From: a virus
Length of the DNA: 33,755 bases
Reading direction: 5' to 3' (one strand)
Virus record (IMG/VR): IMGVR_UViG_3300034283_003117
Location: 1 to 33,755 of that record
The position numbers and the translations under genes were made by a program. The notes under the pieces are model-generated. The model had not been told where the DNA came from. It did not search any database and saw nothing but the letters and a program-made list of their open reading frames with translations. Shown here piece after piece: positions 1 through 33,755 of this stretch; position 1 is the stretch's first letter, and every line of letters starts with the position of its first letter.

Positions 1-648
1 TACGTTAATAATATATTCCCCACCACCGCGAAACGCACCAAAACCGCCACCCGAACGTCGCGTAAAATCAGCCATATTAGCGTAATTAAAAATTTTGTGT
101 GTATGTGGTGACACATAGTGTATATGATTTTGAATATGTTCATTTTTTAATTGATATGAATATACCCCCCTATCAGGATAATTTGCGTTGTTACCTTCCC
201 CAAGATAAATTTTATTACCGCTTATCCAATTTCCGAAATCTGGTTCGTACGATTCTTCAGTATGTGAATATCCCATTTCAATTCGTCCTTTTAGATCAGG
301 CAATGAAAATAAATCTTTGGTTGAAGGACCGTAGGTATCACCTAATAAATTCCATAAAGATTCATAATCTGCTTTTCTAACTTGCTGCCCATTACACAAA
401 AGCCAACCCTTAATTGATTCTTGACCTAAAACTTCACCCGCATACGGAATGATAGTACCTACTTCTATAAAGCCAATTAATTCTTTTTTAGCTTCTTCTT
501 TAGCAAATTCTACTAATACAGACAATGGTAAAGATTTGGTTTCGAAAACACCATTATCATTTCGCTGATTTATTAAAAATGATACAGGACTAGCTGAAAG
601 ACTATATGACTTGTCAAGTTCAGAAATTTTAACAGGAATATCAGCCAT
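1..648 (-). CDS. Phage tail-collar domain fibre protein (partial, runs off window)
   Basis: Reading leftward from ATG at 648, the frame stays open for 216 codons to base 1, so the C-terminus is missing. Residues about 64-127 form a phage tail-collar domain (PF07484-like): a VGTIIPYAGE strand, GWLLCNGQ at about 81-88, then Y..LW..LGDTYGP and SLPDLKGR. Further on come HIQNHIHY and HTHK histidine clusters and a glycine-rich stretch, as in T4-type fibre or short-fibre tips that bind metal and receptor. The N-terminal ~40 residues, with KISEL near residue 8, resemble those of the neighbouring collar protein and suggest a shared virion-docking segment. It is probably a receptor-contacting tail protein; its position on the virion is inferred. 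Confidence 0.85.
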   Translation of the reverse strand, partial: MADIPVKISELDKSYSLSASPVSFLINQRNDNGVFETKSLPLSVLVEFAKEEAKKELIGFIEVGTIIPYAGEVLGQESIKGWLLCNGQQVRKADYESLWNLLGDTYGPSTKDLFSLPDLKGRIEMGYSHTEESYEPDFGNWISGNKIYLGEGNNANYPDRGVYSYQLKNEHIQNHIHYVSPHTHKIFNYANMADFTRRSGGGFGAFRGGGEYIINV

Positions 649-654
649 CACACA

Positions 655-662
655 TATTTAAT
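655..662 (-). promoter_or_regulatory. Late-promoter-like box before partial collar gene
   Basis: ATTAAATA on the minus strand, six bases before the collar gene ATG (648). It is a weaker match to the T4 late consensus TATAAATA than the others. Confidence 0.4.
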
Positions 663-668
663 AAAAAT

Positions 669-676
669 CATAAATA
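669..676 (+). promoter_or_regulatory. Late-promoter-like box CATAAATA
   Basis: CATAAATA lies exactly five bases before the ATG at 682. T4 late promoters have TATAAATA at about -13 to -6, so transcription would begin at or next to the start codon. Confidence 0.6.
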
Positions 677-681
677 TAAAC

Positions 682-1095
682 ATGAAGCGTTTTAATAAGG
701 TTATTGAGAATAGTCTTAAAGATAGTCAATTAGTTAGAGTAAAGCTAAAAGTAGATCCCGCCAATTGTTCCTCTGGTGAAATATTAAAATATAATGGATA
801 TGAAGGTTATATTTTAGCTGAAAAAGAATCATCTTATTCGGTTTATGTAGAAGACTTGGGTTTAGTAGCAGAATTGCCCAAAACTATTGTAGCAATTCAA
901 GACACATTAAATCCTATAGAAAAATTAAAAATTAATGCATTACAATTTTTAATTAATAAAGGATTAGCAGATGAAATTTTATTAAAGTCCATCTATATGG
1001 CATCTACACCAGAATATATTGATGCATTTTTAAGAGAAAAAGGAATGTCTGATTTTGATATTCTATCTGTATACAGAAACTCTTTATTTTGTTAA
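682..1095 (+). CDS. Hypothetical protein, 137 aa
   Basis: I do not recognise this protein. The first ~75 residues look like mixed beta strands (SGEILKYNGYEGYILAEK, then YSVYVEDLGLVAELPKTIVAI), suggesting a small beta-barrel. The second half is helical and charged (LNPIEKLKINALQFLINKGL, then EYIDAFLREKGM). No signal peptide or membrane segment is seen. The start is supported by a CATAAATA box exactly five bases upstream of ATG. The 3' end overlaps by four bases the convergent collar gene. It sits between two minus-strand tail genes, so a small virion or regulatory role is possible but not shown. Confidence 0.75.
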   Translation: MKRFNKVIENSLKDSQLVRVKLKVDPANCSSGEILKYNGYEGYILAEKESSYSVYVEDLGLVAELPKTIVAIQDTLNPIEKLKINALQFLINKGLADEILLKSIYMASTPEYIDAFLREKGMSDFDILSVYRNSLFC

Positions 1096-1850
1096 TATTT
1101 TATAATATAATTAACAGCTAAGTAAGGTTGTATATTATTATGTGGCATATTACCGCCGGTATTTTGAATATCGGCTTTACTAGAAGTAGTATCCAAATCA
1201 TAAGCGGGATTGCGGGTACCATCTTGAATTTTTTTAATTTCTTTCATGATATCCCATGGACTTGCAGACGGGAAATCTTCATCCCAGTCAAAACGCCTTT
1301 GATAAGGCATTAAATAGGATTCAAAGCTTTTGTGTTTATGTCCCGCATCAGCGTGTTTGTGCGCAGCTAATTCATCGACTGTTAATTGATGTTTATATTC
1401 ACCACCGGTATCAGCTAGGTTAACCTCAGCCGTTGGTTCACCTAATGTAATTGGTTCATTATTAATACCGCAATATCCTAAAGGTATTTTTCCAACAAAA
1501 TTGGGCAAAGGGAATGTTTCTGCATTAACAGGACCATATAATCCCCTTATTACTTCATATAATTTTTTATATTTTACTCTGGAAACATACTGACCATTAC
1601 ATAATAACCATCCATTTAATTTATCATATTGTGTTATATCACCTGCATACATCTTAATTGATCCTACTGGCACAAACTTATTCATTAATGCCTCTAGAGC
1701 ATCAGCTAAATATTTTGTAATATCTTCTGCAGTTGTATATCTTGTTTCTAATACCTTAGTTTTTCTATGTTTTTGATTAACAACAAAGACATCATCATTT
1801 GCAATAGAAAAAGCTTTTTGCAATTCCGATATTTTTATCATATTATCCAT
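1092..1850 (-). CDS. Phage tail-collar domain protein (short tail fibre/receptor-binding type)
   Basis: A complete 252-residue collar protein. Residues about 62-127 carry the collar fold: VGSIKMYAGD, GWLLCNGQ at 80-87, then LYGP, FPLPNFVGKIPLGY. Histidine clusters HKHADAGHKHK lie at about 164-174, and the C-terminus ends in MPHNNIQPYLAVNYIIKY, the conserved end of T4-type collar and fibre-tip proteins. The N-terminus (IKISEL, residues 5-10) matches the one in the partial collar gene ending at 648, so the two are paralogues with a common docking end and different tips. The likely role is host attachment at the baseplate or fibre tip. A CTTAAATA box lies ten bases upstream, a looser fit than in other genes here. 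An alternative start is Met4. Confidence 0.88.
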   Translation of the reverse strand: MDNMIKISELQKAFSIANDDVFVVNQKHRKTKVLETRYTTAEDITKYLADALEALMNKFVPVGSIKMYAGDITQYDKLNGWLLCNGQYVSRVKYKKLYEVIRGLYGPVNAETFPLPNFVGKIPLGYCGINNEPITLGEPTAEVNLADTGGEYKHQLTVDELAAHKHADAGHKHKSFESYLMPYQRRFDWDEDFPSASPWDIMKEIKKIQDGTRNPAYDLDTTSSKADIQNTGGNMPHNNIQPYLAVNYIIKY

Positions 1851-1884
1851 AGATTATCTTTATTTAAGGATTATGATATTTTTA

Positions 1885-2442
1885 ATGAGTACATATGTTT
1901 CTACTAAAATTATTGAACTCGGATCCTGTGCATTTAGACAATGGCGAGCAACACACTCTAGATGTAGCTACATCCATGGATATCAATTAAAGGCTAAATT
2001 TTGGTTTGGTTGCTCGGAATTAGATGAACGTAATTGGGCTGTTGATTTCGGGGGGTTAAAAGAGTTAAAAGCTAAGTTACAACAGCAATTTGATCATACT
2101 TTATGTATTGCGGCAGATGATCCCCAATTACCGTTATTTCAACAATTACATGATGCAAAAGCATGTGATTTGAGAGTTATGGAAAAAGGTGTAGGAATTG
2201 AGAGAACGGCGGAGTTTTGTTTTAATCTTGCCTCAGAGCATATTAAAGAATTAACTAAAGGTAGATGCTGGGTAGAAAAGGTAGAGGTATGGGAACATGA
2301 TCTTAATTCAGCTACTTATGAAGGTAAAAGCTTAACCGAAGCTGTTGTGCAAGCAGCACCTGCTCCGGGTCGTGGTGCAGCAGTTGGTAATCAGGTAACG
2401 ACTGGATTGGGTGGATTATTTAAAGGAACCAGCTGGGGATGA
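1885..2442 (+). CDS. queD: 6-carboxytetrahydropterin synthase-like protein (QueD/PTPS family)
   Basis: This T-fold protein matches QueD, which converts dihydroneopterin triphosphate to 6-carboxytetrahydropterin for 7-deazaguanine synthesis. From Met at 1885 the numbering falls in step with E. coli QueD: Cys27 of RCSYIHGY is the catalytic cysteine, VDFGGLKELK follows, then FDHTLC supplies the catalytic Asp-His, and a Glu follows in VEVWE. Two of the three usual zinc histidines look replaced: the residue opposite His16 is Ala or Phe, and His33 is Tyr; only His31 remains. A ~60-residue C-terminal extension ends in a Gly/Ala-rich tail. An upstream ATG at 1873 would add four residues. The stop overlaps the next gene by four bases. 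Family membership is firm; normal activity is less sure. Confidence 0.8.
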   Translation: MSTYVSTKIIELGSCAFRQWRATHSRCSYIHGYQLKAKFWFGCSELDERNWAVDFGGLKELKAKLQQQFDHTLCIAADDPQLPLFQQLHDAKACDLRVMEKGVGIERTAEFCFNLASEHIKELTKGRCWVEKVEVWEHDLNSATYEGKSLTEAVVQAAPAPGRGAAVGNQVTTGLGGLFKGTSWG

Positions 2443-2639
2443 TAAAAAGAGAAAGAGATCCTAATCTAGTAGGACTTGAAAGTAATATCTTTTCAAAGAT
2501 GAATGAAATTTTAGGTCCCGATATTAAACAATCGGGGCCTAAAACAGATGTAAAATTTGTTTCTTTTGAAGATGCTTTAAAAGAATTATTAGAATTTGAA
2601 AAGTCTAATGTTGTACAGACTCTAACTTCTTCACAATAA
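2439..2639 (+). CDS. Hypothetical small protein, 66 aa
   Basis: A short charged protein that I do not recognise, probably largely helical at its C-terminal half (FEDALKELLEFEKSNVV). Its ATG overlaps the stop of the QueD-like gene by four bases, so translational coupling is likely, and its 3' end overlaps the convergent phoH-like gene by 35 bases. A 14-bp perfect hairpin (2509-2544) lies inside the reading frame. No function can be assigned; being coupled to queD hints at, but does not prove, a link to the same pathway. Confidence 0.6.
   Translation: MIKRERDPNLVGLESNIFSKMNEILGPDIKQSGPKTDVKFVSFEDALKELLEFEKSNVVQTLTSSQ
2509..2544. other. 14-bp perfect hairpin inside 66-codon gene
   Basis: The arms 2509-2522 (TTTTAGGTCCCGAT) and 2531-2544 pair over 14 bp with one G-U and an 8-base loop ATTAAACA. 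It lies about 60 bases past the 3' end of the leftward phoH gene, so it may terminate that transcript, although no long T run follows on either strand. Confidence 0.6.
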
Positions 2640-3372
2640 ATTTAAGAATCTGAGATCTTACTACTTCGTTTTCAGTGAAAAGAAAGGCATGAATTCCTTG
2701 ATTTTCACTTTCTTCGTTATTAAAGGCATGTCTGATTTTAGAAAATCCAGATTTATTTCCAATATCCGCTTGGAAAGAATCTCCAATAATAATATATTTA
2801 GAATTTTCACCGAAACGGGTTAAAATGGTAGTCAATTCAGCAGCGTTCATGTTCTGTGCTTCATCTACAATTACCACAGAATCTCTAAATGTTAATCCTC
2901 TGACGAAGTTAACAGGCATACATTTTACGAAATTATCTCTCATAAGGTCGCCGCCTATTTTAGGACCAACTAATTCGTCTAGTTTTTCCATTAGAGGTAA
3001 TGACCATGGTTGAAACTTTTCTTGTAATTCACCCGGTAATGAACCCATGCTCTTGGATGCACTCTCTACAATACTTCTAATATAGATTATATTATTAATA
3101 GATTTTGTTTTGAGCATTTGCAATCCCGCTAATACAGCTAAGTAGGTTTTAGCAGTTCCTGCTGGACCATCGACAAACACCATTTTTGTTTGATCATACA
3201 TTAGCATTTCAATGAATGAATTATGTACATCATTCAATTTAAACTTGTTTTGTATTTTAAAATTACAAAACCAATCTTTTCGTTTGCTAATTTCAAGGTT
3301 ATGAAGAAGTACATCTGCATCTAATCGAAGATCCTCTTCTTCTTGCATCCGTTTTCTGGTTTTCTTGGCCAT
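2605..3372 (-). CDS. phoH: PhoH-like P-loop ATPase
   Basis: A 255-residue PhoH-family ATPase. Walker A is GPAGTAKT at 69-76 and Walker B is VVIVDEAQN at 166-174; the segment GSLPGELQEKFQPW between them is characteristic of PhoH. A charged ~40-residue N-terminus precedes the core. The cellular form is linked to phosphate starvation or RNA metabolism, and phage copies are widespread in aquatic T4-like phages; what they do is not settled. The start is supported by a CATAAATA box six bases upstream. It is transcribed away from the homing endonuclease, and its 3' end overlaps the 66-residue gene. Confidence 0.92.
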   Translation of the reverse strand: MAKKTRKRMQEEEDLRLDADVLLHNLEISKRKDWFCNFKIQNKFKLNDVHNSFIEMLMYDQTKMVFVDGPAGTAKTYLAVLAGLQMLKTKSINNIIYIRSIVESASKSMGSLPGELQEKFQPWSLPLMEKLDELVGPKIGGDLMRDNFVKCMPVNFVRGLTFRDSVVIVDEAQNMNAAELTTILTRFGENSKYIIIGDSFQADIGNKSGFSKIRHAFNNEESENQGIHAFLFTENEVVRSQILKFIVKKLESVQH

Positions 3373-3378
3373 TAAACT

Positions 3379-3386
3379 TATTTATG
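3379..3386 (-). promoter_or_regulatory. Late-promoter-like box before phoH
   Basis: CATAAATA on the minus strand, six bases before the phoH-like ATG (3372). Confidence 0.6.
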
Positions 3387-3447
3387 GGTGATTTGCATAC
3401 ATGCCCACGTTATTATAAAACATGGAAAATTTAGATAATGAAACAAT

Positions 3448-3467
3448 GTTTATCTCTGATGATAAAC
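3448..3467 (+). other. Hairpin in divergent phoH/endonuclease spacer
   Basis: GTTTATC and GATAAAC form a 7-bp stem with a 6-base loop, followed by a T-rich stretch (TCTTTTATACTCTTT). It lies in the 130-base spacer between phoH and the homing endonuclease, the longest gap in the window. It could be a weak terminator or a regulatory structure. Confidence 0.35.
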
Positions 3468-3489
3468 TCTTTTATACTCTTTAGTAACA

Positions 3490-3497
3490 CATAAATA
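3490..3497 (+). promoter_or_regulatory. Late-promoter-like box before homing endonuclease
   Basis: CATAAATA lies exactly five bases before the ATG at 3503. Confidence 0.6.
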
Positions 3498-3502
3498 AGA
3501 TC

Positions 3503-4333
3503 ATGAATAATAATGATCTTATTGCATATATCGAAAGTAAAATTGAAGAGGGATTCACATTGCGCAATATTTCATTATTGCATAATATGAATCCTTCTTA
3601 CTTTTCAAATATGCTAAAAAAGCGAGGATTGTTACTCAAGAATATAAAAAAATTAAAAGAAAATGGTTTAAACAATGTAAAAGGGGCTCTTACAAAAAAC
3701 ATTAATAAACAACAATTAAAAGAATTAATTTTAAGTGGCCTAACTTCAGTAGAAATTGCAAAACAAATGAATTTATCATGGCCCACTATTTTAAAACAAA
3801 CAAAAGAAATGTGTCCTTATTTATTAGAAAAATTACACGAAAATGGAAAACATAAAAAGTATAATAGTGCAAAGGGCAGACCAAATTTTAATTGGAGATC
3901 TCAAAAAGGAAAAACATACGAAGAAATTTTCGGTGTCGAAAAGGCAGCAGAACTTAGAAAAAAGCGTAGTGATTGGCTTAAAAATAATAATATAAGAAAA
4001 TTTGCAAAACGCATAAGCAAACCCCAATTAATGCTATCTAATATAGTAAAGGAATATTTTAGTAATGTGCATATTGAATATAGCATTAAATTGCCTAATA
4101 ATAGAATTATATGGTTAGACATCGCGTTGCCGGATAAAAAAATTTGCATTGAATACGATGGTGTATATTGGCACAATTTCAATAAAATAAAAAAGAATAT
4201 TATTAATGATAATGATCGCGACATGTTATTAAAATCAATGAATTGGCAAGTTTATAGAATACGTTGTGAAAAAAATCCCAATGAATCAATGTTGAGAAAA
4301 ATGTTTTTGGATTTAAGATTTATGAATGAATGA
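3503..4333 (+). CDS. Vsr-like (EDxHD) free-standing homing endonuclease
   Basis: The protein has three parts. Two helix-turn-helix-like segments (about 15-45 and 66-100, with TSVEIAKQMNLSWPTILK) are followed by a NUMOD3-like stretch at about 135-160 (GKTYEEIFGVEKAAELRKK). A PD-(D/E)XK/Vsr-like nuclease domain covers 172-276, with WLDIALP (Asp206), CIEYDGVYWHN (Glu217, Asp219, His224) and NDRDMLLKSMNWQVYRIRCE (Asp240). This layout matches the Vsr-like homing endonucleases of phages. It likely cuts a related phage genome lacking the element and spreads with the queE neighbourhood. A CATAAATA box stands exactly five bases before the ATG, and the stop overlaps the queE start by eight bases. The target site is unknown. 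Confidence 0.82.
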   Translation: MNNNDLIAYIESKIEEGFTLRNISLLHNMNPSYFSNMLKKRGLLLKNIKKLKENGLNNVKGALTKNINKQQLKELILSGLTSVEIAKQMNLSWPTILKQTKEMCPYLLEKLHENGKHKKYNSAKGRPNFNWRSQKGKTYEEIFGVEKAAELRKKRSDWLKNNNIRKFAKRISKPQLMLSNIVKEYFSNVHIEYSIKLPNNRIIWLDIALPDKKICIEYDGVYWHNFNKIKKNIINDNDRDMLLKSMNWQVYRIRCEKNPNESMLRKMFLDLRFMNE

Positions 4334-5075
4334 TCTAGAAAATGAAAGTCTTTTTTTGAGCGAAGACAAAATCTTTTATACAATTGAAGGGGAGGGTGTA
4401 TATGTTGGAATGCCTTCTGTCTTCATGAGACTATCAATGTGTAATCTTACCTGTAAAGGATTTGCCTCGCCAGATTCACCACATGGTTGTGATTCATTTA
4501 TTTCTTGGTCGATTAAAAATAAAATGACATTTAAAGAAATTGATCAGCTTATGGTAGATAATGGGTTTATTGATAGATTAAAAGCAGGATCTATTTTTAA
4601 AATCACAGGAGGCGAACCACTTCTTCAAGGTAAGAAATTATTAAAATTTATCAATTATTTTGAATATAAAACAGGGTTTATTCCTCGTATTGATTTTGAG
4701 ACTAATGGAACATTAGTACCTTCTGATGAATGGTTGGACTTAGGAGCTACATTTACTGTATCACCCAAATTAGCTTCTAATGGTGATCCTGAAGAAGCTC
4801 GTTATAATTTAGATGCTTTAAAATGGCATGCTAATAATAATAGATCATCATTTAAATTTGTAGTACAATCAGAAGATGATATTGATGAAATTGTTGAGAA
4901 ATATATCAATAAATTATTTTTAGATAATAAGAACATTTGGTTTATGCCTTGCTGTGGTTCTAGAGAAGAACACACTGAAAAAGCGACACAAGTTGCTGAA
5001 TGGGCTAAGCAATGGAATGTTAATTTCTCACCGAGATTACATTTAGTATTATGGAATAAAGCTCTTAAAGTCTAA
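4326..5075 (+). CDS. queE: 7-carboxy-7-deazaguanine synthase (QueE, radical SAM)
   Basis: QueE rearranges 6-carboxytetrahydropterin to 7-carboxy-7-deazaguanine with a radical-SAM [4Fe-4S] cluster. Seen here: FYTIEGEGVYVGMPSVFMRL, then cysteines 39, 43 and 55 (CNLTCKGF, then GCDSF), KITGGEPLLQ, DFETNGT and TVSPKLAS. The spacing is CX3CX11C rather than the canonical CX3CX2C, as in the extended-loop QueE proteins. The 249-residue length is normal. The ATG overlaps the end of the homing endonuclease gene. Together with the QueD-like gene at 1.9 kb this provides two successive steps; QueC is not in the window. The inferred role is DNA base modification against restriction. Confidence 0.88.
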   Translation: MNDLENESLFLSEDKIFYTIEGEGVYVGMPSVFMRLSMCNLTCKGFASPDSPHGCDSFISWSIKNKMTFKEIDQLMVDNGFIDRLKAGSIFKITGGEPLLQGKKLLKFINYFEYKTGFIPRIDFETNGTLVPSDEWLDLGATFTVSPKLASNGDPEEARYNLDALKWHANNNRSSFKFVVQSEDDIDEIVEKYINKLFLDNKNIWFMPCCGSREEHTEKATQVAEWAKQWNVNFSPRLHLVLWNKALKV

Positions 5076-5076
5076 T

Positions 5077-5484
5077 ATGGATACACAAAAAGTTTCCAAG
5101 ATCTTTATCATGAATGGTGATAAAGTATTACTTCTTTTATCTAAACATTTAAACAAATATCATTTACCCGGTGGGCACGTAGATCAAAATGAAACATTTG
5201 AACAAGCCCTTCAAAGAGAAGTCTATGAAGAGACTGGACAACATTTGAGATACTATCATCGTATAGGATTTACCAGTTATAATATTTGTTTATATATTGG
5301 TAAATTAAAATCCAATTTTATTAAATTATCTGATGAACATTTGAAATATATTTGGGCTCCTGTTAAAGATGCATTAAAATTAAATGTTTGTAAATTTACA
5401 TTTAGAGACATTCGTTATTTGCAAACTATTTTAAATGTAACAAAAAACACCGTTATTGACTCTACTGAAGAAGAAGATAATTAA
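5077..5484 (+). CDS. NUDIX hydrolase
   Basis: A 135-residue single-domain NUDIX protein. The full Nudix box lies at 33-55: Gly33, Glu39, Arg47-Glu48, Glu51-Glu52 and Gly54 in the GX5EX7REVXEEXG pattern, with YHLPGGHV before it. Such enzymes split X-linked nucleoside diphosphates; the substrate cannot be read from the sequence. It starts one base after the queE stop and is followed closely by a kinase, so the three form one translational unit. A nucleotide-pool or modified-nucleotide housekeeping role is possible. An 8-bp stem (5103-5125) lies within its first codons. The C-terminus is acidic (DSTEEEDN). Confidence 0.9.
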   Translation: MDTQKVSKIFIMNGDKVLLLLSKHLNKYHLPGGHVDQNETFEQALQREVYEETGQHLRYYHRIGFTSYNICLYIGKLKSNFIKLSDEHLKYIWAPVKDALKLNVCKFTFRDIRYLQTILNVTKNTVIDSTEEEDN

Positions 5485-5488
5485 TATT

Positions 5489-6232
5489 ATGAGAATTGCA
5501 ATTAGTGGTACAGCTAATATTGGTAAAACCACATTAATCGAAGACTTTATTAAAGAGTGGCCTAATTATACAAAGAACAATTATACCTATCGTTCTCTAT
5601 TAAAGAATCACAGTAAGAGTACAGATCAAGAAACACAATGGATGATCTTGAATAATATGATTGATGAACTTCAAAAATATAGTAAAGATGATCACGTAAT
5701 TTTTGATCGTTGTCCATTAGATAATTTAATCTATTCACTTTGGGCTAACGGCTATAAGAAAGTAGACGATGCTTTTATTCAAAAGTGCATTCCTTTGGTA
5801 AAGGAAAGTATGAGATTTTTAGATATTATTTTCTTTTTACCTGTATCAAAGATGTCTCCTATTCCTATTGTAGATGATGGTAAAAGAGAAACTGATCCAG
5901 AATATATCCAAGAAATTGATAATATTTTTAAAGCTATTGTACAACAATATCAATGCAATTTAGGATCAACACCATTCTTTCCTGCTGATGATTCTCCCGG
6001 AATTATTGAAATCTTCGGTAACAGAGAACAACGAATTCAATTGATTAAACAATACTTAAATACAAATGGTGATGTTTTTGGATCAGAACATGATACATTA
6101 TTCTCTGAAGACAATTTAAAAGAATTGAAAGCTCTTCTAGAAGAACAGAAAGATACACACTATTCTGAGCAATTTAAGAAAGAACAAATTGCTATGCTTA
6201 ATGAATTAAAGAAAGAAATTAGTAAGTCTTAA
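5489..6232 (+). CDS. P-loop nucleotide/nucleoside kinase-like ATPase (AAA_28 type)
   Basis: Met at 5489 is chosen as start because it opens directly into the MRIAISGTANIGKTT P-loop (GTANIGKTT, residues 7-15) and lies just after the NUDIX stop; an in-frame ATG at 5456 would overlap that gene. The motif FDRCPLDNLIYSLW at 72-85 resembles the DR(S/C)P.D motif of deoxynucleoside kinase-like and AAA_28 proteins. The C-terminal ~60 residues are charged and probably a helical extension (NLKELKALLEEQKD). The substrate is unknown; the order queE-NUDIX-kinase suggests a nucleotide-related task. The last 14 bases overlap the convergent virion gene. Confidence 0.75.
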   Translation: MRIAISGTANIGKTTLIEDFIKEWPNYTKNNYTYRSLLKNHSKSTDQETQWMILNNMIDELQKYSKDDHVIFDRCPLDNLIYSLWANGYKKVDDAFIQKCIPLVKESMRFLDIIFFLPVSKMSPIPIVDDGKRETDPEYIQEIDNIFKAIVQQYQCNLGSTPFFPADDSPGIIEIFGNREQRIQLIKQYLNTNGDVFGSEHDTLFSEDNLKELKALLEEQKDTHYSEQFKKEQIAMLNELKKEISKS

Positions 6233-6980
6233 CAACTTTTATTATATAGGAAGGTTTTGATGTTAATTCATCGGCAGTAAAATCAGAGTCATCTTGACTA
6301 ATAGATAATGGATTGTCTTGTTGTACGCCTTGACTAAAAGCAGTAAAATTATTGACTATAAATTGATTCAATGCTTCTTCAAAACCTTCCCAGCTGAAGG
6401 CACATACTAATCCATTTGTTGTTTGCAATCCAATACCAGCTGTATTAATAGTTAATCCCTTTGAAATTAATTTTGAATTGACATCACCCTGAATAACTGA
6501 ACTAGAACGTTTAAAAGGTGCATATACCGAAAAAGTACCCCATCCAGCATCTGTATTTACAATGTCATTAATATAACAAGGATATAAACAGGCTGATTCA
6601 TTAGCTGGCATGATGATAAAATCTTTATCTTCTAAAAATTCTAATTCTTTCGGCGGTATAGGGTCTAGATAAGATGATGCTGTATGGCCGGAATCAATAG
6701 TAATATTTGCTGTTCCAATATATACTTGTTTGAAATTATCATAAATTTCAGTTGATAGAGTATCAATAGTACTCAATAAATTCTCATTAATAACTGCAAC
6801 ATCATTAGATATAGCTGAGACAGTGACTGACAATGTAGTATTCTCAGGACCAATGATAAAATTTTCATAATCGATAATAGAAGTACCGTCTGGTGTTTCT
6901 AATACCAAATAATCACCCGCAGCTACATTCTCTACTACGGGCAAATCAAGAATATTAATATCATCTTTTTTAATAGCCAT
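6219..6980 (-). CDS. Putative tail fibre/virion structural protein
   Basis: A 253-residue protein without a domain I can name firmly. The N-terminus (DINILDLPVVENVAAGDYLV, then LETPDGTSIIDYENF) resembles the docking ends of phage fibre proteins and loosely those of the two collar proteins in this window. Residues about 45-85 look like a short coiled coil (AISNDVAVINENLLSTIDTL). The rest is beta-rich and ends in YIIKVVKTY, like many fibre tips. No collar motif is present. A CGTAAATA box lies six bases upstream, so late expression is likely. It is convergent with the kinase and divergent from the sugar cassette. Confidence 0.65.
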   Translation of the reverse strand: MAIKKDDINILDLPVVENVAAGDYLVLETPDGTSIIDYENFIIGPENTTLSVTVSAISNDVAVINENLLSTIDTLSTEIYDNFKQVYIGTANITIDSGHTASSYLDPIPPKELEFLEDKDFIIMPANESACLYPCYINDIVNTDAGWGTFSVYAPFKRSSSVIQGDVNSKLISKGLTINTAGIGLQTTNGLVCAFSWEGFEEALNQFIVNNFTAFSQGVQQDNPLSISQDDSDFTADELTSKPSYIIKVVKTY

Positions 6981-6986
6981 TGATTT

Positions 6987-6994
6987 TATTTACG
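6987..6994 (-). promoter_or_regulatory. Late-promoter-like box before fibre-like gene
   Basis: CGTAAATA on the minus strand, six bases before the ATG at 6980. It shares the palindrome TTTACGTAAA (6989-6998) in the 32-base spacer facing the sugar cassette. Confidence 0.5.
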
Positions 6995-7012
6995 TAAAAA
7001 TTAAAATAAACT

Positions 7013-7954
7013 ATGAACATTTTAGTCACTGGTGGCTATGGATTTATCGGCAGCAATTTTATTAATTTTATTGCTAAAAAGGATGAAGTAAAACAGATTT
7101 TGAATATTGATTCAATGACATATGCTTCAAATAAAAATAATATCGCTGATAATTCAAAAATTGTTCCAACATCACCGTTAGATATTCGTGAAACATTATT
7201 TATTTCTAAATTACTAGACGCACAGCAAATCACACATATTGTTCACTTTGCAGCTGAAAGTCATGTGGACAATAGCATTAATGGTCCTGAAACATTTATT
7301 AACACCAATATTAACGGCACGTTTTCTCTACTAGAAGCCGCGAAACAATATGGCAAATTAGAAAGATTTCATCATGTATCAACAGATGAAGTATATGGAT
7401 CGTTAGGACCTATAGGTTTTTTTAAAGAATCTACACCTTACAATCCACGGTCACCTTATTCTGCATCAAAAGCTGCTTCAGATCATTTAGTAAACGCCTA
7501 TCATTACACGTACGGATTGAATACTACAATTAGCAATTGTTCCAATAATTATGGACCCAATCAACACACAGAAAAATTAATTCCCAAAATTATTACTAAT
7601 TTGAAACAAAATAAAAAAATTCCAATTTACGGTACTGGTCAAAATGTTCGAGATTGGTTGTATGTGGAAGATCATTGTGAGGCTATTTGGAAGATACTTT
7701 TAAAAGGAAAATCTGGCGATACCTATAATGTAGGTGGTGATTGTGAAATGAATAATTTACAAATTGCAAAAGTTATTTGTAAATTATTAGGTAAAGATCA
7801 TGAAGAATATATTGAATTTGTAGAAGACCGAAAAGGGCATGACTTCAGATATGCTATTGACTTTTCTAAAATTAATAATGAATTGGGTTGGCTTCCCAAA
7901 ACATCTTTTGAATCTGGTCTCAAGAAGACTATTGATTTTTATTCAACACAATAG
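7013..7954 (+). CDS. rmlB: dTDP-glucose 4,6-dehydratase-like NAD-dependent sugar dehydratase
   Basis: An extended SDR enzyme of the RmlB type. It has a Rossmann glycine motif GGYGFIG (7-13), FAAESHVDNSI, the dehydratase signature STDEVYG (123-129, supplying Thr, Asp and Glu), the catalytic YSASK (149-153), NCSNNYGP and GTGQNVRDWLYVEDH. RmlB-type enzymes convert NDP-glucose to the 4-keto-6-deoxy sugar; whether the nucleotide is dTDP or CDP cannot be told. The length (313) is slightly short for the family. It opens the rightward cassette, 32 bases from the divergent fibre-like gene. Its last codons (LKKTIDFY) are echoed in a vestige at 8706-8735. Confidence 0.88.
   Translation: MNILVTGGYGFIGSNFINFIAKKDEVKQILNIDSMTYASNKNNIADNSKIVPTSPLDIRETLFISKLLDAQQITHIVHFAAESHVDNSINGPETFINTNINGTFSLLEAAKQYGKLERFHHVSTDEVYGSLGPIGFFKESTPYNPRSPYSASKAASDHLVNAYHYTYGLNTTISNCSNNYGPNQHTEKLIPKIITNLKQNKKIPIYGTGQNVRDWLYVEDHCEAIWKILLKGKSGDTYNVGGDCEMNNLQIAKVICKLLGKDHEEYIEFVEDRKGHDFRYAIDFSKINNELGWLPKTSFESGLKKTIDFYSTQ
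7922..7945 (+). repeat. Direct repeat copy 1 (end of first dehydratase gene)
   Basis: The 24 bases encoding the end LKKTIDFY of the dehydratase nearly match 8706-8729 (AAGAAGA..ATTGATTTTTAT in both). The two copies bracket the methyltransferase gene. Confidence 0.6.
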
Positions 7955-7967
7955 AAAATTATTTTTT

Positions 7968-8645
7968 ATGAAAATAAAAAAACAATTAATACCACAATTT
8001 CAATACCCTTATGATGTTATGGTACATGTACCATATGTATTTGGTGGATTGGGTGACATTATTGAATGGCCAAATGAGATTATGGAGATATTCGGAAATG
8101 CACCTAGTGGTGGTCGTAACATATTTTATTACCAATTCTTTAAACATTTAAAAAAGAATAATATCAAAAAAATTAATTATTTGGAAGTTGGTGTATTTTT
8201 AGGAGGGAATGTTATTGAAGTTTATAAAACTGCTTCTTATTTTGGTATAGATATTGAAATTACTGTCGTTGATACTTTTGAAGGTACAAAAAATGAATGT
8301 ATGGATAATTTTTTAAAGTATTATGATGATACTAATTCTTTTAAAAATAAATTTTTAGAAAATTTAGAAATTAATGGTATAAAAAATGTTACTATATTTG
8401 AAGGATATAGTGATGATTTTTATATGACGAATTCTAAAAAATTTGATTTAATATATTTGGATGCCGACCACTCATTTGAAGCTGTGAAAAGAGACATAAA
8501 TAATTCATTACAAATTATCAATCCCAATGGGATCATATCTGGTGATGATTATCATCCATGTTGGGGGGTTTTCGATGCAGTCAATTCTTATTCTAATGAA
8601 CAAAAAATAAAAATTGTCGGCGAGATGTGGTATTTTGATAGATAA
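7968..8645 (+). CDS. Class I SAM-dependent methyltransferase (Methyltransf_24-like)
   Basis: Met at 7968 is chosen because it follows the stop of the dehydratase by 13 bases; the longer frame from 7839 would read through that gene. Motif I is YLEVGVFLGGNV (71-82), the acidic strand-2 end is TVVDTFEG (99-106), and LIYLDADHSFEAVKRDI at 161-177 with GIISGDDYHP is typical of sugar and small-molecule methyltransferases found in surface-glycan clusters. The likely job is O- or N-methylation of a sugar of the cassette glycan. The gene is extremely AT-rich (7 G/C in the 60 bases 8341-8400) and is bracketed by near-identical 24-base repeats, suggesting it was inserted. Confidence 0.82.
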   Translation: MKIKKQLIPQFQYPYDVMVHVPYVFGGLGDIIEWPNEIMEIFGNAPSGGRNIFYYQFFKHLKKNNIKKINYLEVGVFLGGNVIEVYKTASYFGIDIEITVVDTFEGTKNECMDNFLKYYDDTNSFKNKFLENLEINGIKNVTIFEGYSDDFYMTNSKKFDLIYLDADHSFEAVKRDINNSLQIINPNGIISGDDYHPCWGVFDAVNSYSNEQKIKIVGEMWYFDR

Positions 8646-8668
8646 TAAACATTTAATTTCATAATAAA

Positions 8669-8688
8669 ATTTTCATTTAATTGAAAAT
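8669..8688 (+). terminator. Weak AT-rich hairpin with T run after methyltransferase
   Basis: ATTTTCA and TGAAAAT form a 7-bp stem with a 6-base loop, followed by CTTTTT. It sits 23 bases after the methyltransferase stop. The stem is weak, so termination would be partial. Confidence 0.35.
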
Positions 8689-8705
8689 CTTTTTAAATCG
8701 ATCCT

Positions 8706-8735
8706 AAGAAGATCATTGATTTTTATACAAAATAA
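8706..8735 (+). pseudogene. Vestigial 3' end of a sugar dehydratase/epimerase gene
   Basis: In one frame the bases read KKIIDFYTK and a TAA stop, closely matching the KKTIDFY end of the dehydratase gene at 7954; a stop codon at 8694-8696 limits the frame to 13 residues. It looks like the leftover end of an earlier epimerase gene, or the second copy from a duplication that brought in the methyltransferase. Confidence 0.5.
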
Positions 8736-8748
8736 AGTTAATAAATAT

Positions 8749-9531
8749 ATGTCAAAAATAGGAGTAGGTATTATTACCTGCAATAGAAAATCATTTTTTG
8801 AAAAATGTTATAATTCATTACCCGAATATATTGATGAGTTGATCATAGTAAATGATGGTGATCATTTAGATATAAAACCACAAAAAGGTGTTTTGCACGA
8901 ATCAACAAAATTTAAACAAGTAGGGCATTGTAAAAATATCGCAATGAAACATTTGTTAGATGCTAAATGTGATTATATTTTTACACTAGAAGATGATATT
9001 TTCATAAAAGATAGAGATGTATTTAAAAAATATATTAATGCCCATAAGAAAACCGGAATTCATCATTTTAACTTTGGATTTTCTCAAAAAGAAAATTTAG
9101 ATAAAAATTTAAATCCCGTATATAAAAAAATTATTGATTATGGAGAAAAGCTCAAATTGGTATTAACACCAAACGTATTAGGGGCATTTACTTTCTATAC
9201 TAGAACTTGTTTACAAGAAATTGGATTACATCACAAAGATTTCAATAAGGGTCATGGTGATCATCCAGAATTAACTTATAGAGCATATAAGCATGGTTAT
9301 ACAACACCGTTTTGGTGGTTTGCTGATATATATGAGAGCTGGAATATGATTGGTAATCAATCAAATATGGGAGACGACTCTTTGGTTAGAAACCAACAAA
9401 AATTTTGGGATAACTTTAAAGAAGCCTGCGGTTTATTTAAAAAATTGCATGGAGTTGACATGTTGCAAGTACCAATGTCTTCTGAAAAAGAAGTGATTGA
9501 CTGTTTAAAACAATTAAAAACAACAAAATGA
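8749..9531 (+). CDS. GT-A fold glycosyltransferase (family 2-like)
   Basis: The start at 8749 is preferred over 8716 because MSKIGVGIITCNR begins directly at the first beta strand. Seen: GVGIITCNR (5-13), ELIIVNDGD (30-38), the metal-binding acidic motif FTLEDDIFI (78-86), and a distinctive PFWWFADI at 187-194. The protein transfers a sugar from a nucleotide donor; donor and acceptor are unknown. No membrane segment is seen, so it acts in the cytoplasm. It is a tandem paralogue of the next gene, with the same motifs and a four-base ATGA overlap between them. Confidence 0.85.
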   Translation: MSKIGVGIITCNRKSFFEKCYNSLPEYIDELIIVNDGDHLDIKPQKGVLHESTKFKQVGHCKNIAMKHLLDAKCDYIFTLEDDIFIKDRDVFKKYINAHKKTGIHHFNFGFSQKENLDKNLNPVYKKIIDYGEKLKLVLTPNVLGAFTFYTRTCLQEIGLHHKDFNKGHGDHPELTYRAYKHGYTTPFWWFADIYESWNMIGNQSNMGDDSLVRNQQKFWDNFKEACGLFKKLHGVDMLQVPMSSEKEVIDCLKQLKTTK

Positions 9532-10325
9532 TTAAAAATAAAATAGGTGTAGGTATTACTACATATAATTCTGAAAAATATTTTTCTGCTTTATATAATA
9601 GTATAGATAAAACAAAAGTTGATGATATTGTTGTAGTCAATGGTGGCGATGCTTATGACCAAGAATATGATTGCAAATGGATACAACATACTAAAAACAA
9701 ATATCCTGCTACATGTAGAAATGAATGTATTGATTATTTGTTAAACGAATCAAAATGCGAACATATCTTCTTGATTGAAGATGATATGATAATTAAAGAT
9801 TCATCTATTTTTGCAAAATACATTGCAGCACATAATGCCAGTAAATTAAAATATTTTTGTTTTGTATCAACTTCACCAGGTGCAGGTACACCCGAAAAAC
9901 GAATTCCTAGATTAACCGTCGAATATAGTAAAGATGTCGCTGTTTCTTTTTATAGGAATATGTGTAATGAATTTACATATCATCACGCTTCTGTATTTTC
10001 TGAATTAGGATATTATGATAATTCTGAATATATGAGAAACGGGTTTGATGTAGATATGGCGTTTAGAGAATCAAAAATAGGAAAATGGGCTGCTCCATTT
10101 TGGTGGTTTGCTGATATTAAAAATTCTGATAATTATATTGAAAATAACCCAATTGCTGTTAGTCGATTACAATCAAATAGAGCAGACGGTTCACGTGAAG
10201 AACTGATAATTAGAACATGGCAATATTTCAAAGAAAAGCATGGATTATATGTTCAACAAATACCAGATACTTCCTTGGATAAAGTAACACAATTCTTAAA
10301 ACAATGTAAACAAAATACATTATGA
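9528..10325 (+). CDS. GT-A fold glycosyltransferase, paralogue of preceding gene
   Basis: The architecture is the same as in the upstream gene: KIGVGITTYNSE (5-16), DIVVVNGGD (33-41), FLIEDDMII (81-89) and PFWWFADI (190-197), ending in a similar helical tail (EKHGLYVQQIP against KLHGVDMLQVP). The pair therefore arose by tandem duplication followed by divergence, and probably adds two different sugars or two positions of one chain. It overlaps both neighbours by four bases (ATGA), so translation is coupled. The VNGGD replacing VNDGD near residue 40 could alter nucleotide contacts. Donor and acceptor are unknown. Confidence 0.85.
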   Translation: MIKNKIGVGITTYNSEKYFSALYNSIDKTKVDDIVVVNGGDAYDQEYDCKWIQHTKNKYPATCRNECIDYLLNESKCEHIFLIEDDMIIKDSSIFAKYIAAHNASKLKYFCFVSTSPGAGTPEKRIPRLTVEYSKDVAVSFYRNMCNEFTYHHASVFSELGYYDNSEYMRNGFDVDMAFRESKIGKWAAPFWWFADIKNSDNYIENNPIAVSRLQSNRADGSREELIIRTWQYFKEKHGLYVQQIPDTSLDKVTQFLKQCKQNTL

Positions 10326-11092
10326 AAATGCTGATTAAACAACAACGGAATAGTGGTTTTTTTTCTGATTTTAATTTAATTGTTAGTAGTTTACTTTACT
10401 TATATAAAAATAATATATCTGAATATAATTTTTGGTGGAATAATTGGAGATATCAAGAATCGCCAAAAATAAATTTATTTGATATCATTTTCAGCGAACA
10501 ACCCATAATAGATAACCCCGATAAAATAACCACAGTAGAAGAATTTGATACCATATGGAAACCTATTATGGAAAAGTCAATTTATATTGAACTCAATAAG
10601 GTTTTATCACATTTTCAATATTTCAAAAATGCTTTATATCTTAATAAGATATCTATCGCAAAAAATAAAATCAAATCTAATTGTCTGGGGGTACATGCTA
10701 GATTTACTGACGCTACAATACATAGGCCTCATATACCAATACAATATTATTTCGATACAGTAGAAGCATATGTGAAACAAAATAATAATATCAAAAGTTT
10801 GTTTGTCGCTACTGATGACCAAAAAATATTAGAACAGTTTATAAAGAGATATGGTATAGATACTGTACAATATAATCATAACATAATTAGAAGCTTGGAC
10901 GGCCAAGCAATTCATGCTGATTTATATAATCCAAATAAACACCAATTAATGGAAGATGTAATTTTAGATGGAATTTGTATGTCGTTATGTGATACTCTAA
11001 TTCATACTGCTAGCAATGTCGCGGGGTATTGCTTTACGTTAAATCCTAATTTAAATTCAGTTCAAATTGATAAACACTTACCACATTTTTGA
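10322..11092 (+). CDS. Fucosyltransferase-like protein (NodZ/FUT8/O-FucT fold)
   Basis: A GT-B protein resembling alpha-fucosyltransferases. LGVHARFTDA at 122-131 corresponds to the HxRxTD-type nucleotide-binding motif, FVATDD at 161-166 to the (I/L)xTDD motif, and VILDGICMSLCDTLIHTASN to the late segment before the donor-site Ser/Asn. The 256-residue length is compact. The cassette also makes GDP-fucose (Gmd and Fcl, 19-21.6 kb), which strengthens the call by context. The acceptor is unknown. It overlaps the upstream glycosyltransferase by four bases. Similar motifs occur in GT11 enzymes, so the exact family is open. Confidence 0.68.
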   Translation: MKMLIKQQRNSGFFSDFNLIVSSLLYLYKNNISEYNFWWNNWRYQESPKINLFDIIFSEQPIIDNPDKITTVEEFDTIWKPIMEKSIYIELNKVLSHFQYFKNALYLNKISIAKNKIKSNCLGVHARFTDATIHRPHIPIQYYFDTVEAYVKQNNNIKSLFVATDDQKILEQFIKRYGIDTVQYNHNIIRSLDGQAIHADLYNPNKHQLMEDVILDGICMSLCDTLIHTASNVAGYCFTLNPNLNSVQIDKHLPHF

Positions 11093-11099
11093 TATTTTT

Positions 11100-12419
11100 A
11101 TGCCCACAAAAAAAGAACAAATTATTTCTTTAGTAAAAGATTTTTTTCAAGAAAAAGAATCTGAAAAAAAATGGATACCCAATAAAGATTGGGTTCAATA
11201 TGCGGGGCCTTTTTTTGATGAAAATGAATATGTTTCTTCTATCGAAACTTTATTAGATGGTTGGTTAGTTTTAGGCACTAAAGGAATTTCTTTTGAAAAT
11301 GTATTCCCGAAAGAAGTAGGGAAAGAATATGGTATTTTAACTAATAGTGGAAGTAGTTCAAATTTAATTATGATGTCAGCTTTGACATCCAAACGGTTAA
11401 ATAATTTTCCTAAAGGCACAAAAGTTATTACTCCGATTGCGGGATTCCCTACAACTATTAATCCTATTTTTCAATGTGGTTTTGAACCAGCTTTTGTTGA
11501 CATTGATTTAGATACCTTGAATCTAAATTTGGAACAAGTAGAAGAACAAGCTAAATTAGGAGCTAAAATTATTACATTTGCGCATGTATTAGGTAATCCA
11601 CCAAATATGAATCAATTAATGCAAATTGTTAAAAATTATAATTTGATATTACTTGAAGATTGTTGTGATGCTTTGGGATCAACTTATGACGGTAAACCAT
11701 TGGGTAGTTTCGGCGAATTCGCTAGTTGTTCATTTTATCCTGCCCATCATATTACAATGGGAGAGGGTGGATTTGTTGCTTGTAATACAAAACAACAAGA
11801 AATAGTAGCCCGCAGTTTCAGAGAGTGGGGTAGGGGTTGTTATTGTACTGGACTTAAAGCCAATCTTTTAAAAAATGGTAGTTGTGCAAAAAGATTTTCA
11901 AATTGGCTACCTTCCTTACCGGATGAAGTGTTTGATCACAAATACGTATATGATGAGATTGGTTATAATTTAAAACCAATTGAACTACAAGCTGCAATGG
12001 GCTTAGAACAACTCAAAAAACTTCCAGAAATTACAAAAAGAAGAAAGCACAATCATCAACGTTTGGTTGAAATTTTTAAACCATATGAAGAGTTTTTCGT
12101 TTTGCCAAAAGCTACAGATCTTAGTGATCCGAGTTGGTTTGCATTTGCTGTTACTATTAAGGACAATGCCTCATTTAAAAGATTTGATATAGTAAACTAC
12201 TTAGAGTGCAATAAAATTCAAACTAGACCATATTTTGCTGGCAATATTATGTTACAACCCGCATATGACGGTTTAATGCCCGCAGAAGATGTAATTAAAA
12301 AATTTCCAAATGCTAGAAAAGTTACTACAGATACTTTCTTTTTAGGCACAAGCCCAGTGATAACAGATCAGCAATTAGATTATATAGAAAATATTGTAAA
12401 TAATTTTTTTAAAAAATAA
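11100..12419 (+). CDS. rfbH: NDP-4-keto-6-deoxyhexose 3-dehydratase (RfbH/E1-type, DegT/DnrJ/EryC1/StrS fold)
   Basis: Met at 11100 lies eight bases after the previous stop; the ATG at 11067 would overlap it. The aminotransferase-fold protein has SFYPAHHITMGEGG at 211-224: His216 sits where aminotransferases carry the PLP-lysine. This is the hallmark of 3-dehydratases that use PMP. GRGCYCTG (Cys247, Cys249) and GSCAKRF (Cys262) match the [2Fe-2S] cysteine region of RfbH/AscC E1, with a slightly longer spacing. RfbH removes the C3 hydroxyl of CDP-4-keto-6-deoxyglucose, on the way to 3,6-dideoxyhexoses. The usual E3 reductase is not in the window. It probably acts on the product of one of the RmlB-like enzymes. 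Confidence 0.85.
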   Translation: MPTKKEQIISLVKDFFQEKESEKKWIPNKDWVQYAGPFFDENEYVSSIETLLDGWLVLGTKGISFENVFPKEVGKEYGILTNSGSSSNLIMMSALTSKRLNNFPKGTKVITPIAGFPTTINPIFQCGFEPAFVDIDLDTLNLNLEQVEEQAKLGAKIITFAHVLGNPPNMNQLMQIVKNYNLILLEDCCDALGSTYDGKPLGSFGEFASCSFYPAHHITMGEGGFVACNTKQQEIVARSFREWGRGCYCTGLKANLLKNGSCAKRFSNWLPSLPDEVFDHKYVYDEIGYNLKPIELQAAMGLEQLKKLPEITKRRKHNHQRLVEIFKPYEEFFVLPKATDLSDPSWFAFAVTIKDNASFKRFDIVNYLECNKIQTRPYFAGNIMLQPAYDGLMPAEDVIKKFPNARKVTTDTFFLGTSPVITDQQLDYIENIVNNFFKK

Positions 12420-13124
12420 ATGAAAACATTAATACTCACAGGTGCAGATAAGGGCTCGGATGGTCGTATGCATGAATTGCTAGATTTGACTATACCGTCA
12501 AAACAAAAATATGCTTCCATTCATGGTTATGATTTTTTATCACTTAGATCATTTCCTACTGATCTTGAATGTGGTTTCGATGAAAAAAAACACGTTGGTT
12601 ATTTGAGAGCTAATATTGCATTTAAAATGTTACGCTTTTATGATGCTGTAATGTGGATAGATGGAGACTCTGTAGTAACAAACTTTGATTTTAAAATTAC
12701 GGATTTTCAAAAAAATGATACTTGTTTTACCGCATCTTATGATTGGTTTCATTGTTCTACGTTTAGTACAGGAAATTTTGTTATATTTAAAAATAATAAA
12801 ACACAACATTTATATAATACTTTTTTAGCTTTGGCTCGCCAACGAGTTCAAAACGGTAATCCATTTGACCAAGAGCAAGGTACATTAAATGCATTATGGT
12901 TACGTTTGCCAGAAATTAAGAATTTGTTTAATATTTTACCCCAAAAATTTTTAGGCGGCGTGCCGTCATTTATTACAAAAACACCTTCATGGATACAAAG
13001 AAAAAATGATCAAGTAGGAAAGATTGTCAGTCCATGGGATAAAACTAATTTTTTAGCACATTTGACGGGCATATCAAATGAAGATCGAATTAATATCATT
13101 AAAAATAACATGTTAGAATTATGA
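12420..13124 (+). CDS. GT34-like glycosyltransferase (GMA12/MNN10 family)
   Basis: The motifs KYASIHGYDFLSL (30-42), HVGYLRANIAFKMLRFYDAVMW and IDGDSVVTN (80-88, with the DxD metal site) are typical of the galactosyl/mannosyl transferase family GMA12/MNN10. FSTGNFVIFKNN and FDQEQGTLNAL follow as in the family. The start codon directly abuts the upstream stop and the end overlaps the next gene by four bases, so it is part of the same operon. No signal anchor is seen, unlike the eukaryotic Golgi members. Donor and acceptor are unknown. Confidence 0.78.
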   Translation: MKTLILTGADKGSDGRMHELLDLTIPSKQKYASIHGYDFLSLRSFPTDLECGFDEKKHVGYLRANIAFKMLRFYDAVMWIDGDSVVTNFDFKITDFQKNDTCFTASYDWFHCSTFSTGNFVIFKNNKTQHLYNTFLALARQRVQNGNPFDQEQGTLNALWLRLPEIKNLFNILPQKFLGGVPSFITKTPSWIQRKNDQVGKIVSPWDKTNFLAHLTGISNEDRINIIKNNMLEL

Positions 13125-14068
13125 TAAAGGTAGTTTATATAACTGGTTGTTTGGGTTTTATAGGTTCTTATATAACAAGAGAATGTCTACTGCGTGGTTG
13201 GTATGTTAAAGGCGTTGATAAAATGACTTACGCCTCAAATAAAGACTTATTAAAAGAATTCAATGAGTATTCAAACTTTTCCTTTGTACATTGTGATATA
13301 AATGATTTAAAATTTTTATATGAATGTGATTATATTATAAATACCGCAGCTGAAACACACGTCGGCAATTCTATTGCTGATAGCAAAGAATTTATTCACT
13401 CAAATATAGACGGGGTCTATAATTTATTAGAATTAATAAAAAATTATAGGCAAGAAACCAACAGAAAACCCACATTACTTCATTTTAGTACAGATGAGGT
13501 TTATGGTGATATAATTGAGGGTGAGCATGTAGAAACGGATTTATTAAAACCAAGTAATCCTTATTCTGCAACAAAAGCTGCAGCTGATATGTTAATTCTT
13601 GCGTGGGCGAGAACATATGGCATCCCGTATATAATAGTAAGACCCACAAATAATTATGGCATAGGTCAATATGTAGAAAAATTGATCCCAAAAGCATGCA
13701 AGTATTTAAATTTAAATAAAAAAATGCCATTGCATAACAATGGCACACCAATTAGAAATTGGTTACATGCTTATGATACGGCAACTGCAGTAATTGCAAT
13801 TATTAATGCGGGTGTTGTAAATGAAATTTATAATATTTGTGGTGGTTTTGAACAAACAAATTATGAAACTTTTAGTAAAATTGTATCATGCTATACTAAT
13901 TTGCATGCAAATGATTTTATTGATTTTAATTGTAATAGAAAAGGCCAAGATTTGCGATATGCTTTGAATGATACAAAATTAAAAAATTTGGGATGGTCTG
14001 CAATTAAAAATTTTGATAGTGAAATAATAGATATAGTAGAGTATTATAAGAATAAATTTATTTGGTAA
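13121..14068 (+). CDS. Second NDP-glucose 4,6-dehydratase-like enzyme
   Basis: An extended SDR paralogue of the gene at 7013. It has GCLGFIG (9-15), NTAAETHVGNSI, STDEVYG (123-129) and YSATK (148-152), and RPTNNYGIGQYVEKLIPKA, followed by GTPIRNWLHAYD. The Thr-Asp-Glu dehydratase triad is kept, so 4,6-dehydration is expected. Two such enzymes in one cassette suggest two nucleotide-sugar substrates, for example dTDP- and CDP-glucose, or two linked pathways. An 8-bp stem with an adjoining A7 run (13718-13745) would read as a terminator on the opposite strand. The gene is followed by an 18-base gap containing an A11 run. Confidence 0.85.
   Translation: MIKVVYITGCLGFIGSYITRECLLRGWYVKGVDKMTYASNKDLLKEFNEYSNFSFVHCDINDLKFLYECDYIINTAAETHVGNSIADSKEFIHSNIDGVYNLLELIKNYRQETNRKPTLLHFSTDEVYGDIIEGEHVETDLLKPSNPYSATKAAADMLILAWARTYGIPYIIVRPTNNYGIGQYVEKLIPKACKYLNLNKKMPLHNNGTPIRNWLHAYDTATAVIAIINAGVVNEIYNICGGFEQTNYETFSKIVSCYTNLHANDFIDFNCNRKGQDLRYALNDTKLKNLGWSAIKNFDSEIIDIVEYYKNKFIW
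13718..13745 (-). terminator. Terminator-like hairpin on the antisense strand within second dehydratase gene
   Basis: TGCCATTG and CAATGGCA form an 8-bp stem with a 5-base loop; on the minus strand it is followed by seven T. It lies in coding sequence, so it may be chance or may limit antisense transcription. Confidence 0.3.
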
Positions 14069-14086
14069 TTTAGTAAAAAAAAAAAT

Positions 14087-14893
14087 ATGAATAACAGAGA
14101 ACATAAATGTGTAAAGATTTTAACTGATTTAATTGAGAACGACGGGTTAATTGGCATTAAAACGAGCTTTGAAGATGAAGGCGCATTGTTTAATGAAACA
14201 ATACGTTTAAAAGAAATTTGCAATCAAAGTAAAACTAAAATTACATTAAAAATTGGCGGACCCGAAGCCATCAGAGATATTAAGGATGCTATGATCATAG
14301 GTGTAAAAGGATTAGTTGCACCTATGGTAGAATCTCCGTTCGGACTTAAAAAATTTATCCAAGCTATGCATCTCAATGTATCAAAAGATATATTATCATC
14401 GCTTCAATTATATATAAATATTGAAACAATAAATGGTATAAATTTAGCGGAGCAAATTTTGAATTTACCAGAATCAGAATCTTTGTGCGGCGTTACAATA
14501 GGTAGAGTTGATTTAGTTTCTTCAATGGGAAAGAATAGATCATTCGTCAATGACCCAGAAATTTATTCTTTTGCAAAAAAGGTTTTTACAAAAGTAAAGG
14601 AAAGAGGGTTAAAGGCATGCCTAGGCGGCGCAATATCAATTGACTCATTGAGTTTCTTAAAAGATTTACATCATGAAGGCTTATTGGATAAATTTGAAAC
14701 CAGATATGCAATTTTTGATCCGAGTATCACATTAAAAAATTTATCCAGAGCTCTTTCTAAGGCACAATTATTTGAATATGAGTGGTTAAAAAATAAACAA
14801 GAATTTTATCAAATTGCCGCTGATCAAGATAATAATAGAATACAAATGATCCAAGATCGCATTAATCAATCAGCTTCTTTTTTGAATACCTAA
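14087..14893 (+). CDS. HpcH/HpaI-family aldolase/lyase-like TIM-barrel protein
   Basis: A 268-residue protein of the HpcH/HpaI aldolase and citrate-lyase beta family. Seen: IGIKTSFEDEGA (22-33), LKIGGPEAIRDIKDA, GVKGLVAPMVESPFGLKKF (72-90, with the family Glu at 82), YINIETINGINLAEQI (109-124, Glu113) and VTIGRVDLVSSMG (136-148, Asp142). Family members form or break C-C bonds with pyruvate or acetyl-CoA units using Mg2+. In a sugar cassette it may make or cleave a chain-extended precursor; the real substrate is unknown. A one-base TAATG overlap couples it to the SDR gene. Confidence 0.75.
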   Translation: MNNREHKCVKILTDLIENDGLIGIKTSFEDEGALFNETIRLKEICNQSKTKITLKIGGPEAIRDIKDAMIIGVKGLVAPMVESPFGLKKFIQAMHLNVSKDILSSLQLYINIETINGINLAEQILNLPESESLCGVTIGRVDLVSSMGKNRSFVNDPEIYSFAKKVFTKVKERGLKACLGGAISIDSLSFLKDLHHEGLLDKFETRYAIFDPSITLKNLSRALSKAQLFEYEWLKNKQEFYQIAADQDNNRIQMIQDRINQSASFLNT

Positions 14894-15531
14894 TGAAGGT
14901 TTTAGTTACTGGCGGTTCACGGGGTATCGGAAAGTCTATATGTGATTTTTTTAAATTAAAAGGCCATGAAGTGATATCACCCAACAGAAATGAATTAGAT
15001 CTAAGTGATGATCACATAAATTTAAAAGAAATTGATTTTGATATTATAATTAATAATGCGGGTATTAATCCAATTGGATTAATACCCGACATTAGTGATC
15101 AATTAGCTATGAATGTTAATTATTTTTCACCATTTAAAATAATACAACAAATTTTACCCCATATGATAAAAAAAAATTATGGTCGCATTATTAATATAGG
15201 AAGTATTTGGATCGACAATATCAAATATGGGAGACATGCATATGGGGCTAGCAAAGCAGCCTTACATTCACTCACTAAATCTATAGCAAGTGAATATTCT
15301 CAAAATAATATTTTAGCAAATACCGTTTCGCCCGGGTTTATCAACACTGATTTAACTTCTAAAAATAATACACTTCAAGATTTAGAAAAAATTAAAGAAA
15401 TGATACCTCTTAAAAGGTTAGGAAATGCAAATGAAGTAGCTGAATTATGTTATTTTTTAACAATCAAAAATACATATATTACTGCACAAAATATATTAAT
15501 AGATGGGGGATTTACATGCATCAGAAATTAA
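14893..15531 (+). CDS. Short-chain dehydrogenase/reductase (FabG-like)
   Basis: A compact 212-residue classical SDR: TGGSRGIG (6-13), NNAG (54-57), Ser104 in INIGSIW, YGASK (117-121), then TVSPGFINTDLT and IDGGFT at the end. It is an NAD(P)-dependent oxidoreductase, probably on a hydroxyl or keto group of the intermediate handled by its neighbours. It overlaps the aldolase gene by one base and the dehydroquinate-synthase-like gene by 16 bases. Codons 56-66, just after the NNA of the NNAG motif, coincide with an exact 30-base palindrome (15059-15088), which is unusual inside a gene. Confidence 0.85.
   Translation: MKVLVTGGSRGIGKSICDFFKLKGHEVISPNRNELDLSDDHINLKEIDFDIIINNAGINPIGLIPDISDQLAMNVNYFSPFKIIQQILPHMIKKNYGRIINIGSIWIDNIKYGRHAYGASKAALHSLTKSIASEYSQNNILANTVSPGFINTDLTSKNNTLQDLEKIKEMIPLKRLGNANEVAELCYFLTIKNTYITAQNILIDGGFTCIRN
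15059..15088. repeat. 30-bp perfect palindrome within SDR gene
   Basis: The left half CGGGTATTAATCCAA (15059-15073) is followed at once by its exact reverse complement (15074-15088). It covers codons 56-66 just past the NNA of the NNAG motif. It could form a cruciform or a strong RNA hairpin. Confidence 0.75.
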
Positions 15532-16520
15532 CAATTGAATCAAAAATAAAACAATATACTATAGAATTTTTTTCATCTATATCGCAGTTACCTAAATTTG
15601 ACAATGCAATTTATATTATTGATTCTAAAATTGCAGAAATATATCCACACATAAATGAAAAAAATTCTATATTGATTGATTGTGATGAAAATGCCAAAAC
15701 AATTGATGGTGTTTCCTTTTTATTAAAACAATTAATAATTAAACAAGCTAAAAAAAATACAAAATTAATAGCTCTGGGAGGGGGCGTTTTGCAGGATGTA
15801 GTAGGATTTTGTGCTTCTATACTGTGTAGAGGCATAGATTATATATTAATACCCACAACCCTTTTATCTCAAGCTGATAGTTGCATAGGTGGAAAGACAT
15901 CTATAAATTTTGAAAATAGAAAAAATATTTTAGGAACGTTTTATCCGCCTTCAAATATTTTTATATGTTATGAATTTTTAAAATCATTAGCACCTATTGA
16001 AATTTTAAGTGGTTTGGGTGAAATATACAAGTTTCATATTTTACAAAATAAAATAAATGAATTTTCTGAAACATTATGTTTCGATACAATATATTCTAGT
16101 TTGAAATATAAAAAAAGAATTCTAGAATTAGATGAATTTGATAAAAATGAAAGGCAAATTTTAAATTTCGGTCATACATTTGGCCACGCCTTAGAAGCAT
16201 CATCACAACATGAAATACCGCACGGCATAGCAGTAATAATTGGTTCAATTATAGCTATACATGTTAGCATTGCTTTGCATTTTAATGTACCCCACTTTAA
16301 AACTATTCTTGATATTGGTCATAGCTTAATTAAAAAAACAAATATTGATTTTAAACCAGAATGGTTTGACCCCATTAATTTAATAGAAATTACAAAGTCA
16401 GATAAAAAAAATAATGGCACTTTTAGAATGATTTTAATTAACGACATTCCTATCATTGAACAAATTAAAGACTTGGATATAATTAAAAAATCTATTATTA
16501 AAACATATGAAAGTATCTGA
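15516..16520 (+). CDS. 3-dehydroquinate synthase-like sugar-phosphate cyclase
   Basis: Met at 15516 (MHQKLTIESK) is chosen; the longer frame from 15447 lies almost wholly inside the SDR gene. Seen: ALGGGVLQDVVGF (86-98), RGIDYILIPTTLLSQADSCI (105-124), GGKTSINFENRKN (125-137), GLGEIYKF (Glu169), NFGHTFGHALE (His220) and IPHGIAV (His236). The three metal ligands of the family are present. The usual GEAV is GIAV and parts of the lid differ, so it could be a true DHQ synthase or a relative making a cyclitol such as 2-deoxy-scyllo-inosose or a valiolone-type ring. Its place in a glycan cassette favours the second reading. It overlaps the ThDP gene by 14 bases. Confidence 0.82.
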   Translation: MHQKLTIESKIKQYTIEFFSSISQLPKFDNAIYIIDSKIAEIYPHINEKNSILIDCDENAKTIDGVSFLLKQLIIKQAKKNTKLIALGGGVLQDVVGFCASILCRGIDYILIPTTLLSQADSCIGGKTSINFENRKNILGTFYPPSNIFICYEFLKSLAPIEILSGLGEIYKFHILQNKINEFSETLCFDTIYSSLKYKKRILELDEFDKNERQILNFGHTFGHALEASSQHEIPHGIAVIIGSIIAIHVSIALHFNVPHFKTILDIGHSLIKKTNIDFKPEWFDPINLIEITKSDKKNNGTFRMILINDIPIIEQIKDLDIIKKSIIKTYESI

Positions 16521-18255
16521 TTTCGTAATTCAATTTTTGAGAGATAAATTTTCTGTAGATACTATTTTTACAGTATCTGGTGGTGGTTGTTTATTTCTAA
16601 TTGATTCTTTAGGTAAAACTCCCGGCATGAAATATATAGCTACGCACCATGAACAAGCTGCAGCAATTGCCGCCGAAGGTTATGCTAGACTAAATAACAA
16701 ACTAGGGGCATGTATTGTAACTAGTGGTCCTGGTGGCACCAATGCAATTACAGGAACATTATGTAGTTGGTTAGACTCCATACCGGTAATCGTAATTAGT
16801 GGTCAAGTTAATAAAGAAATGACTACTGACTACACACAATTACCAAATTTGCGCCAATTGGGTGATCAGGAGTTTAATATAATTAATTCTGTTCGAAATA
16901 TGACCAAATATGCGATACAAATTAATGATCCAAACCAAATAAAAGAACATTTAGAAAAAGCTTGTATTTTAGCATGCCATGGCAGACCGGGTCCGGTTTG
17001 GTTAGATATTCCATTGAATATTCAATCAGCAGAAATTGATCCCGAAAAAATATCCGGCGCTTCACCAGAATGGTTGTCTGCCAATACAAAAAAACTTGAA
17101 CCTTCTTCTGAACAAATTGATTTAGTTATTGAAAAATTAAAAAAATCTAAAAAACCTTTATTGATTGCTGGTAATGGTATTAGATTAGCTGGCGCATATG
17201 ATGATTTGCATTTCTTTTTAGAAAAAACAAAAATACCAGTAATTACTGCTGTGAACGGAAATGATTTAGTCAATAATGATTATTCATCATATTTTGGGCG
17301 CTTTGGTACGCATGCACAAATTTGCGCCAACAAATTATTAAATGAATGTGATTTTTTGCTTTCTGTTGGTAGTAGACTTTATGTTAGACAGATAGGATAT
17401 AATTTCAATTCATTTGCATCTCAAGCATATAAATGTTATGTAGATGTCGATACAAATGAATTGAATAAACCCACACTTCATCCTGATTTAAAAATTAATT
17501 CTGATGCTAAAGAATTTTTTAAAAAAATAAATTCACATATATCATACCGGGCTGATCAATCTTGGCTTGATATTTGCAGTAATCTAAAAAAAGAATCACC
17601 CACTGTATTAGAACGGCATAGAAATAAAATTAATACTATAAGCCATTATCATTTTATTGAAAAATTAGAAAAACATATACCGAAAAATTTTCATATTGTA
17701 ACTAGCGACGGATCAGCCAATGTGGTTACAATGCAAGTATTAAATCTATATGGAAAACAACGTTTAATAACAAATACGGGGTGCGCGCCCATGGGGTACG
17801 GATTACCGGCTGCTTTGGGTGCTAGTGTAAATCACAATGTATTGTGTATTGAAGGAGATGGCAGCTTGCATTTAAATGTGCATGAATTACAAACATTGAA
17901 ACATTATAATCTCCCTGTCAAATTAATTATTCTGAATAACGACGGATATTTATCGATAAAAATTTCACAAAAAACATTTTTTGGGGGCAAATATGTAGCC
18001 TCTGAAAAAAATAGTGGTGTGTCGTTTCCTAATTTTGAAAAGCTTATAAACGCATACGATCTACCTTATTTTAAAATATTAAATAAAAATGAAATTGATT
18101 CGACATTAAATGAATTTTTCTCTATAGATGGGCCTAGCGTATGTGAGGTTTTTACCGATCCTAATGAATTGCATGAACCAAAAGTAATTGCAAAATTAAA
18201 TTCTGAAGGTAATTTTATCCCAGGAAAATTACACAACATAGAATGGATAGAATAA
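16507..18255 (+). CDS. Thiamine-diphosphate-dependent enzyme (acetolactate synthase/YerE-like)
   Basis: A 582-residue three-domain ThDP enzyme. The catalytic Glu49 lies in ATHHEQAA, VTSGPGGTN (71-79) follows, the middle domain includes PLLIAGNGIRLAGA, and the ThDP motif runs from GDGS (450-453) to NNDGY (477-481). This is the acetohydroxyacid-synthase layout, shared by YerE (which adds a two-carbon unit to a 4-keto sugar), IolD and other C-C lyases or ligases. In this cassette a role in branching or extending a sugar is plausible. No small regulatory subunit is present, which argues against a plain branched-chain amino-acid role. It overlaps both neighbours by 13-14 bases. Confidence 0.85.
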   Translation: MKVSDFVIQFLRDKFSVDTIFTVSGGGCLFLIDSLGKTPGMKYIATHHEQAAAIAAEGYARLNNKLGACIVTSGPGGTNAITGTLCSWLDSIPVIVISGQVNKEMTTDYTQLPNLRQLGDQEFNIINSVRNMTKYAIQINDPNQIKEHLEKACILACHGRPGPVWLDIPLNIQSAEIDPEKISGASPEWLSANTKKLEPSSEQIDLVIEKLKKSKKPLLIAGNGIRLAGAYDDLHFFLEKTKIPVITAVNGNDLVNNDYSSYFGRFGTHAQICANKLLNECDFLLSVGSRLYVRQIGYNFNSFASQAYKCYVDVDTNELNKPTLHPDLKINSDAKEFFKKINSHISYRADQSWLDICSNLKKESPTVLERHRNKINTISHYHFIEKLEKHIPKNFHIVTSDGSANVVTMQVLNLYGKQRLITNTGCAPMGYGLPAALGASVNHNVLCIEGDGSLHLNVHELQTLKHYNLPVKLIILNNDGYLSIKISQKTFFGGKYVASEKNSGVSFPNFEKLINAYDLPYFKILNKNEIDSTLNEFFSIDGPSVCEVFTDPNELHEPKVIAKLNSEGNFIPGKLHNIEWIE

Positions 18256-19037
18256 AAATTTTAATTACTGGTGCTAATGGATATCTAGGTAAATCATTAG
18301 CGCACCATTTGTCGAAAACACATGAAGTTGTTTGCACAACAAGAAATATATTAGATGTTACTGATATTAATTCTGTTACAAGTTTTCTTTCAAATCAATA
18401 TTTTGACGTAGTTTTGCATTGTGCAATATCAGGTGGAAGCAGACTTAAACTAGAAACATATCAAGATATGGATAACAATCTAATATCTTACTACAATTTA
18501 CTTTTAAATAGAAATTATTTTGGTAAATTTATTAGCTTTGGTTCTGGTGCAGAAATTTATGCTCACCATACACCATATGGTATGAGTAAAAATGTAATTG
18601 CAAAGTCTATTTCTGAAAAAGAAAATTTTTATAATATAAGAATATTCGCAATTTTTGATGAAAATGAATTAGATACACGTTTTATAAAATCATGTATTGT
18701 AAATTGCATTAATAATAAAAATATTAATATACATCAAGATAAATTTTTTGATTTTTTTTATATGGAAGATTTTTTAAAAATAATAGATCTTTACTTAGCA
18801 GAAAAAATTACATATAAAAATTTTGATTGTTGTTATAAAGAAAAAAAGAAACTTAGTGATATAGCAAAATATATTTGTAATTTATTTGAAAAATCTAGCG
18901 ACGATTTTATTTTAAAATTAAATGATAATATAGGTGAAAGTTATACGGGCAATTTTACTGAATTAAATAATATTCATTTTATAGGATTAAATGAGGGGAT
19001 TAATAGAGTATCAAAAATTTTAAGAAATAGTTTTTAA
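18243..19037 (+). CDS. NAD-dependent epimerase/reductase (RmlD/YerK-like, extended SDR)
   Basis: A short, very AT-rich extended SDR. The nucleotide site is TGANGYLG (9-16), FDVVLHCAISGGSR follows, then SFGSGAEIY (98-106) and PYGMSKNVIA with Tyr112 and Lys116. The C-terminal substrate domain is small and diverged, so reductase or epimerase cannot be told apart. It overlaps the ThDP gene by 13 bases. If that enzyme works like YerE, this could be the following reductase of the branched sugar (inference). It is the last gene of the AT-rich block; a 38-base gap with an A/T-rich hairpin separates it from gmd. Confidence 0.78.
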   Translation: MDRIKILITGANGYLGKSLAHHLSKTHEVVCTTRNILDVTDINSVTSFLSNQYFDVVLHCAISGGSRLKLETYQDMDNNLISYYNLLLNRNYFGKFISFGSGAEIYAHHTPYGMSKNVIAKSISEKENFYNIRIFAIFDENELDTRFIKSCIVNCINNKNINIHQDKFFDFFYMEDFLKIIDLYLAEKITYKNFDCCYKEKKKLSDIAKYICNLFEKSSDDFILKLNDNIGESYTGNFTELNNIHFIGLNEGINRVSKILRNSF

Positions 19038-19055
19038 TTTGATATTTTTTTTTAT

Positions 19056-19074
19056 TTTAGTATATATTACTAAA
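19056..19074 (+). promoter_or_regulatory. A/T-rich inverted repeat just before gmd
   Basis: TTTAGTA and TACTAAA form a 7-bp inverted repeat with loop TATAT, ending one base before the gmd ATG. It lies in the only gap above 30 bases in the second half of the cassette and may mark a promoter or regulator site. Confidence 0.35.
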
Positions 19075-19075
19075 G

Positions 19076-20098
19076 ATGAAAAAAGCTTTAATTACTGGTA
19101 TTACTGGACAAGATGGTTCTTATCTTGCAGAACAACTTTTAGATAAAGGATACCAAGTCCATGGGATGGTGCGAAGAAGTTCTTCTTTTAATACCATTCG
19201 CATTGATCATATCTATAATGACTTGCATTTACATTATGGCGATGTGACTGATACGTCTAATATCAATAGGTTGCTAGAACAAATTGGCCCAGACGAAATT
19301 TACAATCTAGCAGCTCAAAGTCATGTTAGAGTTTCATTCGATATTCCAGAATATACTGCTCAGGTTGATGCGGTGGGCACACTTAGGTTCCTTGATGCTA
19401 TTAAGGAAACTGGTTTGAAAGACAAGACTAGATTTTATCAAGCTTCTACTTCAGAGCTATTTGGAAAAGTTCAAGAAACTCCTCAGTCTGAGAGAACTCC
19501 TTTCTATCCTCGTTCTCCATATGGAGTAGCTAAAATTTATGGTTATTGGATTGTAGTGAACTATAGAGAGTCATATGGTATCCATTGCTCTAATGGTATT
19601 CTCTTTAATCATGAATCTCCAAGAAGAGGAGAAACATTTGTATCAAGAAAGATTACAAGAGCTGTCGGAAAAATTAAAGAAGGACTGCAAGACTGTTTGT
19701 ATCTAGGCAACTTAGATGCAAAGAGAGATTGGGGATATGCTCCAGAGTATACGGACATGATGTGGAGAATGTTGCAGCAAGACACACCAGAGGATTATGT
19801 TTGTGCAACAGGAGAGACGAACACGATTAGAAGATTTTGTATTGAATCATTCAAAGAGGTCGGAATTGATATTGAGTTTCGGGGAGAAGATGTAGAAGAG
19901 GAAGGAATTGATACTAAGACAGGAAAAACTATTGTAAAAATAGATCCGAGATATTTCAGACCAGCAGAAGTTGATTTGCTGCTTGGAGATGCAACAAAAG
20001 CTAAGCAGAAGCTTGGTTGGGAACCTAAAGTTAAGTTTGATGATCTTGTAAAAATTATGACTCAAGCTGATTGGGAATTAGCTAAACAAAGAAAATAA
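19076..20098 (+). CDS. gmd: GDP-mannose 4,6-dehydratase
   Basis: Gmd converts GDP-D-mannose to GDP-4-keto-6-deoxymannose. The match is clear along its length: [15 protein letters not shown] (8-22), [38 protein letters not shown] (124-137), [15 protein letters not shown] (144-158), [16 protein letters not shown] and [15 protein letters not shown]. The 340-residue length is normal. Its composition is more GC-rich than the preceding genes (26 G/C in the 60 bases 19681-19740), suggesting a different history. With the Fcl gene at 20642 it completes GDP-L-fucose synthesis from host GDP-mannose. Confidence 0.96.
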
Positions 20099-20114
20099 TA
20101 TATAAAAATTAATT

Positions 20115-20645
20115 ATGAAATTACATTTAGGTTGCGGGAAAAAATACATAGAAGGATATGTTCATATCGATACCATACCCTATGATCATATTGATCATGT
20201 TGCGAGTATAGAATCTTTGCCGTTCATAGAAGATAATTCTGCAGATATCATATACGCTTGTCATGTGTTAGAACATTTTAAACGCAAACAAACATTAAGT
20301 GTTCTCAAAGAATGGTATAGAGTGATTAAACCCGGTGGTGTACTACGCGTTTCTGTACCAGATTTTGAGTCAATATGTGATGTGTATCAAAAAAATAAAA
20401 ATTTAAATCAAGTAATAGGCCCACTATTTGGCAATCAAAATTATTTATATAATATACACTATAACATTTTCGATTTTAATTCATTAACACAAGTATTAAA
20501 AGAGGCCGGATTTACTAATATAATTAGATACGATCCTTTTAAAACAGAACACAGTGGAGTAGATGATTATAGTATGGCATATATTCCGCACATGGATTTC
20601 AAAAATGGGACATGTATAAGTTTGAACATAGAAGCTAATAAATGA
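20115..20645 (+). CDS. SAM-dependent methyltransferase (type 11)
   Basis: A small 176-residue methyltransferase: LHLGCGKKYIEGYVHIDT (3-20, motif I with the acidic Asp19), ADIIYACHVLEHF (43-55) and VIKPGGVLRVSVPDFE (70-85). This form is common in polysaccharide clusters. It lies between gmd and fcl, whose products act in succession, and is visibly more AT-rich than both, so it looks inserted into a former gmd-fcl pair. It may methylate a fucose or other cassette sugar. The stop overlaps the fcl start by four bases. Confidence 0.87.
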   Translation: MKLHLGCGKKYIEGYVHIDTIPYDHIDHVASIESLPFIEDNSADIIYACHVLEHFKRKQTLSVLKEWYRVIKPGGVLRVSVPDFESICDVYQKNKNLNQVIGPLFGNQNYLYNIHYNIFDFNSLTQVLKEAGFTNIIRYDPFKTEHSGVDDYSMAYIPHMDFKNGTCISLNIEANK

Positions 20646-21556
20646 ATAAACTTTTTATAGCAGGTCACAAAGGAATGGTTGGTTCTGCAATGTTGAGACA
20701 TTGCAAAGATTATGAACCAATTACAATAGATAAGAAAAGTTTGGATCTTAGAGACCAACAAAAAGTAGATGAGTTTATTGCTACTTCTAGGCCAGACAAA
20801 GTAGTTATTTGCTCTGCAAAAGTAGGAGGAATTAAAGCTAATAGTACGTATCCAGCTGAGTTTGCTTATGACAATTTAATGATTCAGACAAATATCATTA
20901 ATAGTGCATATAAACACGGAGTTAAAAGATTGCTGTTTCTTGGAAGTACATGCATTTATCCTAAGTTTGCTCCTCAACCTCTAAAAGAAGAATATTTGCT
21001 TACTAATAGTCTAGAGCCAACTAATGAAGCATATGCAATTGCTAAGATTGCTGGCATTAAGCTTTGTGAATTCTATCGTAAGCAATATGGAGTAGTTTAT
21101 CATTCTGTAATGCCTACCAATCTATATGGTTTGAATGATAACTATCATCCTGAGAACTCTCATGTCATTCCGGGGTTAATTAGAAAAATACATGAAGCTA
21201 AAGAGAGAGGTCATATAGAATATCAAATCTGGGGAAGTGGTTCACCTTTAAGGGAATTCTTAAATGCTGATGATTTGGCTAAGATTTGTTATAAGCTTTT
21301 AGAAATTGAAAATCCCCCAAATCTTGTTAATGCTGGTTCAAATACAGAACTGAGTATACTCGATCTGACAAAATTAATTTGTAAAGTAATTGGGTTTGAA
21401 GGTAAAATCATTACAGGAGACCCTAGTTTAGATGGAACTCCAAGAAAGAAAACTGACTGTAGTTTACTAAACAGCATTATGTCTTTTGAAGAGACACCTT
21501 TTGAAGAAGGATTAAAAATTGCCTATCAAGATTTTTTAAATAAAAACAATAGTTAA
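20642..21556 (+). CDS. fcl: GDP-L-fucose synthase
   Basis: Fcl (WcaG) epimerises and reduces GDP-4-keto-6-deoxymannose to GDP-L-fucose. The sequence shows IAGHKGMVGSAM (6-17), CSAKVGGIKANSTYPAEF, LFLGSTCIYPKFAPQPL (98-114), EAYAIAKIAGIKLCEFYR (129-146, Tyr131 and Lys135), MPTNLYGLNDNYHPENSHVI and GSGSPLREFLNADDLA. Length and order of motifs are typical. It ends the glycan cassette. GDP-fucose could be used by the fucosyltransferase-like protein at 10322. Dozens of T4-like phages carry gmd/fcl pairs; their product decorates either the virion or the infected cell. Confidence 0.95.
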   Translation: MNKLFIAGHKGMVGSAMLRHCKDYEPITIDKKSLDLRDQQKVDEFIATSRPDKVVICSAKVGGIKANSTYPAEFAYDNLMIQTNIINSAYKHGVKRLLFLGSTCIYPKFAPQPLKEEYLLTNSLEPTNEAYAIAKIAGIKLCEFYRKQYGVVYHSVMPTNLYGLNDNYHPENSHVIPGLIRKIHEAKERGHIEYQIWGSGSPLREFLNADDLAKICYKLLEIENPPNLVNAGSNTELSILDLTKLICKVIGFEGKIITGDPSLDGTPRKKTDCSLLNSIMSFEETPFEEGLKIAYQDFLNKNNS

Positions 21557-21593
21557 ATTTGAATTTTAAGAAGATCATTTTAAAATAAATCAA

Positions 21594-22181
21594 ATGATTC
21601 TAGATCAAACCACAACATATAACGGCGACCTTATTCATAAACGTTTTGCTTATGAATTTCTCAGAAAGAATGTATCACCAATCGGGGATTTAATTTGCTT
21701 CCGTGGTGCTATGAATGTAACTACTAATCTAATTGATCAAGAAGATCTCTTAGCTAAAGACTACATCTATAGTAATGATGCTATTAATTTTTGTTGGGAA
21801 ATTCCTAACCTATGTCCATTTGGTGCAGTCGCTTTCCAGCGTCTATTCAATACACAAATTGCTAATATCTTATCTGTTCGTTATATTCAGAAGCCAATTG
21901 AATTAAGGGGTGATGACCTAATTGTTCATGATGTCTTTACCGGATCTGATGGCAAAGAACAAACTAAAGGCAAAGCTTCGGTCTCCATTACCTATTCAAC
22001 TAATAATGTAGCTATTGGACACACCGGAATTAATATTGATGCTGGTAAGAGTGCACCAAATTTTGCTTATTCTACTAAGCTAACAGATGAACAGGTTCTT
22101 CTCTTTATGAAAGATGTGGAAGCAGTATTCTATCATACTGTTCGCGACATTCAGATTGCTACTACTAAAGTTATCCTGTAA
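21594..22181 (+). CDS. DUF366 family protein
   Basis: This 195-residue protein matches DUF366 (PF04017/COG2029), best known from archaea. Seen: TYNGDLIHKRFAYEFL, GDLICFRGAMNV (31-42), IDQEDLLAKDYIYSNDAINF (47-66), FQRLFNTQIANIL, LRGDDLIV (104-111), ASVSITYSTNNVAIGHTGIN (128-147). No function is proven for the family that I can cite with certainty. I recall DUF366 being discussed in connection with phage 7-deazaguanine DNA modification, possibly as the 7-carboxy-7-deazaguanine decarboxylase, but I am not sure. Conserved His, Asp and Cys residues suggest an enzyme. It overlaps the next gene by one base. Confidence 0.75.
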   Translation: MILDQTTTYNGDLIHKRFAYEFLRKNVSPIGDLICFRGAMNVTTNLIDQEDLLAKDYIYSNDAINFCWEIPNLCPFGAVAFQRLFNTQIANILSVRYIQKPIELRGDDLIVHDVFTGSDGKEQTKGKASVSITYSTNNVAIGHTGINIDAGKSAPNFAYSTKLTDEQVLLFMKDVEAVFYHTVRDIQIATTKVIL

Positions 22182-22555
22182 TGGAAGCAACTATTTTTGA
22201 TTATATCAATTCAATCCTTTTCGATAAGAGATACATAGATGATATAAGGTATGAAGAAGGACAATTCAACGTTTTTATGTGTAATCGGTGGATTTCTATG
22301 TATAGCGACGTTTCTGCTGAAATTATTAACGAAACCACCAACAAATACTGGCCGACGTTAACTTCTAAAGAAGATCAATATAATTTTCTTTATAACATCT
22401 TTCCAAAATTTAAAAGAAAGCGTATTGAATATATCAAGAAGCATAAAGAAGATAAAACAGAAAAGAAAGAGACATTAGATATTGATAGATTATTAGCACA
22501 AAAATATCAGATCTCAAAAAGAGAAGTAGAATTATATAAAAATATGATGAGTTAA
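22181..22555 (+). CDS. gp62: gp62-like sliding-clamp loader small subunit
   Basis: The 124-residue protein follows the pattern of short gp62 proteins of aquatic T4-like phages: FDYINSILFDK (6-16), FMCNRWISMYSDVSAEIINE (32-51), EDQYNFLYNIFPKFKRKRIE and a C-terminal LLAQKYQISKREVELYKNM resembling the end of a clamp-loader helix. With gp44 it would load the gp45 clamp on DNA; gp44 and gp45 are outside the window. It shares a TAATG overlap with the DUF366 gene. The call rests on pattern memory of short divergent sequences, so it should be checked by profile search. Confidence 0.6.
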   Translation: MEATIFDYINSILFDKRYIDDIRYEEGQFNVFMCNRWISMYSDVSAEIINETTNKYWPTLTSKEDQYNFLYNIFPKFKRKRIEYIKKHKEDKTEKKETLDIDRLLAQKYQISKREVELYKNMMS

Positions 22556-22563
22556 AATAAATA
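22556..22563 (+). promoter_or_regulatory. Late-promoter-like box AATAAATA
   Basis: AATAAATA lies exactly five bases before the ATG at 22569. Confidence 0.5.
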
Positions 22564-22568
22564 GAGTC

Positions 22569-23276
22569 ATGAACTTCGCTTCTCTTTATGAACATTTAGT
22601 AGATTTATTTGGTGATGTGTTAAATGAGGGTTTAACACAAGATCCATACTATCAAACACATCAATTATATAAAGACATTGTCAAGTCATTTGAAGAGTCA
22701 GGTGAAGGTATGAATGGATTACAGCGTTTACTTCATGACTATTTTCAAATGAAAATAGAGAAGAGAGATTCTGAAGATAGAGATGAATTAAATGCATTGC
22801 AAGATTCTTCTCTAGAAAAAATAAAATCCATTTTTATTCCTTGGGATGAAAAACGTTTCGAAAAGGAAAAATCAGATAAAGTTGATCCGGAATCAGAATA
22901 TTCAAATGCAGAATATGAAGACCGTATTGATAAAGCTTTAGAAGTTCAAGCTATTGAAAGAGGAAAAGACAGAAGTGAAATAGATACACCTCTTATTAAA
23001 GATGCATTCTTAGAAATGCTGAGAACAGTATTTAAAACAGTAAAAGCAGCTCCACTTAAGGATTCAAAACCATTGTCACAACAATTATCTGGTGAGAAAG
23101 GAGATCTTCTAAACAAATTCAAAGAATATACAAAACAAAGAGATCAATTAAAGCAATTAAAGATGCAACTTAAATTAAAAGAGATTATGCCTGATTCTTT
23201 GAAAGATCAATTTCAAAAATATATAGAAGGTGATATTACTGAAAGAGATATGGTGGAAGCAATTAGAACATCTTAG
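22569..23276 (+). CDS. Hypothetical charged helical protein, 235 aa
   Basis: I do not recognise this protein. It is highly charged and mostly helical, with probable coiled-coil segments (residues about 60-80, and 180-205 with QRDQLKQLKMQLKLKEI). No membrane segment, signal peptide or enzyme motif is visible. The start is supported by AATAAATA exactly five bases before ATG. It lies between the clamp-loader-like and co-chaperonin-like genes. A scaffold-like, adaptor or regulatory role is possible, but nothing in the sequence decides it. Confidence 0.75.
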   Translation: MNFASLYEHLVDLFGDVLNEGLTQDPYYQTHQLYKDIVKSFEESGEGMNGLQRLLHDYFQMKIEKRDSEDRDELNALQDSSLEKIKSIFIPWDEKRFEKEKSDKVDPESEYSNAEYEDRIDKALEVQAIERGKDRSEIDTPLIKDAFLEMLRTVFKTVKAAPLKDSKPLSQQLSGEKGDLLNKFKEYTKQRDQLKQLKMQLKLKEIMPDSLKDQFQKYIEGDITERDMVEAIRTS

Positions 23277-23292
23277 TTGACTTATAAAAAAA

Positions 23293-23314
23293 GGGCATAA
23301 TTAATAGTATGCCC
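23293..23314 (+). promoter_or_regulatory. Start-codon stem of co-chaperonin gene
   Basis: GGGCATA (23293-23299) pairs with TATGCCC (23308-23314), which contains the ATG start at 23309, with an 8-base loop ATTAATAG. The stem would hide the start codon in RNAs that carry the left arm. Confidence 0.5.
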
Positions 23315-23719
23315 GCTGAATTACCAACAGAGTTAGATAATTTAAAAAATTCCAAAAGCCTCATTGACCTTGATGGTCATTCTGGAGGCTTTTTTGGTCT
23401 AGACGAATATAAACTTTCTTTTTTATTCGCTGATATTGTTTTAGTTGAAATGATTGATGAAGTAGAAGATGCACAAGGTTCTGCTATTCAACGCAACGGA
23501 TTATTCATTCCTACTAATGCAGTAACTAAAGCCTGGAGAAAGGCAAAAGTCGTCTTAACCGGACCGAGTGTTAAGTACTGTAAAGTTAATGACATTGTAG
23601 TATTTCCTAATGATAAGGGAGCTTCTGTATCTAATCTTGAAATTGATGGTTATGGTAAAGTCAAAAAAGGAATGTTCTTAAACGAAGAGAGACTTTTTGG
23701 TATTTGTAAGAAAATGTAA
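23309..23719 (+). CDS. gp31: GroES/gp31-like co-chaperonin
   Basis: After a ~33-residue N-terminal stretch, the protein follows the GroES beta-barrel pattern: FADIVLVEMIDEVED, a mobile-loop-like segment with NGLFIPTNAVTKAW (the hydrophobic LFIP patch that would touch GroEL), AKVVLTGPSVKYCKVNDIVVFPN, and a short barrel end NEERLFGICKKM. In T4, gp31 replaces GroES when the host chaperonin folds the large capsid protein gp23, which is also encoded here. The start codon lies in a 7-bp stem (23293-23314) and a terminator-like hairpin sits inside the first 30 codons (23354-23393). Confidence 0.68.
   Translation: MPAELPTELDNLKNSKSLIDLDGHSGGFFGLDEYKLSFLFADIVLVEMIDEVEDAQGSAIQRNGLFIPTNAVTKAWRKAKVVLTGPSVKYCKVNDIVVFPNDKGASVSNLEIDGYGKVKKGMFLNEERLFGICKKM
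23354..23393 (+). terminator. Terminator/attenuator-like hairpin inside co-chaperonin gene
   Basis: AAAAGCCTC (23354-23362) pairs with GAGGCTTTT (23385-23393) over 9 bp; inside it GACC pairs with GGTC (23366-23369 with 23375-23378). The right arm runs into TTTTTT (23390-23395). This is a convincing intrinsic-terminator shape lying within the first 30 codons of the gene. Confidence 0.55.
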
Positions 23720-23722
23720 TAT

Positions 23723-24097
23723 ATGGCAAGCTTTACTGAATTAAGAAATTTATTGTTGGAAAATGTATTAGATATTCGCTTCTTAAGAAGAACACCAAAA
23801 GCAGGAGCTGGTTCAACCAGAAGAATGCTTTGTACTAATTCAACAAATTTACTTAATTCATATAATGGAAAAGTAATCTTAGGATATGTTGCACCTACAC
23901 AGTATCCTAAGTACGATCCACAAGCTGAAAACATAATTATTACTTGGGATATTTTAATGCAAAACTATAGATGTATAAATGTTGATAATTGTACTGTAAT
24001 TCAAAAACTACCCGCTAATGATGAATTTTGGAAATACTTCAATGAAAATGTTTATACTATGTCAACAGCACAAAAACTTAATTTCATGAGCACATGA
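23723..24097 (+). CDS. WYL_2/Sm-like SH3 beta-barrel protein (DUF2693-like)
   Basis: A 124-residue protein with the pattern of the small phage WYL_2 family: FTELRNLLLENVLDIRFLRR (4-23), then STRRMLCTN, an extended strand, IIITWDILMQNYRCINVDNC and TVIQKL. The T-rich basic strand followed by a W-D-x-x-x-x-x-R strand is the family mark. Members are found in many T4-like phages; their role is not established, and nucleic-acid or protein binding is likely. A C-terminal helix (NDEFWKYFNENVYTM) is added. The gene starts three bases after the co-chaperonin stop and overlaps the next gene by four. Confidence 0.55.
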   Translation: MASFTELRNLLLENVLDIRFLRRTPKAGAGSTRRMLCTNSTNLLNSYNGKVILGYVAPTQYPKYDPQAENIIITWDILMQNYRCINVDNCTVIQKLPANDEFWKYFNENVYTMSTAQKLNFMST

Positions 24098-24426
24098 TAA
24101 ACATACTAGAAACAAATTTAAATAACTTTCTTCAGAGGGATGTATCTTTTATGGTAAACAATAAGACCATAAAGAAAGGTAAATTATTATTATTCACGGT
24201 TAAAGATTTCTACATTACCTTTTTATTGAAGGTTAATAATGAACAAAAGAAATTTGAATTGCCTTATCCTTTTCATAGTAATACAAAAGGATTAACGGCA
24301 GAGATGAATTATACCTTAAATGAGATCTCACATAATTGCGATCATCTTTATTTTAAATTAAAATCACTTACGCCGAAGACTAATGCTAAAATTTATGACA
24401 ATGTAGTTTACATTGTTGGTGAGTGA
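24094..24426 (+). CDS. Hypothetical protein, 110 aa
   Basis: I do not recognise this protein. It looks like a small all-beta fold: strands DVSFMVNNKTIKKGKLLLFT, KDFYITFLLKVNNEQKKFEL, and a last pair around LYFKLKSLTPK and VVYIVGE. No catalytic motif, signal peptide or membrane segment is visible. Translation is coupled to the upstream WYL_2-like gene by an ATGA overlap. The stop is 30 bases before the hairpin that carries the helicase start codon. Confidence 0.7.
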   Translation: MINILETNLNNFLQRDVSFMVNNKTIKKGKLLLFTVKDFYITFLLKVNNEQKKFELPYPFHSNTKGLTAEMNYTLNEISHNCDHLYFKLKSLTPKTNAKIYDNVVYIVGE

Positions 24427-24445
24427 TCTCTTTCAGAAACCCATT

Positions 24446-24475
24446 AAAATGACATCATGAATCTGATGTCATTTT
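24446..24475 (+). promoter_or_regulatory. 11-bp hairpin with helicase start codon in its loop
   Basis: AAAATGACATC (24446-24456) pairs perfectly with GATGTCATTTT (24465-24475). The 8-base loop ATGAATCT begins with the start codon at 24457. The right arm is followed by TT, so the element could also act as a terminator. Confidence 0.6.
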
Positions 24476-26079
24476 TTCCTGATGGTTATGAGCCATTGCC
24501 GCAACAATTAGAAATTATTCCTAGAATCGAAAAGGCTTTCGAATCAGGAAAGAAGTTTGTTATCTGTTGTGCGCCTACTGGATCAGGAAAATCTTTCTTA
24601 GCTAAGACTCTAGCTAATAGTAGTTCTGTTTCACCGACAGAATTTGTTAAGTCTATTGAATCCAATCAAGCATTTGCAATGGACCAATTCGGTGCTTATG
24701 TTGATCCTGATAATTGTACTGGTATGCCTACCTTCGGTGCCATTGCTTTGACTATTACAAAAACATTACAAGATCAATATGTAACCCTATTTGATGATTC
24801 AAAGGCATTGAAAGGCAAAGCAAATCATACGTGTGCTATTGATCCGAAATTCACAGTAGATATTGCACCTTGTATTTTTAATTCTGATTTAAAGCATGAA
24901 TGCCAAGTAGCGAATAAATGCCCATATTATAATTCTAGAAATGAAACATTGATTTCACAATTTGGTGTCCTTAATTACAGCATGTTTCTTTCATTACCTA
25001 ATCATGTAAAGAAACGGGATTTTTTAATTTGTGATGAAGCATCTGAATTAGAAGATGAATTAGTAAAGCGGTTTACTAGAGAATTGAATTATAAGATTCT
25101 TAAGAAGATGGATATCTCTATCACATCTATTCCAATCAATAATTATACTAAATTCAGAGCTTGGTTAGAAACATTTGTCGGAGACTTATCTGAAGAAGTT
25201 AATTCTTTGAGGGAGTCGATGAAGAAGAAGAAATCATCAACATCATTGTCAGATAGGCAAAAATTATCTTTATTCCAAAATCTACATATGTCTCTTAAGA
25301 CTACTATTGATACTTGGGATGATTGTGAATATATTCTCGAGAAGACTAATGAAGCCATTACATTGAAGCCTTTGCGTGTTGATAAACTCTCTCAACATAT
25401 CTTTAATTATGGTGATAAGATTTTGTTAATGTCTGCTACTATTATTGACCATAAACATTTTGCAAGAACACTTGGAATCACAGATTATGAATACATTGAA
25501 GTAGATTCTACATTCTCACCAAAGAAAGCCCCAATCTTTTGTACGGGCAGAGTTAAATTGAATTATAAAAATCTAAAATCTTCATTACCATATATTGCCA
25601 AGCAAGTTAAAAACCTTTGTGATCAACATAAAGAGGTTAAGGGTGTAATCCATACGCATACTATGGAAATTACTAATTACTTAAGAAATCATTTGAATGA
25701 TCCTCGATTTATCTTTCGTGGGGAAGGAATGACTAACGAACAAATTCTCAAACAACATTTAGAAGATCCTTCTCCGACCATTCTTGTTTCCCCGTCATTG
25801 ACCTATGGTGTAGATTTAAAGGATGAATTAGCCAGATTTCAAATCTTAGTTAAAGCAGCATACATGCCATTGGGTGATGAAAGAATCAAAAGACTTTTCA
25901 AAGAAGATGGGCAATGGTATGTGAATAAGATGCTTAATAATCTCATCCAAGCCTGCGGTAGAGGTGTTCGATCTGTAGATGATTATTGTGTGACATATAT
26001 CTTGGACGGATGCATTGTGGATGCGGTCATTCAGAATAAAACCAGATTACCAAAGTACTTCTTGAAGCGGTTCAATTAA
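24457..26079 (+). CDS. DinG/XPD-like superfamily 2 DNA helicase with Fe-S motif
   Basis: A 540-residue helicase. Walker A is CAPTGSGKSF (38-47), Walker B DFLICDEASELEDE (188-201), motif III-like LLMSATIID, and motif VI QACGRGVRS near 505. Four cysteines between motifs Ia and II (126, 139, 149, 155; HTCAID, APCIF, HECQ, NKCPYY) match the [4Fe-4S] domain of the XPD/DinG group. It presumably unwinds DNA in phage replication or repair. The start codon at 24457 sits in the 8-base loop of an 11-bp hairpin; an alternative Met4 at 24466 lies in its right arm. No Shine-Dalgarno sequence is seen. Confidence 0.85.
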   Translation: MNLMSFFPDGYEPLPQQLEIIPRIEKAFESGKKFVICCAPTGSGKSFLAKTLANSSSVSPTEFVKSIESNQAFAMDQFGAYVDPDNCTGMPTFGAIALTITKTLQDQYVTLFDDSKALKGKANHTCAIDPKFTVDIAPCIFNSDLKHECQVANKCPYYNSRNETLISQFGVLNYSMFLSLPNHVKKRDFLICDEASELEDELVKRFTRELNYKILKKMDISITSIPINNYTKFRAWLETFVGDLSEEVNSLRESMKKKKSSTSLSDRQKLSLFQNLHMSLKTTIDTWDDCEYILEKTNEAITLKPLRVDKLSQHIFNYGDKILLMSATIIDHKHFARTLGITDYEYIEVDSTFSPKKAPIFCTGRVKLNYKNLKSSLPYIAKQVKNLCDQHKEVKGVIHTHTMEITNYLRNHLNDPRFIFRGEGMTNEQILKQHLEDPSPTILVSPSLTYGVDLKDELARFQILVKAAYMPLGDERIKRLFKEDGQWYVNKMLNNLIQACGRGVRSVDDYCVTYILDGCIVDAVIQNKTRLPKYFLKRFN

Positions 26080-26082
26080 ATA
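26075..26082 (+). promoter_or_regulatory. Late-promoter-like box before gp15-like gene
   Basis: ATTAAATA, overlapping the helicase stop codon, lies exactly five bases before the GTG start at 26088. The spacing supports the GTG. Confidence 0.45.
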
Positions 26083-26087
26083 TATGT

Positions 26088-27545
26088 GTGGAAATACAGA
26101 CATTTCATTTTGAGATACGTGATATTATATCACAATTTATAGCTGCTTTTGATGATGTAGTTATAAATCGATATGATAAAACACGCACTCCAAGATCAAA
26201 TGTTAAAGTAAGATATGTTTATTCTCCAAAAGAGAGAGTCTTATTTGATTTAGTCAATAAGGCTCAAAACATGACTTTACCTGTTATTGCAGTAAATGTA
26301 ACAGGTATTAGCAGAGATGAAAATAGGGTCTTCTCTAAGCTGTATGGATTTGATGAAAGTGATCATTATTCTGATTCTAAACCAGGTAAAAATCACGCCC
26401 ATATAAACATGCCTGTCCCTGTAGACATAAGTGTGTCAATGTCTATTTTAACAGAGTTCCAAACAGATATGGATCAGATATTATCTAATTTCATTCCATA
26501 TTCAAATCCTTATGTTGTAATAGCCTGGAAAATACCCGATGCAATGGGTGCTGCAACTTCTCAAGAAATTAGATCACAAGTTTTATGGTCTGGCGACATG
26601 AACATGACTTATCCTACTGACACAACTAAATCAGACAAATATCGTATCGAAGCTACTACTAGCTTTACTATTAAAGGTTGGTTGTTTCCAAAAGAAACAC
26701 CGAAGCAACAAAATGTTTTCTTCATAAAAACTAATTTTTCATCGGCATTATTGGAGTGCGATAATTTTTATACAGCAAATTCAGAGGCAATTACATTACC
26801 AGAACGACATAATACAAAAACAATAGAATTCTCAGCTGCCCCGGTTTGTACTTCTATATTTTTTCATGGTACTTTGATTGGTGATGATTTTATTTTTCAA
26901 AGAGAAGAAGCTAGTTTTCCTTTCATGTTATTAGGTAATAATTATGATCATACAACAGCAGTATTGTTGTCTTCGTCATCTACCATATTATCATCAAATT
27001 TAGCATTATTCAATTTTGATTATTATCCTTCAATTAGTGCTTATAACCTTCCTTTATCTTGTTATAAGATTATTAATAATTACACTATAGAATTGAATCT
27101 CCCAGAACTAGTCAGTGATGGCGTATTCAATATTATAGTTGCTAATAGAGCCGGATGGCAAAAATTTAAATATAACTTTAATATTGGTGATGCGCCTAGT
27201 AGTTTACTATTACCTCCACCAACTCCACCCCCACCACCAATTGTAGATGTTACTGGAAAGTATTTCTTCTCATTATTGAATAACGATTGGTTTGATCTAT
27301 CAAATTGGTATGGAGATGCTGATAAGACAACACAAGCTACCCTCTTGCCAGATGATACTATTGATGTAATAGTATTGCCTCATACATTACGACCAGTTGT
27401 AGATCTAGATAATCCAGAATGGACAGATCCGAATACCATAGATGCGGGAACAGCTGGTATTACATTTGCATCTAATAACAATAATAAAGTATATGCACCA
27501 ATAGTTGGTGATGTAATTTATAATGGCAATGCTAGTCACGGTTAA
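26088..27545 (+). CDS. gp15: gp15-like tail sheath stabiliser/terminator with C-terminal extension
   Basis: Residues 1-205 follow T4 gp15: IISQFIAAFDDVVINRY, VKVRYVYSPKERVLFDL, VDISVSMSILTEFQTDMDQI, NFIPYSNPYVVIAWKIP and TSFTIKGWLFPKE. In T4, gp15 caps the tail and joins it to the neck. T4 gp15 ends soon after this; here an Ig/IPT-like beta domain (about 275-365), a proline run (376-384) and a further beta domain with NNDWFDLSNWYG follow, giving 485 residues. The start is a GTG, chosen because the frame has no earlier start and because ATTAAATA lies exactly five bases upstream. The extra domains may decorate the neck. The assignment rests on pattern memory. Confidence 0.62.
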   Translation: MEIQTFHFEIRDIISQFIAAFDDVVINRYDKTRTPRSNVKVRYVYSPKERVLFDLVNKAQNMTLPVIAVNVTGISRDENRVFSKLYGFDESDHYSDSKPGKNHAHINMPVPVDISVSMSILTEFQTDMDQILSNFIPYSNPYVVIAWKIPDAMGAATSQEIRSQVLWSGDMNMTYPTDTTKSDKYRIEATTSFTIKGWLFPKETPKQQNVFFIKTNFSSALLECDNFYTANSEAITLPERHNTKTIEFSAAPVCTSIFFHGTLIGDDFIFQREEASFPFMLLGNNYDHTTAVLLSSSSTILSSNLALFNFDYYPSISAYNLPLSCYKIINNYTIELNLPELVSDGVFNIIVANRAGWQKFKYNFNIGDAPSSLLLPPPTPPPPPIVDVTGKYFFSLLNNDWFDLSNWYGDADKTTQATLLPDDTIDVIVLPHTLRPVVDLDNPEWTDPNTIDAGTAGITFASNNNNKVYAPIVGDVIYNGNASHG

Positions 27546-27560
27546 AATATTAAATCAGTG

Positions 27561-27568
27561 TATAAATA
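27561..27568 (+). promoter_or_regulatory. Late promoter TATAAATA before portal gene
   Basis: Exact T4 late consensus TATAAATA, six bases before the ATG at 27575. It argues against the GTG at 27569 as start. Confidence 0.7.
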
Positions 27569-27574
27569 GTGGTA

Positions 27575-29404
27575 ATGAGTTCTTTAGATGATGGTCGTTC
27601 TTCTACATTCGGCAGAGACTTGATGAATTATATTTCATCAAAGCTGCCATATTCTGGTTATAATGTTTTAGATGCATCAGATAAGCTGAATTCAAAATTT
27701 AAGTACTTCGAAGAAGTTGGTTCAAGAAGAGCAGAAGCATTATCCAGACATTCTGTTTCACAAAGCAGTGAATATAATAATGCAGGCATTGGTGCTATTC
27801 AGAAAGACTCTCGATTCTCTGAAATCATGTATGCTAATATCCAAAAGGATAAGCCAGCGCGTATCAGAGATTATCGTATTATAGCAGCTTTCTCAGAAGT
27901 ATCAGATGCATTGGATGAAATATGTGACGAGATTATCAATAAAGATTCAGAAGGTAATATTATTAAATTAAGATATAAGAATGATAATCTCAATGAAATT
28001 CAAGAAGATACATTAAACAGAGAATTTCAAAAATATATTCAATATTTTGATTTAGATAATAAAGGATGGGATATTTTCCGTTCTTTATTAGTAGAAGGTG
28101 AAGTGTTCTTCGAACATATTATTCATGAAAAATATCCCAAAGAAGGTATATTAGGAACAGTTCAAGTAGGTGCAGATATGATTGATCCCGTTTTTACCAA
28201 TGTGCAAAACATGATGGTAAAAGCGTTCTTATATCGCAAACCAAAGTTTGATCCTAATAATCCTACTAAGCAAGTTGGTCATGAATATATCCCAATGGAC
28301 AAGAATCAAATTACTTATATTCATTCTGGTATATGGAATGAAAATAAGACAATGCGATTACCCTTCCTAGAGAATGCTAGAAGAGCATACCGTCAATTGT
28401 CGATGATCGAAGATGCTATTATCGTCTATCGACTAGTTCGCGCTCCGGAAAAATTAGTATTCAATGTAGATGTCGGTAACATGCCAGCACCTAAAGCAGA
28501 ATCTTACCTTAGAAAATTACAACAACAATATTGGTCTTCAAAGACATTTGATAATAATCAAGGTGGGGTAGTTCAAAAGTTTAATCCACAAACTATGTTA
28601 GATAGCTACTGGTTTGCTAAGAGAGCCGGTTCAGAAGGAACATCAGTCATTTCTTTACCTGGTGGTCAAAACTTAGGTCAATTAGATGATTTAATGTACT
28701 TCATGAAGAAGTTGTATCGCGCATTGAAAATACCCTCTACCCGTTTAGATCCACAAGATACATTTAAAGATGGTCAAGAAATTCTTCGCGAAGAATTAAA
28801 ATTTGCAAGATTCATTATTCGTATGCAACAACATGTTGCTGCCGGCTTTAAAAATGGATTCATTACACACTTACAATTGAAAGGATTGTGGTCTGAATTT
28901 AAATTAAAAGAACAACATTTTGATTTAGAATTTAATGTACCAACTAATTTCTATGAATTAAGAGAGAGTCAGAAATTAGAAATGAAAGTTAATAATTTCA
29001 ATCAGATGGCTAATAATCAAAGTGTATCACCTTCTTATGCGCAAAAGAAATTCTTGGGTTGGTCTGATATTGATGTTAAAGCTAATAGAGAATTCTTGAG
29101 AAAAGATAGAGAATTTGCTTGGGAATTGGCACAGATTGATCAGGGCGGGCCTAATTGGAGACAAGCATTACAGGCGCAAGCTGCTAGTATGGCACCGGGT
29201 GGTGACTTAACCGGTGGCGGTGGTGGTGGCATGCCCGGTGGATCATCTGCTGGTGGTGGAGCGGTTCCTCCTCCCTTTGTAGGTGGTCCTGCACCAACAG
29301 GTGGAGAAGCACCAGCTGGGGGTGAAGTTCCCGGAGCAGAAGCGCCAGCTGGAGGAGAAGTACCACCTGCGGGTTCTGCACCAACGCCTGAAGCAGGAAC
29401 ATAA
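27575..29404 (+). CDS. gp20: Portal vertex protein (gp20-like)
   Basis: The portal ring forms the DNA entry vertex and the head-tail joint. Diagnostic stretches include DYRIIAAFSEVSDALDEICD, AIIVYRLVRAPEKLVFNVDV, GNMPAPKAESYLRKLQQQYW, GTSVISLPGGQNLGQLDDL and KKLYRALKIPSTRLDPQDTF. ATG at 27575 is taken as start because TATAAATA ends six bases upstream; a GTG at 27569 would touch that box. The last ~70 residues are a Gly/Pro/Ala low-complexity tail with two copies of EAPAGGEVP, much more GC-rich than the rest, and probably disordered. Downstream comes a gp13-like gene rather than the T4 gene order. Confidence 0.93.
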   Translation: MSSLDDGRSSTFGRDLMNYISSKLPYSGYNVLDASDKLNSKFKYFEEVGSRRAEALSRHSVSQSSEYNNAGIGAIQKDSRFSEIMYANIQKDKPARIRDYRIIAAFSEVSDALDEICDEIINKDSEGNIIKLRYKNDNLNEIQEDTLNREFQKYIQYFDLDNKGWDIFRSLLVEGEVFFEHIIHEKYPKEGILGTVQVGADMIDPVFTNVQNMMVKAFLYRKPKFDPNNPTKQVGHEYIPMDKNQITYIHSGIWNENKTMRLPFLENARRAYRQLSMIEDAIIVYRLVRAPEKLVFNVDVGNMPAPKAESYLRKLQQQYWSSKTFDNNQGGVVQKFNPQTMLDSYWFAKRAGSEGTSVISLPGGQNLGQLDDLMYFMKKLYRALKIPSTRLDPQDTFKDGQEILREELKFARFIIRMQQHVAAGFKNGFITHLQLKGLWSEFKLKEQHFDLEFNVPTNFYELRESQKLEMKVNNFNQMANNQSVSPSYAQKKFLGWSDIDVKANREFLRKDREFAWELAQIDQGGPNWRQALQAQAASMAPGGDLTGGGGGGMPGGSSAGGGAVPPPFVGGPAPTGGEAPAGGEVPGAEAPAGGEVPPAGSAPTPEAGT

Positions 29405-29407
29405 ATA
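29400..29407 (+). promoter_or_regulatory. Late-promoter-like box before gp13-like gene
   Basis: CATAAATA overlaps the portal stop region and lies exactly five bases before the ATG at 29413. Confidence 0.65.
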
Positions 29408-29412
29408 TAATC

Positions 29413-30555
29413 ATGTCATGCCTGCTCACGCCTATAACAGCTTTTCAAAGTACTAATTTAAATAGTAGAATTGATTCATATTCGCGATTAGCAGATCGTA
29501 TTGTGCGCATGCTTGGTGCACCTTTAATTTCTGTTGAAACACACCAAGATCAGATATTTGAAGCCATTTCAATATCCTGTGAAATGTTTACTAAGTTTGC
29601 CGGTTATTCAAAAGAATACTTAGTATTTGATTCTGCCTTATATGAAAGAGGTAAAGGCATTAGATTAGATTATCTTTATACATTATCGAATACTAATTTG
29701 ACGATGGAACAAGTAGATAAACATACAACATTATCTACTTCCACTTCGCCATATGTTAATGATCATGATCCAGTTTATGTGACATTATCTACTATACCCG
29801 GTTCTTACTTTTCTTCATCATCTTCTTTATCTGCTATTTTTTCTGATGATTTGAGAGCCAATCAAATTTTAGATAAAGAGGTTAGAGATTTAATAATAAC
29901 ACATAATGCTTCGTTATCTTCGTTATTCTTGCAATCTGATATTCAAAAATATTCATTCAGGGGAGAAAAAGAGGCATTGCCCAATGCTCCTATTAATAAG
30001 ATGTTTGATTATGATCTAATGGATTATCGTAGAGTCATTGCTGTTACTGATTTCGAAGAAGGTTCTACTTCTGGTATCAATACATTATTCACTATTGAAC
30101 AAACATTAGCACAACAAACTTATTTCTCTTATGCTATGGGTAATTACGGGTTTGATCTTGTTTCATGGTATACATTAAAAGAGTGGTTGGAATTAAGAGA
30201 AAAGCTCTTGTCCACAAGAAGAAGTTTTGACTTTGATGATAGAACGCAATACTTAAGAATGTATCCGGAACCTAATAATTCGACTAGATTTTACGGTGTT
30301 ATTGCATGTTATGTCGAAAGACCTATTCGTGATATTATTAAAGAGATTTGGGTTTATAAGTATACATTAGCACAAATCAAAGTATTAGTAGGAACTATAA
30401 GAGGTAAGATTCCTGTATCAATGTTTGGTGGACAATTGTTTAATGCTAATTTACTAGAACAAGGGCTGGGTGAAATGAAAGAATTAGAGCAACAATTATT
30501 CACAGCATCTGCGGGCTATGGTGATTCTGACCCCGCTATTTTTTTGATAGGCTAA
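29413..30555 (+). CDS. gp13: gp13-like neck (head completion) protein
   Basis: The N-terminal segment DRIVRMLGAPLISVETHQDQIFEAISIS matches the opening of T4 gp13 (LGAPIINVELTPDQIYD) and is followed by a similar mixed body. Later, KEWLELREKLLSTRRSFDFD, YLRMYPEPN, VIACYVERPIRDIIKEIWVYKY and TLAQIKVLVGTIRGK are also of the type seen in this family. In T4, gp13 and gp14 seal the filled head before tail joining. The 380-residue length is larger than T4 gp13 (about 309), with a Ser/Thr-rich insertion at about 100-145. CATAAATA lies exactly five bases before ATG. A gp14 homologue is not seen here. Confidence 0.68.
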   Translation: MSCLLTPITAFQSTNLNSRIDSYSRLADRIVRMLGAPLISVETHQDQIFEAISISCEMFTKFAGYSKEYLVFDSALYERGKGIRLDYLYTLSNTNLTMEQVDKHTTLSTSTSPYVNDHDPVYVTLSTIPGSYFSSSSSLSAIFSDDLRANQILDKEVRDLIITHNASLSSLFLQSDIQKYSFRGEKEALPNAPINKMFDYDLMDYRRVIAVTDFEEGSTSGINTLFTIEQTLAQQTYFSYAMGNYGFDLVSWYTLKEWLELREKLLSTRRSFDFDDRTQYLRMYPEPNNSTRFYGVIACYVERPIRDIIKEIWVYKYTLAQIKVLVGTIRGKIPVSMFGGQLFNANLLEQGLGEMKELEQQLFTASAGYGDSDPAIFLIG

Positions 30556-30571
30556 TGATTATCAACAGGTT

Positions 30572-31027
30572 ATGCCTTCTTTATCTAGAGATCCCCGATT
30601 CAAACAAGGCATATATACTCCTAAAAATAAAGAAAAATTTATAGGAAAGATTGCTATATATAGGTCCTCTTTTGAATTGCAATTCATGAGATGGGCTGAT
30701 AATAATCCAAATGTTTTGGAATGGGGCTCAGAGAATATTATAGTACCATATAAGAGTCCTGTTGATAATAAACTACATCGATACTATGTAGATAATTTTT
30801 TGGTATTAAAAGAAGGTGCATTAATTAAAAAATACTTAGTAGAGATTAAACCTTCTTCTCAAACGCAAAAGCCAGTTCATTCTAATAGAAAAAAGAAGCA
30901 AACTATTCTTTATGAGAATATGCAATATGCTGTGAATATGGCTAAATGGGAAGCAGCAAAATTGTTTGCAAAACATAAAGGGTTTGAATTTATTATATTA
31001 ACTGAAAAAGAACTTTTTTCTAAATAA
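30572..31027 (+). CDS. gp4: gp4-like head completion nuclease (TnsA/PD-(D/E)XK fold)
   Basis: The 151-residue protein has the head-completion pattern: KFIGKIAIYRSSFELQFMRW (Glu35), WGSENIIVPYKSPVD, RYYVDNFLVL (Asp74) and KYLVEIKPSSQT (Glu91-x-Lys93). These are the acidic and lysine residues of a PD-(D/E)XK nuclease. T4 gp4 (gp50/gp65 class) acts at the end of packaging, when the head is completed before tail attachment. Length and motif order fit the family in aquatic T4-like phages. No late-promoter box is seen upstream, so it is likely read from the preceding promoter. Confidence 0.8.
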   Translation: MPSLSRDPRFKQGIYTPKNKEKFIGKIAIYRSSFELQFMRWADNNPNVLEWGSENIIVPYKSPVDNKLHRYYVDNFLVLKEGALIKKYLVEIKPSSQTQKPVHSNRKKKQTILYENMQYAVNMAKWEAAKLFAKHKGFEFIILTEKELFSK

Positions 31028-31047
31028 AGAAAAGATTTCATAAAAGG

Positions 31048-31055
31048 TATAAATA
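31048..31055 (+). promoter_or_regulatory. Late promoter TATAAATA before prohead protease
   Basis: Exact TATAAATA, exactly five bases before the ATG at 31061. Confidence 0.7.
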
Positions 31056-31060
31056 TCGTT

Positions 31061-31723
31061 ATGCCTCTTAGACTGATTGTCGAAAAACCTGCTCCGGAAG
31101 AACAATTTGAATATATTCTAGAAGAGAAAGATAGGAATACTCCTGCTACTCTTTTTATTCGCGGTCCATATATGTGGGCTGAAGGTGTTAATCGCAATAA
31201 CCGTCTTTATCCAATTAATGAGATGCAAAGAGAGGTTGAGAGATATCGTACAGAAATGATTTCAACAGCTAGGGCCATGGGCGAATTAAACCACCCAACT
31301 AACGCTGATGTTGATTTAGAAAGAGCGTGTCACTTAGTAACAGAATTAAAACAAGACGGCAATGTTTTCTATGGAAAGAGTAAAGTTTTAAATACACCAT
31401 GTGGATTGATTGTGAAATCATTAATTAATGATGGTGTTCGTGTTGGTATGTCTTCTAGAGCATTGGGTCAATTAGTAGAGAGTGGCGGCAAGAATGTTGT
31501 TAAAGATATGAGGCTTGTTGCTGTTGACTGTGTTGCAGATCCGTCTTTTCCGAAAGCTTTCGTAAATGGTATCTTAGAATCTAAACAATGGGTTCTTTCA
31601 GAAGACGGTAAGTTTGAAGAAGATTATAATAAATTCGAAGCTGGTATATCTGCATTGCCAAAACATGATGTCGATGCTTATCTAAGAAAAATGGTATTAG
31701 AGTTTATTAATAAAATTAAATAA
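31061..31723 (+). CDS. gp21: Prohead core protease (gp21-like)
   Basis: This serine protease of the herpesvirus-assemblin-like fold (S80/U9 class) processes the scaffold and capsid proteins. Seen: RGPYMWAEGVNRNNRLYPIN (34-53), AMGELNHPTN with His78, ACHLVTELKQDG, and DGVRVGMSSRALGQ with the catalytic Ser131 or Ser132, then VDCVADPSF. The 220-residue length is normal. TATAAATA stands exactly five bases before the start codon. It is followed by the small core-protein gene, scaffold and capsid genes, the usual order of T4 genes 21, 22 and 23. Confidence 0.93.
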   Translation: MPLRLIVEKPAPEEQFEYILEEKDRNTPATLFIRGPYMWAEGVNRNNRLYPINEMQREVERYRTEMISTARAMGELNHPTNADVDLERACHLVTELKQDGNVFYGKSKVLNTPCGLIVKSLINDGVRVGMSSRALGQLVESGGKNVVKDMRLVAVDCVADPSFPKAFVNGILESKQWVLSEDGKFEEDYNKFEAGISALPKHDVDAYLRKMVLEFINKIK

Positions 31724-31724
31724 G

Positions 31725-31732
31725 CATAAATA
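31725..31732 (+). promoter_or_regulatory. Late-promoter-like box before small core gene
   Basis: CATAAATA lies exactly five bases before the ATG at 31738. It is the main support for the 48-codon gene and probably also serves scaffold and capsid genes. Confidence 0.65.
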
Positions 31733-31737
31733 TCCTT

Positions 31738-31884
31738 ATGAGCCAAAAACAAGCTATTAAAAAAATTATCAGGTACATAAGTGAAAAAAATTATGCCCAA
31801 GCTGATAAATACTTGAAATTGATTGTGACCGAAAAGATGAAGTCACGTATCAGAAAAGCAATTGCAACTCAAAATATTTTTTAA
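31738..31884 (+). CDS. Small basic prohead core-like protein (gp67/gp68-like), 48 aa
   Basis: ATG at 31738 opens a 48-codon frame (begins MSQKQAIKKIIRYISEKNYA, ends IATQNIF). It is strongly helical and rich in lysine. CATAAATA ends exactly five bases upstream, as in neighbouring virion genes, and the stop is five bases before the scaffold gene, so it is very likely real. Its pattern, helix with I..I...N...A followed by a second helix, recalls the N-terminal part of T4 gp67, a small core protein next to the prohead protease. T4 gp67 has an acidic tail that is absent here. The assignment is by position and pattern only. Confidence 0.65.
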   Translation: MSQKQAIKKIIRYISEKNYAQADKYLKLIVTEKMKSRIRKAIATQNIF

Positions 31885-31889
31885 ACGAT

Positions 31890-32780
31890 ATGCCTAAGGA
31901 TATTACAACACTTTTAAAAGAAGCGACCAAAGACCTCCTTTCTGAGGAATCGCTTAAATTAATTAAAGAATCATTCGAAGCCGCTGTTAATGAAAAGGTT
32001 TCTATTCACGTAGAAAAAGCATTAACAGAACAAGACGCCGAATATACACAAAAGCTCGAACATCTTCTCGAAGTTCAAGATACTGACCACACCAATAAGC
32101 TTAAGAGAGTTGCAGAAGCTATTGATTTAAATAACACCAAGAAGCTACAAGCAGTTATTAAACGTTATAGTCAAGCATTAACTGAACAAGCAGGATCATT
32201 CAAAGATGGTTTAGTTGATAATCTCTCCAAGTATCTTGATATCTATCTTGAGAAGGCATTGCCAACTAAAGAGCTCAATGAAGCTGTTAAAGATAAGAAG
32301 GCTCGTATCGTTTTAGAAAATCTTCGTAGAACATTAGCAGTTGATTCCGCATTAATGGCAGAGTCCATTCAAGAAGCAGTATTCGACGGAGCAAAGACCA
32401 TTGCTGCAACAACAACTTCTAATGAACAACTTTCAGAACAAGTATCTACTCTTTCAGAAGAGTTAGAACAAGTCAAGGCTCAATTAGTTCTTGAACAAAA
32501 ACTTTCAGTCGTTACTCCTGAGAAGCGCTCCTATGTAAAGAGGGTTCTTCAAGGAAAAGACGCACAATTTATTACAGAAAACTTTGATTACACCATTTCA
32601 CTTTTTGATCAAAAGGAAGAAGAAAGAGTAGAAGCTCTTAGGGAAGAAGCATCAGAAAGAACAGTAATCAGAGAGTCGGTTTCGGTACCTTCTTCAGAAG
32701 AAGAATTACTCGAAGAATCCACAACCGCAATTTCAACCCCTTTCCTCCCAGCTTACTTAAGTGAGCTCGGGAAGTACTAA
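31890..32780 (+). CDS. gp22: Prohead scaffold/core protein (gp22-like)
   Basis: A 296-residue, highly charged, helical protein located between the protease and capsid genes, where T4 has gene 22. Long helices (LLKEATKDLLSEESLKLIKE, then EKVSIHVEKALTEQDAEYTQ) and a coiled coil (NEQLSEQVSTLSEELEQVKA) are visible, and the C-terminus ends in TPFLPAYLSELGKY. Scaffold proteins fill the prohead and are degraded by gp21. No late-promoter box is seen; translation is probably coupled to the small gene five bases upstream. Codon use shifts to CTT/CTC, ATC and AAG, a sign of high expression. Confidence 0.87.
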   Translation: MPKDITTLLKEATKDLLSEESLKLIKESFEAAVNEKVSIHVEKALTEQDAEYTQKLEHLLEVQDTDHTNKLKRVAEAIDLNNTKKLQAVIKRYSQALTEQAGSFKDGLVDNLSKYLDIYLEKALPTKELNEAVKDKKARIVLENLRRTLAVDSALMAESIQEAVFDGAKTIAATTTSNEQLSEQVSTLSEELEQVKAQLVLEQKLSVVTPEKRSYVKRVLQGKDAQFITENFDYTISLFDQKEEERVEALREEASERTVIRESVSVPSSEEELLEESTTAISTPFLPAYLSELGKY

Positions 32781-32788
32781 TTTAGTCG

Positions 32789-32825
32789 AAGTAACAAATT
32801 ACTTGAGCATCCTGGACGTAAGTCC
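32789..32825 (+). promoter_or_regulatory. Two small hairpins before the capsid gene
   Basis: AAGTAA-CAAA-TTACTT (32789-32804) and GGAC-GTAA-GTCC (32814-32825) follow each other in the 86-base spacer between scaffold and capsid genes. No TATAAATA box is seen here. They may govern RNA processing, partial termination or mRNA stability of the capsid message. Confidence 0.45.
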
Positions 32826-32866
32826 TTGAGGTCGAATAAAAAATAAGAAAGGAAAAGACAATCTTT

Positions 32867-33755
32867 ATGCAAATCAAACCTACACAAGCATATATCGATA
32901 AGAGTCGTGCAGAAGCACTTCTTGAGAAATGGGCACCAGTGCTCAATTATTCTTCCAAGACAGTCGCTCCTCTCGAAGACAGTCACACCCGTTTAAACAC
33001 AGCAATGCTTCTTGAGAACCAAGAATCATGGTGCTTAAATGAAGCAGGTAACGTTGCTGGAGGAACAAATTCATTGTTCAATTACGGCAGTGTTGACGTT
33101 GGTGGTACCGGTGGAAAATTCGGAAACACTGACAGCTATGCAGCTGGCGATGCCCGTCTTCCTAAGATTCTCATCCCAATGATTCGTCGTACATTCCCTG
33201 AACTCATTTCTAATGAAATTGTCGGGGTTCAACCAATGAGTGGTCCTGTCGGACTTGCTTTCGCACTTCGTTATAAGTATGCAAATACTACACTCGGAAC
33301 AGGCGGAGCAGACGGCGGAGTCGGTGGAGATTCCACCAATCACCCATATGCTAATGTTTCCTACGGCGGGGCAACCGCCAATGCAAACGAAATCGGATAT
33401 CAACATCTCGATACACGTTATACAGGTGCTTCTTCGGGTGCTCTCTCAGGTAATGCTGAGTGGTCATTCGCAGCTCAAGATCAAGGCGTTGCTGAAATCT
33501 TGAAGAACTTTGAAATCAATTCCAAGATTCCTACCGTTGAAGTCTCTTTCGAGAAGACAGCAGTAGAAGCTGGAACACGCCGCTTAGGTGCACGTTGGTC
33601 CGTTGAACTTGAACAAGATCTTAAGAATATGAACGGCATCGATATCGACGCTGAGATCACAAATGCTATGGCATATGAGATCCAAGCAGAAATCGATCGT
33701 GAAATGATCATTCGCATGATCCAAACCGCACTCAATGGTGGACAAGGAGCTGGAT
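32867..33755 (+). CDS. gp23: Major capsid protein (gp23-like), partial at window end
   Basis: The reading frame opens at ATG 32867 and continues past the window end, with 296 codons visible. FPELISNEIVGVQPMSGPVG, LAFALRYKYANTT, VSFEKTAVEAGTRRLGARWS and VELEQDLKNMNGIDIDAEIT are signature parts of the HK97-fold T4 capsid protein. The first ~60 residues, with MLLENQESWCLNEAGN, should be the propeptide removed by gp21; the exact cut is uncertain. A Shine-Dalgarno-like AAAGGAAAAG lies about 14 bases upstream, and two hairpins (32789-32825) precede it. Codons are C-rich for this genome (33 G/C in the 60 bases 33301-33360), as expected for the most abundant protein. Confidence 0.95.
   Translation, partial: MQIKPTQAYIDKSRAEALLEKWAPVLNYSSKTVAPLEDSHTRLNTAMLLENQESWCLNEAGNVAGGTNSLFNYGSVDVGGTGGKFGNTDSYAAGDARLPKILIPMIRRTFPELISNEIVGVQPMSGPVGLAFALRYKYANTTLGTGGADGGVGGDSTNHPYANVSYGGATANANEIGYQHLDTRYTGASSGALSGNAEWSFAAQDQGVAEILKNFEINSKIPTVEVSFEKTAVEAGTRRLGARWSVELEQDLKNMNGIDIDAEITNAMAYEIQAEIDREMIIRMIQTALNGGQGAG

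Follow-up and report, generated by a model that had tools for sequence, protein, structure and literature searches.

A putative 4-C-branched-sugar cassette with an exchangeable donor-making module in environmental T4-like phages

What would a phage make with five overlapping genes for an aldolase (ald), an SDR (sdr), a DHQ-synthase-like cyclase (cyc), a ThDP enzyme (thdp) and an epimerase-like reductase (epi)? The genes lie in an IMG/VR viral record from an environmental sample, the whole of which, 33,755 bases, was analysed and is referred to here as the window. The right part of the window carries T4-like genes (portal, head protease, sheath stabiliser and head closure). Its portal protein shares 33% identity with cyanophage portals (P-SSM3 and others), which places the phage outside any described phage group that we found. 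The block is surrounded by nucleotide-sugar, glycosyltransferase-like and methyltransferase genes, those for Gmd and an Fcl-like enzyme among them; no nucleotidyltransferase was found among the window ORFs scanned. A gene for a DUF366 protein (21594-22181) separates the sugar genes from T4-like replication genes.

The five ORFs at 14087-19037, which an earlier note had read from the letters of this DNA, were borne out by our analysis. They encode 268, 212, 334, 582 and 264 amino acids, in the order given above and all on the same strand, and successive ORFs overlap by 1, 16, 14 and 13 bases (Table 1). Pfam agreed with the families first named: HpcH_HpaI, a FabG-type SDR, DHQ_synthase with DHQS_C, a three-domain ThDP enzyme, and an NAD-dependent epimerase/reductase. 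The limits of the block had been drawn too narrowly, as the RmlB-like dehydratase gene before ald and the RfbH-like gene further upstream belong to the same set.

Table 1. Positions in the window of the block genes and of the upstream genes assigned to, or possibly feeding, the same pathway.
Feature	Position	Strand	Evidence
RmlB, dTDP-glucose 4,6-dehydratase	7013..7954	+	TIGR01181 436 bits, cut-off 365
RfbH-like NDP-4-keto-6-deoxyhexose 3-dehydrase	11067..12419	+	NF011936 465 bits, cut-off 423
RmlB-like 4,6-dehydratase, opens the conserved cassette	13121..14068	+	TIGR01181 297 bits, under the 365 cut-off
ald, HpcH/HpaI-type class II pyruvate aldolase	14087..14893	+	Pfam, model fold, invariant E113 and D142
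sdr, SDR reductase, partner of the cyclase	14893..15531	+	FabG-type SDR profile; gene neighbourhood
cyc, DHQ-synthase-like sugar-phosphate phospholyase/cyclase	15516..16520	+	TIGR04425 best model; fold; DHQS active-site positions
thdp, putative YerE-like ThDP carboligase	16507..18255	+	JanthE 8rph match; GDG motif; HHEQ glutamate
epi, extended SDR, proposed branch-ketone reductase	18243..19037	+	Pfam Epimerase

The best match of thdp among solved structures is JanthE (377 bits over 575 residues), followed by acetolactate synthase (239 bits). JanthE, which is YerE-like, couples 2-oxo acids to ketones. The GDG motif of thdp lies at position 450, and on the model for the acetolactate synthase large subunit, TIGR00118, the protein scored 359 bits (cut-off 538). 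YerE-like enzymes, to which JanthE has been assigned (PMC12188165), branch NDP-4-keto sugars; CDP-4-keto-3,6-dideoxyglucose is the acceptor of both YerE and ErwE, and ErwE takes 4-hydroxy-2-oxo acids (PMC12247030). Judged by its sequence, thdp is most likely a YerE-like carboligase that couples a 2-oxo acid to C4 of a keto sugar, and not an acetolactate synthase. Rather than the two-carbon unit first suggested, it would most likely add a longer acyl unit derived from the ald product. The gene epi lies downstream of thdp in 53 of 55 viral loci.

A similar destination is indicated by bacteria, where ald loci in Pseudomonadota genomes carry a CDP-3,6-dideoxyhexose route. The order ald-sdr-cyc-thdp-RfbF-RfbG-RfbH-epi is identical in two genomes (G356 and G723); a third (G317) has RfbF-RfbG-RfbH-ald-sdr-cyc-epi with a ThDP gene nearby, and a fourth (G164) has RfbF-RfbG with thdp-ald-sdr-cyc. 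RfbF, RfbG and RfbH scored over curated cut-offs in the bacterial loci where they were scanned. Together these three enzymes make CDP-4-keto-3,6-dideoxyglucose. The YerE-like character of thdp and this position beside the genes for the YerE/ErwE acceptor make it most likely that the block makes a 4-C-branched sugar, a part of our reading that appears fairly secure from the gene content; the sugar is most likely destined for a surface glycan. Both thdp and its RfbH-like neighbour place the block with YerE/ErwE-type 4-C-branched sugars, and the idea that it resembles no characterised pathway is not supported. In a second bacterial type (three loci: L110, L111 and L112) ald is adjoined by a radical SAM/SPASM gene and epi, there is no cyclase, and a ThDP gene and a HAD-IIA phosphatase gene were found in the same loci where these were scanned. 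In another bacterial locus (L113:13620-15962) epi and the ThDP gene are separated by a gene whose product has, by Pfam, a ShET2 N-terminal-type domain.

For a 4-keto-3,6-dideoxy acceptor the window itself has both a 4,6-dehydratase and an RfbH 3-dehydrase that score over their cut-offs (Table 1). In the RfbH-like protein a His replaces the PLP lysine (SFYPAHHITMGEGG), and the pattern C200-X57-C258-X-C260 is what we take to be the [2Fe-2S] signature. The first RmlB gene in Table 1 may feed the pathway. Unlike the CDP route of the bacterial loci, the window dehydratases look dTDP-type, with only 61 and 94 bits on the CDP-glucose 4,6-dehydratase model TIGR02622 (cut-off 278). RfbF and CDP-glucose 4,6-dehydratase, present in the bacterial loci, were absent beside the block among the window ORFs scanned, and for this reason we do not file the block as a CDP pathway. 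In viral loci rmlB is present in 51 of 55, in 35 of them immediately upstream of ald, while many have a different DegT gene in place of RfbH or yielded none.

The donor side would begin with ald, a remote HpcH/HpaI member (Pfam 36.3 bits, cut-off 25). Its model (pLDDT 95.6) comes closest in fold to SbnG and the HpaI-type pyruvate aldolases, which are related, and in all 26 sequences compared E113 and D142 occupy metal-ligand positions, so that score, fold and ligands all agree with membership of this family. The protein had no match in a PDB sequence search or in annotated phages. We propose that its product is a phosphorylated 3-deoxy-2-oxo acid. The 4-hydroxy-2-oxo acids used by ErwE are of the product type of HpcH/HpaI aldolases, which supports the link between ald and thdp. 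Two other relatives of ald lie directly after waaA-like and lpxK-like genes (L128:7178-10227, which was scanned, and L129:7456-10504, with equal gene sizes) and perhaps contribute to LPS core synthesis at a step that involves an ulosonic acid; they lack the other genes of the set and were left out of the comparison. On an Ilyobacter polytropus plasmid (L118:10001-13737) an ald homologue, apparently catabolic, sits beside genes for aconitate hydratase and a 2-hydroxyacid dehydrogenase.

The reading frame of cyc could start at 15447 (357 amino acids). We place its start at the internal ATG at 15516, because relatives begin there and model confidence is low over residues 1-18. All three metal ligands seen earlier are present (E192, H243 and H259, numbered from 15447) and are invariant in 17 relatives, as are nearly all of the DHQS active-site positions that could be mapped, R236 and K222 included. 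The latter two presumably correspond to the carboxylate-holding pair of Aspergillus DHQS (R264 and K250), and their retention suggests that the substrate of cyc is a 2-oxo acid, the type of product expected of ald. The cyc model (pLDDT 88.5) is closest in fold to DHQS (Z 37.1, rmsd 2.1 over 323 residues), then to the 2-deoxy-scyllo-inosose synthase DOIS (34.7), the valiolone synthase EEVS (33.4) and the desmethyl-4-deoxygadusol synthase DDGS (32.1). Despite this likeness to 3-dehydroquinate synthase in fold and active-site positions, cyc stays under the AroB cut-off (TIGR01357, 235 bits; cut-off 305), and the block lacks a shikimate context.

The best-scoring model for cyc is TIGR04425 (322 bits), a hypothetical family described as AroB-related putative sugar phosphate phospholyase, cyclizing, whose members are also SDR-paired. 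Its cut-off of 400 bits is, however, not reached by cyc, nor by the relatives in RfbFGH loci (287, 296 and 280 bits), and these proteins appear by sequence to form a separate branch, tied to the aldolase and the ThDP enzyme, apart from TIGR04425 proper. No match to cyc was found in plasmids at E 1e-35. In annotated phages the only matches were of AroB type or acetolactate-synthase type and less than 60% identical, and most of them came from records that were unannotated or looked bacterial. The literature gave nothing on TIGR04425 or on dehydroquinate synthase with O-antigen genes.

Alignment queries recovered 58 viral loci with ald and 29 with cyc, far more relatives than a single-protein pattern search, which for cyc found one bacterial relative and no viral one. 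The gene order proposed as worth looking for was indeed found, in bacteria as ald-sdr-cyc-thdp beside RfbFGH and in phages as five genes in identical order in dozens of other viral contigs, which argues that the block is not a chance assembly; rmlB-ald-sdr-cyc-thdp-epi is kept in most viral loci. A T4-like portal gene was also present in 7 of 49 records, one of them broken, most records being fragments. In one record (L073:8001-11000) frames are broken in many places by stops of all three kinds, the portal gene included, probably owing to poor assembly.

Comparison of these loci revealed an exchange. Among viral loci with ald and thdp (n = 55, counted once per contig, some contigs being near copies), 41 have sdr and cyc and 14 have a small HAD-type gene instead; none has both and none has neither. 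With duplicates removed and a few bacterial loci included, the numbers were 39 and 13. The HAD-type protein, of about 131 amino acids, carries the motifs DFDGV, YTAKAK, EKPRA and YIDDKA; it has no Pfam or NCBIfam match, and the HAD label comes from the motifs alone. The 131-residue form at L044:8801-9196 represents this HAD-motif phage protein family. Across the two classes ald was up to 93% identical, the dehydratase up to 89% and epi up to 87.5%, whereas thdp never went beyond 59%, and the class label changes 2 times on the thdp tree and 8 times on that of ald. Since thdp is split by class whereas ald, dehydratase and epi are common, the exchanged unit is sdr-cyc-thdp versus HAD-thdp within common flanks. 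The simplest reading of the exchange and the thdp split is that sdr and cyc, or the HAD-type protein, act on the ald product and set the substrate of thdp, and we infer that both options dephosphorylate this product before ThDP coupling. The adjacency of sdr, cyc and thdp may reflect co-inheritance from linkage, not function, so that the argument for coupling is strong but falls short of proof. A 210-kb phage contig (L067:9430-14470) combines cyc with a thdp that groups in the HAD class. Its genes, named by eye from the sequences, would be ald-sdr, a 102-aa HAD-like ORF, a NeuB-like ORF, thdp, cyc, an FGGY-like kinase, a methyltransferase and epi, and it appears to be a richer version of the cassette.

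We propose that the block makes an NDP-activated 4-C-branched deoxysugar in five steps, a model to which we assign a probability of about 0.58. The dTDP-type dehydratases of the window, the missing nucleotidyltransferase, the viral loci that have no RfbH and the mixed locus L067 weigh against it. Gene families, gene order, the bacterial link to RfbFGH and the exchange of sdr and cyc for the HAD gene are taken directly from the sequences, to which the model adds an order of steps and a set of substrates, the chemistry being deduced from structure and gene content. An RmlB-type dehydratase and RfbH would first convert NDP-glucose to an NDP-4-keto-3,6-dideoxyhexose, the ketone acceptor. Secondly, ald would join pyruvate to a sugar aldehyde phosphate, for which we think erythrose 4-phosphate likely, to give a 3-deoxy-2-oxo acid with a terminal phosphate. 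Thirdly, cyc would drop the phosphate through the usual oxidation, elimination and re-reduction, the chain opening as a methyl ketone, with no ring closure, that sdr would reduce; in other phages a HAD-type phosphatase would act instead and leave a CH2OH end. In the fourth step thdp would decarboxylate the 2-oxo acid and transfer the acyl unit onto C4 of the acceptor, and in the fifth epi would reduce the new ketone. If both exchangeable options are dephosphorylating, cyc would be a non-cyclising phospholyase giving a methyl-ended 2-oxo acid, and we advance this outcome as a hypothesis. A methyl ketone left by cyc needs reduction, so an SDR would be required only in loci that use the cyclase in place of the phosphatase, and the gene content fits: sdr is immediately upstream of cyc in 46 of the 48 viral contigs with a cyclase and absent from all 14 HAD-type loci. 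The chain-extended keto sugar, raised earlier as an alternative to a cyclitol, comes close to this model. The cyclitol itself, less likely but conceivable, finds no backing: there is no sign that a ring is closed, and if this unit is the donor for ThDP coupling, it has to be an open 2-oxo acid.

The exact sugar made is hypothetical, and it need not be caryophyllose itself. A tentative version of the model is that cyc, without cyclising, and the SDR convert the aldol of pyruvate and erythrose-4-phosphate (3-deoxy-heptulosonate 7-phosphate) to 3,7-dideoxy-heptulosonate, and that its YerE-like addition to NDP-4-keto-3,6-dideoxyglucose gives a C12 caryophyllose-type sugar; phages that swap the step for a phosphatase would thereby change the glycan. 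With erythrose-4-phosphate as the acceptor of ald, the carbon skeleton would be exactly that of caryophyllose, 3,6,10-trideoxy-4-C-(1-hydroxyethyl)-decose, a C12 sugar whose C4 bears a hydroxylated C6 chain (PMC9026286). Caryophyllose has been synthesized chemically from 3,6-dideoxy-4-ketoglucose and an acyl chloride derived from D-digitoxose (PMC7821131). The biological donor should, by this configuration, be 3,7-dideoxy-D-ribo-hept-2-ulosonate, and the proposed donor minus CO2 is the acyl unit of digitoxose configuration used in that synthesis. We found in the literature no published route to the donor of the erwiniose or caryophyllose side chain, and no gene functions for the caryophyllose region of M. 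marinum.

Alternatively, cyc might close a ring, on the ald product or after ThDP coupling, and the finished sugar keep the carbocycle, like caryose (a 4,8-cyclo nonose) or bradyrhizose (an inositol-fused C10 sugar). We consider this unlikely, though there is precedent for it. The characterised superfamily members nearest to the cyc model are all cyclases, and we know of no member of the superfamily that does not close a ring. Carbocyclic sugars occur in LPS, and caryose and caryophyllose are found in one organism (PMC9026286); moreover, the bradyrhizose O-antigen, whose gene cluster comprises 11 genes, is no longer made when a gene for dTDP-glucose 4,6-dehydratase is lost (PMC4743980). Yet a DHQ-like product would have no 2-oxo acid left for the ThDP enzyme, the conserved R236 and K222 suggest a free 2-oxo acid as substrate and so place cyc before coupling, and the HAD exchange suggests that the common step is phosphate removal and not ring formation. 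It is improbable, in our view, that cyc and the SDR serve a pathway of their own, leading to a cyclitol or a heptose-derived sugar, whose only tie to the branched-sugar genes is genetic linkage. This would accord with loci (L001, L010, L012 and L013) in which a TIGR04425 cyclase and SDR occur free of ald and ThDP genes, with a GmhA-like SIS isomerase, in most cases also with Gfo/Idh and D-2-hydroxyacid dehydrogenase genes, and in L010 with a cytidylyltransferase-cupin; these loci represent another pathway, likewise uncharacterised, that uses this cyclase family. Against such independence speaks the fact that a HAD gene strictly replaces the pair at one and the same position and that thdp divides along the same line. 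Finally, that these are plain metabolic genes for a phage-borne 3-dehydroquinate synthase and acetolactate synthase is scarcely credible: the two families are matched in fold and in cofactor motifs, but both proteins miss the equivalog cut-offs widely, no acetolactate synthase regulatory subunit or other aromatic gene was seen, and the neighbours are nucleotide-sugar genes and glycosyltransferases, with RfbFGH beside the bacterial homologues, all in keeping with the earlier note's preference for a sugar pathway over aromatic or branched-chain amino-acid metabolism.

Plant-associated and aquatic bacteria have C-branched sugars with long side chains in their surface glycans, and in the literature we found no account of how their side-chain donor arises. 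The gene set offers a concrete, testable route to the donor of sugars such as caryophyllose, and possibly a new reaction for the DHQ-synthase fold. It would also amount to a complete branched-sugar cassette in environmental T4-like phages, with dozens of relatives and one module exchanged, a sign that the phage probably depends in some way on the glycan. Viruses were named as a place to look for new functions in a 2025 review on ThDP enzymes of this group (PMC12247030).

The block is, then, most likely a phage-borne version of the YerE-type pathway to branched sugars, and its module for making the donor is one that we did not find described in the literature. A comparable phage glycan locus, that of cyanophage S-SCSM1 (L003:10574-24057), has a different gene set: Gmd, GDP-fucose synthase, GDP-mannose epimerase and many glycosyltransferases. 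JanthE, the closest solved relative of thdp, has a CDG motif in contrast to GDG, and its natural substrates are not known. With the YerE pathway, which leads to yersiniose A from CDP-4-keto-3,6-dideoxyglucose and pyruvate, the block shares an RfbH-type 3-dehydrase, a keto-sugar acceptor, YerE-like coupling and a final reductase. It differs by the extra ald and SDR plus cyclase (or HAD protein) for a longer donor, and, in the window, by a dTDP-type dehydratase, with no RfbF found. The ErwE pathway to erwiniose is similar in that ErwE uses hydroxylated 2-oxo acids, and the C6 side chain at C4 of caryophyllose, known from Pseudomonas caryophylli and Mycobacterium marinum, fits decarboxylated 3,7-dideoxyheptulosonate.
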